From Dokdonella sp. (GTDB taxonomy: Bacteria; Pseudomonadota; Gammaproteobacteria; Xanthomonadales; Rhodanobacteraceae), in the NCBI GenBank assembly GCA_019634795.1, contig JAHCAR010000014.1, positions 1 to 64,000 on the forward strand: DNA of 64,000 nucleotides. The letters are read 5' to 3'. Numbering within the stretch: position 1 is the stretch's first letter; the number at the start of each line of letters is the position of its first letter. A program made the translations under genes and the position numbers. Below, piece by piece: positions 1-64,000 of this stretch. Under the pieces are notes generated by a model, which ran no database searches, was not told where the DNA came from, and saw only the letters and a program-made list of their open reading frames with translations.

Positions 1-47
1 AAACCTTCTGAACGCCATGACGGCTGCGCCACTTGTTCAGAGCCTCC
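1..47. mobile_element. Right end of a MITE (non-autonomous IS5-like element)
   Basis: The first 47 bases match the right end of the complete element at 1495-1778 almost base for base and finish in the same inverted-repeat sequence (CTTGTTCAGAGCCTCC). They are followed by CTAG at 48-51, the target sequence used by this element family. The left part lies outside the window. Confidence 0.75.
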
Positions 48-94
48 CTAGCGTTCCTCAGATGTGAGCCGCTCGTGCCTGCGCACATGGATGT

Positions 95-859
95 TCAGGC
101 ATGTTTGGCCTTGAGCCGAGCGACCATCGCGCCGAGCACGGTCTGCGCTTCCTCGCAAAACCAGCGTTCGGCGAATTCGTCATTGCTGACGGTCGCCTTG
201 CCGTCGAAGTTCGCAACGAGGTCGGCGCGGGCCAGGCGCCGCGTTTCGGTCATCGCCTGGGGCGGCCGCTTGAGCAGGTCCTGCAGCCAGGCGATGGCGC
301 GGCCGACGACCAGTTCGGTTTCCGCGAGTTCGTCGACGAAGCCGATCGCATGGGCCTGTTCGGACTCGATCATGGCGCCGGCGACCATCAGACGTTCGGC
401 CCGATGCGAACCGAGCAGGCGGCGCATCGCGGCCTGGATGATCTCGGGCACGACCAGGCCCACTTCGACTTCATTGAGACCGATGCGGAACTCGCCGCGG
501 GCCATGATGCGGTAGTCGCAGAACAGGGTCAGCACGGCGCCGCCGGCCGGACTGTGCCCGGTGATCGCGGCGACGACCGGAATCGGCGAGCGCGCCAGCG
601 CTTCGAGCAGGCCGACGAAGTTCGTCCAGACCTCGCTCATTCCCTTGCGATCGAGCTGGAGCAGGGTCGGCACGTCGAGGCCGGCCGAGAACATGCCCGG
701 GCGACCGGACAGCACGATGCCGCGGGCGCCATTGCCGGGCGCCGCGAGCACGGCCTCGCGCAGGCTGCGGATCAGTTCGGGGTCGAGTGCGTTGACCGGC
801 GGTCTCGCCATGCGCAGCTCATGGATGGCATCGTGCCTGAGGATGTCGAGTACGGTCAT
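95..859 (-). CDS. Enoyl-CoA hydratase/isomerase family protein (crotonase fold; delta3-delta2-enoyl-CoA isomerase-like)
   Basis: The 254-residue product is a single crotonase domain of normal family length. The oxyanion-hole segments are visible as MFSAGLDV (56-63) and GHSPAGGAVL (101-110). The following FRIGLNEVEVGL stretch resembles mitochondrial-type 3,2-trans-enoyl-CoA isomerases, where this Glu region sits near the active site. The expected role is shifting double bonds of unsaturated acyl-CoAs during beta-oxidation. That substrate assignment is family inference; a hydratase or another crotonase activity is possible. The frame stays open upstream to 1054, but that part contains GGGATTC repeats and reads as non-coding, so the ATG at 859 is preferred. 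It is divergent from the copper chaperone gene. Confidence 0.85.
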   Translation of the reverse strand: MTVLDILRHDAIHELRMARPPVNALDPELIRSLREAVLAAPGNGARGIVLSGRPGMFSAGLDVPTLLQLDRKGMSEVWTNFVGLLEALARSPIPVVAAITGHSPAGGAVLTLFCDYRIMARGEFRIGLNEVEVGLVVPEIIQAAMRRLLGSHRAERLMVAGAMIESEQAHAIGFVDELAETELVVGRAIAWLQDLLKRPPQAMTETRRLARADLVANFDGKATVSNDEFAERWFCEEAQTVLGAMVARLKAKHA

Positions 860-865
860 TTTCGG

Positions 866-905
866 GCTCGGGATTGGGGACTCGGGATTCGGGATTCGGG
901 ATTCG
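866..905. repeat. GGGATTC heptamer tandem repeat
   Basis: A short run of tandem GGGATTC/GGGACTC units lies in the spacer between the divergent isomerase and copper-chaperone genes. Similar simple heptamer runs are common between genes in Xanthomonadales. A comparable CCCCATT run lies at 2212-2247. Confidence 0.7.
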
Positions 906-1026
906 TTCGGGTCAGTATAGGCCAGCATGGCGATTTCACTTGCCTCGACGCGGGGCGTGCGGCAATCGGTGGCATTCGAATGCCGGGGGCAGGGCGCTAT
1001 GATGAGGGCTTGCTGCGGAGAAACCG

Positions 1027-1494
1027 ATGAAGAACCTGCACCGCCTGTTCGCAACCTTGATCCTGTTCGTGGCTGCGCCCTGTGCGCTCGCCGCCGGCCA
1101 GCTCGGCGTCTCGAATGCCTGGATTCCGCAGGCGCCGCCCGGCGTCGACATGCTCGCCGGCTACCTGACCCTGAAGAACTCGGGCGACGCGCCGGTCAGC
1201 ATCCTGGCTGCGCAAAGCGACCGCTTCCTGACCGTGACCGTGCACCAGACAGTCATCGAGAACGGCGTCTCGCGCATGCGCGAGCTCAACCATCTCGAAA
1301 TTGCGCCAGGAGAGGAGGTCAAGTTCGCTCCGGGCGGCCTGCACCTGATGCTCATGCAGCCGCGTCGCGAGGTGTTGCCCGGTGATCGCATCGAAATCAC
1401 CTTCCTGCTTTCCGATGGCCAGCGCGTGCCGGCGATCTTCGACGTGCAGGGACAGGACGCCACCGACGGCGCAACGCACGAACACCACCACTAG
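1027..1494 (+). CDS. Periplasmic copper chaperone, PCu(A)C family
   Basis: The 155-residue protein has an N-terminal signal peptide (about 1-22, ending ALA-AG) and one PCu(A)C (DUF461) domain. The Met/His ligand pattern of the family is visible: Met in DMLAGYLT near residue 40, His in TVTVHQTV, Met in SRMRELN, and the HLMLM motif. Such proteins carry Cu(I) in the periplasm, usually for metalation of the CuA centre of cytochrome c oxidase. The C-terminus ends in a His-rich tail (THEHHH). The stop codon TAG lies within the CTAG target site of a MITE, so the transposon abuts the last codon. No other copper gene is adjacent. Confidence 0.9.
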   Translation: MKNLHRLFATLILFVAAPCALAAGQLGVSNAWIPQAPPGVDMLAGYLTLKNSGDAPVSILAAQSDRFLTVTVHQTVIENGVSRMRELNHLEIAPGEEVKFAPGGLHLMLMQPRREVLPGDRIEITFLLSDGQRVPAIFDVQGQDATDGATHEHHH

Positions 1495-1778
1495 GGAGGC
1501 TCTGAACAAGTGGCACAACCGTCACGACGCCTGCCTGCGTGCAGATCGCGGCGTGCCGACGCAGACAGACTGGCCGTCTTTCAAGTCGGCGCAACAAAGA
1601 GCTGCGCGCAGGCAGGCGTCGCCCAAGCGATTGATTCAATGGAACAAGGGTGGCGTCCAGAAGGCCCGCCACAGGCACCGCGCGGCTCGTCAAGGCAACC
1701 AGCCTTCACTTCGCCACGCAGCCCCTGTGGCGAGCCTTCTGAACGCCATGACGATTGCGCCACTTGTTCAGAGCCTCC
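1495..1778. mobile_element. MITE (284 bp), non-autonomous relative of the IS5-type element at 19475-20686
   Basis: Both ends carry the inverted repeat GGAGGCTCTGAACAAGTGGC, differing by about one base from the ends of the complete IS5-type element. There is no transposase inside. Flanks are CTAG (1491-1494) on the left and CTAA (1779-1782) on the right. Both fit YTAR, but they are not identical, which suggests a deletion or recombination at one side rather than a simple insertion. The interior shares sequence, in opposite orientation, with the copy at 28066-28281, including a GCCTGCCTGCGCGCAGGCAGGC-type palindrome split between subregions. Confidence 0.85.
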
Positions 1779-2126
1779 CTAAACGACTCACTACGCATCT
1801 CTGCCATCGAGCAGGTCGAATTCCTGCGCCGCCTGGCCGACGGAAAGCTGCCGTTCTCCGAGGGCGCCCAGGAAACCGTCCGCCGCATCACGATCGTCGA
1901 GGCTGCACCAGGCTGGATCCTGCACGCCAAGACCGGCTGGGCGACGCATGGCGCGGCCGACGGCAAGGCCGACCTCGGCTGGGTCGTCGGCTGGCTCGAG
2001 CGCGACGGCCGGCGCTGGTTCTACGCCCTAAACATCGACATGCCCGATCCCGCCGACGCCGCCAAGCGCCTGCCCCTGGCCCGCCGACTGCTGGCAGACA
2101 TCGGGGCCTTCGGCCAGCGGCCGTAG
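1779..2126 (+). pseudogene. 3' remnant of a class D (OXA-type) beta-lactamase gene
   Basis: Reading in frame from 1783, about 115 residues match the C-terminal half of class D beta-lactamases: LRISAIEQVEFLRRL, the KTG active-site motif in HAKTGWAT, the GWVVGWLE strand, and the FALNIDMP-like strand WFYALNIDMPD. The N-terminal half with the serine STxK and SxV motifs is absent. Coding similarity begins directly at the right boundary of the MITE, and the upstream neighbour is an unrelated complete gene. The fragment therefore cannot encode an active enzyme. The likely history is that transposon insertion followed by adjacent deletion removed the 5' half. Confidence 0.8.
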
Positions 2127-2211
2127 GGGCGCGAGCCATACCAGTCCGCCCTTCGGCTCGGCGTGGGCGCGTGGATGAAAGGTGGGCGGGTTTGAAACTC
2201 ACCCCTGCGAA

Positions 2212-2247
2212 TCCCCATTCCCCATTCCCCATTCCCCATTCCCGCCC
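2212..2247. repeat. CCCCATT heptamer tandem repeat
   Basis: Four to five tandem CCCCATT units lie in the spacer upstream of the WYL regulator. This is similar in style to the GGGATTC run at 866-905. Confidence 0.7.
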
Positions 2248-2316
2248 CCCAGCTGCCACACCCGCGCACATATGCCAAACTGCGCGTTGCTCTCGAATCG
2301 CGGCAAAGCCTGGCCC

Positions 2317-3300
2317 ATGGATCGCTACGAACGCACGCTCATCCTGCACCGGATGCTCAAGGCAGCGCGCTATCCCGTCACGCTCAAGCGCGTGCAGGAG
2401 GAACTGCAGTGTTCGCGCGCGACGATGTATCGCGACATCGCCTTCCTGCGCGATGCGCTCGGCGCGCCGATCGAAAGCGATTCGGAAAATGGCACGATCC
2501 ACTACGCCAAGGACGAAGCCGATCGCTTCGAGCTGCCCGGCCTCTGGCTTTCGAGCGAGGAACTGGCGGCCCTGCTCGCCCTCAACGAACTGCTCGATCG
2601 TTCCGATCCCGGGGTGCTGGCCGGGGCCCTGGCGCCGTTCCGCGCCCGTATCGAAAGCCTGCTCTCCGACCATGCCAGTGGCCGCGCGCTGCCGGTCGAG
2701 CGTATCCGCGTCATCGCCAGTGGTGCGCGCACGCTCGACCAGGTCGTGTTCCGCACCGTTTCCAGCGCGCTGCTCAACCGCAAGCGCCTGACCTTCGAAT
2801 ACCGGGCGCGCACAACCAACGCAGCGACCACGCGCGATGTCTCGCCGCAGCGGCTCGCCCACTATCGCGACAACTGGTACCTCGATGCCTGGGACCATGG
2901 CAAGGAGGCCTTGCGCAGTTTCGCTCTCGACCGCATGCGCAATCCCAAGGTCAGCGAGCAGGCCTCGCTCGATCGCGAACTCGCCGAACTCGATGCGCAC
3001 CTGGCTTCCAGCTACGGCATCTTTTCCGGCCCGCCCAAGGCCACCGCCGTACTGCGCTTCTCCGAGCACGCCTCGCGCTGGGTCGCCGACGAACACTGGC
3101 ATTCGCAGCAGGAAGGCCACTGGCTGCCGGATGGTCGCTACGAGCTGAAGGTGCCTTACAGCAATTCGCGCGAGCTGCTCATGGACGTGCTCAAGTACGG
3201 TCCGGACGCCGAAGTCGTCGGCCCGGTCTCCTTGCGCGAGGAGATGCGCATCCTGCTGCAACTGGCGATCGGCAGCTATCAGACCGCCAAGGATTCATGA
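2317..3300 (+). CDS. WYL-domain transcriptional regulator (YafY/DeoR-like HTH)
   Basis: The 327-residue protein begins with a winged helix-turn-helix (about 1-60; RVQEELQCSRATMYRDIAFL recognition region). A WYL domain follows (about 140-220, with DNWYLDAWDHGKEALRSFALDRM), then a C-terminal WCX-type extension. WYL proteins sense small ligands or nucleic acid and regulate nearby genes. The ATG at 2317 fits the family N-terminus; an upstream ATG at 2272 would add a run that looks non-coding. The stop overlaps the start of the patatin gene (ATGA), so the two are probably translationally coupled. The ligand and targets are unknown. Confidence 0.88.
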   Translation: MDRYERTLILHRMLKAARYPVTLKRVQEELQCSRATMYRDIAFLRDALGAPIESDSENGTIHYAKDEADRFELPGLWLSSEELAALLALNELLDRSDPGVLAGALAPFRARIESLLSDHASGRALPVERIRVIASGARTLDQVVFRTVSSALLNRKRLTFEYRARTTNAATTRDVSPQRLAHYRDNWYLDAWDHGKEALRSFALDRMRNPKVSEQASLDRELAELDAHLASSYGIFSGPPKATAVLRFSEHASRWVADEHWHSQQEGHWLPDGRYELKVPYSNSRELLMDVLKYGPDAEVVGPVSLREEMRILLQLAIGSYQTAKDS

Positions 3301-4298
3301 ACGAACAGGCGCCCGTTGCGGCCGACGTCAGGCCGATCGCGAAGATGCCGATCTCGCTCGTGCTCGGTTCGGGCGGCGCGCGCGGCTATGCGCATATCGG
3401 CGTGATCGAGGAACTGGTCGCCCAGGGCTACGATATCCGCTCGATCGCCGGCAGTTCGATGGGCGCCCTCGTTGGCGGCGTCTACGCAGCCGGCAAGCTC
3501 GACCGCTATCGCGACTGGGTACTGCCGCTGGCCCGCATGGATGTTTTGCGCCTGCTCGACATCACTTTCCGCGGCGGCGGTTTCATCAAGGGCAATCGCA
3601 TCATCAATGCCCTGCGCGAACATGTCGGCGATGTCGCGATCGAGGACCTGCCGGTCAGCTATACCGCCGTCGCGGTCGATCTCGATGCCCAGCGCGAAGT
3701 CTGGTTTTCCAGCGGCTCGCTGTTCGAGGCGATCCGCGCCTCGATCGCGATCCCGACCGTGTTCCGTCCGCATCGCTACCAGGGACGCCTGCTCGTCGAC
3801 GGTGGCCTGCTCAACCCATTGCCGGTGTCGCCGACCTTGCGTGACCTGACCGATGCGACCATTGCCGTCGACGTGAATGGACCGGAAGAACCGACCGCAT
3901 CGTCGGGTGTCGCCAGCACCTGGCCCGGCCTCGAAGCGCACGGCGAATTGCCGGCGGATAACGGCAACGACGAAAGCGAGGCGGATGGCGACGGCGAGAG
4001 GTCAAAGGGGGCCGTGCGCCGCATGTTCGCCTCGATGCTCGGCAAGTCCGGCACCGAGCAAACCACCCGTGATCCCGGCCTGCTCGAACTGTTCGCGCGC
4101 TCGCTCGATACCGTCCAGGAGACGATCACGCGTCTCAAGCTGGCCGCGCAACCACCCGACCTGCTGATCACCATTCCACGCAACATCTGCACGTTCTACG
4201 ACTTCCACCGGGCGGAGACCGTCATCGAATGGGGGCGGTCGCGGACCCGCGAAGCCCTCGAGCGCTGGACCCCACCCAAGGGCAGGCGCCATCTCTGA
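3297..4298 (+). CDS. Patatin-like phospholipase family protein (RssA-like)
   Basis: The 333-residue product has the three patatin signatures: the oxyanion-hole loop GSGGARGYAHIG (24-35), the nucleophile elbow GSSMG (Ser54) and the DGG catalytic Asp (Asp168). These define a Ser-Asp dyad acyl hydrolase acting on phospholipids or acylglycerols. A polar, acidic insertion (about residues 195-260) separates the core from the C-terminal helices. No signal peptide is seen, so it is probably cytoplasmic or peripheral to the inner membrane. It overlaps the WYL regulator gene by 4 nt, implying co-expression. The true substrate is unknown. Confidence 0.9.
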   Translation: MNEQAPVAADVRPIAKMPISLVLGSGGARGYAHIGVIEELVAQGYDIRSIAGSSMGALVGGVYAAGKLDRYRDWVLPLARMDVLRLLDITFRGGGFIKGNRIINALREHVGDVAIEDLPVSYTAVAVDLDAQREVWFSSGSLFEAIRASIAIPTVFRPHRYQGRLLVDGGLLNPLPVSPTLRDLTDATIAVDVNGPEEPTASSGVASTWPGLEAHGELPADNGNDESEADGDGERSKGAVRRMFASMLGKSGTEQTTRDPGLLELFARSLDTVQETITRLKLAAQPPDLLITIPRNICTFYDFHRAETVIEWGRSRTREALERWTPPKGRRHL

Positions 4299-4452
4299 TC
4301 CGATCGGCAGGGTCCTTCGCGTGGCAGAATGGCGGGCATCGGCGGGAACCCGCGGTGCCTTGTGCAGTCCCAGCACGCAGCGTTTCCGGCAGGCTTGCCC
4401 GCGCCGGCGTGGATCCCTCCCCAATACCCTCAAATCCTGGAGCAACGAGCGG

Positions 4453-4914
4453 ATGAAATTCAGCAGCTTTCCTGGCGCGGCGACGCTTTTCCTGGTGCTC
4501 GCCTCGATCAGCGGCGTGGCCACGGCGCAGACCTCGACGGCCTACCGCATCGACATGACCATTTCGCGCAACGGTTCACTGATCGGCAAGCCCGCCATCG
4601 TCGCCGAAGCCGGCGCCCAGGCCGAACTGACCGATCAGAAGCCCGGCAAGCCTGATGACGGATTTCGCATCCTGGTCAAGGTCAGCCCCTTGTCCGACGC
4701 GCCGGGCGGCAAGGAGTCGATCAAGCTCGATCTGACCTTCTTCGGCCGGTTCAACGGCAAGTGGATCCAACGCGATCAACATTCGATCACCGCGCTGGTC
4801 GGCAAGAACGTCAGTTTTGCGTTCCCATCGAAGCCGCCCGAGTCGGTCGGCAAGGACTATGACCTCGTCATCACCACCAGTCACGTGAACCCTTCAGCGA
4901 CACCGGCGCGGTAA
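4453..4914 (+). CDS. Secreted/periplasmic protein of unknown function
   Basis: The 153-residue protein starts with a clear signal peptide (MKFSSFPGAATLFLVLAS, cleavage probably after GVATA). The mature part is a small beta-rich domain. I do not recognise a family with certainty. Its pattern (IDMTISRNGSLIGKPAIVAEAG, then LDLTFFGRFNGKW and ITALVGKNVSFAFP) resembles small exported proteins found in Xanthomonadales that follow the form 'loss-of-function antagonists of TonB/pilus usher', but that is not a real assignment. The ATG at 4453 is chosen because the signal peptide begins there. It stands alone between the lipase and the formate dehydrogenase genes. Confidence 0.6.
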   Translation: MKFSSFPGAATLFLVLASISGVATAQTSTAYRIDMTISRNGSLIGKPAIVAEAGAQAELTDQKPGKPDDGFRILVKVSPLSDAPGGKESIKLDLTFFGRFNGKWIQRDQHSITALVGKNVSFAFPSKPPESVGKDYDLVITTSHVNPSATPAR

Positions 4915-5004
4915 CATGTCGACCTGCGGGAACCAGGGCGGCGACTGAGCGCCCGTTCCCGCTCGCTGCCGCCGTTGCAGTTCCCGATTTCCCAGGAAGG
5001 CGAC

Positions 5005-5523
5005 ATGACCCAGCGCACCGACACCGAGCTCCCTCGCAAGCCCGGGCCTGCACTCGATTCCGTTGCCAGCGAGGCGGTACGTGCCGCGATCGAGGCTTGC
5101 CGCGATGTCCCCGGTGCGCTGCTGCCAATCCTGCACGGCGTCCAGGATGCGCTCGGCCATGTGCCACCGGCCGCGGTGCCGGTCATCGCCCATGCCCTCA
5201 ACCTCAGTCGCGCCGAAGTGCACGGGGTGATCAGTTTCTATCACCATTTCCGCAGCGTCGCGCCAGGCCGGCATGTGCTCCGGCTGTGCCGCGCCGAGGC
5301 CTGCCAGGCCATGGGCGCGCGCGGACTCGAGGCGCATCTGCGCGCCCGCCTCGGCATCGGTTTCAATGAAACGACCGCGGATGGCACGTTGACCCTCGAG
5401 CCGGTCTACTGCCTCGGCAACTGCGCCTGCGCGCCGTCGGCGATGCTCGATGATCGCGTGCACGGGCGGCTGTCCGTCGAGCGCATCGACACGCTGATCG
5501 ACGATTGCGGGGAACGCCCGTGA
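5005..5523 (+). CDS. fdsG: NAD-dependent formate dehydrogenase gamma subunit (NuoE-like)
   Basis: The 172-residue protein is a NuoE/24-kDa-type [2Fe-2S] thioredoxin-fold subunit. The cluster ligands are Cys95 and Cys100 (LCRAEACQAMG) and Cys136 and Cys140 (YCLGNCACAP). In soluble molybdenum formate dehydrogenases it links the diaphorase subunit FdsB to the catalytic FdsA subunit. The ATG at 5005 follows an AGGAAGG ribosome-binding site (4994-5000); an upstream in-frame start at 4975 lacks one. The stop overlaps the GTG start of fdsB, so translation is coupled. The identification as Fds rather than Nuo rests on fdsB and fdsA downstream and the absence of other nuo genes. Confidence 0.92.
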   Translation: MTQRTDTELPRKPGPALDSVASEAVRAAIEACRDVPGALLPILHGVQDALGHVPPAAVPVIAHALNLSRAEVHGVISFYHHFRSVAPGRHVLRLCRAEACQAMGARGLEAHLRARLGIGFNETTADGTLTLEPVYCLGNCACAPSAMLDDRVHGRLSVERIDTLIDDCGERP

Positions 5524-7058
5524 GCGTTCGCGTTTTCGTGCCGTGCGATACCAGTGCGGTGGCGTGCGGGGCGGATGGTGTCGCGGCGAGAATCGAAAGC
5601 GAGGCGGGGGTTCGGGGCTTTGACGTTACCGTCGTGCGGAATGGGTCTCGAGGTGCGTGTTGGCTCGAGCCGTTGGTCGAGGTGGAAACTGCGGCAGGGC
5701 GCATCGGTTTCGGGCCGGTGGACCCTGAAGACGTTCCGGCGCTTTTCGATGCCGGCTTTCCCGCCGCCTGCGAGCACCCGCTCGCCCTCGGTCGGGTCGA
5801 GGACATCGCCTGGCTCAAGAAGCAGCAACGCGTGTGTTTCGCGCGCAACGGCATCATCGATCCGCTCGACCTCGATGACTATCGCGCGCACGGCGGCTGG
5901 AACGGACTCGAACGCGCCCTCGCCATGGCGCCGGCAGACATCGTCCAGGCGGTCACCGAATCGGGCCTGCGCGGTCGCGGCGGCGCGGCGTTTCCGTGCG
6001 GCATCAAGTGGAAGACCGTGGCCGACCAGGCCGCGGCGCAGAAATACATCGTCTGCAATGCCGACGAAGGCGATTCCGGCACCTTCTCCGATCGTATGGC
6101 CATGGAAGGCGATCCGTATCGCCTGATCGAGGGCATGCTGATTTCCGCGCTCGCGGTCGGTGCAAGCCGTGGCTTCATCTACCTGCGCAGCGAATATCCC
6201 GTGGCCCATCGGATCCTCGGCGAGGCGATTCGACGCGCGCGTGCAGCGGGTTGGCTCGGCGCCGACGTGCACGGCTCCGGCCGCGCCTTCGACATCGATC
6301 TGCGCCTCGGCGCCGGTGCCTACATCTGCGGCGAGGAAACCTCGCTGCTCGAAAGCCTCGAGGGGCGTCGCGGCCAGGTCCGCTTCAAGCCGCCACTGCC
6401 GGCGATCAAGGGTCTGTTCGGCCAGCCGACGGTGGTCAACAACGTGATCACGCTGGCCTCGGTGCCCGACATCCTCGTCAATGGCGGCGCGTGGTATCGC
6501 GATCTCGGCACGGGCCGCTCGCGTGGCACCTTGCCGATCCAGCTGGCCGGCAACATCCGCCGCGGTGGGCTGATCGAACTCGCCTTCGGCGTGAGCCTGC
6601 GCGAGCTGCTTTACGACTACGGTGGCGGCAGCGCCAGCGGCCGCCCGATCCGTGCCGTGCAGGTCGGCGGGCCGCTCGGCGCCTATCTGCCCGAATCGCA
6701 GTTCGACACGCCGATCGACTACGAGGCCTTCGCCGCGATCGATGCGCTGCTCGGCCACGGCGGCATCGTCGTCTTCGACGACACGGTCGACATGGCCGAA
6801 CAGGCGCGCTTCGCGATGGAGTTCTGCGCGGTCGAATCCTGCGGCAAGTGCACACCGTGCCGGATCGGCTCCACCCGCGGCGTCGAGGTGATCGATCGCA
6901 TCCGTGAGGGCGTCGAGCGCGAAGCCAACACCGATCTGCTGCGCAGCCTCTGCGACACGATGCTGCACGGCTCGCTGTGCGCCTTGGGTGGCTTGACCCC
7001 ACTGCCTGTGCTCAGCGCCCTGAAGCATTTTCCCGAAGACTTCGCGCGCAACGCCTGA
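5520..7058 (+). CDS. fdsB: NAD-dependent formate dehydrogenase beta subunit (NuoF-like diaphorase)
   Basis: The 512-residue subunit carries the NAD/FMN site and passes electrons from formate oxidation to NAD+. After an N-terminal domain of about 110 residues, the NuoF core shows the NADH-binding GRGGAAFPCG loop, the FMN-site stretch KYIVCNADEGDSGTFSDR, and the glycine-rich GAGAYICGEETSLLESLEG region. Near the C-terminus is the 4Fe-4S motif ESCGKCTPCRIG with a later Cys in GSLCALGG. The GTG start at 5520 overlaps the fdsG stop codon (GTGA). An OmpA-like gene, not fdsA, follows, which is unusual for fds loci. Confidence 0.93.
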   Translation: MSVRVFVPCDTSAVACGADGVAARIESEAGVRGFDVTVVRNGSRGACWLEPLVEVETAAGRIGFGPVDPEDVPALFDAGFPAACEHPLALGRVEDIAWLKKQQRVCFARNGIIDPLDLDDYRAHGGWNGLERALAMAPADIVQAVTESGLRGRGGAAFPCGIKWKTVADQAAAQKYIVCNADEGDSGTFSDRMAMEGDPYRLIEGMLISALAVGASRGFIYLRSEYPVAHRILGEAIRRARAAGWLGADVHGSGRAFDIDLRLGAGAYICGEETSLLESLEGRRGQVRFKPPLPAIKGLFGQPTVVNNVITLASVPDILVNGGAWYRDLGTGRSRGTLPIQLAGNIRRGGLIELAFGVSLRELLYDYGGGSASGRPIRAVQVGGPLGAYLPESQFDTPIDYEAFAAIDALLGHGGIVVFDDTVDMAEQARFAMEFCAVESCGKCTPCRIGSTRGVEVIDRIREGVEREANTDLLRSLCDTMLHGSLCALGGLTPLPVLSALKHFPEDFARNA

Positions 7059-7252
7059 GCCGCCTGGGAAGCTGCCGCGATCGGGCTTGCGGCAGACAGC
7101 GCGGCGCCTGGGTCGAATAGCGAGGACGACCAGAGCGGGTCCATCGGAATCTCGCAGCCGCAACCCCGGATGCGAACTCGATCACGCATTGGAATCGATC
7201 TTCGTATTCCGAGGCTGAATCGATTGAAAACGTGCGGGCCACGCCCTGTCCA

Positions 7253-7281
7253 TTGACGCGCAGCATGCGGTAGCGTGTACG
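7253..7281 (+). promoter_or_regulatory. Possible sigma70-type promoter for the OmpA-like gene
   Basis: TTGACG at 7253-7258 is followed, after 17 nt, by TGTACG at 7276-7281. The -35 match is good and the -10 weak. It lies in the 297-nt spacer between fdsB and the OmpA-like gene, in which I see no other feature. Its presence would allow the lipoprotein gene to be transcribed separately from fdsGB. Confidence 0.25.
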
Positions 7282-7355
7282 TCTGGCTGCACGCACTTGC
7301 CCGTTCTCGCCACGCAGTCAGCGCACCCTCAATCAAAGAAGAATGGAGCGAAGTC

Positions 7356-7937
7356 ATGAACATCCCAATGACCCGGAACGCCCTCCTCACGCTGGCAATC
7401 GCCGGCTCCGCGCTGATGGTCGGCTGCACGCATTACGTCAAGCAGGCCGATTTCGACGCGGCCATCAGCGACCTGCGCAATACCGACCAGCGACTACAGC
7501 AGCAGATCGACGGCCTCAAGGCCGACATGGAGCAACGCTTTTCGAAGTACGACGCCCGCCTGACCCAACTCGAAGGCCGCATCCGCGTCGATACCGTGGC
7601 CCACTTCGATTTCAACGAGTCCACGCTCAAGGACCAGGACAAGCCGATGCTCGACGAATTCGCCGCGATCATGCGCGAGCATCATTCCAACGCGCTGGTT
7701 ACGGTCGAAGGCTTCACCGATCCGGCCGGTTCGCGCGCCTACAACAAGCGCCTCGGCCAGGCTCGCGCCGATGCGGTGCGCAACTATCTGGTCGACAACG
7801 CGAGCATGCCGGCCGACCAGGTACGCGCAGTCAGCTACGGCGAGGACACCGATCGCCAGGTGCAGAAGGGCATGACCCGCGCCGAAGGCGTCGAGAATCG
7901 CCGCGTCACGTTGGTGATCGATTTCGCCGGGGCCTGA
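7356..7937 (+). CDS. OmpA-family outer-membrane lipoprotein
   Basis: The 193-residue protein has a lipoprotein signal (SALMVGC lipobox, acylated Cys near residue 24) and a short coiled-coil-like segment (about 30-65, LRNTDQRLQQQIDGLKADME). A C-terminal OmpA/Pal-type peptidoglycan-binding domain follows (about 75-190), with FDFNESTLKDQ, VEGFTDPAGSRAYNKRLGQARADAVRNYL and ENRRVTL motifs. It would tether the outer membrane to peptidoglycan. The start at 7356 is the ATG preceding the signal peptide. Its position between fdsB and fdsA is odd; it has no known role in formate dehydrogenase and may be an insertion into an ancestral fdsGBA operon. Confidence 0.88.
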   Translation: MNIPMTRNALLTLAIAGSALMVGCTHYVKQADFDAAISDLRNTDQRLQQQIDGLKADMEQRFSKYDARLTQLEGRIRVDTVAHFDFNESTLKDQDKPMLDEFAAIMREHHSNALVTVEGFTDPAGSRAYNKRLGQARADAVRNYLVDNASMPADQVRAVSYGEDTDRQVQKGMTRAEGVENRRVTLVIDFAGA

Positions 7938-7990
7938 GGTTCCGCGCAACGCCGCATGCCGTGCAGGCAAATTGCGGCGCCCCATGCGTG

Positions 7991-8018
7991 CCTGTAGCCG
8001 CAAGCTCGCGGCTACAGG
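7991..8018. repeat. REP-like perfect hairpin
   Basis: CCTGTAGCCGC (7991-8001) pairs perfectly with GCGGCTACAGG (8008-8018) across a 6-nt loop. It is an intergenic REP-type palindrome in the 258-nt spacer before fdsA. No T tract follows, so it is not an obvious intrinsic terminator. Confidence 0.75.
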
Positions 8019-8084
8019 CCGCCATTGCCGACTCTCGCGGCGGATGGCGCGGGTTTCGGTTGCGGGCGCCGCGTTGCTGCTTCG

Positions 8085-8113
8085 TTGTAGGAAGAGCCTT
8101 CAGGCTCGATGCT
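8085..8113. repeat. REP-like element (TGTAGGA...GAGCCTTCAGGCTC type)
   Basis: The sequence TTGTAGGAAGAGCCTTCAGGCTCGATGC contains the hairpin GAGCC-TTCA-GGCTC (8094-8107). It is the same type as the TGTAGGAGCGCCTTCAGGCGCGATGC elements at 50835 and 51051. Confidence 0.75.
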
Positions 8114-8195
8114 TTTTCCCACCCATCGATTTTGCCCAGCCCGATGACGCGCGCATAATCGGGATGTACCGCGCGCGACATTCGGGCCCCTGACC

Positions 8196-11162
8196 ATGCG
8201 CTCCATCGCTGACACCGACTACGGCACACCGGCGGTCCAGTCACTGGACACCCTCAAGCTCGTGCGCCTCGACATCGATGGCGTCCCGGTCAGGGTGCCG
8301 GTCGGCACCTCGGTCATGCGTGCGGCGGCCCTCAGCGGTATCGGCATTCCGCGCCTGTGCGCGACCGATACCCTCGATGCGTTCGGTTCATGCCGGCTCT
8401 GCCTGGTCGAGATCGATGGCATGAAGGGCTATCCGGCCTCGTGCACGACGCCGGTCAGTGAAGGCATGAAGGTGACCACGCAGAGCGCGAAGCTCGCCGA
8501 GCTGCGGCGCGGGGTCATGGAGCTCTACATTTCCGATCATCCGCTCGACTGCCTGACCTGTCCGGCCAACGGACATTGCGAATTGCAGGACATGGCCGGC
8601 GTGGTCGGCCTGCGCGAGGTGCGCTATGGCTACGACGGCGCCAACCACGTGTTCCCGGAGAATGTCACCTGTGCGAGCGTCCCCGCTCGCGAGGGTCAAG
8701 AAGCGGCCATCCCTGGCCGCACTCTTCAGAAAGCGATTAATCCACGCTTCATCGCCATCGATGCGTCGAATCCCTATTTCAGCTTCGATCCGTCCAAGTG
8801 CATCGTCTGCTCGCGCTGCGTGCGCGCCTGCGACGAGGTCCAGGGCACCTTCGCGCTGACCATCCAGGGTCGCGGATTCGATTCGAAGGTGGCGGCCAGC
8901 CAGGACGAATCCTTCCTCGCTTCCGAATGTGTATCCTGCGGCGCCTGCGTGCAGGCCTGTCCGACCGCGACGCTGACCGAGAAGTCGGTGATCGAGAAGG
9001 GCCAGCCGCAGCGCAGCGTGGTCACCACCTGCGCCTATTGCGGCGTGGGCTGCTCGTTCCGCGCCGAGATGCAGGGCGAGGACGTCGTGCGCATGGTTCC
9101 GCACATCGACGGCAAGGCCAATCACGGCCACTCCTGCGTCAAGGGTCGCTTCGCGATCGGCTACGCCACGCACAAGGACCGCATCACCACGCCGATGATC
9201 CGCAGGAAGACCAGCGATCCATGGACCGTGGTCAGCTGGGATGTGGCCATCGCGCATACGGCGAAGGAGTTCCGCCGCATCCAGGAGCAGTTCGGCCGCG
9301 ATGCGATCGGCGGCATCACCTCCTCGCGCTGCACGAACGAGGAAACCTGGCTCGTGCAGAAACTCGTGCGCGCGGCCTTCGGAAACAACAACGTCGATAC
9401 CTGCGCGCGGGTCTGCCATTCGCCGACCGGTTACGGCCTCAAGGCCACGCTCGGCGAATCGGCCGGCACCCAGGATTTCGACTCGGTCATGCAGGCCGAC
9501 GTGATCTTCGTCATCGGCGCCAATCCGACCGACGGCCACCCGGTGTTCGCCTCGCAGATGAAGCGCCGCATGCGCGAGGGTGCCAAGCTGATCATCGCCG
9601 ATCCGCGCAGCATCGACCTCGTGCGTTCGCCGCATGTCGAAGCCGATTTCCTGCTCAAGCTCAGGCCCGGCACCAACGTCGCCCTGCTCAATGCGATGGC
9701 CCATGTCGTCGTCGACGAAGGCCTGGTCGACGAGGCCTTCGTCGCCCTGCGCTGCGAGCCCGGGGCCTTCGCGAAGTGGAAGGCCTTCGTCGCCGATCCG
9801 CGCCACTCGCCCGAGGCGACCGCACCCGAAACCGGCGTGCCGGCCGATCAGGTCCGCCGCGCCGCGCGCCTGTTCGCGACCGGCGGCAATGCGGCGATCT
9901 ATTACGGCCTCGGCGTCACCGAACACTCGCAGGGTTCGACCGCGGTCATGGCCATCGCCAACCTGGCCATGGCCACCGGCAACATCGGCCGCCGCGGCGT
10001 CGGCGTCAATCCGTTGCGCGGACAGAACAACGTGCAAGGCTCATGCGACATGGGCTCGTTCCCGCACGAGCTGCCTGGCTACCGTCATGTTTCCGATGCG
10101 GGCGTGCGCAGCAGCTTTGAGCACGACTGGAGTGTCAGCCTGCTGGCCGAACCGGGCCTGCGTATCCCGAACATGTTCGAGGCCGCGCTCGATGGCGAAT
10201 TCAAGGGCCTCTACATCGAAGGCGAGGACATCGGCCAGTCCGATCCGAACACCCAGCACGTGACCGCGGCGCTCGGCGCGATGGAATGCGTGGTCGTGCA
10301 GGACCTGTTCCTCAACGAGACGGCCAAGTTCGCCCACGTTTTCCTGCCCGGCTCGACCTTCCTCGAAAAGGACGGCACCTTCACCAATGCCGAGCGCCGC
10401 ATCTCGCGCGTTCGCCGCGTCATGAAACCGAAATCGGGCTATGCCGACTGGGAGATCACCCAGCTGCTCTCGAATGCGCTCGGCTACCCGATGAACTACA
10501 CGCATCCGTCCGAAATCATGGACGAGATCGCGCGCCTGACCCCGACCTTCGCCGGCGTCAGCTACGCGAAGCTCGATGCGCTCGGCAGCATCCAGTGGCC
10601 GTGCAATGCCGAGGCACCCGACGGCACGCCGACCATGCACGTCGACGAATTCGTGCGCGGCAAGGGCCGCTTCATGCTGACCGAGTACGTGCCGACCACC
10701 GAGAAGGTCAATGCGAAGTTCCCGCTGATCCTGACCACAGGCCGCATCCTCAGCCAGTACAACGTCGGCGCGCAGACGCGGCGCACGCCGAATACGGTCT
10801 GGCACAGCGAAGACCGCCTCGAGATCCACCCGCACGACGCCGAGCAGCGCGGCATCCACGAAGGCGACTGGGTCGGCATCGCCAGCCGCGCCGGCGAAAC
10901 CGTGCTGCGCGCGCAGATCAGCGAACGCATGCAACCCGGCGTCGTCTACACCACCTTCCATTTCCCGTTCTCGGGCGCCAACGTCATCACCACCGAGAAT
11001 TCCGACTGGGCCACCAACTGCCCCGAGTACAAGGTCACCGCCGTCGAGATCACGCGTGTGTCGCAACCCTCCGAATGGCAGCAGCGCTACCGTGCCTTCA
11101 GCGAAGTGCAGCAGGAATTGTTGCGCGAGAGACGCAAGGCACGGGATTCGACGTTCTCGTAG
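8196..11162 (+). CDS. fdsA: NAD-dependent formate dehydrogenase alpha (catalytic, molybdenum) subunit
   Basis: The 988-residue protein oxidises formate to CO2 at a Mo-bis-pyranopterin centre. In order: an N-terminal [2Fe-2S] ferredoxin domain (LCATDTLDAFGSCRLCLVE), a NuoG-like HPLDCLTCPANGHCELQD cluster site, and a double 4Fe-4S ferredoxin (CIVCSRCVRACDE and CVSCGACVQACP). The catalytic domain then has its own cluster (TCAYCGVGCSF) and the Mo-ligand Cys in CARVCHSP, so the enzyme is cysteine- rather than selenocysteine-dependent. The C-terminal molydopterin-dinucleotide domain includes TTGRILSQYNVGAQTRR. About 30 residues around 157-188 are an in-frame insertion encoded by two DNA hairpins, placed between the NuoG-like site and the ferredoxin domain. 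The upstream partners are fdsG and fdsB. Confidence 0.94.
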   Translation: MRSIADTDYGTPAVQSLDTLKLVRLDIDGVPVRVPVGTSVMRAAALSGIGIPRLCATDTLDAFGSCRLCLVEIDGMKGYPASCTTPVSEGMKVTTQSAKLAELRRGVMELYISDHPLDCLTCPANGHCELQDMAGVVGLREVRYGYDGANHVFPENVTCASVPAREGQEAAIPGRTLQKAINPRFIAIDASNPYFSFDPSKCIVCSRCVRACDEVQGTFALTIQGRGFDSKVAASQDESFLASECVSCGACVQACPTATLTEKSVIEKGQPQRSVVTTCAYCGVGCSFRAEMQGEDVVRMVPHIDGKANHGHSCVKGRFAIGYATHKDRITTPMIRRKTSDPWTVVSWDVAIAHTAKEFRRIQEQFGRDAIGGITSSRCTNEETWLVQKLVRAAFGNNNVDTCARVCHSPTGYGLKATLGESAGTQDFDSVMQADVIFVIGANPTDGHPVFASQMKRRMREGAKLIIADPRSIDLVRSPHVEADFLLKLRPGTNVALLNAMAHVVVDEGLVDEAFVALRCEPGAFAKWKAFVADPRHSPEATAPETGVPADQVRRAARLFATGGNAAIYYGLGVTEHSQGSTAVMAIANLAMATGNIGRRGVGVNPLRGQNNVQGSCDMGSFPHELPGYRHVSDAGVRSSFEHDWSVSLLAEPGLRIPNMFEAALDGEFKGLYIEGEDIGQSDPNTQHVTAALGAMECVVVQDLFLNETAKFAHVFLPGSTFLEKDGTFTNAERRISRVRRVMKPKSGYADWEITQLLSNALGYPMNYTHPSEIMDEIARLTPTFAGVSYAKLDALGSIQWPCNAEAPDGTPTMHVDEFVRGKGRFMLTEYVPTTEKVNAKFPLILTTGRILSQYNVGAQTRRTPNTVWHSEDRLEIHPHDAEQRGIHEGDWVGIASRAGETVLRAQISERMQPGVVYTTFHFPFSGANVITTENSDWATNCPEYKVTAVEITRVSQPSEWQQRYRAFSEVQQELLRERRKARDSTFS
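8673..8720. repeat. Palindromic repeat element inserted in frame inside fdsA
   Basis: Two adjacent hairpins lie within the coding sequence: GCGAGC (8673-8678) pairs with GCTCGC (8685-8690), and GCGGCCA (8703-8709) pairs with TGGCCGC (8714-8720). They encode VPAREGQEAAIPGRTLQ, a stretch that normal FdsA proteins are not expected to have between YGYDGANH and DASNPYF. This looks like a REP-type element that entered the gene without breaking the frame. Confidence 0.7.
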
Positions 11163-11240
11163 ACCGCGTTCACCCTTCGACGGGCTCAGGGCGAACGGAT
11201 ATCGGTGGTTCGAGTCTTTCCTGAAAGCACTCGGCCCGCG

Positions 11241-11592
11241 ATCTGTTCGTCCCTGGTCCATCGTGGAACAAGCGGTATCGGTGGTTTGTGATTGTCTGGG
11301 AAATGCGCAGTCCCGGATGCATTCGTCCTGAGCCCGTCGAAGGATGAACGGTCGGTAGTCTGGGTCTTTCCTCGAGATGCCCGGTCCCCGATCCGCTCGT
11401 CCCGAGCCCGTCGATGGGTGAACGGCCGATGGTCTTTGTCTTTCCTGGAGATGCGCGGTCCCGGATCCGCTCGTCCTGAACCCGTCGAAGGGTGAACTGC
11501 CAGTAGTCTGTGTCTTTCCTGGAGGTGCCCGGCCCCCGATCCGTTCGTCCTGAGCCCGTCGAAGGATGAACGGCAATGCCGCCAGGCATTGC
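11241..11592. repeat. 74-bp tandem repeat array, block A
   Basis: Units recur every 74 bp: the phrase CGTCCTGAGCCCGTCGAAGG starts at 11324, 11398, 11472 and 11546, with a diverged unit near 11248. Each unit also contains a GTCTTTCCTGGAGATGCCCGG-like second half. The core matches the CCTTCGACGGGCTCAGGACGA family of dispersed proteobacterial repeats. The block ends with AACGGCAATGCCGCCAGGCATTG. Confidence 0.85.
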
Positions 11593-11664
11593 AGCCGCAA
11601 CACGGCCGATGCCTCGCGACCCATTCAATCCCTGGTCCCCCGGCCCGAAATCCGAAGCACCCCA

Positions 11665-11715
11665 CACCACCTCACCGTCATCCCGGCGCAGGCCGGGATC
11701 CATCTTGATGTTGGC
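11665..11715. repeat. Dispersed GTCATCCCGGCGCAGGCCGGGATCC repeat
   Basis: The CATCCCGGC-GCAG-GCCGGGATC hairpin between the two 74-bp repeat blocks is a widespread proteobacterial intergenic repeat type. No gene is seen in this spacer. Confidence 0.6.
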
Positions 11716-11800
11716 CAATAGTCGCGAAGCAGGAGCAGGGTCAAGACGTCGTTGTCCGTCCAGGCTCCAGGCTCGTGCAAGGCTCATCCCACGACGCACC

Positions 11801-11935
11801 GATCCGTTCGCCCTGAGCCCGCCGATGGGTGAACGGTCGGTAGTTTGGGTCTTTCCCGAAAATGCCCGGCCCCCGATCCGTTCGTCCCGAGCCCGCCGAC
11901 GGATGAACGGCAATGCCGCCAGGCATTGCCGCCTC
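11801..11935. repeat. 74-bp tandem repeat array, block B
   Basis: Two further 74-bp units (phrase starts at 11809 and 11883) end in the same AACGGCAATGCCGCCAGGCATTG motif as block A. The two blocks therefore look like copies of one array. The remaining bases to 12117 hold the SulP leader. Confidence 0.85.
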
Positions 11936-12117
11936 GTCCCCCGATTCGGCAATTCAGCCCCACTTCGTCTAGAATGCGCGCCCCCGCGGGACACCGGCAC
12001 CGGTCTGCTGTCCCCCGGCACGTTCGTCCGGGAACGAACACCGACTGCACCTCCGCGGCGCCCTTCGTCCTCCCGCTCTATTCGCCAACCCTCGCCCGAT
12101 GCGAGGAGGAAATCCCC

Positions 12118-13596
12118 TTGTTCAATTCCATCCGCCAGGAATGGCTGTCCAATCCGCGCGCCGATGTGCTGGCCGGCCTGGTCGTGGCCCTGGCCCTGAT
12201 TCCCGAGGCGATTGCGTTCTCGATCATCGCGGGCGTCGATCCGAAGGTCGGTCTTTACGCCTCGTTCTGCATCGCCGTGGTGATTTCGTTCGTCGGCGGG
12301 CGTCCCGCAATGATCTCGGCGGCGACCGGCGCGATGGCCCTGGTCATGGTCACCCTGGTCAAGGATCACGGCCTGCAATACCTGCTCGCCGCGACCCTGC
12401 TGACCGGCGTCCTGCAAATCCTCGCCGGCGCCCTCAAGCTGGGCTCACTGATGCGCTTCGTCTCGCGCTCGGTCATCACCGGCTTCGTCAATGCGCTGGC
12501 GATCCTGATCTTCATGGCCCAGCTGCCCGAGTTGATCGGCGTGCGCTGGCCGGTCTACGTGATGGTCGCGGCCGGCCTCGGCATCATCTACCTGTTTCCG
12601 CGCATCACCCGTGCCATTCCCTCGCCGCTGGTCTGCATCGTCGTGCTGACCGCGATCGCGATCTTCTTCCGCATTGACGTGCACACGGTCGGCGACATGG
12701 GCGCGCTACCTGACAGTCTGCCGGTATTCCTCTGGCCCGAGGTGCCGCTGAACTTCGAGACGCTCAAGATCATCCTGCCGTTCTCGTGCACGCTGGCCGT
12801 GGTCGGCCTGCTCGAATCGATGATGACCGCGGCCATCGTCGACGACCTGACCGACACGCCGAGCAACAAGAACCGCGAAGCGACCGGGCAGGGCATCGCC
12901 AACATCGCCTCCGGCCTGCTCGGCGGCATGGCCGGCTGCGCGATGATCGGCCAGTCCGTGATCAACGTGAAATCGGGTGGGCGCACGCGCCTGTCGACGC
13001 TTACCGCCGGCGTCGTCCTGCTGGTCATGGTCGTGTTCGCCGGGCCGATGGTCGCGCGCATCCCGATGGCGGCCCTGGTCGCCGTCATGATCATGGTCTC
13101 GATCGGCACCTTCAGCTGGAGCTCGATCGTCAACCTGCGCACCTATCCGAAATCCTCGAGCATCGTCATGGTCGCGACCGTCATCGTCGTCGTCGCCACC
13201 CACGACCTGGCCAAGGGCGTGCTCGTCGGCGTGCTGCTCTCGGCGTTATTCTTCGCACGCAAGGTCGGCCAGGTCCTGCACGTCGGGTCGGCCTCGCTCG
13301 ATGAGGGGCGCACGCGCCGCTACACGGTCACCGGCCAGGTCTTCTTCGCCTCGGCCGACGCCTTCGTTGCCCGCTTCGATTTCCGCGAGGTGCTCGAGAA
13401 GGTCGTCATCGACGTCACCCACGCGCACTTCTGGGATCTCTCCGCAGTCGGCGCTCTCGACAAGGTGGTCCTCAAATTCCGCCGCGAAGGCACCGGCGTC
13501 GAGATCCTTGGCCTCAACCAAGCCAGCGCCACCCTGGTCGATCGGCTTGGCGTGCACGACAAGCCGGGCGATGTCGAACACCTGATGGGACATTAG
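12118..13596 (+). CDS. SulP/SLC26-family anion transporter with STAS domain
   Basis: The 492-residue inner-membrane protein has the SulP transmembrane core (about 20-380; signature [36 protein letters not shown] split over TM1-2). A C-terminal STAS domain follows (about 395-485; [22 protein letters not shown]). SulP proteins move sulfate, bicarbonate or dicarboxylates. The substrate cannot be read from the sequence. The start is the TTG at 12118, seven bases after a strong GAGGAGGA ribosome-binding site (12103-12110); no ATG fits the family N-terminus. The TAG stop codon is also the first three bases of the palindromic element 13594-13758. A universal stress protein gene follows on the same strand, a pairing seen for SulP genes elsewhere. 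Confidence 0.9.
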
Positions 13597-13758
13597 CCCG
13601 GAGTATTCATGAAATACGCGCTCGCTCGCTTGTCCCTTGAATCCACACGCCTTTCCGCTCGATCGGCGATAGTGCCCGCTATCGCCTCGATCGCGAAGAG
13701 TCGTGTGAATCCAAAGTCCCGCGCGATCATCGCGCGTCTTCACGAATAGTCCGGGCTA
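13594..13758. repeat. 165-bp fold-back palindromic element
   Basis: TAGCCCGGAGTATTCATGAA (from 13594) is matched in inverted orientation by the right end (reverse complement TAGCCCGGACTATTCGTGAA, to 13758). Inside are a second imperfect inverted pair (GAATCCACACG against CGTGTGAATCC) and a central hairpin GCGATAG-TGCCCG-CTATCGC. The element fills the whole SulP-USP spacer and supplies the SulP stop codon. Such TAGCCCGGA...TTCATGAA elements are common in Xanthomonadales. Confidence 0.8.
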
Positions 13759-13761
13759 GCC

Positions 13762-14643
13762 ATGACCCCAGCACCCACCCTGATCCACGCCGACGGCCGC
13801 GTCCTCGCCGCGCTCGATGTCTCGACCTATTCGGCCAGTGTCGCCGAAATGGCCGCCTGGGCCGCCGCGCGCCTGCAGGCGCCACTCGAATTCGTCCACG
13901 CGATCGATCGCCCGACCACCGCACCGGGCCGCCAGGACCTCAGCGGCAACCTGGCCCTCGGCGACCGCGAGGACCTGCTCGCCGAACTGACCGCGCTCGA
14001 CGAATCGCGTTCGCGCGTGGCCCAGGAAAGCGGACGTCGCCTGCTCGCCCAGGCCCGCGCGCTGGCCGCGCAATCGCGCGGCATCGAAGCCGAATCGCGC
14101 CTGCGCCACGGCGCCCTCGTCGACACCTTGCTCGAGCTTGAAGCCGAGGTGCGTCTGTTCGTCATCGGCAAGCGCGGCGAACATGCCGATTTCGCCAAGG
14201 GCCACCTCGGCAGCAACCTCGAACGCGTAGTCCGCGCCGTGCACCGTCCAGTCCTGGTCGCCGCGCGCAGCTTCAGCGCACCGGAACGCTTCCTGATCGC
14301 TTTCGACAACAGCGCCACGACCCGACGCTGCGTGGAGATGGTCTGCGCGAGCCCCTTGCTCGAGGACCGCCCCTGCCACCTGCTCATGGTCGGCGACCCG
14401 TCGCGCGAACCGGAAGGGCTCGAATGGGCCCGCGAGCAACTCAGCGACGCCGGTTTCCAGGTCGACGTCCACGTCGTTGCCGGACCGCCCGATGCGGCCA
14501 TCGCGCGTCACGTCCAGCAACACGCGATCGACCTGATCGTGATGGGCGCCTATGGCCACTCGCGCATCCGCAGCCTGATCCTCGGCAGCACCACGACCGA
14601 AGTCCTGCGCAGCTGCCAGGTGCCGGTCCTGCTGCTGCGCTGA
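13762..14643 (+). CDS. Universal stress protein, two tandem UspA domains
   Basis: The 293-residue protein is two UspA domains head to tail (about 10-155 and 175-293). Domain 1 has VLAALDVSTYSASVAEMAAWAA and FVIGKRGEHADFAKGHLGSNLERVVRAVHRPVLVA. Domain 2 ends in the ATP-binding motif GAYGHSRIRSLILGSTTTEVLRSCQVPVLLLR (GxxGxnSxxx-type), a canonical nucleotide-binding signature, which is degenerate in domain 1. It is cytoplasmic, with a regulatory or protective role under stress. It lies just after the SulP transporter and may be cotranscribed with it across the palindromic element. Confidence 0.9.
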   Translation: MTPAPTLIHADGRVLAALDVSTYSASVAEMAAWAAARLQAPLEFVHAIDRPTTAPGRQDLSGNLALGDREDLLAELTALDESRSRVAQESGRRLLAQARALAAQSRGIEAESRLRHGALVDTLLELEAEVRLFVIGKRGEHADFAKGHLGSNLERVVRAVHRPVLVAARSFSAPERFLIAFDNSATTRRCVEMVCASPLLEDRPCHLLMVGDPSREPEGLEWAREQLSDAGFQVDVHVVAGPPDAAIARHVQQHAIDLIVMGAYGHSRIRSLILGSTTTEVLRSCQVPVLLLR

Positions 14644-14732
14644 TTCGAAAGGTACGCCGCAGCGGGAAACGGGTGCAGGCAGCCTCGCGGCATTCGGCAT
14701 TGCCCCGACGCCGAAAGCGCCACGATCCGATG

Positions 14733-14841
14733 CTTCTCCCCGGAGCGGGAGAAGCTGCCGACAGGCTGATGACAAGTCCAGGGATGGACTTGGTAGAGCA
14801 ACGCAGGGAGCAGTTGCCGAGGGTGGACGCGCGAAGCGCGC
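14733..14841. repeat. 109-bp direct repeat, copy 1
   Basis: CTTCTCCCCGGAGCGGGAGAAG through the GCGCGAAGCGCGC hairpin is repeated almost exactly at 14999-15107. The whole 14644-15284 spacer appears non-coding; short open frames through it simply read the repeat. Confidence 0.85.
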
Positions 14842-14998
14842 CAGTCGACGTTTTCGCGGCATGAGCGAAGAGTCGTCCCTCATATCGCCGGTAAGCGAAA
14901 TCCCCGGGCGTCGGGAACGCAGCCAGCGAGACTTCTCCACGCCTGATTCGTCCCTTCCTTCCTCAATGTCCGGACCCCGGGAGCGCCCGAGTCCGAGG

Positions 14999-15107
14999 CT
15001 TCTCCCGGGAGCGGGAGAAGCTGCCGACAGGCTGATGACAAGTCCAGGGATGGACTTGGTAGAGCAACGCAGGGAGCAGTTGCCGAGGGTGGACGCGCGA
15101 AGCGCGC
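14999..15107. repeat. 109-bp direct repeat, copy 2
   Basis: This is the second copy of the repeat at 14733-14841. It begins with the hairpin CTTCTCCCGGGAGCGGGAGAAG and ends in GCGCGAAGCGCGC. Between the copies I see no gene. Confidence 0.85.
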
Positions 15108-15284
15108 TGCGCAGCGACCGGGCAGCAAGGCCCACCATGGTCACCCACCCGGATGCTTTCGCGCACCACCAGCAAGACAACGTGCCGCCGGAACCCGGCA
15201 CGTCGCGTGCCGTCATAAGGTGCCGCTGAGGCATTCTTAACGCCGCCGCGACCATCGTGCACGCTCCAGACTGGAGCGCGGCCC

Positions 15285-15617
15285 ATGAATGTGAAACCCA
15301 TCCCCGTCGCCGGCCTGCTCGGTCTGCTGCTGGTCGGAGCGACGGTCCTCGCAAAGCCTCCGCAACGCCTAAGCGAGCAGGCCGCGCGCGCCATCGCGCA
15401 GAAGCGCGTCCCCAATAGCGCATTCGAGCACGCCGACCTCGAACGAGAGGACGGTCGCCTGTGCTGGTCTATCGATCTTCGCCCCAACGGTTCGAACAAT
15501 GTCATCGAAGTGCAGGTCGACGCCTACACCGGCGAGGTGATCAAGACCGAAACCGAGACGCCGGCGCAACAGCGCGCCGAAAAGATCCAGGACGCCAAGG
15601 AGGCCAGGAAGCCGTGA
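15285..15617 (+). CDS. PepSY-domain periplasmic protein
   Basis: The 110-residue protein has a signal peptide or N-terminal membrane segment (about 1-22, VAGLLGLLLVGATVLA). One PepSY domain follows (about 28-90): LSEQAARAIAQKRVPNSAFEHADLE, then LCWSIDLRPN, IEVQVDAYTGEVI. PepSY domains inhibit or regulate proteases or bind other envelope proteins. The polar C-terminal tail is charged. The stop codon overlaps the GTG start of the glycosyltransferase (GTGA), so the two genes are probably cotranslated. Confidence 0.82.
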   Translation: MNVKPIPVAGLLGLLLVGATVLAKPPQRLSEQAARAIAQKRVPNSAFEHADLEREDGRLCWSIDLRPNGSNNVIEVQVDAYTGEVIKTETETPAQQRAEKIQDAKEARKP

Positions 15618-16819
15618 TCCCGCCCGGGGCCATCCGATCGGACCTGCCCGACCGCCCCGGTGCGGTCGACCGCCCGACGCCGGTCATCGCTTACCTGTTC
15701 CGCGCCCTGCACGACTGGTCGCGGAAACTGGCGCGCCATGGCCTGCAACACATCCAGGCCTCGGACCCGCCGGGCTCCGTGGTCGATTCGCCGCTTCCGC
15801 GAACCGGCATCCACCGCATCCTGATCTGCCGCCCCAACCATCGCCTCGGCAACCTGCTCCTGCTGACGCCGTTACTGGCCGAATTGCAGCACAGCTATCC
15901 GGGTGCCCAGGTCGATCTGGTCGTCGGCGGCCAACGCTCGAATGCGCTGTTCCAGTCCTTTCCGAATGTCGGCTCGGTGTTCCGCCTGCCGCGCCACGCG
16001 TTTCGGCAGCCGCTGAAGTTCTTGCGCGTGCTGCTGGCCGTGCGTCGCGAGCGCTACGACCTCGCCATCGACCCGGATGTCAGGTCGCGCTCGAGTAGGT
16101 TGTTGCTCGGGCGCTGCCGCACCACGTACCGAATCGGCTTCAGTGGCATCAAGTCGGCCCAGGGCCTCACGCATGCGATGCCGATTCCGGTCGCACAACG
16201 GCACATGGGCCAATTGCCCGTGCTGCTGCTGCGCTGGGCCATGAGCCGGCGTGCGGGCAACCCAACCGATGTGCCGAGCCTGGACCTGAGCCTGTTCGAG
16301 CATGAGCGCATCTGGGGCCGGCAACGCCTGGCGGAACTGCTGGACCGCAGCGCTGATGACCCGTTGCCGCCCGTGGTCGCGCTATTCACCCACGCGACCG
16401 GCGCCAAGCGTTACGAGGACGCGTGGTGGATGCAGTTGTTCGCCACGCTGCACGCCCGGTTTCCCAATCACGCCTTCCTCGAAATCCTGCCTGTGCACGG
16501 CCATGCCAGCCTCGCCGGGCTCGTTCCTGCCTACTATTCGAGTTCGCCGCGTCGCCTGGCATCGATCATCGCGGCCGCACAACTGTTCGTGACCGCCGAC
16601 TGCGGCGTCATGCATCTGGCCTGCGCAGCAAGCGGCCCGCGCGTCATCGGCCTGTTCCAGCGCACCGATCCCGCCGTCTACGGGCCCTATGGAAGCGGCA
16701 ACCGGGCCATCTCGACGCTCGGTCACTCCGCGGCCGAACTCGGTGCCGACATCGCCCGATCCGGGTCCGCGCAGTTTGCCGGGACGGATTTCGGCTGCCA
16801 CGGGACTGCTGCCTACTGA
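15614..16819 (+). CDS. Glycosyltransferase family 9 (heptosyltransferase-like)
   Basis: The 401-residue protein has the GT9 two-lobe organisation. The N-terminal lobe has ILICRPNHRLGNLLLLTPLLAELQ with the GxLxLxxP-type acceptor loop. The C-terminal lobe has the nucleotide-sugar region FVTADCGVMHLACAASGPRVIGLF, where heptosyltransferases usually show D(S/T)GxxHLA. Family members add heptose to lipopolysaccharide core on the inner-membrane cytoplasmic face. Here the exact sugar is unknown. The GTG start at 15614 overlaps the PepSY gene; a longer frame upstream lies over that gene and is a shadow. A GC-rich hairpin (16823-16840) follows the stop. Confidence 0.87.
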   Translation: MIPPGAIRSDLPDRPGAVDRPTPVIAYLFRALHDWSRKLARHGLQHIQASDPPGSVVDSPLPRTGIHRILICRPNHRLGNLLLLTPLLAELQHSYPGAQVDLVVGGQRSNALFQSFPNVGSVFRLPRHAFRQPLKFLRVLLAVRRERYDLAIDPDVRSRSSRLLLGRCRTTYRIGFSGIKSAQGLTHAMPIPVAQRHMGQLPVLLLRWAMSRRAGNPTDVPSLDLSLFEHERIWGRQRLAELLDRSADDPLPPVVALFTHATGAKRYEDAWWMQLFATLHARFPNHAFLEILPVHGHASLAGLVPAYYSSSPRRLASIIAAAQLFVTADCGVMHLACAASGPRVIGLFQRTDPAVYGPYGSGNRAISTLGHSAAELGADIARSGSAQFAGTDFGCHGTAAY

Positions 16820-16980
16820 CCGGCCGCCGCTGCGGCGGCAACCCAGGCTCACTCCGTTGGATCGCCGGCGTATCTGGCCCGCGGCGATCCTTCGCTCGCC
16901 TGCTATCCTTCGGCAGCGCGCCGCAACCGGCGCAGCCGAGCAGGCCCCGGTAGCGGGGCTGCCAAGGAGGTGTTCGACCG

Positions 16981-17868
16981 ATGTCCATGCCCGACTGGAT
17001 GGAACCGCGATTCCGACCGTGTACCACCGAGGGCTGGCGCGCGCGCTGGTTCCGCGTGATCTTCCACCACCACGAACCCGACGAACGACGCTTCGACCTC
17101 ATCCTGCTCGGCGTCATCGTGGTCAGCGTGCTGGTCGCCCTGCTCGACAGCGTCGCCTCCCTGCATGCGCGCTTCGGCACCATCTTCTACGCCATCGAGT
17201 GGGTGTTCACGATCGCCTTCACGATCGAATACCTCGTCCGCCTGAGCCTGGTCCGCCGACCGCTGCGTTACGCGCTGAGCTTCTACGGCCTGATCGACCT
17301 GATGGCCGCGCTGCCGACCTACATCAGCCTGTTCATCGTCGGCGCCGATCACCTGCTCGTGATCCGTGTGCTGCGCATCCTGCGCGTATTCCGCATCCTC
17401 GAGATGGTCGAATACTCGAACGAAGGCTCCGAACTGATGCGCGCCCTGCACGCGAGCCGCCGCAAGATCGGCATGTTCGTGCTGTTCGTCCTCTTGATCA
17501 CGGTCATCTTCGGCGCCGTGATGTATTTGGTCGAAGGCCCCGATCACGGCTTCTCGAGCATCCCACACGCGATGTACTGGGCCATCGTGACCATGGCTAC
17601 GGTGGGCTTCGGCGACATCACCCCGCAGACGCCGCTGGGGCAGTTCATCACCTCGATCATGATCCTGATCGGTTACGGGATCATTGCCGTGCCTACCGGA
17701 ATATTCGGGGCGCAGCTGGTGCAAGCGGGGATTCGGCGGCGGGAGGAGGTTGCTGCCGTTGCGGCCGATGCGGAGACGGGTTTGGCGTGTGGGCGGTGTG
17801 GGGAGGAGCACCACTTTGCGGGGGCGCGGTTTTGTCAGCGGTGTGGGGAGAGGTTGGGGGAGGGGTGA
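16981..17868 (+). CDS. Voltage-gated-type potassium channel with C-terminal zinc ribbon
   Basis: The 295-residue inner-membrane protein has a four-helix voltage-sensor-like module. S4 is RVLRILRVFRILE (about 129-141), with arginines every third residue. The pore module carries the K+ selectivity filter TVGFGD (208-213). After S6 the protein ends in a small zinc-ribbon: CGRC (270-273) and CQRC (285-288). The filter marks it as K+-selective by family rule. The ribbon may assemble the tetramer or sense metal; that is inference. The ribosome-binding site AAGGAGG (16965-16971) supports the ATG at 16981. Codon usage in the last 40 codons is noticeably G-rich. It stands as a single gene. Confidence 0.9.
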   Translation: MSMPDWMEPRFRPCTTEGWRARWFRVIFHHHEPDERRFDLILLGVIVVSVLVALLDSVASLHARFGTIFYAIEWVFTIAFTIEYLVRLSLVRRPLRYALSFYGLIDLMAALPTYISLFIVGADHLLVIRVLRILRVFRILEMVEYSNEGSELMRALHASRRKIGMFVLFVLLITVIFGAVMYLVEGPDHGFSSIPHAMYWAIVTMATVGFGDITPQTPLGQFITSIMILIGYGIIAVPTGIFGAQLVQAGIRRREEVAAVAADAETGLACGRCGEEHHFAGARFCQRCGERLGEG

Positions 17869-18135
17869 GGAAGAATGGACGCGGGAGCGTTGGTTGACGC
17901 CATTGGCGCCTGTCGACTTGCGCCATGTGGTGGAGAATGTGAATATTCCATGAGGCCTGATCAAGGGACTGTGGAGAACTCAAGATTAGACATGAGGATT
18001 AGAAGCTACTTTCAGTAGACTCGATTGCTTTGGTTTTGGGAAATCTCCTGTAAAAAGGGCTCGCAATTCGGGATTAGACCCCTGAATTAGACACCATGCT
18101 GGAGTCGACTAGTAGTTGGTCTCAACGGAGAGGTC

Positions 18136-18627
18136 ATGACAGGATTGAAGACGAAGAAGCCCGGTCGCCCGACTTATGACGAACTTCCAGACGAGGAGAA
18201 GGTCAGGAAGAACTGGAATAAGGCGCTTGGGCTCTACTCGCGCAGCGAGTGATCGGTCGCAATTCTTCGCTGCGCCACCTGCTTAGAACTCGCCGTCAAC
18301 TTGGCTATCCACGAGGAGCTAGCCGGCGAGCGAAAGCTTCCACTTCCATTTGTTGAGCGTCTACTGAGGAATGCCAACGGAGTCCACAACAAGTACAACA
18401 ACATCTACCTTCCGATCATGGACGAGTACAAAGAGGTTGCCGAGCTCAGGCGTCTGTGGTCGCAAAAAATCTGTAAGGTCAACGAGGAACGGAATGCGGT
18501 CGCTCATCGAGGGGAGTTTCGGAGTAAGGTCAAGGCCACAGAGATGATGCGCCACACCTCTCAAGCGTTACGCGAGATCCTCAAACTTCACGATGGTGGC
18601 GCAAACATAAAAGCGTTTGAGGCCTAG
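18136..18627 (+). pseudogene. HEPN-like protein gene interrupted by an in-frame TGA
   Basis: An ATG at 18136 (GGAGAGG upstream) opens a frame that reads 38 codons, stops at TGA (18250-18252), and continues in the same frame to 18627. The whole would encode 163 residues. The second part contains ERNAVAHRGEF, an RNxxxH motif typical of HEPN RNase/toxin domains, in an all-helical protein. A TGG-to-TGA change (E-W-S to E-stop-S) would explain the break; translation from an internal TTG (18301) would give a 108-residue product that keeps the motif. The gene lies in an AT-richer segment unlike its neighbours, suggesting transfer. No partner antitoxin is evident. Confidence 0.6.
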
Positions 18628-18847
18628 CTATGTGTTCAAGCGGGCCAATGAATTGGATACTTGCCTAAAGACGGATGATTGCAAGGGTGATCGGATTTGC
18701 GTATTAGAGATAGAAAAGATTATTGCGGATAAGACGATGAAGAAGAAAAAGTTCTGCAAGGCCGCCGGAAGGAAAAATGGAAAGTAGTAAGGGGATTCTG
18801 GTGACGCCGCACAAATGTTCGAGCATTAATAAGAAATGATCTCCGAT
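18628..18847. other. AT-rich spacer with a possible small Cys-containing frame
   Basis: A frame from GTG at 18632 to TAG at 18785 would encode about 51 residues including TDDCKGDRICVLE and KKKKFCKAAG. It has no recognisable start signal and is more likely the tail of a lost gene than a real small protein. Confidence 0.2.
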
Positions 18848-19459
18848 ATGAAGACGAATCGTTATGTGTTCGCGTGCTTTTTGATTTTCTCAGTAGTTTT
18901 ATTAGCGGCATGCTCGAGCATTAAATCCAAGGAGGCAATGCATGAATCGGATGCTGTTCAAGCGCGATCATTTGATGCTGATGAGCGCCTCGTCCTTACC
19001 GGAGCGATCGAGAGTTTCTCGATCGATCAAGGCTGTACGGGTGCAACTGGGAGCGGTGTTTTTCTTGACTTGATGTCGGTGTCAGCCGATAGATTTTTCA
19101 CCGATGAGTACTTGCATTACTATCTTCCAGGAGAGTTGTGGGCAAGCATTGGGCCCCTCGTTGTCGATCTAAGACGCAAGAATGATACAAACTATTCATT
19201 GGACTGGACGGTTCAGCCCAAATTCCATTTTCGAGTTGTTGATTTAAATGGGGTGAAGGGAGCAGCACTTTTGGAGTTGGAGCATTCTTCGAACTGCATT
19301 CTCTCATTCATGCTTCCTGCCTTTTCTGTGAATCGCGAGCACTCTCTTGTCGTATTTTTTGTAACTCCTTCCGAGCATGGAACGGTCGAAATATATATCC
19401 TTGAGAAGGACGCCGGAAGGTGGTTGGTCACTGGTAAGAAAGCGCTAGAGTTTCTCTAA
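18848..19459 (+). CDS. Putative lipoprotein of unknown function
   Basis: The 203-residue protein (start ATG 18848; 18836 is an alternative) has a lipoprotein signal peptide MKTNRYVFACFLIFSVVLLAAC with lipobox LAAC. The mature part has two aromatic strands (FHFRVVDLNGVKGAALLELEHSSN, SLVVFFVTPSEHGTVEIYIL) and no motif I recognise. It is AT-richer than the core genome around it, has weak translation signals, and is followed 15 bases later by the IS5-type element. Probably envelope-anchored accessory cargo. Confidence 0.55.
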   Translation: MKTNRYVFACFLIFSVVLLAACSSIKSKEAMHESDAVQARSFDADERLVLTGAIESFSIDQGCTGATGSGVFLDLMSVSADRFFTDEYLHYYLPGELWASIGPLVVDLRRKNDTNYSLDWTVQPKFHFRVVDLNGVKGAALLELEHSSNCILSFMLPAFSVNREHSLVVFFVTPSEHGTVEIYILEKDAGRWLVTGKKALEFL

Positions 19460-19474
19460 AGCTTCGACCGCTAG

Positions 19475-20686
19475 GGAGGGTCTGAACAAGTCTCCCGAAT
19501 TGTGGTGAAATCTCGATCAGTCCACAAGGCTATTCCGCCATGAAGCAGATGAGTTTCGGCGATGCCGAATACGCGACCAAGAAGAAGCGAACCCGGCGCG
19601 AGATATTTCTCGCCGAGATGGATCAGGTCGTTCCCTGGCATGTGTTCCTGAAGGAGATCGAGCCGTTCTATCCGGTCGCCGGTCGCGGGCGTCGCCCGTA
19701 TCCGATCCAGACGATGCTTCGCATTCATCTGATGCAGAACTGGTTCGGTTTGAGCGATCCGGCCATGGAGGAGGCGCTCTATGAGATCGTTTCCATGCGT
19801 CGCTTTGCCGGATTGTCGTTGAGCGATGGCATTCCGGACGAGACGACTATTCTCAATTTCCGTCGGCTCATAGAGACAAACGAACTGGCACCTCGCATCT
19901 TCGAGCGGGTCAATGCGCACCTCTCACGCAAGGGATTGATGCTCAAGCAAGGCACGATCGTGGACGCCACAATCATTGCGGCGCCGAGCTCGACGAAGAA
20001 TGGAAAGCGTGAACGCGATCCGGAGATGCACCAGACCAAGAAGGGCAATCAGTGGCACTTTGGCATGAAGGCCCACATTGGCGTGGATGCAGACAGCGGC
20101 CTGGTGCACACCGTCGTCACGACACCGGCGAACACGGCTGACGTGGAAGTCTCAGACGAGCTGCTGCACGGCAAGGAACAGACGGTTTGGGCCGATGCTG
20201 GCTATACCGGCGCAGACAAGCGAATGGAAGCGGATCACCCGCGACGCAAACGTAATCCGCGGTGGGTTATCGCGCGCAAGCGCGGGAAGATCAAGGCGAT
20301 GCCTGAGGGGCCGGCTAAGCAGGCGTTGGAAACCGAGGAGCGTGGCAAGGCGCAGATTCGAGCGCGGGTCGAGCATCCATTCCAAACGGTGAAAGGATTC
20401 TTCGGCTTTACCAAGGTTCGATTCAAGGGACTGGCGAAGAACACTGTTCAGGTTCTCACCCTTTTCGCGCTTGCGAATTTGCACCGGGTGCGAAGAGCGT
20501 TACTCGCGATGACAGGGTCAGTGCGTCCGGTGTATGGATAAAGGAGCTGAAAAGCAGCCAGAACCGCTAAAAATCGGCTCATGAAACTCGAAATTCTCGA
20601 ATCTCGGCCATAGACACGAGCGAACGGCGGACCAAAGAACCGAAAAGCGTCGCGCCACTTCGGGAATCGACTTGTTCAGACCCTCC
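19475..20686 (+). mobile_element. Complete IS5-family (IS5 subgroup) insertion sequence
   Basis: A 1212-bp element bounded by perfect terminal inverted repeats GGAGGGTCTGAACAAGTC. It is flanked on both sides by the 4-bp target duplication CTAG (19471-19474 and 20687-20690). The ends resemble those of IS5 itself and the YTAR target rule is typical of that subgroup. It contains one transposase gene. The three MITEs in this window carry nearly identical ends and use the same kind of target, so this element is their plausible mobilising parent. Confidence 0.93.
19540..20541 (+). CDS. IS5-family transposase (DDE)
   Basis: The 333-residue transposase has an intact DDE catalytic triad: Asp142 in TIVDATIIAAPSS, Asp219 in VWADAGYTGADKR, and Glu279 in RARVEHPFQTVKG. 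The N-terminal region (QMSFGDAEY, then YPIQTMLRIHLMQNWFGLSDPAMEEALYE) is the DUF772-type domain of IS5-like enzymes. The frame is complete within perfect inverted repeats, so the element may be active. The start ATG at 19540 lies 65 bp inside the left end. Confidence 0.95.
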   Translation: MKQMSFGDAEYATKKKRTRREIFLAEMDQVVPWHVFLKEIEPFYPVAGRGRRPYPIQTMLRIHLMQNWFGLSDPAMEEALYEIVSMRRFAGLSLSDGIPDETTILNFRRLIETNELAPRIFERVNAHLSRKGLMLKQGTIVDATIIAAPSSTKNGKRERDPEMHQTKKGNQWHFGMKAHIGVDADSGLVHTVVTTPANTADVEVSDELLHGKEQTVWADAGYTGADKRMEADHPRRKRNPRWVIARKRGKIKAMPEGPAKQALETEERGKAQIRARVEHPFQTVKGFFGFTKVRFKGLAKNTVQVLTLFALANLHRVRRALLAMTGSVRPVYG

Positions 20687-20887
20687 CTAGGCTCGAATTT
20701 GCGTGTTTCTTTAAATTTGAGGGGTGAAGGCCAGCGGTTTCGATGGGGCGGGGATGTGGATGCCTTGCTTCAACCCTTCTTCACGAAGGGCTGCATATTA
20801 GGTACAAACTAGACCTTGAAGAAGAGAAAAATGACAGTGATCGTGCGGCCCGTGACGACACAAAAAGGTGTATTGACTGTGCGCGAG

Positions 20888-21415
20888 ATGACTAGCAAGC
20901 GAGTAGCAATTATCATCGCGATTCTTTTAGCCTTCGGTTCGCGGGGCAACTGCATCGCGAATCAGGCTGGATTCTCGCTCGAGCAAATTACGAAAAAGGC
21001 TGACGTTGTTATATCGGGGGTTGTTCTAGAAGTGTCGGCCAATCCAGTTATCGAATCTGGGGGCATAAAAGTAGTTGGTGTCTCATTCAAAATTGATGAA
21101 TGCTTCAAAATGACGAATGGACCAATCATCCAGTCCGGTAGTGTATTCCAGCTGCTAAACACCATTGGGGGGCCCGAACTTCCAACTCTGCGAAAAGGTA
21201 GTAGATACATCCTATTCCTGGAGCAATCGGAAGTAGGGCCTTCGCCGGTTGGACCACTGAGTGGGGTGGTGCCAATAGTCGGAGAAAGTGCAAAGACGGC
21301 ATACTTGGTTGGTGAGCCCGCTTCTATGAGTATGAATTCGCTGACGGGACGCTTGAGGAAAAGCACCAAACGATTTGGGTGCGATGATAAATGGGGCGAT
21401 AGCTCCGATAATTGA
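20888..21415 (+). CDS. Putative exported protein of unknown function
   Basis: The 175-residue protein starts with a signal peptide (MTSKRVAIIIAILLAFGSRGNCIA) at the ATG at 20888; the frame extends to 20816 but that part is unlike a signal sequence. The mature part (ITKKADVVISGVVLEVSA, VVGVSFKIDECFKMTNGP, LRKGSRYILFLEQ) resembles the beta-barrel domain of a common exported family of unknown function, in which a coupled 'rate of conversion to a lasting fee' pattern has no known meaning; I cannot assign a role. It is AT-rich like the rest of the segment 17940-21415 and marks its right edge. Confidence 0.5.
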   Translation: MTSKRVAIIIAILLAFGSRGNCIANQAGFSLEQITKKADVVISGVVLEVSANPVIESGGIKVVGVSFKIDECFKMTNGPIIQSGSVFQLLNTIGGPELPTLRKGSRYILFLEQSEVGPSPVGPLSGVVPIVGESAKTAYLVGEPASMSMNSLTGRLRKSTKRFGCDDKWGDSSDN

Positions 21416-21567
21416 CCGCCGCGACACCGCCGCTCGCCCTGCAACAGGGACCGGGCAACGCGGACGGCCTGCCGCTGGAGGAGTGTACCTACATCACCTG
21501 GTTCCAGTATGCCGACGAAGGCTTGATCTCCGAGTTCGCGCACACACAACAACTGGGACACGCATGA
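21412..21567 (+). pseudogene. 3' remnant of an unidentified high-GC gene
   Basis: From a TTG at 21412 the frame encodes about 51 residues, including GNADGLPLEECTYITWFQYA and DEGLISEFAHTQQLGHA, with codon usage like core genes. It has no plausible start region and begins exactly where the AT-rich segment stops. It is best read as the tail of a chromosomal gene whose 5' part was lost. The pattern is loosely like the end of SnoaL/NTF2-type small domains, which is only a guess. Confidence 0.3.
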
Positions 21568-21895
21568 TTCCCAAGCTACAAGCAGCTAGAGCCGAACTGG
21601 CGGCCGACGCTCTGGAGGCGAGGAGCTTTTCGGAAACAGGGGGCGAGTTGCGCTGTTGGAGACCCCGGCGAAGCCAGAATCCTCAGACTATCGGCGCGAT
21701 CTCGCAACAACCGGGACACCCACAATTCCTAGGTTGTAGCGAGTATGTGCTGAGCCTGCCGCCGGCGCCTTGGAGGCACCGAAACAACCGGGAGAAACAA
21801 CCGGGACACGAGCGAAAGCGACGACCGGGACACGCACAATTCCTAGGTTTCAGCGAGCAGCAACCGCGACACGCATGATTCCCAGGTTGTATGTC
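21552..21895. repeat. Cluster of REP-like GGGACACGCACAATTCCTAGG elements
   Basis: Four to five related units share the phrase (AACAA)CCGGGACACGCACAATTCCTAGGTTG with variations near 21555, 21712, 21803, 21828 and 21868. They lie downstream of the RAYT gene. The same unit, with the extra phrase CTCTGGAGGCGAGG, occurs at 26805-26900 beside the degenerate RAYT locus. This spacer (21568-22074) shows no gene. Confidence 0.75.
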
Positions 21896-22074
21896 GAAGG
21901 AGCCGATCCTGTGGTCTGTGGAGGTGAGACGAGAGCCTTCGGACGGAAGCATGGCAGGGAAAAGTCCGGGAATGACGCGGTCGAGGTCAGAATGGTCGGT
22001 CTGTCGCCTCGATCCCCAATTTGCGGACACGTTTTACTCGAGTGCGCGCGGTATCGGGTTGTGTGCAGGCTCGA

Positions 22075-23058
22075 TCAGGCCGTCTGTCTCCGCTTCAGCA
22101 GCTGGGCGCTGCCGATGCCCTTGAGCCAGGCCTGTCCGATAGCCGCGGCTTTCTCCATCAGCGCGCGGGCCGAGCCGATCGCCCGCCAATAGCGGGTCTC
22201 GGTCCCCAGCATCTGCTGGTGCCACTGCTGCTCGCTCAGGCCAAGGCTGCGCAGGATGGGTGGTTCGCTGGCATCGATGCGGCCGCGCTTGTCACCGCGA
22301 GTCAGTCTGGCAGTCCAGTCGATCAGGTCGAGATAGGCTGCGGTCGTGATCGGCAACGCATCAGTGGATGTCACGCTGTTGATCGGCGACAGTGGCCATT
22401 GGGCCGTGGCCGGGTTCGCTCGAAGCGATTCGATGCGTTGCACGGCGCTGGTATGGACCGAGGTCTCGAGATTCTCGGCCATCCCCGCCCGGATCGGATT
22501 CAGGTCGACATAGCTCATGCAGGTCAGCACGGCGGCCTCATCGAGCAGGGCCTGGCACTTGTAGCGTCCCTCCCAGAAGCGTCCGGTGCAGGCATCTTCG
22601 CGATTGGCGCGACGGGCGATCGGTTCATTGAGTGCCTTCATGAACCAGGCCAGGCTGCCAAGGCGCTGGCGACACGCACTGAGCCGATCCGTATTGCCGA
22701 GCAGGGTCTGTTCCTTCTGGCGGCAGGCCGCCGCGTCGGTTTCGCCGTCGACAGTCGCCGGAAACAAGCGCACCCAGCGCAACGCGACCTCCTCATCGGA
22801 CCACGTTCCCGCTGCCGTCGGATCGATCCGCAGCACGACATGAACATGGTTGCTCATTACCGCATAGGCATAGACACCGACGGCGAAGATCTCAGCCAGT
22901 TCCAGCAGGCGCAACTCGACCCACGCCCGGCGGTGCTCGTAGGACTTTCCGTCATAGGGATCGACCCCGCACAGCCAGGCTCGACGCACGCACCGCGATA
23001 TGCAGTGGTAGTAGCCTGGGGTATCGGGATCGACGAGCAGGTGGCGTGCCGTAGTCAT
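22075..23058 (-). CDS. REP-associated tyrosine transposase (RAYT, IS200/IS605-like Y1 transposase)
   Basis: The 327-residue protein has the Y1/HUH nuclease core: the HUH motif in MSNHVHVVLR (His71, His73) and the catalytic-tyrosine region CMSYVDLNPIRAGM (Tyr183). The N-terminus PGYYHCISRCVRRAWL is typical of TnpA-REP proteins. RAYTs cut and join single-stranded REP hairpins and are thought to spread them. REP-like repeats flank it on both sides (21552-21895 and 23129-23236). A second locus near 26960-27067 retains only the ends of the same unit. The C-terminal 100 residues are an extension of uncertain function. Confidence 0.93.
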   Translation of the reverse strand: MTTARHLLVDPDTPGYYHCISRCVRRAWLCGVDPYDGKSYEHRRAWVELRLLELAEIFAVGVYAYAVMSNHVHVVLRIDPTAAGTWSDEEVALRWVRLFPATVDGETDAAACRQKEQTLLGNTDRLSACRQRLGSLAWFMKALNEPIARRANREDACTGRFWEGRYKCQALLDEAAVLTCMSYVDLNPIRAGMAENLETSVHTSAVQRIESLRANPATAQWPLSPINSVTSTDALPITTAAYLDLIDWTARLTRGDKRGRIDASEPPILRSLGLSEQQWHQQMLGTETRYWRAIGSARALMEKAAAIGQAWLKGIGSAQLLKRRQTA

Positions 23059-23128
23059 GCCGCCAGCGTGCCGGGATCAGGTCGATCTGTCTGTAGGAAA
23101 AAGTCGATTCATTTCGTAGGATTTCGCA

Positions 23129-23265
23129 GGGATGGTGGATGTCCCAATGCTCTCCCAGCAGGGATGGTGGATGTCCCAATGCTCTCTCCCAATGCTCTCC
23201 AATGCTCTCTTGTACGGCAGGGATGGTGGATGTCCCAGTGCTAGGCCTTCCCAGTGCTAGGCCGC
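23129..23265. repeat. REP-like GGGATGGTGGATGTCCC hairpins upstream of the RAYT gene
   Basis: Three copies of GGGATGGTGGATGTCCC (23129-23145, 23161-23177, 23220-23236) are separated by CAATGCTCTC repeats. The same element occurs once at 27138-27154, at the equivalent position of the degenerate RAYT locus. Each can form a short hairpin (GGGAT/GTCCC). Confidence 0.8.
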
Positions 23266-23313
23266 CACCACTGTGTTGTGACAATTTGGCTGTCGTGACG
23301 CGTAAGCACTCCA

Positions 23314-23973
23314 ATGACCATGCCTGCTTTCGATCCAGCCAGCTACGGTGACTGTACCGCAGCATTTTATGACCAGCTTTACCCGGTAGTTGAAACCGGG
23401 CTCGTGACCACGCTGGCAGAGTTGGCTCAGGGTGGGCCGGCTCTGGATCTCGGTATCGGTACCGGGCGCGTTGCAGTCCCCCTGCGCCGCGCGGGCGTGC
23501 CGGTCGTCGGTATCGAGGCCTCCTCGTCCATGATCGCCGCCTTTCATTCCCGCCCCTGTACTCAGGGAATACCGGTGATTCGTGGTGACTTCGCCACCGA
23601 TCCGTTGGGAGACTCACCGTATCGGCTCATCTACGCTCTCGTCAGCACGTTCTTCCTGCTTCCCACGGAATTGCTCCAACAGGCCTGCTTTCACAACGTT
23701 GCTCGCCACCTCGCTCCTGGCGGGCATTTTGTATCAGAGGCCTTCCTGAATGATGGCAGCTTCCCCGTTCCTGAAGTCACCGAGGTGCCTATAACAACTC
23801 CGTCAGGCGTTTTCTCTTATCGCGTAATGACACTCTCCACTCCACTCGTTCTAATCGACGAGATGGCCTGTCGCTCGGGCCTTCGCCTTGTTGAGCGCTG
23901 GAGTCATTGGTCGCGTAAGCCCTATCAGGCTGGGCAGCCTCGCCATATCTCCGTGTACGCTCGCGAGGGGTAG
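23314..23973 (+). CDS. Class I SAM-dependent methyltransferase
   Basis: The 219-residue protein has a Rossmann methyltransferase fold: motif I ALDLGIGTGR (43-52), the acidic end of strand 2 in VVGIEASSSMI, and the post-motif region HLAPGGHFVSEAF. The substrate is unknown. The N-terminus (ASYGDCTAAFYDQLYP) resembles the small-molecule methyltransferases of the UbiE/Tam-like group. No sister biosynthetic genes lie next to it; it sits between the two RAYT loci as possible cargo. The start codon ATG at 23314 is close to a second Met at 23320. Confidence 0.85.
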   Translation: MTMPAFDPASYGDCTAAFYDQLYPVVETGLVTTLAELAQGGPALDLGIGTGRVAVPLRRAGVPVVGIEASSSMIAAFHSRPCTQGIPVIRGDFATDPLGDSPYRLIYALVSTFFLLPTELLQQACFHNVARHLAPGGHFVSEAFLNDGSFPVPEVTEVPITTPSGVFSYRVMTLSTPLVLIDEMACRSGLRLVERWSHWSRKPYQAGQPRHISVYAREG

Positions 23974-24048
23974 GGCAGGCGAAGGTGGATGTACTAATCC
24001 ATCCTCCAACGGACAGAACCCGCAGAATTCAACTGCATGGATTCCTCC

Positions 24049-24903
24049 CTAGCGCGCGGGTGCCCCGGCAATCGATTCCCAATCGTGGTAGTCACGCCCT
24101 CGCCGATCCCTGAGCCCCGCGTTGGCGCCCCGGGCCAGGAGCTGCGCCACGGTCTTGGACTTGCCGTTCTGTGCTGCGACCATCAGAGGCGTCATCCCCT
24201 GGGCCTCAGAGCGATCGATCATTGCGCCGCTATCGAGTAGCAGCGCTACGGTCGGTTCGCAGACTGCTGCAGACAAGATCAACGGGGTAGCTCCATGGTC
24301 AAGCTGGACGTCGGCATTGGCTCCTGCCTCGAGCAGTTGTTTTGCGCTCTGCACATGGCAACCGCCGATCGCGTTGTGCAGAGCACTCCAACCGCGAATC
24401 GACATCTGATTCAGATCGGCGCCGCTCTCGATCAACCTCGCCAGCGCAGCGCTCTGACCGGCCCCTGCTGCGCCGGCCAGCGGCGCCACACCTGCACGAT
24501 TGGCTCGATTGACCTCGGCGCCTGCGGAAAGCAGATGGTCCACGACATCGACATTACCCTGCCGGGCCGCCAGCAACAGCGCGGTACTTCCATCCGGCAG
24601 GCTGGAGTTGGCATCGGCTCCGGCATCGAGCAGCTGACGGACGCAGCCATCTGAACCCTGGTGCGCCGCTTGAAGCAGCGGCGCAGACAGGTGCGAGCGA
24701 AAATCCAGATCGTGGGCCCTGGCCAGTACGGCCGCCAGGCCCCTGCAGTCCGAAATACGTACTTCATCCGCAATTTCAGCATCGAGGGCGGCGGGAGTGA
24801 CTGGCGTGGTGGTCGATTTCGCCTCGATGCGCTTCGTGGGCGGTGTCTGACAGCCCGTTACAAGCAGGAAAGCCAGGAACGGCACAAGCAATCTGGTGAA
24901 CAT
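24049..24903 (-). CDS. Ankyrin-repeat lipoprotein
   Basis: The 284-residue protein has a lipoprotein signal (FLLVTGC; Cys18) followed by a linker and about six ankyrin repeats (80-270). Examples are DGSTALLLAARQGNVDVVDHLLSAGAEVN, IRGWSALHNAIGGC and GMTPLMVAAQNGKSKTVAQLLARGANAGL in shortened pieces. It is probably anchored to the outer or inner membrane facing the periplasm, mediating protein contacts. It begins 9 nt after the 568-residue secreted protein gene on the same strand, so the two form an operon and may act together. Confidence 0.87.
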   Translation of the reverse strand: MFTRLLVPFLAFLLVTGCQTPPTKRIEAKSTTTPVTPAALDAEIADEVRISDCRGLAAVLARAHDLDFRSHLSAPLLQAAHQGSDGCVRQLLDAGADANSSLPDGSTALLLAARQGNVDVVDHLLSAGAEVNRANRAGVAPLAGAAGAGQSAALARLIESGADLNQMSIRGWSALHNAIGGCHVQSAKQLLEAGANADVQLDHGATPLILSAAVCEPTVALLLDSGAMIDRSEAQGMTPLMVAAQNGKSKTVAQLLARGANAGLRDRRGRDYHDWESIAGAPAR

Positions 24904-24912
24904 CCTCGCGTC

Positions 24913-26619
24913 CTAGTCGAACCCATCGGCGAAAATCGGATCCGGCAACGTACCGACATAGCTCAGCTCGAGGCGAGCCGAATAGAGCACGGTAGGCTTC
25001 CGGTCCCCCTTGATATACACGACCAGGTCCAGATCATCGGTCATTGGCGTTCCATTGGATGAAACGTTGGTGTTTGGATCTACGACGATATACGGGTTGA
25101 AGTTGTAGTCGACCCAGGCACGCGAATCGACCAGTGGACTTGCGCCTGGAACGGACCAGTCGAGTAGATTGAGAACGGTCGTGGTACGCGCCCCGATTTC
25201 ATACTTGATGTTGTCCTGCTGGAATGGTGGCGGGCTGCACGCATTGAGCGGAATCTCCAACCCGGGAATGTCCTGGCCGAACTTGTTGGAGCGCAAGCGC
25301 CAGCGAGGTCCGGATAGCAGGCTGCCGAGGCTGCCGTCGTCAACGGGCAGTTGTGATCCGCCAAGGGCGTAGGCCCATTCGAAAGGATCGCGATCGATGG
25401 TGGTGTACCAGGCGTTGGTGAAGCCATCGATCAGATCCGAGGAGAACGGCAATGGATCCGATGCTGGCGTCATGAAGTCCCCGTTCTGCAGGACGGAGCC
25501 AGCCGGCAGGAAATCACCATCACCTTCGTAGCAATCACGCGCTGAGTAAAGAAACGATCCAACCTGAATCGCTTGCGGGGGCACGCCGGTCGAGCTTGGG
25601 ATGCGACCGGTGGCACCCTCGTTCTCCAGGTCCTCGGGGCGCAGCTGATCGTTCGGATTGTTGGTGATCCAGTGATCGACGATCAGGCGTGCCCGAGTGA
25701 CGGTGAAGCTTGCACCGGGCACTTTCCACTCGGCGGGCAGCGGCATGCGTGCATAAATGCGGATATCGTTCGGACGCTTGACCAGATTGCCCCAGCGATA
25801 GAGCGCCTTTCCGTCGTCCTTCTCAGTGATGCCGTAGCTGGCGCTGGCCGCAATGTTGTCCAGCACGGTACTTTCGTTGGCGCTCAGCTCAGCCGGCGTG
25901 CCATCCATGCCAAGGGTAATCGGGATTGCGGTCAGCTCACCGCTCTGGATCAGGCGCAGATCGTTGTCGAGCTTGCGGCAACGCAATGGCTGGCCCGGAT
26001 TGTTCGGATCCGGAATCGGATCGCCGGTAGCCGGATCGATAAGCGGTGGCTGCAGGCCGGTTGTCAGGATCACCGGGTTATAGGGGATGGTTTCGTGACA
26101 GGTGAGGATGTGCTCCATTACCGAGTAGTGCTCGGTATCGCATTTGACCGATTCTCCACCGATGCCGGCACACCACGTGCCCAGCGGTGGTGCGACGCGA
26201 AAGACGTCCGTCGGCGCATCGGCGATGAGCAGTCCAGAGTCCATCGTGGTCGGATCGACATATTCGCCGACCCAGCCTTCGAAATAGTCGTTGTCGCGTA
26301 CTTTCTCTGCAGCGCCGACGAAATCGCTGACGTAGAAGCCAAAGCTGCTGTCGATGGCATAAAGGCCCGTAGTCGGCGTCTGACCTCCCTGCGGTGGAGG
26401 GATGCCAGGCGGGCAGGGGGCGGTGCCCGGGAACGGTGTGGTGCCGGTGGGCGTGCAGAGGATCGTCGGATCGGCGGCGACCGTGCTGCCATCGAAGGCG
26501 CCGATGATGTCGTCCAGATGGAATATGTGCGTGGGCGAAGTGTAGTCGGTCGCACCTGCCGTACCTGCGAACAACAGAGCGACGGTGCAGCCAGCGAAAA
26601 GCGATTGCCGTTTTTTCAT
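24913..26619 (-). CDS. Large secreted protein of unknown function ending in an IFADGF motif
   Basis: The 568-residue protein has a signal peptide (MKKRQSLFAGCTVALLFAGTAGA, cleaved about residue 23). The mature part is rich in Asp, Pro and Cys-bounded segments and shows no domain I recognise. The extreme C-terminus is LPDPIFADGFD, the same pattern (IIFANGFQ) found at the end of the unrelated secreted protein 57919-59049. That suggests a shared C-terminal signal or a lineage-specific habit. It lies upstream of the ankyrin lipoprotein gene (9-nt gap) as the first gene of a two-gene operon. Function unknown; an extracellular or surface role is inferred. Confidence 0.75.
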   Translation of the reverse strand: MKKRQSLFAGCTVALLFAGTAGATDYTSPTHIFHLDDIIGAFDGSTVAADPTILCTPTGTTPFPGTAPCPPGIPPPQGGQTPTTGLYAIDSSFGFYVSDFVGAAEKVRDNDYFEGWVGEYVDPTTMDSGLLIADAPTDVFRVAPPLGTWCAGIGGESVKCDTEHYSVMEHILTCHETIPYNPVILTTGLQPPLIDPATGDPIPDPNNPGQPLRCRKLDNDLRLIQSGELTAIPITLGMDGTPAELSANESTVLDNIAASASYGITEKDDGKALYRWGNLVKRPNDIRIYARMPLPAEWKVPGASFTVTRARLIVDHWITNNPNDQLRPEDLENEGATGRIPSSTGVPPQAIQVGSFLYSARDCYEGDGDFLPAGSVLQNGDFMTPASDPLPFSSDLIDGFTNAWYTTIDRDPFEWAYALGGSQLPVDDGSLGSLLSGPRWRLRSNKFGQDIPGLEIPLNACSPPPFQQDNIKYEIGARTTTVLNLLDWSVPGASPLVDSRAWVDYNFNPYIVVDPNTNVSSNGTPMTDDLDLVVYIKGDRKPTVLYSARLELSYVGTLPDPIFADGFD

Positions 26620-26804
26620 GAGATCCCCCTTGAGGTCAGACAGAAGAGCTCGCCAAACATAGGTACTCCAGGCGAATTCCTGCGGAAACGCACGAACTGA
26701 CCATACGTGAGCGTACGTAGCGCGCTTTGATCCAGGTCAATATGCGCGTGGCGAAGAGTGAACAACGGTGAAGCGGTGCAGGGACGCGATGGGGGGAACA
26801 ACCG

Positions 26805-26900
26805 GGAACAACTGGCGGGAACAACTGGGACACACACAAATCCTGGGCTGCAGAACGAGAGCGGCTAGCCGGCGGTCAGTGCTCTGGAGGCGAGGGGCTT
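26805..26900. repeat. REP-like GGGACACACACAAATCCTGGG element
   Basis: AACAACTGGGACACACACAAATCCTGGGCTGCAG-type sequence, followed by GTGCTCTGGAGGCGAGGGGCTT, matches the first unit near 21555-21640. It sits at the 3' side of the degenerate RAYT locus. Confidence 0.7.
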
Positions 26901-26959
26901 GTTCCAAACCCCAGGATTGAAAGCGCTGATAGCGAAGCTGCTGATGCGAGAAACGTTTC

Positions 26960-27067
26960 GACGTACGGACCGATGCCGCACAGCCAGGCTTGACGCACGT
27001 ACCGCGAGATTCAGTGGTAGTAGCCAGGTGAGTCGGGATCGACGAGCAGGTGGCGTACCGTAGTCAT
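26960..27067 (-). pseudogene. Degenerate RAYT gene, N-terminal fragment
   Basis: The first ~36 codons match the intact RAYT at 22075-23058: MTTVRHLLVDPDSPGYYH against MTTARHLLVDPDTPGYYH, then ISRYVRQAWLCG. A TGA replaces the Cys codon after YYH. Beyond GPYV the similarity ends and the 3' REP-like unit follows. About 870 bp of gene body is missing although both flanking repeats remain (26805-26900, 27138-27154). Confidence 0.8.
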
Positions 27068-27137
27068 GCCGTGAGCGTGACGGCATCAGCGTGTGATGTC
27101 GGCAGGAAAACGGCGACTTGTGCCGCAGGATTTGGCA

Positions 27138-27154
27138 GGGATGGTGGATGTCCC
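27138..27154. repeat. REP-like GGGATGGTGGATGTCCC hairpin
   Basis: Identical to the three copies at 23129-23236. It stands upstream of the degenerate RAYT gene at the same relative distance as in the intact locus. Confidence 0.75.
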
Positions 27155-27344
27155 GATCCTATAGGCCGCGGTCCTCATTGTCCCGATTCACGCGCATGTC
27201 CAGGCTGCGGACTGTTTGGCGTTTCGTTCATGGATACGCGAGAGAGTGGGAGTGGATGCGGCAGGCAGTGGATCCGGATTCCGCGCGCAGCTGGTGACGT
27301 GACGCGTCCTTGTTCTGTTGGTCATCCCTTGGAGTACACGAGCA

Positions 27345-27905
27345 ATGAAGCCTCTGATACGAATGGTCGCCAGCGCGGCAGCGCTGTTCACGTCGGCCAC
27401 CTACGCGCGGCATGCCGAGTTTGTCGGTACGGGCGACTGGGTCGGCCCAATCGAAATCCGGGCGCCCGGTGCGTTCACGGAAGACACCCCAGTCGTTTTG
27501 GACATACCCTACGACGGATGTTCGTACGACGATGAAGCCCCGGTCTATTCGTCGACTTCGACGGTGAGGCGGACAGGAAACGAACTTTCCGTATATGTCT
27601 ATAGTCAGGCCGTTTGTTTTTCGACCGGCACCTTTGCGGAGTGGACATATCACCGGACCCTCGGACGATTTCCTGCCGGAACCTATGTGGTTAATGTGCA
27701 CTACCGCGACCAGTATGAACCGTTTGATTTCCCGCCTTTCCTCACCCTTCAGACCACGATCGAAGTCGCCCGCGGCAGCGGAATCGCATCAGCGTTGCCA
27801 TCCCTCTCCATGTTTAGTGCCGGCCTCCTGGCCGCAACAGTGGCGATTGCAGGCCTGCTTTGCATTCGGCCGCGTCGCCAGAAGTCGGGGGATGGGATCG
27901 CGTAG
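27345..27905 (+). CDS. Exported protein with an IPTL/PEP-CTERM-like C-terminal sorting tail
   Basis: The 186-residue protein has a signal peptide (MKPLIRMVASAAALFTSATYA) and a small beta-sandwich-like mature domain with two Cys (GCSYDDE, AVCFSTG). Its C-terminus is ALPSLSMFSAGLLAATVAIA, a membrane segment, then basic IRPRRQKSGDG. The order short P-x-L-S motif, hydrophobic helix, Arg cluster resembles the IPTL-CTERM class of exosortase-dependent signals. No exosortase is in the window. The ATG at 27345 (GGAG ten bases upstream) precedes the signal peptide. The function of the mature domain is unknown. Confidence 0.65.
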   Translation: MKPLIRMVASAAALFTSATYARHAEFVGTGDWVGPIEIRAPGAFTEDTPVVLDIPYDGCSYDDEAPVYSSTSTVRRTGNELSVYVYSQAVCFSTGTFAEWTYHRTLGRFPAGTYVVNVHYRDQYEPFDFPPFLTLQTTIEVARGSGIASALPSLSMFSAGLLAATVAIAGLLCIRPRRQKSGDGIA

Positions 27906-28065
27906 CGCGACGCGCCTGAGAAACAGGCAGGGCCTGCAGAGTTCCTTGTGTATGGTTCGCAGGCGCCAGGCCCCCGTTCGGCACCCGCCATGTGCGCTGA
28001 CAGAGCGTGCGCCGAATCAGAATGAGGAAGGATTGAACGTGATGTCATCGAGGTGGATATTCCAG

Positions 28066-28281
28066 GGAGCATCTGAACAAGTGACGCAATGGTCATAGCG
28101 TTAATAAGGTCCCCAAGTGTGCTGCGTGGCGAAGTGAAGGCTGGTTGCCTTGACGAGCCGCGCGGTAGGCTTGGCGGACCTCATGAGCCCCACTTTTTCT
28201 CTTCCAATCCAGTCAGTTAGGCGACGCCTGCCTGCGCGCAGGCAGGCGTCGTGACGTTTGCGCCACTTGTACAGAGGCTCC
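28066..28281. mobile_element. MITE (216 bp), relative of the IS5-type element
   Basis: Ends GGAGCATCTGAACAAGTG and CACTTGTACAGAGGCTCC are imperfect inverted repeats of the IS5-type family. The element is flanked by identical 4-bp duplications CCAG (28062-28065 and 28282-28285). The interior carries CGTGGCGAAGTGAAGGCTGG, the reverse complement of part of the copy at 1495-1778, and the palindrome GCCTGCCTGCGCGCAGGC. Confidence 0.85.
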
Positions 28282-28375
28282 CCAGGGCCGCCGAGCTGAT
28301 CTTGAGTCGGAGCCAAGGTGAGCTTCGGCGCAGATCTGATCTTCTTGCCTCCCTGGTATTTTCGAGGTTCTCGGC

Positions 28376-28600
28376 ATTACTTACGACGCGTCAAAAATTG
28401 ACGATGCAGTGCTTGCACTGCTCGCTGCTTTCAGCTTCGACGGTGGCAGAGCCTGGAAGGGATTCGACTTCGAGATCATCGGTCGCCTCCACGCTCGGGG
28501 ATTCATTGAAGACCCGGTGAACAAGAACAAGACGGTCTGGCTCACGCCACTGGGCCTCGAGCGTGGTCGCGAGATCGCCAGGCGGCTCTTCTCAGAATAG
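28376..28600 (+). CDS. DUF6429 family protein, apparently with an ATT start codon
   Basis: The frame encodes ITYDASKIDDAVLALLAAFS, FDGGRAWKGFDFEIIGRLHA, then RGFIEDPVNKNKTVWLTPLG, about 74 residues. This matches the small DUF6429 family (expected MxxDxxKxDDAVLALL...RAWKGFDWxxxxRLH). At the place where the family has Met there is ATT (28376), eight bases after a CGAGG stretch. Either ATT initiates or the start codon is lost; the GTG at 28409 would remove the conserved N-terminus. The gene stands just after a MITE. Function of the family is unknown. Confidence 0.6.
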   Translation: MTYDASKIDDAVLALLAAFSFDGGRAWKGFDFEIIGRLHARGFIEDPVNKNKTVWLTPLGLERGREIARRLFSE

Positions 28601-28820
28601 TCGGCTCAGAAGGCGCTGGATTGCGAAAGCCTGGGTCCAGTCTTCAGGTGCTGGATCTTCGATTCGCGCACGTCTGTGGCCGAAGGGCACGGCTGACGGG
28701 CAGCATTGCCGGTTCGGAAAGCGCGTGCACGAGCGCAGCCGATGAACCCGCGTCGAGCGAGGGCTCGGGCTTCGAGGCCCGAACCCACCGGTTGCGCCGA
28801 GCCAGCCCTGTGCAGACCGC

Positions 28821-31800
28821 CTATCGCCAAAGTGCGCCGTAGCCGGCCTTCCAGAGCGTGCTGTTCATGGCCGGAATGTCCTTTTCGAGCAGTTCGTCGG
28901 AGCGGGCCTCGAGCGTGGCCCACTTGGCGTCAAGCAGTTGCAGCTCTTCCAGGGTCGAGGCATTGATCTGCGGAAGATTGCTTTCGGTCTGGTTGATCAG
29001 GAACAGATAGCTGGCCGTGAACTTGTTCGGGAAGTTCTCGACATCGTCGTAGGCCTTCGAGCGGCGCTGGACCATGTCTTCGTCCCAGGCTTTGAGCTTG
29101 GCCAGCAGCGCCTCGCCCTCGGCCTTGAGCGCATTCGATTTCTCGTCGCCGGGGAGCTTGGCGAGCAGGGCCTCGAGCTGGGTCTGCTTGTCGTGCAGCT
29201 CATTGACGCGCTGGTGCATTGCGCTGAGCGCCGCCTCCATGCGCGACATCAGCGCGTGGTAGGCCTGGTAGCCGGCCGCATCGGTGGTGTAGAGCGGGTT
29301 GGCCAGGATCTCGGCCTCACTGGACAGGGTCTGGTCGCCCGACTTGAGGGTGAACCGGTATTTGCCCGGCATGGCCTTGTGGCCGGCGTAGCTCGCTTCG
29401 AAATAGACCTCGGGCACGCCGGTCATGGTCGGATAGCGCATGTCCCAGACGAAGCGGTTGAGGCCCTTGGCCTTGGGCAGCAGCGGATCGGGTTTCGGTC
29501 CGCCATCCCACTTCTTCTGATCGGGTACGGCCTTGGATGAGAACGTGCGGATCACATGGCCATCGGCATCGGAAACCTCGAGCGTGATGTCGTCGGTCTT
29601 CTGCAGTTCGGGCAGCTGGTAGTAGACGACGATGCCGGTCGCCGGATTGACGCCGTTGAAGGTAGCCGCGCCCTTGAATTCGGCCTTGTCCTCGGCGTCG
29701 TTTTGGTCGAGTTCGCTGCTGCCGTTGACGAGGTAGGCATTGCCGGGCTTGTACAGCATGAGGGCTGGCCGGTCTTTCGTGTATTGCCGGATCAGGCTGA
29801 GGTCGTCGAGTATCCAGAACGAGCGGCCCGAGGTCGCGGCGATGAGGTTTCCCTGGTGTACGCGCAGATCGGTGATCGGGGTCACCGGCAGGTTGAGCTG
29901 GAATGGCGTCCAGTCCTTGCCGCCGTTCCATGACAGATAGACGCCACGCTCGGTGCCGGCGTAGAGCAGGTCGCGGCGCACATCGTCTTCACGGACGACG
30001 CGGGTGAACGCGCCCTCCGGGATGCCCTTGTCGATCTTCGTCCAGCTCGCGCCGTAGTTGGTGGTCTTGTAGAGCCCCGGCGAGTGATCATTGAACTTGT
30101 AGCGCGTGGTCGCGATATAGGCCGTGCCGGGGTCGAACGGCGACACCTCGATTGCGTTGATCAGGCACTCGGCAAGGCGCGGCGGCGTCACGTTCTTCCA
30201 AGTTGCGCCGCCATCGCGCGTCACGTGCACGAGGCCGTCGTCGCTACCGGTCCAGATCACGCCCTTCTCGTGCGGCGATTCGACTACGTAAGACAGGGTG
30301 CCGTAGTTCTCGGCGCCGACCGCCTCGTTGGTGAAGGGACCGCCGGGCGTGCCCTGCTTGTCCTTGTCATTGCGGGTCAGGTCGGGCGAGATTTCCTTCC
30401 AGGTCTTGCCGCGATCGCTGCTCTTGAGCAGGTACTGCGAGCCGTGGAAGAACGTGTCGGGCTCGTAACGGCTCCAGACGATCGGCGCGTTCCAGTTGTA
30501 GCGGTATTTCATGTCCTTGGCGTCCATGCCGAGGTACTGGATCGGCGCGGGCATGACATTGGTGCCGGCCTTGGCCTCGGTGTCGATGACCTCGATCGTG
30601 CCCTGGTAGCTGCCACCCATCACGTAGCGCGGGTTGTCGGGGTCGAAGGCCAGGAAGGCACTTTCGCCGCCGGCGGAGGCGACCCAGCTGGCCGGGCTGA
30701 TGTGGTCGCTGGCGAGTTCGCGGCTGGCGATCGAGACCGAGCTGTTGTCCTGCTGGCCGCCGTAGATATGGTAGGGGAAGCGGTTGTCGACGTTGATGCG
30801 GTAGAACTGGGCGGTCGGCATGTTGTCCTGCGTGCTCCAGCTTTGCCCGCGGTCGAAGCTGATCGACGCGCCGCCGTCGTTGGAGATGATGAAGTTGTCG
30901 GCGTCGTCCGGATTGATCCAGAGGTCGTGGAAGTCGCCATGCGGTGCCGAGAGCTTGCTCCAGGTCTTGCCGCCATCGTCCGAGCGCAGGGCCGGTGCGC
31001 TCATCACGTAGATCGTGTTCTCGTTCTTGGGGTCGGCGAACAGTTCGATGTAGTACCAGGCGCGCTGTACCAGCTGCGGTTCGCTGCTGACCTTGGTCCA
31101 GCGCTTGCCGGCGTTGTTCGACACGTACAGGCCGCGCTCGTCCTTGTTGGAATCGGTCTCGATCAGGGCGTAGACCTTGTCCGGGTTGGCCGGACTGACC
31201 GCGATCGCCATCTTGCCCATTTCCTCGGGCAGGCCCTCGGTCATGCGGTCCCAGGTCTCGCCGCTGTCGGTCGACTTGTACAGGCCGCTGCCGGGGCCGC
31301 CACTGATGACCTTCCACGGCAGGCGGCCGTGCTCCCACATGGCCGCGTAGAGGATGCGCGGGTTGCTCGCGTCCATCGACAGTTCCGCGGCGCCGGTGCG
31401 TTCGTTCACGAACAGCACCTTCTTCCAGGTCGTGCCGCCGTCGCTGGACTTGTACACGCCGCGCTCCGCCGAGGGCGCAAAGGTCGTGCCCTGCGCGGCG
31501 ACGTAGACGAGGTCCGGATCTCGCGGATCGATGACGATGCGGGCGATGTGCTGGGTCAGTTCGAGGCCGACCCGCTTCCAGGTCTTGCCGGCATCGGTGG
31601 ACCGATAGACGCCGTCGCCGTCATGGCTCATGACCCCACGCACTGCGTGTTCGCCGGTACCGACGTAGATGACATTGGGATCGCTGGCGGCGACTGCGAC
31701 AGCTCCCACCGTCGTCGTGTTGAAATAGCCGTCCGACACGTTGTGCCAGCTCAGGCCCATGTCCTCGGTTTTCCAGAGACCGCCGCCGGTGGTGCCCATG

Positions 31801-31991
31801 TAGTAGGTGCGCGGATCGCCGACCACGCCGGTGCTGGCATTCGAGCGCCCGCCGCGGAACGGGCCGATCGAGCGCCACTGGACCGGTTTGAAGTAGGCGT
31901 CGAGATCGTCGCTCTGCGACGGTGCCGCAAATGCCGGCTGCTGCAATGCGAACAGACCCAGGACAATCAGCGCAAGTAGCCGTCGGCACAT
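28821..31991 (-). CDS. Secreted sortilin/VPS10-like BNR beta-propeller protein
   Basis: The 1056-residue protein has a signal peptide ([22 protein letters not shown]). A long beta-propeller region follows with many BNR/Asp-box repeats of the form S-x-D-x-G-x-T-W (for example [39 protein letters not shown]). These resemble the VPS10/sortilin and bacterial glycosyl-hydrolase-type propellers. The C-terminal third holds beta-sandwich sequence and a helical coiled-coil-like tail ([21 protein letters not shown]). No catalytic motif is evident. It is likely periplasmic or secreted. The same strand carries the M19 homologue upstream (148-nt gap), possibly cotranscribed. The start ATG at 31991 is set by the signal peptide. 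Confidence 0.88.
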
Positions 31992-32139
31992 GTCGGACAC
32001 CCCTGTAGGCACGGAAGCGCCCGATTCTACACGCGTGCCATGCGCTGCCGGCGCCATCCAACGGGACTTGCCAATTTCAAAATCACGGGGCGGGCCGGCG
32101 CCCCTTCCCGGGAGGATCGGCCGCGGCAATCGGGCGGGT

Positions 32140-33270
32140 CTAGCCCCAGACCTCGGCGAAGACGCGCGCGAAGTTGCCGCCGAGGATCTTCTCGATGCGC
32201 GCGTCCTTGTGTCCGCGTTGGGCGAGCATGCCGGCGAGCAGCTCGAAGCGGTTGGCGACATTGAGGTCGGGGATGAACATGTAGAGATCGGCGGGCCGAC
32301 CGTGCTCGAAGATACCGTCCTCGACCATGGCCTTGACGTTCTCCCGGTTCGACGCCTCGAACTGCGGCGTGCGCTCGATCGGGGCGATGCCGCCATCGGT
32401 GCCGATGCCGACATGGTCCTCACCGCAGACGTCGATGGCATGCTCGATATGGCGGATCACGTCGATCGCCATCGGCTGGGTATCGGTCCGCAGGTAGGGC
32501 CAGAAGATGATGCCGGCGACGCCGCCGCGTTCGGCCATGGCGCGCAACTCAGCGTCGCCGGTATTGCGCGGCAGGTCGGCAAGGGCGCGACAACCGGTAT
32601 GGCTGATCAGGACCGGCGCGCTGGACGCCGCGATGCCTTCGGCGATGGTGCGTTGCGAGCCATGGGCGAGATCGACGACGACGCGCTCGCCATTGAGCCG
32701 CTCGATCAGCGCATGGCCGAAATTGCTGAGTCCGGCATTGCCGGGTTCGGTCGAGCCATCACCGGCGAGGTTGCGGCGGTTGTGCGTGATCTGCACGACG
32801 CGGATGCCGAGTTTGCGGAACAACGCCACGCGGTCGAGGTCTTCGCCGATTGGTTCGCTGCCCTGGAAGCGCGGAATCAGGCCGAGCTGGTGGTCCGCGT
32901 GTGCGCGTTGCAGGTCGGCCGCCTTGTCGATCAGGCGAAAATCGGCCGGATGGGCCGAAACGATGTCACGCACGCGGGCCAGCTGCGCCTTCATCTTTTC
33001 GAACTGCGCATCGTTGTTCCAGTAGCGGCCACTCGGGCCGATCGAGAGGAGCACGGCGCTGAGGCCCGAGGCGCGTGCCGCCGCGAGCTCGGCGGGAGTG
33101 TCCTTCGGCTCGGCATCGGTTCCGAACAGAAACAGGCCGCTTTCGCCATCGATCGCGATCGTCTTGCGGTACGGCGGCCAGGCCGGTGCATCGGCCGCGT
33201 GCAGCCGGGAGCTCAGCGAGGCGGCTGCGGTGATCCCCGCCGCGATGAGAAACTCCCGACGATCTGTCAT
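32140..33270 (-). CDS. Membrane dipeptidase (peptidase M19) homologue lacking several metal ligands
   Basis: The 376-residue protein has a twin-Arg-like leader ([20 protein letters not shown]). The M19 TIM-barrel is recognised by TITHNRRN-type (161-164), DLAH (200-203) and SHTGCRAL (223-230) motifs and by GIGTDGG near the end. The N-terminal HxD zinc ligand pair of active renal dipeptidases is replaced by DGESG (41-45), and the bridging Glu is Gln136 in [12 protein letters not shown]. The two His of the second site are kept (His203, His224). It is therefore a family member with a damaged or altered binuclear site, so dipeptidase activity is doubtful. It precedes the BNR-propeller gene. Confidence 0.85.
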
Positions 33271-33370
33271 GGCATCCCTCGTGATGGTTCGGCGAACGAC
33301 GCAAGGCTTCGCAGTTGGCGGTGCCTTGTCAAGATGCCTACGGCCGAGACGAGGCAGAAGAGGCTCAATG

Positions 33371-33391
33371 AGCGCTTCGCGGCGAAGCGCT
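33371..33391. repeat. 10-bp perfect inverted repeat AGCGCTTCGC-G-GCGAAGCGCT
   Basis: A near-perfect dyad lies in the spacer upstream of the M19 homologue. It could be an operator or a REP-like hairpin. The remaining spacer (33271-33619) contains nothing else I can identify. Confidence 0.45.
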
Positions 33392-33619
33392 GATCGACCA
33401 GGAGCTTGCGAATCCTTCCCCCTATCCGGCAATGACTCAATCCGGCGCACTGTCGCCGTTTCGGCTTTGCTGCCTGAACCGTTTCGAAACTTTCGGGCCG
33501 ATATCGCCGTGAAAAAGAACGGCGCCTAAATCGGGTAATGCGGAGGCCGACTCCGTTAATTGCCGCTCATGAAACGCCGATCACCATCGAGGTCACTTCA
33601 CGAGGGCGAGGAAAACATC

Positions 33620-35254
33620 ATGAGCAAGTGGCCAACGACGAGTCAGGAGACCCGACACCGAACGTCCCGTGTTCGACGGCGCGCACTTGTCGTCCTCGCA
33701 TCGATACTGCTCGCTGGCGGCGCCGCCGGGAATCAGGCATTCGCGCAGTCTTTTCCGTCGGTCATGCCGCTGTCCGCGCTGGATGGCACCAATGGATTCC
33801 GCCTCGACGGCGGCAAGCCGTGGGATTTCGCCGGCTTTTCCGTCAGTTCCGCGGGTGACGTCAATCGCGACGGCATCGAGGATCTGATCGTCGGCGCACC
33901 GGGCTACAACGAGGATGCAGGCAGCGCCTACGTGGTGTTCGGCCGGACTGCCGATTTCGCTTCGCCGACCAGGCTCGACGATCTTGCGGACCCCGCTTTC
34001 ACGCGCGGATTCCGCATTGACGGCAACGCCCATTCCCTACTGGGATATTCGGTCGCCTCGGGCGGTGATCTGAACGGGGACGGCATCGATGACCTGCTGG
34101 CCAGCGCCACCAACGAGCGGGCGACCGGCTCTGCCAGCCCCGGCAGCACCTATGTCATCTACGGAAGATCATGCGCGCGCGCTGTATGCTCGTTCCCGAC
34201 CCAGGCGAGTCTGATTGACGGCAGCGCAGGGCTGCGCATCGACGGCGCCGCGGCGAACGACGATTCGGGAATCGAAGTCGACGCTGCCGGCGACGTCAAT
34301 GGCGATGGCGTGGGTGACCTGATCATTGGCGCCAACTTTTCCGAGCCCGCCGGAATCTTCAATGCCGGCAGCAGCTTCGTCGTCTACGGTCGACCCGACG
34401 TGGACTATTCCGGTCCGAACTCCCTGGGCGATCTCGGTTCCGCCAAATTCGGCGGCTATCGGCTCGACGGCTATTCGGATCGCGCAGAGGCCGGCTATTC
34501 GGTGAGCCGGGCGGGCGACGTGAACGGTGACGGCATCGACGATGTCATCGTCGGCGCCTGGACAGAGAATGGCGGGCAGGGCGCCGCGTACGTCGTCTTT
34601 GGCAGCCGCGATGCAAATCGGCGACCGCCCGGTTCGCTCGCAATGCTCGATGGCGCGGACGGCTTCCGGCTCGCCGGCAGCCCGACCGAACGTGCAGGAA
34701 GCTCGGTCAGTGCCGCAGGCGACGTGAACGGCGACGGATATGACGACATCATCGTTGGCGCCATGTTCGCAAGCCCGAAAGGTCAGTACACCGCCGGGAC
34801 CAGCTATGTCGTCTTCGGGCACGGCGACACGTTCGAGCCGTCGATCGTGCTCGCAAACCTTGACGGAACCAACGGCTTCAGGATCGACGGGGTCTACGCG
34901 GGTGATTCGACAGGTTCACGCGTCAATGCCGCGGGCGACGTGAACGGTGACGGCTATGCGGATGTGATCATCGGCGCCGAATACGCCAACTACGGTGCTG
35001 AAGCCACCGGTTCGAGCTATGTAGTGTTCGGCCACGGAGGAAAGTTCTCACCCGCCTTTTCGCTCGGCGCCCTGAATGGCCGCAATGGGTTCCGCATCGA
35101 CGGCGAGGCCCAGGAAGACTATTCCGGAAACTCCGTCGCCAGCGCCGACCTCAACCACGATGGCTTAGACGACCTGATCATCGGCGCCCAGCAGGCGGAT
35201 CCCGAGGGCAACGCGGACGCCGGGAGCGTGTATGTGATTTTCGGTCGGCGCTGA
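33620..35254 (+). CDS. Secreted FG-GAP (integrin-alpha-like) beta-propeller protein
   Basis: The 544-residue protein has a long basic leader with a hydrophobic core (VLASILLAGGAAG...AFA) and seven or eight FG-GAP repeats. Each carries a Ca2+-binding Dx[DN]xDGxxD loop, for example SSAGDVNRDGIEDLIVG, SGGDLNGDGIDDLLAS and NAAGDVNGDGYADVIIG, and a GSxYVVFG strand. This predicts a calcium-stabilised seven-blade propeller on the cell surface or secreted. No catalytic domain is attached. The ATG at 33620 follows a GAGG-containing site. A strong intrinsic terminator (35389-35420) follows. Confidence 0.9.
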   Translation: MSKWPTTSQETRHRTSRVRRRALVVLASILLAGGAAGNQAFAQSFPSVMPLSALDGTNGFRLDGGKPWDFAGFSVSSAGDVNRDGIEDLIVGAPGYNEDAGSAYVVFGRTADFASPTRLDDLADPAFTRGFRIDGNAHSLLGYSVASGGDLNGDGIDDLLASATNERATGSASPGSTYVIYGRSCARAVCSFPTQASLIDGSAGLRIDGAAANDDSGIEVDAAGDVNGDGVGDLIIGANFSEPAGIFNAGSSFVVYGRPDVDYSGPNSLGDLGSAKFGGYRLDGYSDRAEAGYSVSRAGDVNGDGIDDVIVGAWTENGGQGAAYVVFGSRDANRRPPGSLAMLDGADGFRLAGSPTERAGSSVSAAGDVNGDGYDDIIVGAMFASPKGQYTAGTSYVVFGHGDTFEPSIVLANLDGTNGFRIDGVYAGDSTGSRVNAAGDVNGDGYADVIIGAEYANYGAEATGSSYVVFGHGGKFSPAFSLGALNGRNGFRIDGEAQEDYSGNSVASADLNHDGLDDLIIGAQQADPEGNADAGSVYVIFGRR

Positions 35255-35388
35255 GCGAGGCAATGTCGAGAAGTTGGCAATACAAGTCAGCGAACGAAAG
35301 AATCTGTCAACGCTTAATGGATGGAAGAACAGTCGAGATTGACCTGCGCCGAAATCTTCAGATTTCGATAGCGACAATGCGTGGCGAA

Positions 35389-35420
35389 GGCGGCGAGCCA
35401 AGAACTCGCCGCCTCTCTTT
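35389..35420 (+). terminator. Intrinsic terminator after the FG-GAP gene
   Basis: GGCGGCGAG (35389-35397) pairs perfectly with CTCGCCGCC (35405-35413) across a 7-nt loop and is followed by TCTCTTT. It lies between two convergent genes. A second hairpin CGAAATC-TTCA-GATTTCG lies just upstream (35350-35367). Confidence 0.75.
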
Positions 35421-35438
35421 GGGAAAGCTCTCGTCAAC

Positions 35439-36185
35439 CTAATTTACACCGCCATTTCTAACCTGCGGGTCGATAATCAAACGAAGGCCAGCTTTCGGAT
35501 CATTCGGGCTTTTGCCCTTCAGTATCAGGGCGAGGCTGTAGTCATATACCAATGGAAGCCCGCGTGGAGCATTTTGGTTCCAGAGGTAAATCGAATCCGG
35601 ATCCTCGGCTAGGATGATCGGCGGGCAGTACTCACCATCGTCGAGCCAGGCCTGCTTGCCAAACACCGGCTGGTCGCAAGTTCCGTAGTTGCCGAGATTG
35701 TCGGTAAAGCACTTGTTTATCGCGAAGGCACTGACCGCATAGGGTCCGTCACGCTTGGCATCATAGTCGAGTGCGTAGTTGGCATTAATCGGCTGGCCAC
35801 CGGCTGGTGTGTCGCTAATATTCCAGCGAATAACGAACGGCTGAACATCTTTCGGAATATCGAACGGCGTCTTCGGATTGAATACATTCTTGCCGTGGTC
35901 CGTGCCCAGCCAGATTCGGTTGCCATCGGAATAGAAGCCAAAATACGCCATCTTCCTGGCGTTTGCCTTGTCGTTGACGAAGGCTCGCAACGTTGCGGCA
36001 TCGGGACAGCCGGCGGCAGGCCATTGCGCCTCCGAGCTCGCCGGCATAACGCCGGGGCGCGAAGCGTGCGATTCCTTGATGACATCCGTTGGCGTGTTGG
36101 TGCCTGCATCTTTCGCTTGAATTGTGCCGCAAGACAGTAGTGAAAATGCTGTAGTGAACAACAGGCTTCGTTTAACGAAATACAT
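35439..36185 (-). CDS. Secreted protein of unknown function
   Basis: The 248-residue protein has a signal peptide (MYFVKRSLLFTTAFSLLSCGTIQA). The mature domain has three Cys-bounded loops (GCPDAATLRAFVNDK, KCFTDNLGNYGTCDQPVFGK, YCPPIILAEDPDSIYLW) and the ends are aromatic. I do not recognise a family. It lies 51 nt downstream of the TIR-TPR gene on the same strand, so the two are probably cotranscribed. It is AT-richer than the core genome, as is the C-terminal half of the TIR gene. Confidence 0.6.
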   Translation of the reverse strand: MYFVKRSLLFTTAFSLLSCGTIQAKDAGTNTPTDVIKESHASRPGVMPASSEAQWPAAGCPDAATLRAFVNDKANARKMAYFGFYSDGNRIWLGTDHGKNVFNPKTPFDIPKDVQPFVIRWNISDTPAGGQPINANYALDYDAKRDGPYAVSAFAINKCFTDNLGNYGTCDQPVFGKQAWLDDGEYCPPIILAEDPDSIYLWNQNAPRGLPLVYDYSLALILKGKSPNDPKAGLRLIIDPQVRNGGVN

Positions 36186-36236
36186 GCTTCTTCTCCTTGG
36201 TCTGTGTTTCAGAAAAGTTACAGAATCCGCAATGTT

Positions 36237-38390
36237 TTAGGGTCGACGCGCATTGGAAGCGTTTGCTTGATCCTGCTTCAAAGCTGGAAAACGCTTTATA
36301 AGATTTAGAAATTGGGGATGACGAAATCCTGCGTCATTTAGCTTCGAAGCGATTGCGAACGAAGCAGAATGAAGGCCATCCTTTTCATATGCCTCAGCAA
36401 GCAACGCTAACGCATCGGGTCCGTGCCTGCGCTGCAGGGGCGCCAGCAGCGCAATGATTTCATGCCAGTCGTCCCTGAACTTAGGAGACAGCCTTGCACG
36501 TTCTGCCAGTGCTTCGCAGTAGCGTCGAATCATAATTTGGTCTGCAACGTTATTCTTTACAATCTTGCCCAACTCAAGCACGACATTGTCGAGGAGCGTC
36601 ATTGCAGCTGGTAGATTGTGCTCCGCCGCGTCAAGGCGTGCTAGTGAGATGGCGGCCTTTGCGAAGTTGTGAGCCTTCCATTTGACGACGCTTGTATTCG
36701 TCTTGCCCAAAACATTGGCGATTCTGAGCGCTCTTGTAAGGGCTTCGCGAGCTTGTACCGAGTTTTTCAAATAAAACAATACTTCGCCCAGAATAGCATT
36801 GGCGAATACAGCTCGGTCCGCCATCTCGGTATTGTTTGGATCCAGCGCGATCAACTTGTTTGCGCGAGTCGCAGCTTCGAGCGCGTAGTGGTGAGCCTCG
36901 TCAAGCCTGTTGGACGAAAGCTCAATCTGAGCAAGACTGAACAATGCAGTCAATTTCGCTCCGATGATGTCGGCGTTGTTGGGATTGGTAATCGCGGCCC
37001 GGTCGTAGTAGGCAATTTCGGAGATTCTTGTCGATTCCGCATCGTGGAGCTTTGCTTGAAAATAGAAGGCATCAGCAAGCCACGCAAAGGCTTGGCCTTG
37101 GGTGATGATCCTGCCAGGGTCGGTGGGACGCTTGTCAGAAAGGTATCTCGCGACTTCGAGAGACTTGCGAAAATATTCTTCGGCAATTGAGGCTTCCCCC
37201 TGATCCAGCGCGAGCGTTCCGAGATTACTATTCGCGTAGTTGACCTCCATTTGCCATTCGTCGTTGTTCGGGTCGATCTCAACCAGACGCTGCGCGTAGT
37301 CGTAGTAGCGCGTCCAGTAGCCCTTCGCTGCATCAGAATCTCCGCGCTGCCAGGCGATATAGCCGACCCAGTACACCGATTGGGCATGGTCGAAGATGCG
37401 TTGGGGATTGTCCGGATCGCGGCGGAGTTGTTCTTCGGTGGTCGCGGCTGCTTCCTGGTAGCGGGTGAGGGCGCTGTCGAGGTTGCCTCGGGTATTGTCG
37501 ACTTCGCCGAGCAGCAGTTGCACGCGGGCGCGGCGGCCCAGGGCGTCGGCGTCGAGTTTCGACAGATCCTGTTTGGCATAGCTTTCGGCCAGTCGCTTGC
37601 CGACGCTTTCGAGCACGTCGAGGCGGCCGACCGCGTTGAGCTTGTCGCGCAGGTCGGTGAGCATGTACTCGACCAGGTTCTGCGCCTCGTTGCGCTGGAA
37701 CTCGGCATCGGTCTGGGCGACGCGCGCGGCGTTGCGTTGGCGCAGCGCGTCGAAGGTAAGGGCAGACAGTACAAGTACGAGCAGGGCTACTCCGGCCGCT
37801 ATCCAGCGCAGGCGCGTCGCGCGGCGCTGCTGTTCGCGGCGCACGAGCTCGTCGAGCCTGGCGCCGGTCAGTCCGGCGACGAGCTTCGAGACCGCGTATT
37901 TCTTGCCGTCGCCTTCGGCACGCACGTCCGCCGCGATCGGCTCGGCCGGCACCGTGGTCATGGCTCCGTCGGCGCCGACGCGGAAGCGAAGGGCTTCAGG
38001 AAAGCACTCGGTGGCCGGATCACCGGAGAACGGAACGCCGTCGACGATCAGCGCGTGCACGCGTCCTTCGCCGTGCAGGCGCTTGAAGGATTTGATCTCC
38101 TCGTTGACCCAGCGCGAGCCTGCGGCGGCCGGCGAGCACAGTACGATGAGGAACATCGAGTTGCGCAGCGCGCTATCGATTTCGGCAGAGAGGTCGGTGG
38201 CGGTCGCCAGTTCATCGCGATCGCGGAAGATCGGCGCGAGCTGCGCAGGGATCGGGCCGAACGCCGTGTCGCGCCCGACGATGCTGGCCGGCACACGATA
38301 GGACTCGAGCCGGCGATGCAGCCATTCGCCCCAGGATCGGTCGCGATGGCTGTAGCTGATGAAGGCCCTGAAAGGAGTCTGATCGCTCAA
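36237..38390 (-). CDS. TIR domain - transmembrane - TPR-like repeat protein
   Basis: The 717-residue protein begins with a TIR domain (about 5-150: FRAFISYSHRD, FRDRDELATATDLSAEID, FLIVLCSPAAAGSRWVNEEI). The SRWVNEE stretch holds a Trp and Glu97/98 in the place of the catalytic Glu of NAD-cleaving TIR enzymes. One transmembrane helix (about 194-215) follows. The last 450 residues are TPR-like helices, probably a sensor or scaffold. The start is TTG at 38390 with GGGGAG ten bases upstream; a longer frame to 38564 looks non-coding. Base composition changes near 37370 from GC-rich (TIR, TM) to AT-richer (TPR). NADase activity is possible but unproved. It is followed by a secreted protein gene. 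Confidence 0.85.
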   Translation of the reverse strand: MSDQTPFRAFISYSHRDRSWGEWLHRRLESYRVPASIVGRDTAFGPIPAQLAPIFRDRDELATATDLSAEIDSALRNSMFLIVLCSPAAAGSRWVNEEIKSFKRLHGEGRVHALIVDGVPFSGDPATECFPEALRFRVGADGAMTTVPAEPIAADVRAEGDGKKYAVSKLVAGLTGARLDELVRREQQRRATRLRWIAAGVALLVLVLSALTFDALRQRNAARVAQTDAEFQRNEAQNLVEYMLTDLRDKLNAVGRLDVLESVGKRLAESYAKQDLSKLDADALGRRARVQLLLGEVDNTRGNLDSALTRYQEAAATTEEQLRRDPDNPQRIFDHAQSVYWVGYIAWQRGDSDAAKGYWTRYYDYAQRLVEIDPNNDEWQMEVNYANSNLGTLALDQGEASIAEEYFRKSLEVARYLSDKRPTDPGRIITQGQAFAWLADAFYFQAKLHDAESTRISEIAYYDRAAITNPNNADIIGAKLTALFSLAQIELSSNRLDEAHHYALEAATRANKLIALDPNNTEMADRAVFANAILGEVLFYLKNSVQAREALTRALRIANVLGKTNTSVVKWKAHNFAKAAISLARLDAAEHNLPAAMTLLDNVVLELGKIVKNNVADQIMIRRYCEALAERARLSPKFRDDWHEIIALLAPLQRRHGPDALALLAEAYEKDGLHSASFAIASKLNDAGFRHPQFLNLIKRFPALKQDQANASNARRP

Positions 38391-38831
38391 CGCACAAGCT
38401 CCCCGCCTGCGAGTCAGTACCTTAAAGCCAATGCGCGGCGATAGCCAGTTCGCTGGCTTGAGCATCCGGGCCGGCGGGCATAGCCGAAGCAGATCACTGA
38501 TGGCGAACACGGTCCGGCCTGGGCCAGCTTGCAGCGCTGATCCGTGCGTTCCAGCGCGGCGCAAAAGCGCGTTGTGCTGCCGTCAATCCCGACCGTGAAC
38601 GCCTGGCGCTTCGCATCCGGTTCGTGGAATGAGTGCCGCCGCCATGGCTGGATCAATGCGGGCAACACGCTACGTCGAGGGGCCACCCTGCTTGACCGTG
38701 CCTCTTCCTGCACTGCTGCTGATTTCCCATTTGAAACACGCGTGTCACGTGCCGGCAGCAATTTTCAACCACGATCGCGCTCCGCAGGGGTTCCGGTCGC
38801 GGCATTCGCGGCCTTCTTGGGAGAGAAAGTC
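38391..38831. other. 441-bp spacer between divergent TIR and metallohydrolase genes
   Basis: Several short frames run through it but none has a recognisable product or ribosome-binding site. It must contain the two divergent promoters; I cannot place them confidently. Confidence 0.4.
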
Positions 38832-41282
38832 GTGAAAGAATTCAGAAGGATTCGACCGGTTCTGGCCGGTCTGTTGGCGTTTGCGTGTTCGCTGGCGGGA
38901 GCTGTCGAGCTGGCCCATCCCGATCACGCCGAATTCGATGCGACGCTGGAAGCGTCGTACCGTGCGCAAGCCGGATACTGGCCCATCGCGCTGAATTTCG
39001 ACTACCCGTTTGCCGGTCGGGCAACGGCGGCGGCGTGGCGTCTCGAGGCGATCGCGGCGGACGGGCGCGTGGTGCGTTCATGGGACGGCATCACGCCGCT
39101 GCAAGGGCCCAAGGCCAGGGTCGAACTCGAGTGGGATGGTCGCGATGGCGCCGGCACGGCGCTTGCCGATGGCTACTACTCGCTGAGGATGCACGCGGTC
39201 CCGACCGTGAAGGTCGCGCAGGACGCGCGCGCCGACCTCGGCCGGCAGATTGCCGATGCGTTTGCCACCTTTGCCGACGAGCTGCACGAGCAGGCGCTCG
39301 ATGTGGTACTCGGTAATGTCGCGCCGGCCCGGATCGAAGCGATCGACCCCCTGCCGGTGGGAGCCGGCGACGGAATCGGGAAGTCGATTGCGGCCGGTGC
39401 CGGCCTGCCCTACAGGATCTACTACGGCAACTTCCACAGCCAGACCAATCACAGCGATGGCGGTACGCCGGTCGCGAGCTGCAATGGCTCGGAATCACCG
39501 CAGGCCGGCATCTACGGTCCGGCCGACGCCTACGCGATGATGCAGAACCAGGCCGGCGGCGACTTCCTGCTCGCCTCCGAGCACAACCACATGTTCGATG
39601 GCTCGACCGGCACCAATTCGTCGGCCAACCCGGCCACCGCGGTCAACTTGTTTCAGAGCGGGCGCCAGGCTGCCAGTGCCTACCGCGCTGCGCATCCGAC
39701 CTTTCTGGCCCTGTATGGACTTGAATGGGGCGTGATCAGCAATGGCGGGCATCTGAACCTGCTCAATGCCGATGCCCTGGCCGAGTGGGAGTACAACGGC
39801 AGCAACCAGTTGATCGGTGAGGTCTACACGCCGAAGAGCGACTACGCGTCGCTGTACCAGACCATGAACGCGCGCGGCTGGATCGGCATGTTCAACCATC
39901 CGGCGACCAGCGGCCAGTTCAAGATCGGCAGTACCTCGCTCGGCTACGACGCTGTCGGCGATCAGGTGATGGTGCTGGCCGAGGTGTTGAACAGCTCGGC
40001 GTTCTCGACCAATACGACGCAGACCGAAACCAGCCGCAGCAGCTATGTCGGCGCCTGGAACATCCTGCTCGAGCGCGGCTACCACGTCGCCCCGGCCAGC
40101 GACCAGGACAACCACTGTGCGAACTGGGGACTGAGCTTCACCAATCGCACCGGCGTGCTGTTGCCGAGCGGCGCCGCGCTTGACCAGGCCAGTTTCTTCG
40201 ACGCCCTGCGTGCGCGGCGCGCCTTCGCCACCGAGGACAAGGCCGGCCAGCTGATCCTGACTGCCAATGGCCATGTCATGGGCGAGCGTTTTGCCAACAA
40301 CGGCACGCTCACGCTGACTGCCAACTACGCCAGCAGCAACGGGCAGGGCGCGCAGCGCGTGCAGTTCTTCCACGGTGTGCCAGGTCGCAACGGCGGCGTG
40401 AGCCAGCTTGCGGAAGGCAACGGAACCCATGCCTTCACACCGACGACGGGCGAACACTTCTATTACGCACTGGTGACCCAGACCAACGGATTGCGTCTCT
40501 GGTCGGCGCCGGTCTGGGTCAGCCAGGGCAGCGCCGGCGGCGACAGCGTGCCGCCCACCGTTTCGGCCAGTGAGTCCGGCACCAGTGGAAGCATCAGCCT
40601 GGCCGCGACGGCGTCGGACAACGTCGGCGTGACCCGCGTCGAGTTCCTGGTCGATGGTGCGCTGAAGGGCACTGACACGAGTACGCCTTATGCGCTGACG
40701 CTCGACTCGAACACCTTGTCGAATGGAAGCCACAGCCTGGTGGCGCGAGCCTACGATGCCGCGGGCAACAATGCGGCATCGACGCCGGTGTCATTCAGCA
40801 TCAACAACAGCACGATCGTCGAACGCATCGTCAATGGCGGGTTCGAATCGGGCTCGGCGAGCTGGACCGCGACCAGCGGAGTGGTAACGAATTCGTCGAG
40901 CTACGCGGCCCACGGCGGTAGCTGGAAGGCGTGGCTCAATGGCTATGGTTCGACCCACACCGACTCGGTGTACCAGACCGTCTCGATTCCGGCTTCGGTT
41001 TCCAGTGCGACCTTGAGCTTCTGGTTGCGCGTCGACTCGAACGAGACGACGACGACCACGGCCTATGACACGCTGAAGGTGCAGCTGCGCAGCACCGGCA
41101 ACAGCGTACTGACCACGCTCGCGACCTGGTCGAATCTTGACAAGGGCAGCAGTTACGTGAAGCGCAGCTTCAACGTGAGCGCCTACAAGGGCCAGACCGT
41201 CCGCATCTATTTCGAGGGCAAGGAGGGCTCGCAGGTCGCGACTTCGTTCCTGATCGATGACGTGTCGTTGAGCACGGACTAG
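38832..41282 (+). CDS. Secreted CehA/McbA-type (PHP-like) metallohydrolase with Ig-like and lectin-like domains
   Basis: The 816-residue protein has a signal peptide (VLAGLLAFACSLAGA) and an N-terminal beta domain. A PHP-type metal-dependent hydrolase domain follows, with putative ligands in YGNFHSQTNHSDGG, ASEHNHMFDG, FNHPATSG and SDQDNH (about residues 195-440). An Ig-like domain (DNVGVTRVEFLVDG) and a C-terminal carbohydrate-binding/MAM-like sandwich (NGGFESGSASW, LSFWLRVDSNE, FLIDDVSLS) end the protein. The substrate is unknown; relatives cleave phosphoesters or amides. The GTG start at 38832 follows GGGAGAGAAAG. It reads away from the TIR gene. Confidence 0.83.
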   Translation: MKEFRRIRPVLAGLLAFACSLAGAVELAHPDHAEFDATLEASYRAQAGYWPIALNFDYPFAGRATAAAWRLEAIAADGRVVRSWDGITPLQGPKARVELEWDGRDGAGTALADGYYSLRMHAVPTVKVAQDARADLGRQIADAFATFADELHEQALDVVLGNVAPARIEAIDPLPVGAGDGIGKSIAAGAGLPYRIYYGNFHSQTNHSDGGTPVASCNGSESPQAGIYGPADAYAMMQNQAGGDFLLASEHNHMFDGSTGTNSSANPATAVNLFQSGRQAASAYRAAHPTFLALYGLEWGVISNGGHLNLLNADALAEWEYNGSNQLIGEVYTPKSDYASLYQTMNARGWIGMFNHPATSGQFKIGSTSLGYDAVGDQVMVLAEVLNSSAFSTNTTQTETSRSSYVGAWNILLERGYHVAPASDQDNHCANWGLSFTNRTGVLLPSGAALDQASFFDALRARRAFATEDKAGQLILTANGHVMGERFANNGTLTLTANYASSNGQGAQRVQFFHGVPGRNGGVSQLAEGNGTHAFTPTTGEHFYYALVTQTNGLRLWSAPVWVSQGSAGGDSVPPTVSASESGTSGSISLAATASDNVGVTRVEFLVDGALKGTDTSTPYALTLDSNTLSNGSHSLVARAYDAAGNNAASTPVSFSINNSTIVERIVNGGFESGSASWTATSGVVTNSSSYAAHGGSWKAWLNGYGSTHTDSVYQTVSIPASVSSATLSFWLRVDSNETTTTTAYDTLKVQLRSTGNSVLTTLATWSNLDKGSSYVKRSFNVSAYKGQTVRIYFEGKEGSQVATSFLIDDVSLSTD

Positions 41283-41656
41283 GGCAGACGGTCGGGAGTG
41301 AGCCCCTTGCCGCGGTATCGCGATCGTCAATCTCACGGAGCCGAACTTCAGAACCTGCGATGCAACTTGCCATTGAGCAGGCGGATTCCGAGACTGCATG
41401 CCGATGATCGAGATGTCGGGCATGGTGGATCTGCTGTTTCCATGCGGATTCACTCCGCTTGGCAAATGTCGATGGATGCGAGAGGCAAGGTGCAAGCCAG
41501 GGACAACCCTGGCCAGCGGAAAGGCAGGAACGAGCTGATCACTGCTGCCGCCAGGCACAAACATGACAGGAGGTCGCGCCAAAGGCTCCACTCGATCACT
41601 TGGACAGGTTGAGGCTATGCTTGGAACAGTTGATGACATCCGATGTGGAGATTCCG

Positions 41657-41992
41657 ATGCGCCGTGCAGTTGCTTTGGGAATCGATCTCTACCAGCACCA
41701 TCTGTCCCCGCTCAAGGGCTTCACCTGTGCGCACCATCACCTCTACAGGCGCGGTTCCTGTTCCGGATTCGCCAGGCGCGTGGTTCTGAGATGGGGCGTA
41801 TTGCGTCTGGTCCCGCTGCTGCGACTGCGCTTCATCGCATGCCGACGGGCATTCGTCGCCCTGTCCACCGTCCAGCCGCCCGCCAGGGATGATGACGGCA
41901 AGACTACCAACGATGCCGCCGATGATGACCTGATCAACTCCTGTGCCATCAATGCAATTGCGACCGGCTGTTGTTCGCTGGTTCCGTGGTAG
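41657..41992 (+). CDS. YidD-like membrane protein insertion efficiency factor, extended form
   Basis: The 111-residue protein matches the YidD pattern: ALGIDLYQHHLSPLKGFTCA, then YRRGSCSGFARRVVLRWGVL. The canonical C-P-S-C-S core is altered to RGSCSGFA. Classical YidD is about 70-85 residues. This copy has an acidic Cys-containing tail (DDDGKTTNDAADDDL...GCCSLVPW) as in the larger paralogue group. The ATG at 41657 follows GGAG at 41647-41650; the frame extends upstream to 41600. It is not next to rnpA or yidC, so it is a secondary paralogue. The 374-bp spacer before it (41283-41656) shows no gene. Confidence 0.72.
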   Translation: MRRAVALGIDLYQHHLSPLKGFTCAHHHLYRRGSCSGFARRVVLRWGVLRLVPLLRLRFIACRRAFVALSTVQPPARDDDGKTTNDAADDDLINSCAINAIATGCCSLVPW

Positions 41993-42136
41993 CCGGCGAA
42001 CGGCGAGCGGCCGCCAGGGAGAAGCGCTGTGCGTGTGGCCTATTTCGGGCAACGGGTCCTTGCTGAAATGGCGGCCGATATCGACTACATGGCGCAGCGG
42101 TTCGAGGTAGGGCTCCGTCATCAGGAGTAAATTCCC

Positions 42137-42556
42137 GTGAAACGAACCTGGACAATCATCGGCGTGGCCGACGTGGCTCGCAGTTTCCATTGGTATCAGT
42201 CGCTGTTCGGGCAGCCGGAGTCGGCGCCGGCGCACGACTATTTCGGACAGATACTCGACAGCGATGGCACCGTGTTGCTGTGCCTGCACGCGTGGGGCGC
42301 GCACGAGCACCCGACGCTGTTCAGTCCGCAACGTGCGGAGCCGGGCAATGGCCTGTTGCTGTTTTTCCGTGTCGATGATTTCGAGCAGGCGCTGTTGCGT
42401 GCCAGGGCGCTGGTCGATCGGCTCGAAGAGGAGCCGAACACGAACCCGGCCACCGGAACCCCGGAGTTCGCCTTGCGCGATCCCGATGGCTACTACGTCA
42501 TGGTCAGCGCAAACGACCCGGTCGGAGCCGGGGGTACAGACCACATCCGGCCGTGA
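42137..42556 (+). CDS. VOC-superfamily (glyoxalase/bleomycin-resistance-like) protein
   Basis: The 139-residue protein is one VOC module: IIGVADVARSFHWYQSLFG at the start, VLLCLHAWG, and FALRDPDGYYVMVS at the end. The first metal His/Gln and the final Glu of metal-dependent members are not clearly present (the last strand has YYVMVS rather than xxxE), so it may be a binding protein rather than an enzyme. An MFS transporter gene follows 70 nt later on the same strand, and both may share an operon upstream of fdhD. Confidence 0.85.
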   Translation: MKRTWTIIGVADVARSFHWYQSLFGQPESAPAHDYFGQILDSDGTVLLCLHAWGAHEHPTLFSPQRAEPGNGLLLFFRVDDFEQALLRARALVDRLEEEPNTNPATGTPEFALRDPDGYYVMVSANDPVGAGGTDHIRP

Positions 42557-42626
42557 CGTTTTCATCCGGACTCCCTACGATCGGGGCTTCGCCGCCCATT
42601 TCGGCAGGCAGCAGGGGAATCAGCGG

Positions 42627-43841
42627 ATGTCAGCATCGGCTTCCGGTCGGCCACGAATTCCGGGCAGCGTCTGGGCGCTCGGCTTCGTCAGCCTGTTCAC
42701 TGACGTCGGCTCGGAGATGGTGCACAGCCTGCTGCCGGTGCTGCTGGCCGGCAGCCTCGGTGCCAGCGCGCTGACCATCGGCTTCATCGAGGGTGCTGCC
42801 GAAAGCCTGGTCCTGATCACCAAGGTGTTTTCCGGCTACATCAGCGATGCCTTCGGCAAGCGCAAGCCGCTGGTGCTGTTCGGCTACGGCCTCGCCGCGG
42901 CGGTCAAGCCGCTGTTTCCGCTGGCCGGGTCGATCGGCACGATCGTCACCGCGCGACTGCTCGATCGCTTCGGCAAGGGCGTGCGCGGCGCGCCGCGCGA
43001 TGCCCTGATCGCCGACGTCACGCCCGAGGCCGTGCGCGGTGCCGCGTTCGGCCTGCGCCAGTCGATGGATACGGTCGGTGCCGTGGTCGGGCCGCTGCTC
43101 GCGGTCGGCCTGATGGCGCTGCTGCTCGGCGACATCCATGCCGTGCTCTGGTTCGCGGTGCTGCCCGGCCTGATTGCCGTGGGCCTGATCGTGTTGTTCG
43201 TGCGCGAACCTGCGGCGCCACACCGTGCGGCGCGCCTGCCGATCACGCGCGCCGGCCTGGCCAGCCTCGGTGCGCCATTCTGGAAGGTCGTGGTCGTCGG
43301 CGGATTGCTCTCGCTGGCCCGCTTCAGCGAGGCCTTCCTGATCCTGCGCGGCGCCCAGCTCGGTCTGTCCAACACCCTGGTGCCGCTCATCTTCGTGACC
43401 ATGAGCGTGGTCTACACGCTGTCGGCCTGGCCGGTCGGCGTGCTCTCGGACCGCTGGTCGCGTCGCGGCTTGTTCGGTGTCGGCCTGCTCGTCCTGGTCG
43501 TCGCGGATGTCGCCTTGGCGATGGCCGCCGGGCCGCTCGGCGCCTTCGTCGGCGCCGCGCTCTGGGGCCTGCACATGGGCCTGACCCAGGGCCTGCTCTC
43601 CGCCCTGGTCGCCGATACCGTGCCGGCCAGCTGGCGCGGTACCGGCTTCGGTGTGTTCAGTCTCGTTTCGGGCATCGCCCTGCTCGTCGCCAGTGTAGCT
43701 GCCGGTGCGCTCTGGGATACCTACGGTTCGGGCACGACCTTCCTTGCCGGCGGCGCGTTTGCCCTGCTGACCCTGGCCGCGCTGCTCGGTCTCGGGGTCG
43801 GCCGGCGCTCGCCGCAGGCTTCGATTGGCCCGGCGAACTGA
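42627..43841 (+). CDS. Major facilitator superfamily transporter
   Basis: The 404-residue protein has twelve predicted membrane helices. Loop 2-3 contains the MFS A-like motif GYISDAFGKRKPLVLFGYGL, and a second copy (GVLSDRWSRRGLFGVG) follows helix 8. Start sequence SLFTDVGSEMVHSLLPVLL and DRFGKGVRGAPRDALIAD are typical of a sugar/drug-like MFS group with the D-x-G-x-E-M motif. The substrate cannot be told. The ATG at 42627 follows a GGGG-rich site. It precedes fdhD with an 86-bp gap. Confidence 0.88.
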   Translation: MSASASGRPRIPGSVWALGFVSLFTDVGSEMVHSLLPVLLAGSLGASALTIGFIEGAAESLVLITKVFSGYISDAFGKRKPLVLFGYGLAAAVKPLFPLAGSIGTIVTARLLDRFGKGVRGAPRDALIADVTPEAVRGAAFGLRQSMDTVGAVVGPLLAVGLMALLLGDIHAVLWFAVLPGLIAVGLIVLFVREPAAPHRAARLPITRAGLASLGAPFWKVVVVGGLLSLARFSEAFLILRGAQLGLSNTLVPLIFVTMSVVYTLSAWPVGVLSDRWSRRGLFGVGLLVLVVADVALAMAAGPLGAFVGAALWGLHMGLTQGLLSALVADTVPASWRGTGFGVFSLVSGIALLVASVAAGALWDTYGSGTTFLAGGAFALLTLAALLGLGVGRRSPQASIGPAN

Positions 43842-43927
43842 ATGCGCGCGCAGCGTCGCGATGCTGGCCGCAGCCGGCCGCCTGGGCTAGTGTTCGAGCT
43901 GGTCTCCCTGCTCCGGCGGCGAACGGC

Positions 43928-44770
43928 ATGGTGCTGAAAGGGCAATCGGCGAAACCGGAGGCAAGCGCAGCGCCGAGCGTGCAGCGCCGGGTTGAGCGAT
44001 TCGCCGACGGCCGAATCGAGCCGGTCGTCGACTGGATCGCCAGCGAAGTGCCGGTTGCGCTGCACTACAACGGTCGCCCGCACGCCGTGATGCTGGCAAC
44101 ACCGGCCGACCTCGATGATTTCGCGCTCGGCTTCAGCCTCAGCGAAGCGATCATCGCGGCGCCCGCGGAGCTGGAGTCTGTCGAGACGAAGGTGCGCCTC
44201 GAAGGCATCGAGCTGGATCTGCGAATTCCGCCGCCGCGCGCCGAGGCGGTCGCCGCACGCCAGCGCAACCTGACCGCCGGCAGCAGTTGCGGCCTGTGCG
44301 GGACCCAGCAGCTCGAGGATGTCGTGCGCCACCCGCCAGCGGTCGGTCCGGGTCTCCGCATCGATGTCGAAACGCTGCATATCGCGCTGTCCGCATTGCA
44401 CGCGGCGCAACCGCTGAACAGCCAGACCGGGGCGACGCATGCCGCCGCCTGGGCTAATGGCGGCGGCGAACTGCTGTTCGTGCGCGAGGACGTCGGCCGA
44501 CACAACGCGCTGGACAAGCTGATCGGTGCACTGGCACGTGCCGGCGCCGACCTCGGCCAGGGCTTCCTGATCTTGACCAGCCGGGCCAGCTACGAGATGG
44601 TGCAGAAGGCGGCGACGGTCGGGATTGCGCTGGTCGTGGCGATTTCGGCACCGACGGCGCTGGCGATCCATCTGGCCGATTCGACCGCAGTCACCCTGGT
44701 CGGCTTCGCCCGCGATGCCACGCATGTCGTCTACACTCATGCGCATCGGCTCGTCATGTCGAGGGAGTGA
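43928..44770 (+). CDS. fdhD: Formate dehydrogenase accessory sulfurtransferase FdhD
   Basis: The 280-residue protein is FdhD, which moves sulfur from IscS to the molybdenum cofactor of formate dehydrogenases and is needed for their activity. The functional Cys loop is visible as GSSCGLCGTQQ, and the C-terminal core has FVREDVGRHNALDKLIGAL and TSRASYEMVQKA. It is followed 4 nt later by fdsD. It serves the FdsGBA enzyme encoded at 5005-11162. The start ATG at 43928 fits the family. Confidence 0.95.
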   Translation: MVLKGQSAKPEASAAPSVQRRVERFADGRIEPVVDWIASEVPVALHYNGRPHAVMLATPADLDDFALGFSLSEAIIAAPAELESVETKVRLEGIELDLRIPPPRAEAVAARQRNLTAGSSCGLCGTQQLEDVVRHPPAVGPGLRIDVETLHIALSALHAAQPLNSQTGATHAAAWANGGGELLFVREDVGRHNALDKLIGALARAGADLGQGFLILTSRASYEMVQKAATVGIALVVAISAPTALAIHLADSTAVTLVGFARDATHVVYTHAHRLVMSRE

Positions 44771-44774
44771 TCCG

Positions 44775-44996
44775 ATGGACGCGCAGCGCCTGGTCGCCAT
44801 GGCCAACGACATCGCCCGCTATTTCGCCTCCGAACCCGACCGCGAGGCCGCTATCGCCGGCGTGACCAACCATCTCGAGAAGTTCTGGGATCCGCGCATG
44901 CGCCGACAGCTGCGCGCCTATCTCGAGGCCGGCGGCGAGGGCCTTGGCGATCTTGCCCGCGCTGCTGTCGAGCGGCTGCAGATCGCCCAGGGCTGA
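44775..44996 (+). CDS. fdsD: NAD-dependent formate dehydrogenase delta subunit
   Basis: The 73-residue protein matches FdsD: MDAQRLVAMANDIARYFASE, NHLEKFWDPRMRRQL and LSPLARAAVERL-like end (GLGDLARAAVERLQ). FdsD is the small subunit found in the (alpha-beta-gamma)2 formate dehydrogenase complex and supports its assembly. It lies 4 nt after fdhD (GAGGGA ribosome-binding site inside the fdhD end). In many bacteria fdsD follows fdsA and fdhD directly; here the set is split over two loci. Confidence 0.92.
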   Translation: MDAQRLVAMANDIARYFASEPDREAAIAGVTNHLEKFWDPRMRRQLRAYLEAGGEGLGDLARAAVERLQIAQG

Positions 44997-45123
44997 ACCG
45001 ATTGAATGGCAGGGGCGACGGCTGCGCGGGCTGCTTGCGGAGCCGGGCTGCGTAGCGGACCGCCGTGAACTGGCGGATGATGCGGGCCTGTCGAGTTGGC
45101 CCGTCCGACCTCGGGGAATTCGC

Positions 45124-46005
45124 ATGAAGCGAAATTCGAAAGCCAGACCGAATACCAAACCCTCAACGGCAGCGATGCGCCAGAACGCGAAGGACTACCT
45201 GCGCCGATTCCCCCCGCAAAGCACGGCCGGCACCCTCTCCAACATTGGCATGGTGCTGATCGGCAATGCGCTGGTGTTCTGGCTGCTTTGGACCGGCGAG
45301 TTGCGGGCCGCGCACCTGATCGCCCTGGTCATGCTCGAGACCGCGCTGCTGATCGTTATCAGCTGGCTGCTGCAGCGCGCGATACCGCGCAAGGACTGGC
45401 TCGAACAACCCAAGCCCTGGCGCGAGAGGCTGCCGATCATCATCTTCGTGATGGTCTGGCTCGGCGGGGCCTATAGCATCACCCTGGCCATGATCAATGG
45501 TTATCCCGATTTCATCGCCCTGCTCAAATCGCCGCAAGCCTGGATCGAGACCCGCCTCTACATCCCGCTGCTGTACACGCTCGGCCTGGCCCTGGTGCAC
45601 GCCGTGGCCGACCTGCGCCACTATCGCCGGCGCGGCGGGCCGTTCGTGTCCGAGGTCGGCCACGACGCCATGGCCCGCTACCTGACCCTGGTCCTCGGCG
45701 GCATTCCGTTCGCGATGCCGTTCTTCGCCGCGGCGATCGGCGGCTTCAAGGGCGTCGAGTACATCGCCGGCAAGGCACGCGTCGACCCGACCCGCTCGAC
45801 GCTGGCCGGCGCGGCCATGCTGTTCGTCTTCAGCGCGAGCTTCTGGCTGATCGAAGGGCTGATCGATTCGGGCGTGCACGGCTGGGCCATCGGTTTCGTG
45901 TTCGCCAAGCTGATCGCCGAAGTGCTGATCGTCTGCATGCCACTGATCATGGTCCGGATCGTCCGTGAGGAGGCGTCGAAGCCGGCCGCGGCCGGCGCAT
46001 CCTGA
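45124..46005 (+). CDS. Integral membrane protein of unknown function
   Basis: The 293-residue protein has a basic N-terminus (MKRNSKARPNTKPS) and about six membrane helices: IGMVLIGNALVFWLLW, LIALVMLETALLIVISWLL, LPIIIFVMVWLGGAY, LYIPLLYTLGLALVHAVADL, YLTLVLGGIPFAMPFFAAAIG, and a last pair. A loop with RRRGGPFVSEVGHDAMARY is conserved-looking. I cannot name the family. It stands alone between fdsD and the RND operon. The start ATG at 45124 is the first Met after a spacer with no other in-frame signal. Confidence 0.7.
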   Translation: MKRNSKARPNTKPSTAAMRQNAKDYLRRFPPQSTAGTLSNIGMVLIGNALVFWLLWTGELRAAHLIALVMLETALLIVISWLLQRAIPRKDWLEQPKPWRERLPIIIFVMVWLGGAYSITLAMINGYPDFIALLKSPQAWIETRLYIPLLYTLGLALVHAVADLRHYRRRGGPFVSEVGHDAMARYLTLVLGGIPFAMPFFAAAIGGFKGVEYIAGKARVDPTRSTLAGAAMLFVFSASFWLIEGLIDSGVHGWAIGFVFAKLIAEVLIVCMPLIMVRIVREEASKPAAAGAS

Positions 46006-46178
46006 AGCCGCGCTCGGGTCTGCATCGGCCAATCTTCGCAATTTGTTCATGATTGGTCGGGAATCTTCTTGGCATGCTGTGACTCCCAGTCGCGCTGCGT
46101 ACCTGCCCCTGCGACGGCTATGATCGACCCTCGGCGAGCCGTCGCCTGCCGAACAAACCCCGGAAGAAGGATGTGCGG

Positions 46179-47369
46179 ATGTCGCGTGGGAAGCTGATTG
46201 CCATCGTCGTGGTTGCCGCTCTGGCCGTGTTCGTCGCCTGGCGCCTGCTCGGCCAGGGGGCGGCGGACAAGGGCCGGCGTGGGAGCGAGGGCGACGATTC
46301 GCCGATCCCGGTCACCGCGGTGGCGGCGACGACGCAGGATGTCCCGCTCTACCTGACCGCGCTCGGCACGGTCCAGGCACTGAACACGGTGACCGTCAGC
46401 GCCCAGGTCAGCGGCCAGTTGCAGGCGGTCCATTTCGCCGAAGGCCAGGAAGTGAAGAAGGGCGATCTGATCGCGGAGATCGACCCGCGCAGCTACCAGG
46501 CGGCGTTCGACCAGGCCCTGGCCAAGAAGAAGCAGGACGAGGCGCAGCTGGCTGCTTCGAAGAGCACGCTGAAGCGCTACGAGGACCTGATCGGCAAGAA
46601 TTTCGTCTCGGCCCAGGATCTCGAGAACCAGCGCCAGACCGTGCGCCAGCAGGAGGCCCTGATCGCCGGCGACATCGCTGCAATCGAAAATGCGCGTACG
46701 CAACTGAGTTTCACGAAGATCACCGCGCCGATCGATGGCCTTGCCGGCATCCGCCAGGTCGATGTCGGCAACCTGTTGCAGGCCAACGGCAGCTCGATCG
46801 TCACCCTGACCCAGACCCGTCCGCTCAACGTCATCTTCAACCTTCCCCAGCAGGACATGGCCAAGGTGCGCGAAGCCGATGCGACGCCGCTGCGGGTCAC
46901 CGCGCTGTCGCGCAACGACTCGACGCCGATCGCCGAGGGTGAACTCAAGGTCATCGACAATTCGATCGACACGAGCACCGCGACCTTCAAGCTCAAGGCC
47001 GAATTCCCGAATGCCGACCGCAAGCTCTGGCCAGGGGAATTCGTCAACGTGCGCCTGGCCGTGCGCACGGTCACCGACGGCATCGTGGTGCCGGCCACCG
47101 GCGTACAGCAGGGGCCGGACGGCGAATACGCCTGGGTCGTGCAGGGCGACTCGACGGTGAAGATGCAGGCCGTGCAGACCGGAGGCACGGTCGACGGTGG
47201 CGGCGTACTGATCCTCAGTGGATTGGCCGCAGGCGATCGTGTCGTCACCGAAGGCCAGTTCCGCCTGAAGTCGGGCATCAAGGTTGCGCCGATGGCGCCC
47301 GGCGAGGTGGCCGCGCCGACGCCGGTGCCTGCGGCGGATGGAATGAAAAAACGCGGTAGGCGTGGCTGA
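46179..47369 (+). CDS. RND efflux periplasmic adaptor (MdtA-like membrane fusion protein)
   Basis: The 396-residue adaptor starts with a membrane anchor (LIAIVVVAALAVFVAWRLL). The lipoyl/barrel-sandwich halves (TVSAQVSGQLQAVHFAEGQEVKKGDLIAEIDP and FTKITAPIDGLAGIRQVDVGNLLQ) flank a coiled-coil hairpin (about 100-160). The beta-barrel and membrane-proximal domains follow. It joins RND permeases to an outer-membrane channel. Two permease genes follow on the same strand. The ATG at 46179 (GGAAGAAGG 8 nt upstream) is preferred to the GTG at 46173. A large inverted repeat lies between this gene and the first permease. No outer-membrane factor gene is in the window. Confidence 0.93.
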   Translation: MSRGKLIAIVVVAALAVFVAWRLLGQGAADKGRRGSEGDDSPIPVTAVAATTQDVPLYLTALGTVQALNTVTVSAQVSGQLQAVHFAEGQEVKKGDLIAEIDPRSYQAAFDQALAKKKQDEAQLAASKSTLKRYEDLIGKNFVSAQDLENQRQTVRQQEALIAGDIAAIENARTQLSFTKITAPIDGLAGIRQVDVGNLLQANGSSIVTLTQTRPLNVIFNLPQQDMAKVREADATPLRVTALSRNDSTPIAEGELKVIDNSIDTSTATFKLKAEFPNADRKLWPGEFVNVRLAVRTVTDGIVVPATGVQQGPDGEYAWVVQGDSTVKMQAVQTGGTVDGGGVLILSGLAAGDRVVTEGQFRLKSGIKVAPMAPGEVAAPTPVPAADGMKKRGRRG

Positions 47370-47413
47370 GGCAGGTTCGATGCTCAGCAAGCGTAATCCT
47401 GCAGGCACCAGAA

Positions 47414-47488
47414 TCCTCGCCGTCGTCCCGGCCCTTCGACAGGCTCAGGACTGGCCGGACCCGGTCCGGGCCGGGACGACGGCGAGGA
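47414..47488. repeat. Perfect 21-bp inverted repeat between adaptor and permease genes
   Basis: TCCTCGCCGTCGTCCCGGCCC (47414-47434) is matched exactly in reverse complement at 47468-47488, around the core CTTCGACAGGCTCAGGACTGG. Inside one operon such a hairpin could stabilise or attenuate mRNA. Related sequences occur at 50892 and 51103. Confidence 0.85.
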
Positions 47489-47577
47489 AGATCAGAGTTG
47501 GCGGCAGCATGAAGAACAGAAAGCCGTTCCAGGCTTCACGGCCGGCGACATCCGTCACACGCAGGGACACATAACCC

Positions 47578-50500
47578 GTGGGATTCTCGACCCTCTTCAT
47601 CCGCCGCCCGATTGCCACTTCGCTGCTGATGGCCGGCGTGCTGCTGCTCGGCATCCTCGGCTATCGGCTGCTGCCGGTGTCGGCGCTGCCCGACATCGAC
47701 GCGCCGTCGATCCAGGTGACGACCCAGTATCCGGGCGCCAGCCCGAGCACGATGGCCTCGCTCGTGACGACGCCGCTTGAGCGCCAGTTCGGCCAGATTT
47801 CCGGCCTGCGCATGATGACGTCGGATTCCTCGGCCGGGCTGTCGACGATCCTGCTGACCTTCAACATGGATCGCGACATCGATGCGGCCGCGCAGGACGT
47901 GCAATCGGCGATCAATGCCGGGCGCGGCACGCTGCCGAACAACCTGCCGTATCCGCCGGTCTACAACAAGGTCAATCCGGCCGATGCGCCGATCCTGACC
48001 CTGGTCATGAGTTCCGACGCGCTGCCGCTGCGCGAGGTCAACAATTACGCCGATTCGATCCTCTCGCAGAAGCTCTCGCAGGTCGCCGGCGTCGGCCTCG
48101 TCAGCATCGCCGGCAACGTGCGCCCGGCCGTGCGCATCCAGGTCGATCCGGCCGCCATCGCCAACCAGGGCCTGACCCTCGAGGACGTGCGTTCGGCGCT
48201 GACCCAGGCCAACGTCAATGGACCCAAGGGCACGGTCGATGCCGCCTCGCAGTCGTTCACGATAGGCGCCAACGACCAGCTCTCCGATGCCGACGGCTAC
48301 CGCAACACGATCATCAGCTACAAGGGCGGCGCACCGGTGCGCCTCGGCGACGTGGCCAGAGTGGTCGACGGCGTCGAAAACGACCAGCTCGCGGCTTGGG
48401 CCAACGGCAAGCCGGCGGTCCTGCTCGACGTGCGCCGCCAGCCCGGGGCGAACATCGTGCAGACCGTCGACAGCATCAAGAAGCTGCTGCCCGAACTGCG
48501 CGACCTGCTGCCGGCCAATGTCCACCTCGACGTGTTCGCCGACCGCACGGTGACGATCCGCGCCTCGGTCGAGGATGTCGAATTCACCCTGATGCTGACC
48601 ATCGGCCTCGTCATCGCGGTGATCTTCGTGTTCCTGCGTCGCCTCTGGGCCACGGTCATTCCGAGCGTGGCCGTGCCGCTGTCGATCCTCGGCACCTTCG
48701 CCCTGATGTCCTTCGCCGCGTTCTCGCTCGACAACCTGTCGCTGATGGCGCTGACCGTGGCCACCGGCTTCGTCGTCGACGATGCGATCGTGATGATCGA
48801 GAACATCGTGCGCTACATCGAGAAGGGACGCGAACCGAAGGACGCCGCCGAAACCGGCGCGAAGGAGATCGGCTTCACCGTGCTGTCGCTGACGGTCTCG
48901 CTGGTCGCCGTGTTCCTGCCGCTGCTGCTGATGCCGGGTGTGACCGGGCGGCTGTTCAAGGAGTTCGCGATCGTCCTCTCGATCGCGGTCGGCATTTCGA
49001 TGATCGTCTCGCTGACCCTGACCCCGATGATGTGCGCCTACCTGCTGCGCCGCGAGAATGTGCCGCATGAGGACGTCGAAACCGGCGCCAAGGGCGGCGG
49101 CCGTCGCGACTGGTGGGACCGCCTCGTGGCCGCCTATGCGCGCAGCCTTGATTGGGTTTTCGGTCACCAGCGCTTGACCATGCTTGTGCTGACCGCGACT
49201 GTCGCCCTGACCGTGCTGTTGTTCGTCAGCATGCCCAAGGGGCTGCTGCCCGAGCAGGACACCGGCATGATCACCGGCGTCGTCCAGGCCGATGAGACGA
49301 TTGCCTTCGAGGCCATGCTCGAACGCACGCGCCGGGTCGCCGAAGCCTTGCGCGCCGACCCGGCGGTGACCGGCGTCGCCGCGTTCGTCGGTGCCGGTTC
49401 AATCAACCCCACCCTCAACCAGGGCCAGCTCAGCATCGTGCTCAAGCCGCGTTCGCAGCGCGACGGCCTGGCCGAACTGTTGCCGCGCCTGCAGCGCACG
49501 GTCGAGCGCATTCCCGGCGTCGCCCTGTTCCTCAAGCCGGTCCAGGACATCGCCCTCGATAACCGCGTCGCGCCGACCGAGTACCAGTACGCGCTGACCG
49601 AAGTGAACGAGGAGGAACTCGGACGCTTCGCCGAGCGCATGACCGCGGCCTTGCAGAAACGTCCCGAGCTGACCGACGTCGACAACAACCTGGCCGCCAA
49701 CGGCCTGCAGCTCAACCTGACCATCAACCGCGACCAGGCCAGCCGGCTCGGCGTACCGATCCAGACCATCGACGATACCCTGTATTCGGCCTTCGGCCAG
49801 CGCCAGATCTCGACCATCTTCACCCAGCTCAACCAGTACCGCGTGGTCCTCGAGGTCGATCCGAAATTCCGCACCAGCGCCGACCTGCTCAATCGGCTCA
49901 GCGTGCGCGGCAGCGGCAGCGGCGTGCTCACCGGCAGCAACGCGACCAGCTTCGGCCAGGCCACCTCGAGCAATTCGGCTACGCCGAGCGGGATCGGCTC
50001 GCAGGGCAACACCGGCATCGCGATCGGCGCCGGCGGCACGATCCCGATGGCGTCCCTGGTCGAGGCCAAGGTCATCAACGCACCGCTCGTGATCAGCCAC
50101 CAGAACCAGCTACCGGCGGTGACCATCTCGTTCAACGTAGCCAACGGCTACTCACTGTCCGACGCGGTCGAGGCGATCAGCGAAGTCGAAGGCACGATCG
50201 ACATGCCGGCGCAGATCCGCGGCAGCTTCATCGGCAAGGCCGCCGAGTTCTCGTCCTCGATGCTCGACGAGGTGCTGCTGATCCTGGCCTCGCTGGTGGT
50301 CATCTACATCGTCCTCGGCGTGCTCTACGAGAGCTACATCCATCCGATCACGATCATCTCGACCCTGCCGCCGGCCGGCGTCGGCGCCTTGCTCGCCCTG
50401 ACCCTGTGCGGCTTCAGCCTGTCGATCGACGGCATCGTCGGCATCATCCTGCTGATCGGCATCGTCAAGAAGAACGCGATCATGATGATCGACTTCGCCA

Positions 50501-50808
50501 TCGATGCACGCCGCGAAGGCATGGGCGCGCACGATGCGATCCGCCGCGCCGCCCTGCTGCGCTTCCGGCCGATCCTGATGACCACGTTCGCGGCCATGTT
50601 CGGCGCGCTGCCGTTGGCTCTCGGCACCGGCATCGGTTCCGAACTGCGCCAACCGCTCGGCGTGTCGATCGTCGGCGGCCTGCTGCTGTCGCAGCTGATC
50701 ACCCTGTACACGACGCCGGTGCTGTATCTGCACATGGAGCGCTTTTCGGACTGGCTGGCGGGGCAGCGCGGGCGGCGGGAGTTGGTGGTTGATCGGGGGT
50801 TGGCGTGA
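47578..50808 (+). CDS. RND efflux permease (MdtB/MdtC-like), first of two
   Basis: The 1076-residue inner-membrane proton-driven pump subunit has the twelve-helix HAE-1 layout. Helix 1 is RRPIATSLLMAGVLLLGILG. The proton-relay region in TM4 (ATGFVVDDAIVMIENI) includes the paired Asp, and TM10 Lys lies in LLIGIVKKNAIMMIDFAI. Residues about 777-820 form a Gly/Ser/Asn-rich insertion (GSGSGVLTGSNATSFGQATS...) absent from most relatives. The GTG start at 47578 is used because the family N-terminus begins there. A second, different permease follows beyond a 1.4-kb repeat region, as in MdtABC systems with two heteromeric permeases. Confidence 0.93.
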   Translation: MGFSTLFIRRPIATSLLMAGVLLLGILGYRLLPVSALPDIDAPSIQVTTQYPGASPSTMASLVTTPLERQFGQISGLRMMTSDSSAGLSTILLTFNMDRDIDAAAQDVQSAINAGRGTLPNNLPYPPVYNKVNPADAPILTLVMSSDALPLREVNNYADSILSQKLSQVAGVGLVSIAGNVRPAVRIQVDPAAIANQGLTLEDVRSALTQANVNGPKGTVDAASQSFTIGANDQLSDADGYRNTIISYKGGAPVRLGDVARVVDGVENDQLAAWANGKPAVLLDVRRQPGANIVQTVDSIKKLLPELRDLLPANVHLDVFADRTVTIRASVEDVEFTLMLTIGLVIAVIFVFLRRLWATVIPSVAVPLSILGTFALMSFAAFSLDNLSLMALTVATGFVVDDAIVMIENIVRYIEKGREPKDAAETGAKEIGFTVLSLTVSLVAVFLPLLLMPGVTGRLFKEFAIVLSIAVGISMIVSLTLTPMMCAYLLRRENVPHEDVETGAKGGGRRDWWDRLVAAYARSLDWVFGHQRLTMLVLTATVALTVLLFVSMPKGLLPEQDTGMITGVVQADETIAFEAMLERTRRVAEALRADPAVTGVAAFVGAGSINPTLNQGQLSIVLKPRSQRDGLAELLPRLQRTVERIPGVALFLKPVQDIALDNRVAPTEYQYALTEVNEEELGRFAERMTAALQKRPELTDVDNNLAANGLQLNLTINRDQASRLGVPIQTIDDTLYSAFGQRQISTIFTQLNQYRVVLEVDPKFRTSADLLNRLSVRGSGSGVLTGSNATSFGQATSSNSATPSGIGSQGNTGIAIGAGGTIPMASLVEAKVINAPLVISHQNQLPAVTISFNVANGYSLSDAVEAISEVEGTIDMPAQIRGSFIGKAAEFSSSMLDEVLLILASLVVIYIVLGVLYESYIHPITIISTLPPAGVGALLALTLCGFSLSIDGIVGIILLIGIVKKNAIMMIDFAIDARREGMGAHDAIRRAALLRFRPILMTTFAAMFGALPLALGTGIGSELRQPLGVSIVGGLLLSQLITLYTTPVLYLHMERFSDWLAGQRGRRELVVDRGLA

Positions 50809-50830
50809 ACCGGGTGCACCGCCCTTGTAT

Positions 50831-51226
50831 CACTGTAGGAGCGCCTTCAGGCGCGATGCTTTCCTGCACGGTTCGAACTTCTACATCGTCGTCCCGGCCC
50901 TTCTACAGGCTCAGGACAGGGCGGACTTCGTCCGGGCAGGGGCCCAGTGACTTTGCTCTTCGGGATGTTTCAGATCGCTTCGCGGCGCATTCATGGGCTA
51001 GAAGCAAAGCTTTCACTCGCCTGCGGCAAGCGGGTCACTCAAATTCCACTGTAGGAGCGCCTTCAGGCGCGATGCTCTTCTGCACGTTTCGGAATTCCAC
51101 ATCGTCGTCCCGGCCCTTCGACAGGCTCAGGACTGGCCGGACTTCGTCCGGGCAGGGACCCAATGACTTGGCTCTTCGGGATGTTTCAGATCGCTGCGCG
51201 GCGCATCCTTGGAGAAGAAACAAAGC

Positions 51227-51252
<26 letters not shown>
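50831..51252. repeat. Two tandem ~205-bp direct repeats with REP hairpin and GACAGGCTCAGGAC core
   Basis: Copies at 50831-51034 and 51047-51252 both begin CACTGTAGGAGCGCCTTCAG and run through GTCGTCCCGGCCCTT, GACTTCGTCCGGGCAGGG, CTCTTCGGGATGTTTCAG and AAGCTTTCACTCGCC. The spacing is 216 bp. They are non-coding repeats between the two RND permease genes. Confidence 0.85.
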
Positions 51253-51908
<656 letters not shown>

Positions 51909-52204
51909 TCCCGGCATGGATGCCGCGCCGCGAAGCGGCGTAAAACCCAATTACAAGCCAGGAACTGGGTGACGTGCTGCGTCTGCAGCTTGCCCTTCGG
52001 GCCATTCGCAAAGCGAATGTTCGCTCCGGCATCCCACCTTCTCAGTCTTTCCTCCGCAGGGACGACGGGATGGCAGGCTCGGAGATTTCGAGGTGCTGGA
52101 CCGTTTGGAAAAATTCAATCGGGAGGTTCTGCTTGCGTCAGGCGCGTTTGCGACGCGAAGGGAAACGAACAAAACAGGTACGCCCCCCGCGCAGGGTCCC
52201 CGGG

Positions 52205-55200
52205 ATGAACCTCTCCGCCCCCTTCATCCGCCGCCCGATCGGCACCCTGCTGCTGGCCATGGGGGTTTTCGTCGGTGGCGTGATCGCCTATTTCCAGCTC
52301 GGTGTGGCGGCGCTGCCGAATGTCGAGTTCCCGGTCATCTTCGTCGTCGCCAACCAGCCCGGCGCGGATGCCGAGAACATGGCCTCGACCGTGGCCGCGC
52401 CGCTCGAACGGCACATGGGGCAGATTTCGGGCGTCGACCAGATGGGTTCGCACAGCAAGGAAGGGCGCTCGTCGGTGATCCTGTTCTTCGACTTCGACAA
52501 GAACATCGACGGGGCGGCGCGCGACGTCCAGGCGGCGATCAATGCGGCGATCCCGGATCTGCCGAGCGGGCTGGTCACGGCGCCGATCTATCGCAAGGCG
52601 AATCCGAACAATGACCCGGTCCTGCTGCTCTCGCTGACCTCGAAGTCGCGCACCGCGGCCGAGCTCTACAACATGGCCGATTCCCTGCTGTCGCAGCGCG
52701 TGCGCCAGTTGCCCGGCGTGGCCGACGTGACCCTGGCCGGTGGCGCGACGCCGGCCGTGCGCGTGGACGTGAACCTCGGACTGCTGACCTCGATGGGCAT
52801 TTCGGCCGACCAGGTGCGCAATGCGATTGCAGCCGCCAATATCACTTCGCCGCAGGGCTTTCTCGGCGATGGCCAGCGCACGATGACGATCGCGGCGAAC
52901 GGGGCGCTGACCGAGGCCAGCCAGTTCGCCGACCTGATCGTGGCCGTGCGCAACGGCGTGCCGGTGCGGCTGCGCGATATCGCGACGATCGGCGATGGCC
53001 AGGAGAGCAAGGACCAGGCGGCCTGGTTCAATGGCGAGCGCGCGATCCTGATGGCGATTACGAAGCAGTCGACGGCGAACGTGATCGACACCGTCGACAG
53101 CATCTACGAGCAGTTGCCGCTGATGCGCAGCTGGTTGCCCGAGGGCGTCGAACTGACCCCGTTCAACGACCGCACCGCGACTATCCGCGCCTCGATCCAC
53201 GAGGTCCAGATCACGATGCTGATCAGCATGTGCCTGGTCATCCTGACCATGTTGCTGTTCCTGCGTCGGGTCGCGCCGACCGTGATCGCCGGGCTTTCGG
53301 TTCCGCTGTCGCTGGCCAGCGCGTTCATCGTCATGTACGCGTTCGACTTCACCCTGGACAACCTGACCCTGATGGCCCTGGTCATCTCGATCGGCTTCGT
53401 CGTCGACGATGCGATCGTGGTCATCGAGAACGTCGTGCGCCACCTCGACATGGGCAAGTCGCGCCTGCAGGCGGCGCTCGATGGCGCGCGCGAGATCGGC
53501 TTCACGATCGTCTCGATCACTGCCTCGCTGGTCGCCGTGTTCCTGCCGCTGCTGTTCATGGGCGGATTCATGGGCATGATGCTGCACTCGTTCGCGGTGA
53601 CCATCGCGGCGGCGATCGCGATGTCGGCGATCGTCTCGCTGACCCTGACCGCGTCGCTGTGCGGCAGCTACCTGCAGGCGCACAAGGAGGAGAAGCCATC
53701 GCCGCTGGTGCAGCGCATCGACCGCATGCACGCCGGCATGTTGCGTGCCTACGCACGGGCGCTGGACTGGTCACTCCGGCATCCGCGCACGATGAGCCTG
53801 CAGCCGCTGGTCCTGGTCATCCTCACGATCTGGCTGAGCACCTTCCTCAAGTTCGGTTTCGTGCCCGAACAGGACACCGGCATGATCCAGGGCACCACTG
53901 TCGCCAGCGCGTCGATCTCCTACGACGCGATGGTCGAGCTGCAGCGCAAGGTCGCCGACGTGATCGCGGCCGATCCCGCGGTCGACAGCCTCGGCTCCTC
54001 GCTCGGTGGTGGCGGCTTCCGCTCGGGCAGCAATCGCGGCAGTCTCTACATCAACCTGAAGCCGCTCGGCGAAGGTCGCGACGTGTCGACCTCCAAGGTC
54101 ATGCAACGCCTCGCCGACAAGACCGACAACATGCCGGGCATCCAGCTGCGCCTGCGTCCGGTGCAGGACATCGGTGGCGGCGGTCCGCGCGGCGGCGATT
54201 CCGAATACACCTATTCGCTGAAGGGCAGCAACTACGGCGACCTCGTGACCTGGGGACCGCGCCTGGCGGCCGAGCTGCGCAAGCTGCCGCAGTTCACCAA
54301 TGTCGGCACCGAACTCGATGACGGCGGCGTCGAACAGAACCTCGTCATCGACCGCGATACGGCGGCGCGCCTCGGTGTTTCTATCGGCGCCATCGATAGC
54401 ACCCTGTACAACGCCTTCGGCGAGCGCCAGATCTCGACCATCTATTCGGACCTGAACCAGTACAAGGTCGTGCTCAACGCGGTCACCGGTGTCACGCCCG
54501 GGCTCGATACGCTGAACGCGCTGCATGTGCGCGCGAACAATGGTGCCATGGTGCCGCTCAGCGCGGTGACCCGGGTCGAGCCGGGCACGGCCTCGCTGGC
54601 CATCCAGCACGATTTCCAGTTTCCGGTGTTCGACATCAGCTTCAACCTCGCCCCGGACATCAGCATGGGCGAGGTCAAGCCGCTGATCGACCAGGTCGTG
54701 CGCAACATGCGCATGCCCGGCGACATCAAGGCCGAAGGTTCGGGCAACTTCCGCCGCTTCCAGCAACAGCAGTCGGGGCAGGGCCTGCTGATCCTGTTCG
54801 CGATACTCGCCGTCTACCTCGTGCTCGGCATCCTCTACGAGAGCCTGATCCACCCGGTGACGATCCTCTCGACCCTGCCGGCGGCCGGCGTCGGCGCCTT
54901 GCTCGCGATGCTGGTGACCAATACCGAGCTGTCGGTGGTTTCGATCATCGCCATCGTGCTGCTGATCGGCATCGTCAAGAAGAACGCGATCATGATGATC
55001 GACTTCGCCTTGAACGCCGAACGCGACGGCGGCAAATCTCCGATCGAGGCGATCCGCGAGGCTTGCCTGGTCCGCTTCCGGCCGATCATGATGACCTCGA
55101 TGGTCGCCATCCTCGGCGCATTTCCGCTCGCGATCGGATTCGGTGTTGGTTCCGAGATGCGCCAGCCGCTCGGCATCGCGATGATCGGCGGCCTGCTCGT

Positions 55201-55333
55201 TTCGCAGAGCCTGACTCTGTTCTCGACGCCAGCGCTCTACCTAGTCTTCGCGCGCATGGCGCAGCGACGCCGGGAGCGCAGGAGCGCCCGGCGCGCGCCA
55301 GGCTCGCTGGTGGCGCCAACGGCCGCGGTCTGA
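52205..55333 (+). CDS. RND efflux permease (MdtC/MdtB-like), second of two
   Basis: The 1042-residue HAE-1 permease starts FIRRPIGTLLLAMGVFVGGV. It has the TM4 Asp pair in SIGFVVDDAIVVIENVVRHL and the TM10 Lys in IVLLIGIVKKNAIMMIDFAL. It differs throughout from the first permease and lacks its Gly/Ser insertion, so the pump is likely heteromeric. The ATG at 52205 fits the family. The gene is separated from the first permease by 1.4 kb of repeats, and may need its own promoter. No regulator or outer-membrane channel gene is adjacent. Confidence 0.93.
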   Translation: MNLSAPFIRRPIGTLLLAMGVFVGGVIAYFQLGVAALPNVEFPVIFVVANQPGADAENMASTVAAPLERHMGQISGVDQMGSHSKEGRSSVILFFDFDKNIDGAARDVQAAINAAIPDLPSGLVTAPIYRKANPNNDPVLLLSLTSKSRTAAELYNMADSLLSQRVRQLPGVADVTLAGGATPAVRVDVNLGLLTSMGISADQVRNAIAAANITSPQGFLGDGQRTMTIAANGALTEASQFADLIVAVRNGVPVRLRDIATIGDGQESKDQAAWFNGERAILMAITKQSTANVIDTVDSIYEQLPLMRSWLPEGVELTPFNDRTATIRASIHEVQITMLISMCLVILTMLLFLRRVAPTVIAGLSVPLSLASAFIVMYAFDFTLDNLTLMALVISIGFVVDDAIVVIENVVRHLDMGKSRLQAALDGAREIGFTIVSITASLVAVFLPLLFMGGFMGMMLHSFAVTIAAAIAMSAIVSLTLTASLCGSYLQAHKEEKPSPLVQRIDRMHAGMLRAYARALDWSLRHPRTMSLQPLVLVILTIWLSTFLKFGFVPEQDTGMIQGTTVASASISYDAMVELQRKVADVIAADPAVDSLGSSLGGGGFRSGSNRGSLYINLKPLGEGRDVSTSKVMQRLADKTDNMPGIQLRLRPVQDIGGGGPRGGDSEYTYSLKGSNYGDLVTWGPRLAAELRKLPQFTNVGTELDDGGVEQNLVIDRDTAARLGVSIGAIDSTLYNAFGERQISTIYSDLNQYKVVLNAVTGVTPGLDTLNALHVRANNGAMVPLSAVTRVEPGTASLAIQHDFQFPVFDISFNLAPDISMGEVKPLIDQVVRNMRMPGDIKAEGSGNFRRFQQQQSGQGLLILFAILAVYLVLGILYESLIHPVTILSTLPAAGVGALLAMLVTNTELSVVSIIAIVLLIGIVKKNAIMMIDFALNAERDGGKSPIEAIREACLVRFRPIMMTSMVAILGAFPLAIGFGVGSEMRQPLGIAMIGGLLVSQSLTLFSTPALYLVFARMAQRRRERRSARRAPGSLVAPTAAV

Positions 55334-55457
55334 TCGACCGCGGCGCGAGCCATGCTTGCACGCCTGCGTGCGTGCCGACTGCGCAACGGATCCGGTGATT
55401 CCATCCGCCCCGGAATCCGGGCATTCTTGGCGGCCGCCACGCTTGGACCCCGAGTGC

Positions 55458-55985
55458 ATGAAACGATCCCGAACCGCGGCGCTGGTGCTGATGGGCGCCG
55501 CGCCGCTGCTGCTGACCGCCTGTACCGAAGAGACGACCCGAGAGGGTCTGTACACCTCGATCGACGAATGCGCCGGTCAGGTCGGCGATCTCGCTGCCTG
55601 CGAGGAAGCCTTCGACAAGGCGCGGCAGGAGGCCGAACTCAGCGCACCGCGCTATGCCTCGTTCGACGAATGCGTCGCCGAATACGGGACCAACCGCTGC
55701 ACGGCGCGCCGTGATGCGAACGGCCATGGCTATTTCATGCCGCTGATGACCGGTTACCTGATGGCGCAGATGTTCCGCGGCGACCAGCGCGCGGGCCTGA
55801 GCGGCAGTCCGGCATTCCGCGACGGCAACGGCCACTGGAAGCGCCCGGCACCGGGTGCCGGTGGCGTCTATTCCAACGGAGTCGCCCGACCCATGCAGGC
55901 CATCTCGGCCGAGCCGAATCGAGCGCCGACGGTCAGGCGCGGCGGATTCGGTTCCTCAGGCAGTCATCGCAGCGCCGGTTCCTGA
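55458..55985 (+). CDS. DUF1190 (YgiB-like) lipoprotein
   Basis: The 175-residue protein has a lipoprotein signal (ALVLMGAAPLLLTAC; Cys22). The DUF1190 pattern follows: YTSIDECAGQVGDLAACEEAFDKA, SFDECVAEYG and a C-terminal Gly/Ser-rich tail (RRGGFGSSGSHRSAGS) that is typical of YgiB. YgiB and YgiC are linked to envelope or antibiotic tolerance in other bacteria, but the molecular function is not known. The stop codon is directly followed by the ATG of the ygiC-like gene. The ATG at 55458 starts the signal peptide. Confidence 0.87.
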   Translation: MKRSRTAALVLMGAAPLLLTACTEETTREGLYTSIDECAGQVGDLAACEEAFDKARQEAELSAPRYASFDECVAEYGTNRCTARRDANGHGYFMPLMTGYLMAQMFRGDQRAGLSGSPAFRDGNGHWKRPAPGAGGVYSNGVARPMQAISAEPNRAPTVRRGGFGSSGSHRSAGS

Positions 55986-57167
55986 ATGCGCAGGGTTCCG
56001 ATTGCCGAGCGCGCCAACTGGCGCGATCGTGCCCTGCAGGCGGGTTTCGACTTCCATACGATCGACGGCGACCGCTACTGGGACGAGTCGGTCTTCTACG
56101 CCTTCAGCCTGGAACAGATCGAGACCGACATCGAGGCGCCGACCGAGGAACTGCATGCCATGGCCATCGACATGCTCGATGGCATCGTCGGCAGCGAGGA
56201 GCAGCTGAGCCGGCTCGATATTCCCGAACCGTTCTGGGACCTCGTTGCGCGAAGCTGGCGCGCCCGCCAGCCGCACCTGTACGGTCGCATGGACCTGGCC
56301 TATTCGGGACGGGGCCCGGCCAAACTGCTCGAGCTCAACTACGACACGCCGACGTCGCTGTTCGAGGCGGCGTTCTTCCAGTGGCAGTGGCTCGACGACC
56401 AGCAGGGCGAAGGTCGTTTGCCGGCGGCCGCCGACCAGTTCAATTCGATCTACGAGAGTCTGGTCGAGGCCTTCGCCACGCTGGCGCCGTCCTTGCCAAG
56501 GCCGCTCCACTTTTCCGCGGTGCGCGATTCGGCCGAGGATCGCGGTACCGTGAACTACCTGCGCGATTGCGCGATCCAGGCAGGCATCGAATGCGGCTTG
56601 CTCGACATCGAGGACATCGGCGTCAGTGCCGACGGCCGCTTCACCGATCTCGAGGACCGCGTGATTGGAACCCTGTTCAAGCTCTACCCGCTCGAGGACC
56701 TGTTCCGGGAGGAATTCGGCCGCTACCTGCCGGCGTCGGACACGCTGCTGCTCGAGCCGCCCTGGAAGTCCGTGCTCAGCAACAAGGGCATCCTGCCGCT
56801 GCTCTGGGAGAAGCACGAGGGGCATCCAAACCTGCTCGCCGCGAAGTTCGACGCGGGTGGCGCGGACCTGCCCAGGGGCTGGGTGCGCAAGCCCTTGCAC
56901 TCGCGCGAGGGCGCAAACATCGAGATGCACCATGAGGATGGGCGCAGGGAACAGACCGAAGGGCCATACCGCGGCCCGGGCATTGTCCAGGCATTGCATC
57001 CGCTGGCCGGGTTCGCTGGCCGCTTTCCGCTGATCGGCAGTTGGGTCGTCGGCGACCGCGCCTGCGGCATTGGCATCCGCGAAGACCGAAGTGCGATCAC
57101 GCGCGATTCCGCGTGCTTCGTTCCGCATGCCATCCTCGATGAGGACAGCGGCGTGCTGATCGCCTGA
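55986..57167 (+). CDS. Glutathionylspermidine synthase-family ATP-grasp protein (YgiC/YjfC-like)
   Basis: The 393-residue protein matches the YgiC/YjfC group of the glutathionylspermidine synthase family. The ATP-grasp core appears in GRMDLAYSGRGPAKLLELNYDTPTSLFEAAFFQWQWL (around 98-135), LEPPWKSVLSNKGILPLLWEK and KPLHSREGANI (ATP-binding loop). It lacks the amidase half of full GspS enzymes. It probably forms an amide or peptide bond from ATP and an unknown acid and amine. It begins immediately after the YgiB-like gene (no gap), a pair conserved in many proteobacteria. Confidence 0.9.
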   Translation: MRRVPIAERANWRDRALQAGFDFHTIDGDRYWDESVFYAFSLEQIETDIEAPTEELHAMAIDMLDGIVGSEEQLSRLDIPEPFWDLVARSWRARQPHLYGRMDLAYSGRGPAKLLELNYDTPTSLFEAAFFQWQWLDDQQGEGRLPAAADQFNSIYESLVEAFATLAPSLPRPLHFSAVRDSAEDRGTVNYLRDCAIQAGIECGLLDIEDIGVSADGRFTDLEDRVIGTLFKLYPLEDLFREEFGRYLPASDTLLLEPPWKSVLSNKGILPLLWEKHEGHPNLLAAKFDAGGADLPRGWVRKPLHSREGANIEMHHEDGRREQTEGPYRGPGIVQALHPLAGFAGRFPLIGSWVVGDRACGIGIREDRSAITRDSACFVPHAILDEDSGVLIA

Positions 57168-57277
57168 AGGGCACTCGTCGCGCGTGCAGCCCGGCGCCCT
57201 TGCCACCGCGCCGGCTCGGCGCTGCGGAAATCGTGCCGGCGTGCGCGGGCAGCCCGCACATCACCGGCCGCAGTCGC

Positions 57278-57670
57278 CTACTTGGCCAGCTGGAAGGTCG
57301 TGTAGCCCGGCATGGCCGCCGCGGCGAGCACGATCGGCTGATCGACCTGGTCTGCTTCGATCGAGGCGTAGACGGTCACGGTGGGCAGGATCGTCACGGC
57401 GATGGCTTCGACGTCGGCGGTCACGGTCAGGGTCGGCATCAGGGTCACCGGCACCGGTCGCGTCGATGCGAGGCGCCAGCTTGGCGCCGCGTGCGGGTTC
57501 GACAGGCTGGCCGTTACCTTCATCTCCGGCAACAGGGTGGCTTGAACCGGGGCGCGGGAATCCAGCGTCGCCGAGGACTGCGCGGCGGCACTGATCGAAA
57601 ACAGCGCGAACATCGTGCCGATCAGGACGGTCGATTTCGCGGTGGTCGGTTTGAATCTGCGAGCGTTCAT
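57278..57670 (-). CDS. Exported protein with three internal TxxPxxxVTA repeats
   Basis: The 130-residue protein has a signal peptide (TVLIGTMFALFSISAAAQ). The mature part contains three similar strands: VQATLLPEMKVTASL, VPVTLMPTLTVTADV and VTILPTVTVYASI. The rest is short linkers. I do not recognise the family. The repeats suggest a small beta structure or a beta-solenoid unit. It stands alone, transcribed away from nothing obvious, between the YgiC-like gene and the beta-helix protein. Confidence 0.6.
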   Translation of the reverse strand: MNARRFKPTTAKSTVLIGTMFALFSISAAAQSSATLDSRAPVQATLLPEMKVTASLSNPHAAPSWRLASTRPVPVTLMPTLTVTADVEAIAVTILPTVTVYASIEADQVDQPIVLAAAAMPGYTTFQLAK

Positions 57671-57918
57671 TTTTTTCTCCTGCAGCGGATGTCACAAACT
57701 TCGTGGAGCAAGCACCATGCCACTCGTGAAGTTCGCCTCGCTTGCAGGAAATCAGATGCGCGATCAACGACTTTGGTTGCTAGGACAGAAGTCATGCCTG
57801 TGCAAATGGACACTCCGGCGGACAGCTTTTTCTGTCCGTGGACACTGCGAAACGCGTCGGCAGGTGCCTGCCAACGCGTGTCCGGTGCGCGTCTGCAACG
57901 CAGCCGCACACGGCTTCG

Positions 57919-59049
57919 CTACTGGAAGCCGTTGGCGAAAATGATGTCCCAGGTCTGGTTCTCCCAGGCGCCGGGATCGAGCGCGCCGAAGCGCGTGCGC
58001 AGGGATCCGCCGAGGTCGTAGCCGAGAAATCCGTAGATCGGAATCGTGCCGAGTCCGAGATTGAGGAATGGCGAATCGTCGCGCAGGCGAAAATCCTGGT
58101 TGGCGGAATCGACGAAGCGCGGATCGCCGGTCAGCGGGTTGGTCTGCGACAGCGGAATAGTTCCCGAGGCCGTACCGATCCGGCTGTAATCGGCGAAGGC
58201 GACGCCGTTGCCGAAGCCGCTGGCGGTCGCACCCTCGATATTGACGTCGGAAACGGCATTGTTGAAGAACAGGGTATTGACCAGGTCCAGGCGCATGCCG
58301 CCGCCGACGGTGACGCCGATGCCGCAGCCGCGTCCGCCGCTTCCGGGGCAGCTGCCGTTGGCGAAGGTGCTGTTCGCGATCAACACGCCATTCGGTCCGT
58401 CGCCGGCGAGCGAAATCGCCGAGAAGTGGCCGAACGCCGTGGTCGGCGCCGAATTGTCGGCGAACAGGCTGTTGACCACGCGAATCAGTCCGCGGCGGAC
58501 ATACAGGTCCGCGCCGCCACCGAAGTAGCCGCTATTGTTGGCAACGATCACGTTGTCGAGCCAGAACTCGACCTGGATGTCGGCTCCGGAGAACATCTGC
58601 AGTCCGCCGCCACGCTGGAACGTCGCCGGATTACCGAAGCCATCGCGGATACTGAGGTTCTGTACGCCATAGCGCGGTCCGAACGGGACGCTGCCCGGCG
58701 GATTGAAGAACATGCCCAGTACCTTGGTCACGCCGGAGCCGGTCAGTAAGGTGCTGGCCGCGGTACCGACCTGCTGGGCGCAATTGGTGGCGCCGTTCTG
58801 GACCCAGCCACCGGTCAGGAACACCCAGCCCGGATTGGGGCTGTTGTAGAGGAGCTGCTGGCTGGGCGCATAGATGCCCTGCTGAATCTTGATCTCGTCG
58901 TCGGTCGGCGAATTGGCGGCAGCGGTCAGCGCCGCCTGCAGCTCGCTGACGTTGGTCGCGCAGTAAACGGCGGCGTGACCCGTCGATGCGGCTGCTCCGA
59001 TGAGCACGGCCATGCCCAGTCGGGCGAGTGGGGAAAGTTGGGAATGCAC
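57919..59049 (-). CDS. Secreted parallel beta-helix-like protein ending in an IFANGF motif
   Basis: The 376-residue protein starts at a GTG (59049, GGAG about seven bases upstream) with a signal peptide (LARLGMAVLIGAAASTGHAA). The body is repetitive, with VNSLFADNSAPT, LIANSTFANGS and LVNTLFFNNAVSD rungs and VIVANNSGYFGGGADL, as in right-handed parallel beta-helices (choice-of-anchor/polymorphic outer membrane type). The C-terminus ends precisely in TWDIIFANGFQ, sharing IFAxGF with the unrelated protein 24913-26619. No catalytic motif is seen; likely surface or extracellular. The frame upstream to 59109 looks non-coding. Confidence 0.75.
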   Translation of the reverse strand: MHSQLSPLARLGMAVLIGAAASTGHAAVYCATNVSELQAALTAAANSPTDDEIKIQQGIYAPSQQLLYNSPNPGWVFLTGGWVQNGATNCAQQVGTAASTLLTGSGVTKVLGMFFNPPGSVPFGPRYGVQNLSIRDGFGNPATFQRGGGLQMFSGADIQVEFWLDNVIVANNSGYFGGGADLYVRRGLIRVVNSLFADNSAPTTAFGHFSAISLAGDGPNGVLIANSTFANGSCPGSGGRGCGIGVTVGGGMRLDLVNTLFFNNAVSDVNIEGATASGFGNGVAFADYSRIGTASGTIPLSQTNPLTGDPRFVDSANQDFRLRDDSPFLNLGLGTIPIYGFLGYDLGGSLRTRFGALDPGAWENQTWDIIFANGFQ

Positions 59050-59347
59050 AATCGTCTCCGTCAGCAAATCTTCCCGAACATGTACGCAGTTCTGGGCCGG
59101 ATCCCACAACGGCTGATTCGTCGCTGGCGGGTCGACTGTCAGGATCCGGATGCCGGGAACGCACCGGGACCTTGTCTACGGGCGCTGCGGAACTGCGGAT
59201 CGAGGAGCGCAAACGTGAGCGGTTGCGGCGCGGATGATCCGGCCAGGCAAGGCATGCAGGGGAGGATCCTGCCGGCCCGCGGATCAGACCAGGGCTGCCA
59301 GGACTAGACCGCGGTTGTCGCGGTCGAAGCAATCGATCCGGGGCGGG

Positions 59348-60154
59348 CTAGTCCGGATTCCTGCCGGCAATGGCCAGGGCCAGCCTGACCTCGGCGGCCG
59401 GGTAGGTGTAGGAGCGTGGGCCGCGAGTGGCCGGATCGGGCAGGAACGTATCCGACACGACTGCCGCTGGAAAATGCGCGTCCGGCTCATGCATCGGCGC
59501 CAATACGCGAAGCGCGCCATTTTTCGGGCTCTCGCCGAACAGGGTCCGGTATAGCGCGATGGCTTCGAGCAGGACCAGCTCGTGCCCCGGATGCATGCGG
59601 TCCGCGTGCAGCCAACGGCTCGAGGGCGCGGCCTGCATGCCGGCCTGGAGCCGATTCGAGATCGAAACGTAGGGGATGCCGAGCGCCGCTGCCGCCGCGG
59701 ATTCGGCCTCGACGATTTCCCGCGATGCCCGCGGGGAGCCCTGGTAGGTGCCGAGCAGCAGCGGCATTGAGCCGCGGTCTCTCACCATGCCGGCCAGGCG
59801 TTGCAGCGAGTTCGCAGCGCGTTGGCAGGAATCGGAGCCGAATGCGCAGAGAAAATCGCCGCCACGCTCCTGCAAGATCACGCGGTCGTATTCCGCGCTG
59901 CCCAAGGCGCGCTCGACCGATCCATCCGCGAGCCGGTCGGACAGGGTCGCGCCACCCTTGACCAGCATGTCGCTCTGGACGCTTCGGCCGTTGCGTCTTG
60001 CCAGGGCATCGAACACGGCCGGCAGGTTGCCCACATAGACGAGGCTGTTTCCGACGAACAGCAGCCGCATCGCCGGCGGATCGATCCGCTCCCTGGCCCA
60101 GGAGCCTGCCGGCGTGGTCAGCGCCAGCACCAGCAGCGCCCAAGCCGCGCGCAT
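59348..60154 (-). CDS. SGNH/GDSL-hydrolase-like exported protein
   Basis: The 268-residue protein has a signal peptide (MRAAWALLVLALTTPAGSWA). SGNH block I is RLLFVGNSLVYVGNLP (catalytic Ser in GNSL), block II Gly may lie in KGGATL, and block V is HADRMHPGHELVLLEAIALY (DxxHP). This predicts a periplasmic or secreted esterase or acyl hydrolase. The substrate is unknown. The 298-bp stretch between it and the beta-helix gene (59050-59347) shows no gene. putA follows upstream on the same strand with a 37-bp gap. Confidence 0.82.
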   Translation of the reverse strand: MRAAWALLVLALTTPAGSWARERIDPPAMRLLFVGNSLVYVGNLPAVFDALARRNGRSVQSDMLVKGGATLSDRLADGSVERALGSAEYDRVILQERGGDFLCAFGSDSCQRAANSLQRLAGMVRDRGSMPLLLGTYQGSPRASREIVEAESAAAAALGIPYVSISNRLQAGMQAAPSSRWLHADRMHPGHELVLLEAIALYRTLFGESPKNGALRVLAPMHEPDAHFPAAVVSDTFLPDPATRGPRSYTYPAAEVRLALAIAGRNPD

Positions 60155-60191
60155 CAGATTCGCCGGGCCGGGCGCGTCGCTGGCATCGGGT

Positions 60192-63100
60192 CTAGTCCGC
60201 CAGGGTCAGCAGCGAGGCATTGCCGCCAGCCGCGGTGGTGTTGATGGTGACCGTGCGTTCGGTGGCGAAGCGCAGCAGGTAATGCGGACCACCGGCCTTG
60301 GGCCCGGTGCCGGAGAGGTTTTCGCCGCCGAACGGCTGCACGCCGACGACCGCGCCGATCTGGTTGCGGTTGACGTAGCAGTTGCCGACCTTTGCCCGCT
60401 TGACGATGTGGTCGATGGTGTCGTCGATGCGGCTGTGGATGCCGAGGGTGAGGCCATAGCCGGTGGCGTTGATCGCGTCGATGACCTGGTCGAGCTGGTC
60501 GGCCTTCCAACGCAGCACGTGCAGGACCGGCCCGAAGATTTCCTTGTGCAGGATGTCGAGGCGCGGGATTTCGTAGGCGCGCGGCGCGAAGAAGGTGCCG
60601 TGCGCGGTGGCGTCGGTCGCGGCGACCTTGCCGATCAGTTTCGCTTCGCGGTCCATGCGCTCGGCGTGCTCGCTCAGTTCCTTGTGCGAGGCTTCGTCGA
60701 TGACCGGGCCGACATCGGTCGAGAGCAGACCCGGGTCACCCATGACCAGTTCGGCCATGGCCCCGGTCAGCATCGTGATGGCCTTGTCGGCGATGTCTTC
60801 CTGCACGAACAGCACACGCGCGGCCGAGCAGCGCTGCCCGGCCGAATCGAAGGCCGAGGCGCAAACGTCCTTGACCAGCTGCTCGGGCAGGGCCGAGGAA
60901 TCGGCGATCAGCGCGTTCTGGCCGCCGGTCTCGGCGATCAGTGCGGCGATCGAGGAATCACGCGCGGCCAGGGTGCGGTTGATCGTCCAGGCGGTTTCGG
61001 TCGAGCCGGTGAAGCAGACGCCGGCCACATCGGGCCGGGTCAGCAAGGAGTTGCCGAGCACCGAACCCTTGCACGGCACGAACTGCAGCACATCGGTCGG
61101 CACGCCGGCCTCGTGCAGCAACTTGACCGCGGCGTAGCCGACCAGGGTCGTCTGGTCGGCTGGCTTCGAGATCACGCTGTTGCCGGCGGCCAGGGCGGCG
61201 GCGACCTGGCCCATGAAGATGGCCAGCGGGAAATTCCACGGGCTGATGCAGACGAACACGCCGCGGCCGTGCAGGAACAGCTCGTTCGACTCGCCGGTCG
61301 GGCCCGGCAGGACCTCGGGCTGGGTGAACAGCTTGCGCGCCATGGCGCCGTAATAGCGGCAGAAATCGGCCGCCTCGCGGACCTCGGCGATCGCCGCCGA
61401 CATGGTCTTGCCGGCTTCGCGCACGCACAGGGCGATGAATTCGGCGCGCCGGGCCTCGAGCAGGTCGGCGGTGTGTTCGAGGATCTTCGCCCGGCTGGCG
61501 GCCGGCAGCGCATCCCAGGCTGGCTGCGCGGCGACCGCATTGGCCAGCGCCTTGTCGAGGGTCGGCACGTCGGCGCCGCGGCTCTGGCCGATCACGCGGC
61601 GGCGGTCGGCCGGGTCGGTGACATCGCGAAACTCGCCGGCATTCTTCACGCCCGGCACCAGCGGTTCGGCCGTCCACGGCTTGCGTGCGGCATTGACGCT
61701 GGCGGCCAGCGCGTTCAGTTCGTTGTCGTTGGAGAGATTGACGCCCATGGAATTCTTCCGTTGCTCGCCGAACAGTGCGATCGGCTGGGGGATGCGCGGG
61801 TGCGGCTTGGAGTCGAGCTGGCGGACCAGCTCGCAGGGATCGGCGACGAGGTCGCGGATCGGCACGTCCTCGTCGACCACGCGATTGACGAAACTCGTGT
61901 TGGCGCCGTTTTCGAGCAGGCGGCGCACGAGATAGGGCAGCAGGTCCTCGTGGCTGCCGACCGGGGCATAGACGCGGCACGGCACGTTGAGGTTGTCCTT
62001 GCCGATCACCTCTTCATAGAGATCGGCGCCCATGCCATGCAGGCGCTGGTGTTCGTAGGGGCGGCCGCGTGCGTAGTGGTGGATCGCGGCGATCGTATGC
62101 GCGTTGTGGGTGGCGAACTGCGGGTAGATCAACTCGGCGCCAGCCTCGAACATCTGCTTCGCGCAGGCCAGGTAGGAGACGTCGGTATTCGGCTTGCGCG
62201 TGAACACCGGGTAGCCGGACAGGCCGAGCTCCTGGGCGCGCTTGATCTCGGAATCCCAGTAGGCGCCCTTGACCAGGCGCACGCACCAGCGCCGACCGGC
62301 CTTGCGCGCGGTCTCGGCCAGCCAGTCGATCACGAACGGCGCGCGCTTCTGGTAGGCCTGCACGGCCAGGCCGAAGCCGTTCCAGCCGTCCAGCGACGGG
62401 TCGGCGAAGACCTCGCCGAGCACGTCGAGCGAGAGTTCGAGTCGGTCCGCTTCCTCGGCATCGACGGTCATGCCGATGCCCTGGGCCTTGGCCATCTGCG
62501 CGAGCTCGAGCACGCGCGGGGTCAGCTCGGCATGCACGCGGGCACGATTGGCCACGTCGTAGCGAGGATGGATCGCCGACAGCTTGACCGAGATCGACGG
62601 CGCGTCGAGGACGTCCTTCCACGGCCCGCGCTTGCCGAGCGCAAGAATCGCGTCGCGGTAGGCCTGCATGTAGCGCTCGGCGTCGTGCGCGGTCAGGGCG
62701 GCTTCGCCGAGCATGTCGTAGGAGTAGCGGTAGGCCGCGTTCTCCTTCTGCGCCGAGCGGTCCTGCGCCTCCTTGATCGTGCGCCCCATGACGAACTGGT
62801 AACCCATGATGCGCATGGCCTGGCGCACGGCCAGGCGGATCACCGGCTCGCCGGCGCGTCCGACCAGCCGGCGCAGCGCGCCGACGAAATTGCTGCGCGT
62901 TTCCTCGGCCAGCTGGACCAGGCTGCCGGTCAGCATCAGGCCCCAGGTCGAGGCATTGACGAACAGCGATTCGCTGGCGCCGACGTGCTTCTTCCAGTTG
63001 GCCTCGCCGAGCTTGTCGCGGATCAGCTTGTCGGCGGTTTCCGAGTCGGGCACACGCAGCAGGGCCTCGGCCACGCACATCAGCAGCACGCCTTCCTCGC

Positions 63101-63341
63101 TCGAAAGGTCGTATTCGCGCATGAACGACTCGACCGCCGACTGGTTGTCGGCCTTCGCGCGAACGCGCGCGACCAGCTCCGAGGCGCGGGCCAGCACCGC
63201 TTCGCGTTCCGCCGGCGTCATGCTGGCCTGGTTGAGCAGTTCGTTGACCGCCTCGGTTTCGTCGCGCGACCATGCTGCAGTGATGCGGGCACGGGCCGCA
63301 TCGGCCGTTGCGGGAAGTTCGGGGGAAAGGATTTCGCTCAC
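60192..63341 (-). CDS. putA: Bifunctional proline dehydrogenase / L-glutamate gamma-semialdehyde dehydrogenase
   Basis: The 1049-residue protein is a short-form PutA: proline dehydrogenase TIM barrel (about 85-480; the FAD-binding region RLVKGAYWDSEIKRAQ and the YEHQRLHGMG loop) then the aldehyde dehydrogenase domain (about 545-1020). The latter has Glu in AETGGQN and catalytic Cys in SAGQRCSAARVLF. It oxidises proline to glutamate, moving the intermediate through an internal channel. The N-terminal ribbon-helix-helix regulator domain of E. coli PutA is absent. The GTG at 63341 is chosen from the family N-terminus; the frame is open to 63620 but that part is not conserved-looking. A possible promoter lies at 63576-63604. 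Confidence 0.93.
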   Translation of the reverse strand: MSEILSPELPATADAARARITAAWSRDETEAVNELLNQASMTPAEREAVLARASELVARVRAKADNQSAVESFMREYDLSSEEGVLLMCVAEALLRVPDSETADKLIRDKLGEANWKKHVGASESLFVNASTWGLMLTGSLVQLAEETRSNFVGALRRLVGRAGEPVIRLAVRQAMRIMGYQFVMGRTIKEAQDRSAQKENAAYRYSYDMLGEAALTAHDAERYMQAYRDAILALGKRGPWKDVLDAPSISVKLSAIHPRYDVANRARVHAELTPRVLELAQMAKAQGIGMTVDAEEADRLELSLDVLGEVFADPSLDGWNGFGLAVQAYQKRAPFVIDWLAETARKAGRRWCVRLVKGAYWDSEIKRAQELGLSGYPVFTRKPNTDVSYLACAKQMFEAGAELIYPQFATHNAHTIAAIHHYARGRPYEHQRLHGMGADLYEEVIGKDNLNVPCRVYAPVGSHEDLLPYLVRRLLENGANTSFVNRVVDEDVPIRDLVADPCELVRQLDSKPHPRIPQPIALFGEQRKNSMGVNLSNDNELNALAASVNAARKPWTAEPLVPGVKNAGEFRDVTDPADRRRVIGQSRGADVPTLDKALANAVAAQPAWDALPAASRAKILEHTADLLEARRAEFIALCVREAGKTMSAAIAEVREAADFCRYYGAMARKLFTQPEVLPGPTGESNELFLHGRGVFVCISPWNFPLAIFMGQVAAALAAGNSVISKPADQTTLVGYAAVKLLHEAGVPTDVLQFVPCKGSVLGNSLLTRPDVAGVCFTGSTETAWTINRTLAARDSSIAALIAETGGQNALIADSSALPEQLVKDVCASAFDSAGQRCSAARVLFVQEDIADKAITMLTGAMAELVMGDPGLLSTDVGPVIDEASHKELSEHAERMDREAKLIGKVAATDATAHGTFFAPRAYEIPRLDILHKEIFGPVLHVLRWKADQLDQVIDAINATGYGLTLGIHSRIDDTIDHIVKRAKVGNCYVNRNQIGAVVGVQPFGGENLSGTGPKAGGPHYLLRFATERTVTINTTAAGGNASLLTLAD

Positions 63342-63575
63342 GATGAGTGGGCTCTCGGGTGGTGGCGCAGAGGCGACGGCAAGCGTCGCTGCGGGTTGCG
63401 CGGGCCGCGAGGATGTCGGTTCGATGTCATCGTCGCGGCCTGGCTGGCTGATCGGGTTCTGGACCGTCTGGTGGTGCGGTGCATCGTTGCTGGTCTTCCG
63501 GCGGCCCCTTGGCAGGGAGTCCGGACACCCCGGGGCGTGCGCCGGACCGTTCCGGCCCGGCCCCCGCGGTCCGCT

Positions 63576-63604
63576 AGTGTAAAGAGCGCAGCGGCGGCGG
63601 CCAA
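63576..63604 (-). promoter_or_regulatory. Possible sigma70 promoter for putA
   Basis: On the minus strand TTGGCC (63604-63599) and TACACT (63581-63576) are separated by 17 nt. This would give a leader of about 230 nt before the putA start at 63341. The 500-bp divergent spacer between putA and coxB (63342-63842) otherwise shows no gene. Confidence 0.4.
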
Positions 63605-63842
63605 GCACCCGCACTTGCACGGATGCGACCTATTGACGCGTGCCAAAACCAACCGGGCCGGGCTTTTTCCTTGCCGCTGCCGCGCGCACTCCACTATCAT
63701 TCCGAGGTTCCCTGCATATCGTTTTCTTGGACGATGCGCGTCCGGCCCGGTTCGTGGCCGGATAACGGGCCTGGATTTCCATATCGGCCGCCATGGCGGC
63801 CGGCGTTCGGTTCAAGTGACTTTTGTATTCAAGGTGATGGCA

Positions 63843-64000
63843 ATGATGTCAGTTGGGATCTCGCGAATGCGCCGTGCGCTGGCTGCGCCGGCTCTGATCA
63901 TCCTCGGCATGCTCGCGAGTTCCGCGGCCAGCGCCAATCCGCAGCCGTGGCAGCTGAACATGGCCAGGGGCGTCAGCAAGACCTCGCAGGAGGTCCATGA
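63843..64000 (+). CDS. coxB: Cytochrome c oxidase subunit II, 5' end (partial)
   Basis: About 52 codons are visible before the window ends: a signal peptide (LAAPALIILGMLASSAASA), then NPQPWQLNMARGVSKTSQEV, which matches the mature start of proteobacterial CoxB (QPWQLNMxxGVTxxSxEV). The CuA domain lies beyond the window. CoxB carries electrons from cytochrome c to the oxidase; the PCu(A)C chaperone at 1027 belongs to the same maturation pathway. ATG at 63843 has AAGG 8 nt upstream; 63837 is an alternative. Confidence 0.9.
   Translation, partial: MMSVGISRMRRALAAPALIILGMLASSAASANPQPWQLNMARGVSKTSQEVH

Follow-up and report, generated by a model that had tools for sequence, protein, structure and literature searches.

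An in-frame copy of a dispersed two-hairpin element in the FdsA linker and its relatives across the Rhodanobacteraceae

The fdsA gene of the window (the whole stretch of DNA that was analysed, 64 kb) carries at positions 8671-8732, in frame, one copy of a two-hairpin element that is about 57 nt long and dispersed. Taken as a whole, the best explanation, and in our judgement a probable one, is that the insert is one copy of an element scattered through the Rhodanobacteraceae and is carried by the protein as a tolerated passenger.

The hairpin pair in fdsA

An HMM scan of the host protein recognised the Pfam domains Fer2_4, NADH-G_4Fe-4S_3, Fer4_7 and Molybdopterin. The features to which the text refers are the following, R2 being the covariance model of the element:

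8196-11162, plus strand: fdsA, formate dehydrogenase alpha subunit, 988 aa, the host gene (open reading frame; NCBIfam TIGR01591, E 1.4e-276)
8550-8579, plus strand: C119, C122 and C128 codons of the NuoG-like cluster site, 5' of the linker (invariant columns; PF10588 at residues 104-143)
8671-8732, plus strand: two-hairpin repeat element ASVPAREGQEAAIPGRTLQ, in frame, 62-position model (R2, 78.4 bits, E 5e-18)
8673-8690, plus strand: hairpin 1, GCGAGC-GTCCCC-GCTCGC, arms 8673-8678 and 8685-8690 (perfect inverted repeat; folding)
8703-8720, plus strand: hairpin 2, GCGGCCA-TCCC-TGGCCGC, arms 8703-8709 and 8714-8720 (perfect inverted repeat; folding)
8799-8831, plus strand: C202, C205, C208 and C212 codons of the ferredoxin-like motif, 3' of the linker (invariant columns; Fer4_7 / Fer4_Nqo3)

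The original prediction had placed two perfect hairpins within the open fdsA frame, in a linker between the NuoG-like cluster site and the ferredoxin-like motif; both hairpins are present, and the cysteines of the two motifs lie before and after them as listed. The core of the copy spans approximately 8672-8729 and all 13 of the 13 model pairs are formed. Hairpin 1, whose perfect arms give 6 bp and a 6-nt loop, folds as 7 pairs around a 4-nt loop, and the 62 nt as a whole fold at -30 kcal/mol (z -3.65). This is the sole R2 match in the window at E ≤ 0.1. A pattern search for adjacent hairpins (6 bp with a 6-nt loop, then 7 bp with a 4-nt loop) found four pairs on the plus strand, one of them the fdsA pair, and none when the window was block-shuffled 20 times (mean 0.0). 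Two of the four pairs sit within a 149-nt repeat that occurs twice, and the fourth is at 51365.

The repeat encodes 19-20 residues (about 160-178), translation through it being assumed from the open frame. The "about 30 extra residues" first proposed hold only against the short linker of distant FdsA proteins; in near relatives that are free of the repeat, the linker falls short of that of the window by about 20 residues. As the proposal of an insertion implied, most of the FdsA homologues examined are without the repeat and have shorter linkers, and none of them showed an equally long, conserved linker. AlphaFold models of the 988-aa protein (mean pLDDT 69.5) and of its N-terminal part alone (53.5) are both poor in this region, with the insert at about 41-47.

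A dispersed element within and between genes

The family under study was taken as Rhodanobacteraceae from the lineage of Dokdonella immobilis, whose FdsA is the closest to that of the window (92% at the amino-acid level, the best among the 80 loci kept). A search with a 60-nt consensus returned copies in 14 of 20 genomes, with a maximum of 17 in one, and its matches include tandem copies about 64 nt apart, which run head to tail. Each element is made of two hairpins with loops like RTCCNT and an A-rich spacer between them. In an alignment of 30 copies (A1), on which the covariation test is based and for which the two stems were given, 92.3% of cells are paired, the cells with double changes number 30 against a shuffled mean of 7.1 (reached in 0 of 500 shuffles), and the covariation score is 0.228, against at most 0.059 when the structure is slid.

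At E ≤ 1e-3, R2 matches 185 of the 233 family genomes and 21 of 26 genera; genus g16 gave no match in the 17 of its genomes among those listed. Copy numbers per genome are lower bounds, with 18-23 candidates scored in each. Further copies exist in the source genome, as expected of the dispersed palindromic element that had been proposed: it holds at least five, one of them in frame within dnaG (locus L002). In a draw of 299 genomes across the order, 65 match at E ≤ 1e-4, of which 53 belong to the family, and the 12 from outside it have 1-4 matches each.

We have classified 119 copies, mainly the best scorers, by codon scores. Four pairs represent the same or an identical place, leaving 115 distinct copies, of which 77 were called non-gene, 21 tail and 17 in-gene, under thresholds that we set ourselves and in proportions that are not a genome-wide ratio. 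The same sense frame is read in 16 of the 17 in-gene calls; the other (L212) is on the reverse strand, has a TAG in its sense frame and looks spurious. Similarly, 18 of the 21 distinct tail calls use this frame, the exceptions being L118, L270 and one copy in L097. One frame of the element is free of stops, so the element can sit in protein genes without breaking them; the peptides read from it are polar, have 19 residues and resemble A[VFIL][VIF]PDREDQ(K/E)AAIHGRT.

The element is not confined to FdsA, since eight further protein families carry it. DnaG is a host in the source genome and in L108, both named by HMM, and in L102 and L120, named by sequence; in the DnaG copy the first loop is one base shorter, so that only the later part lies in the shared frame. 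The other in-gene hosts named by HMM, with one protein of each scanned, are MutS, GcvP, HutF and a FAD-dependent protein, and the hosts with C-terminal tails, named in the same way, are IlvE and LeuD. RecJ is an additional in-frame host, and a second MutS and a second HutF were also confirmed by HMM. Among 20 further hand-picked places with long open frames, 16 are in MutS (nine), RecJ (five), HutF or IlvE, as judged by sequence, and the frames of the remaining four (L333, L334, L345 and L351) look spurious. In a peptide search most of the top loci were IlvE tails, as the query itself had the shape of such a tail.

Insert-free relatives were compared for two hosts, FdsA and IlvE. The IlvE sample comprises 50 genes found by homology and is non-random (the 30 nearest to one carrier and 20 chosen by hand from the match list); the tail is present in 16 of them by R2, and in L364 by its peptide. 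Most of the others end without a tail, a few tails are too decayed to judge, and the state is mixed even within one genus. Insertions into loops, linkers or C-terminal ends would survive and those elsewhere would be purged.

Outside the recognised hosts, the copies have a consistent orientation. Among 79 distinct copies, 43 lie between two genes read in the direction of the element, 5 between two genes read against it and 31 have at least one unclear side, with convergent or divergent gene pairs around 0 of the 79; before the removal of duplicates (81 copies) the figures were 44 with, 5 against and 0 convergent or divergent. This co-directional lie points to sense-RNA action within operons. 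The unit may act in polycistronic messages, in their processing or stability, with the peptide as a by-product; the suggestion draws on the covariation, the orientation and the conservation of third positions.

As regards mobility, we found no transposase that tracks the element. Y1 transposases (Y1_Tnp) are present in 117 of the 233 genomes; they also occur in element-free genomes and are absent from some element-rich ones. Mobility driven by a RAYT, the Y1 transposase associated with GTAG REPs, was considered but, since Y1_Tnp does not track the element, we claim no mover.

The FdsA linker: history and constraint

An FdsA match was found in 87 of the 233 family genomes, and the linkers of all 87 loci were fetched and read. 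R2 matches the linker at E ≤ 0.01 in 24 of them, with the element forward in 18 and reversed in 6; L205, among the latter, is an FdsA-like paralogue without the NuoG-like cysteines. Two more linkers outside these 24 (L134 and L136) contain, by eye, a decayed forward peptide. The reversed copies are read in a frame of the opposite strand, and the linker of L181 consists of four tandem in-frame units of 20 residues each. The same linker also receives an unrelated repeat with CCTCCCC/GGGGAGG arms (L176, L199 and L201): matches to part of the L199 insert number 64 in genome G052, 8 in G055 and 9 in G228 (the counts include the insert itself and, in part, one place matched on both strands), and those to the L176 insert number 43 in G052 and 3 in G228. 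The window and D. immobilis have the insertion in common, and L178, a close sister of the carrier L125, is missing it. The copy would have fallen into a linker turn between two iron-sulphur domains, where the protein would tolerate it as a passenger; there it would decay with time and could be amplified in tandem. New insertions, local recombination between species, or the two together would account for its repeated arrival in FdsA.

The distribution of the insert is patchy. On a quick FdsA tree built without the linker (98 rows), carriers and empty genes are interleaved. The later tests used 95 rows, with L195, L043 and L207 dropped and the paralogue L205 and the window (L121) left out; at least 21 state changes are required over these rows, and a single clade is rejected both for 15 forward carriers (p-AU 5e-26) and for 5 reverse ones (p-AU 4e-4), the groups having been named after the tree was seen. 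Such a pattern may reflect renewed insertion, exchange from species to species, loss, or some combination of these.

The strongest alternative, which we place just below an even chance, holds that fdsA was invaded once, in an ancestor, and that homologous recombination of the linker between species then spread or preserved the insert while recombination with empty alleles removed it, with no repeated insertion. The stem types are in its favour. All nine fully paired FdsA copies are of the type GAGC or GCGC, found in 1 of 81 copies outside the known hosts; this rarity speaks for shared descent or for exchange between FdsA alleles, and it counts against random hopping by resident copies, which would predict a resemblance to those copies. 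Other hosts have stem types of their own, GGTC in 12 of 13 IlvE tails and GTTC in 5 of 5 LeuD tails, and in-gene copies resemble their orthologues (0.924) more than they resemble copies of the same genome (0.866), in 14 of 15 comparisons. Taken together, the host-specific stem types and the likeness of orthologues indicate that the copies at a given host site tend to form a lineage of their own. The FdsA copy of Luteimonas aquatica, in a genome with few others, fits the idea of a single ancestral insertion, as do two chosen pairs of distant carriers (L124/L125 and L144/L142), which are 0.97 identical over the 30 nt beside the insert when their empty sisters reach 0.70-0.83. However, two other carrier pairs (L126/L122 and L127/L122) are only 0.73 identical there, a permutation test tied flank similarity to state only within about six codons and inconsistently between the two sides, and the reversed and unrelated-family inserts at the same spot are left unexplained by a single event.

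A second alternative, which we regard as a genuine possibility but one that falls short of the first, is that the structured RNA is under selection inside coding genes too, the hairpins regulating processing of the mRNA and the copies being kept as nucleic acid. Compensatory changes in the stems of orthologous in-gene copies agree with this, namely a C-G pair replaced by U-A in IlvE within one genus, and A-U/C-G exchanges in the MutS, HutF and FdsA copies, although compensation could be mimicked by the repeated insertion of variants. In-gene copies outside FdsA, found by score, have 98.5% of their cells paired, with 21 double changes against 3.9 in shuffled alignments; the corresponding values for 18 FdsA copies (L131, L134 and L136 being left out) are 90.2% and 12 against 4.5. 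Gene conversion as the source of likeness was rejected because copies of the same genome (0.866, n=23) and non-orthologous copies of other genomes (0.864, n=1967) are equally alike. In the case of IlvE, 15 tails recognised by peptide pattern among the genes found by homology have third positions identical at 0.84, against 0.61 upstream, and amino acids at 0.67 against 0.82; synonymous-codon identity is higher within the element in 89 of 105 pairs. Judged by these identities, the nucleotides of the IlvE tails, rather than the peptide, look constrained, but decayed tails also exist (L364 and L389).

FdsA behaves differently from the IlvE tails and speaks against this second alternative. Across 20 forward carriers, third positions are 0.63 identical in the insert and 0.66 in the flanks, and 11 of the 20 copies are incompletely paired or have lost the sequence. 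The nine intact copies do have conserved third positions (0.90 against 0.69 in the flanks), whereas in the eleven others the values are 0.49 and 0.64. The conservation is strong in the score-picked copies and in 12 hand-picked FdsA copies, a choice by score being biased toward intact copies; without score-picking it is weaker in IlvE and gone over the 20 forward FdsA copies.

The peptide, too, is poorly conserved. Over the same 20 carriers, amino-acid identity falls from 0.93 in the 90 codons that flank the insert to 0.59 inside it; the comparison of the window with D. immobilis gives 0.98 for the flanks and 0.59 for the insert. With the insert so much less conserved than its surroundings, the FdsA segment looks like a tolerated passenger and not like the domesticated part that had been envisaged, a description which neither the peptide nor the state of the hairpins sustains. 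That the repeat-derived peptide has acquired a function in FdsA, for instance in spacing the iron-sulphur domains or in binding a partner, is consistent with a frame kept across genera and with the insertion common to the window and D. immobilis; nevertheless we consider it very unlikely, given the divergence of the peptide, its absence from close sisters such as L178 beside L125, and a site at which other genomes have unrelated repeats or the element in reverse, encoding different peptides. Chance hairpins in GC-rich coding DNA, where high GC favours short inverted repeats, or an ancient, long and conserved FdsA linker can be dismissed, since the shuffles never gave such a pair, the element is dispersed and covaries, and the homologues, including the solved FdsA structures 6tg9 and 9wxb, are without the segment.

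Wider meaning and likeness to known repeats

Intracellular Rickettsia provide the best-known palindromic repeats that invade proteins, and weak selection is a usual explanation there; the Rhodanobacteraceae are mostly free-living. Here, the invasion is found in a family of the free-living type, with genomes of 1.5-7.3 Mb, and in metabolic enzymes as well as in enzymes of DNA replication and repair. Related species offer empty, intact, decayed, reversed and tandem versions of one site, and with these natural versions insertion, tolerance, decay and selection at the RNA level become directly testable with common laboratory enzymes, FdsA, DnaG or IlvE for example. On a broader and more speculative reading, which we consider less likely than not, a family-wide RNA element of operon mRNAs would double as a coding-compatible cassette. 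Its hairpins would be selected inside some genes (the IlvE and LeuD tails, perhaps MutS), two or more unrelated repeat families, one of which inserts in either orientation, would land repeatedly in the FdsA linker, and protein loops would serve as a reservoir of RNA elements.

Scanned against Rfam at the gathering score, the window yielded no family for the element and 17 copy-bearing loci yielded only tRNAs; with relaxed thresholds, 8000-9400 returned nothing beyond a weak CRISPR-DR20 match at 8964-8994. Literature searches, judged by their listings of open-access papers, showed no description of the element, and short sequence and peptide strings from it were unmatched there. The kind is already known, from in-frame RPEs and intragenic REPs, but the element family itself looks new. 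Three groups of repeats, in the published accounts to which we had partial access, invite comparison: (i) The RPEs are described as elements of 100-150 bp in Rickettsia and Wolbachia that occur in frame in Rickettsia proteins (PMC2229807, PMC3767692), and one locus of orthologous genes can be occupied by RPEs of different groups (PMC3767692). Like them, as far as these accounts go, our element is palindromic and dispersed, and is both intergenic and in frame within unrelated proteins. In contrast, it has about 57 nt in two side-by-side hairpins and belongs to the gammaproteobacterial Rhodanobacteraceae, and so lies outside the size range and the hosts of the RPEs, from which we set it apart by description. 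(ii) GTAG/CGTC REPs are presented as short hairpins lying mostly between co-directional or convergent genes; genes for replication and repair hold many of the intragenic ones, more than half of the intragenic copies encode 20-30 aa, two Xanthomonas species have a REP at about the same site of recB, and REP dimers are mainly head to head (PMC3733652). Our element shares with the intragenic REPs of that account its presence in replication and repair genes (DnaG, MutS and RecJ), but, unlike the dimers described there, its tandems run head to tail, and no convergent lie was seen. GTAG REPs are marked by an unpaired GTAG at the base of the hairpin, and CGTC REPs by an unpaired CGTC together with a stem of 8-9 bp and a loop of 4-5 nt. 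The stems of our element are 6-7 bp, and on its own strand the 8 nt beyond the stems contain neither tag in any of the 119 copies, of which 115 are distinct. The opposite strand has GTAG (read as CTAC) downstream in two of the 119 copies and CGTC (read as GACG) in one; CGTC is found between the stems in two. (iii) The enterobacterial ERIC/IRU, RU-2 and RU-3 repeats are reported to have 103-168 bp, to form long stem-loops and to be fused in frame to proteins (PMC2229807). So far as that report describes them, they resemble our element as small non-autonomous repeats with an open frame fused to reading frames, but our element is smaller and has two short side-by-side hairpins, and it is again set apart by description.

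With protein-coding palindromic repeats in the general sense, the element has two traits in common: dispersed copies, which are present in 185 of the 233 genomes and covary, and in-frame copies in unrelated proteins, with insert-free relatives compared for FdsA and IlvE.

Tandem, reversed and other copies

The two-hairpin element has been amplified in tandem within reading frames at two places among the loci examined: the FdsA linker of L181 contains four units, in frame, and in the IlvE tail of L305, which is the same place as L214, the units are likewise repeated in tandem and in frame. In L205 a reversed element (1794-1855) occupies the linker of an FdsA-like paralogue without the NuoG-like cysteines. 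An extra copy on the opposite strand lies near ilvE (about 2400-2464), its position being constant in five loci (L369, L370, L376, L355 and L362). Both flanks of the copy in L212 (1501-1562) score as a single sense coding frame, and the surrounding open frame contains a TAG. The FdsA linkers of L140, L141 and L147 are long (42-45 aa) and gave no match at E <= 1 to R2, the covariance model of the element; possibly, these represent inserts that have decayed entirely.

Loops of the element

Read by eye, the sense-strand loops follow RTCCNT, and the two loops of the antisense strand approximate ATGGAT/AGGGAC. The latter may resemble the GGA-in-loop sites of CsrA/RsmA.

Other repeats in the window

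7990-8019: hairpin GCCTGTAGCCGCAAGCTCGCGGCTACAGGC, whose arm contains GTAG, lying upstream of fdsA
11167-11911: 148-nt repeat directly behind fdsA, four copies, partially overlapping in 74-nt steps
14693-14841 and 14959-15107: a pair of direct repeats, each of 149 nt, that share 91% identity
51365-51411: further pair of adjacent perfect hairpins

Judged by eye, the upstream hairpin looks REP-like. The 148-nt repeat, whose 34-nt inverted arms are of the type GTTCGTCCTGAGCC..GTCGAAGG, has the appearance of one more dispersed repeat. Adjacent perfect hairpins are present in both 149-nt direct repeats.
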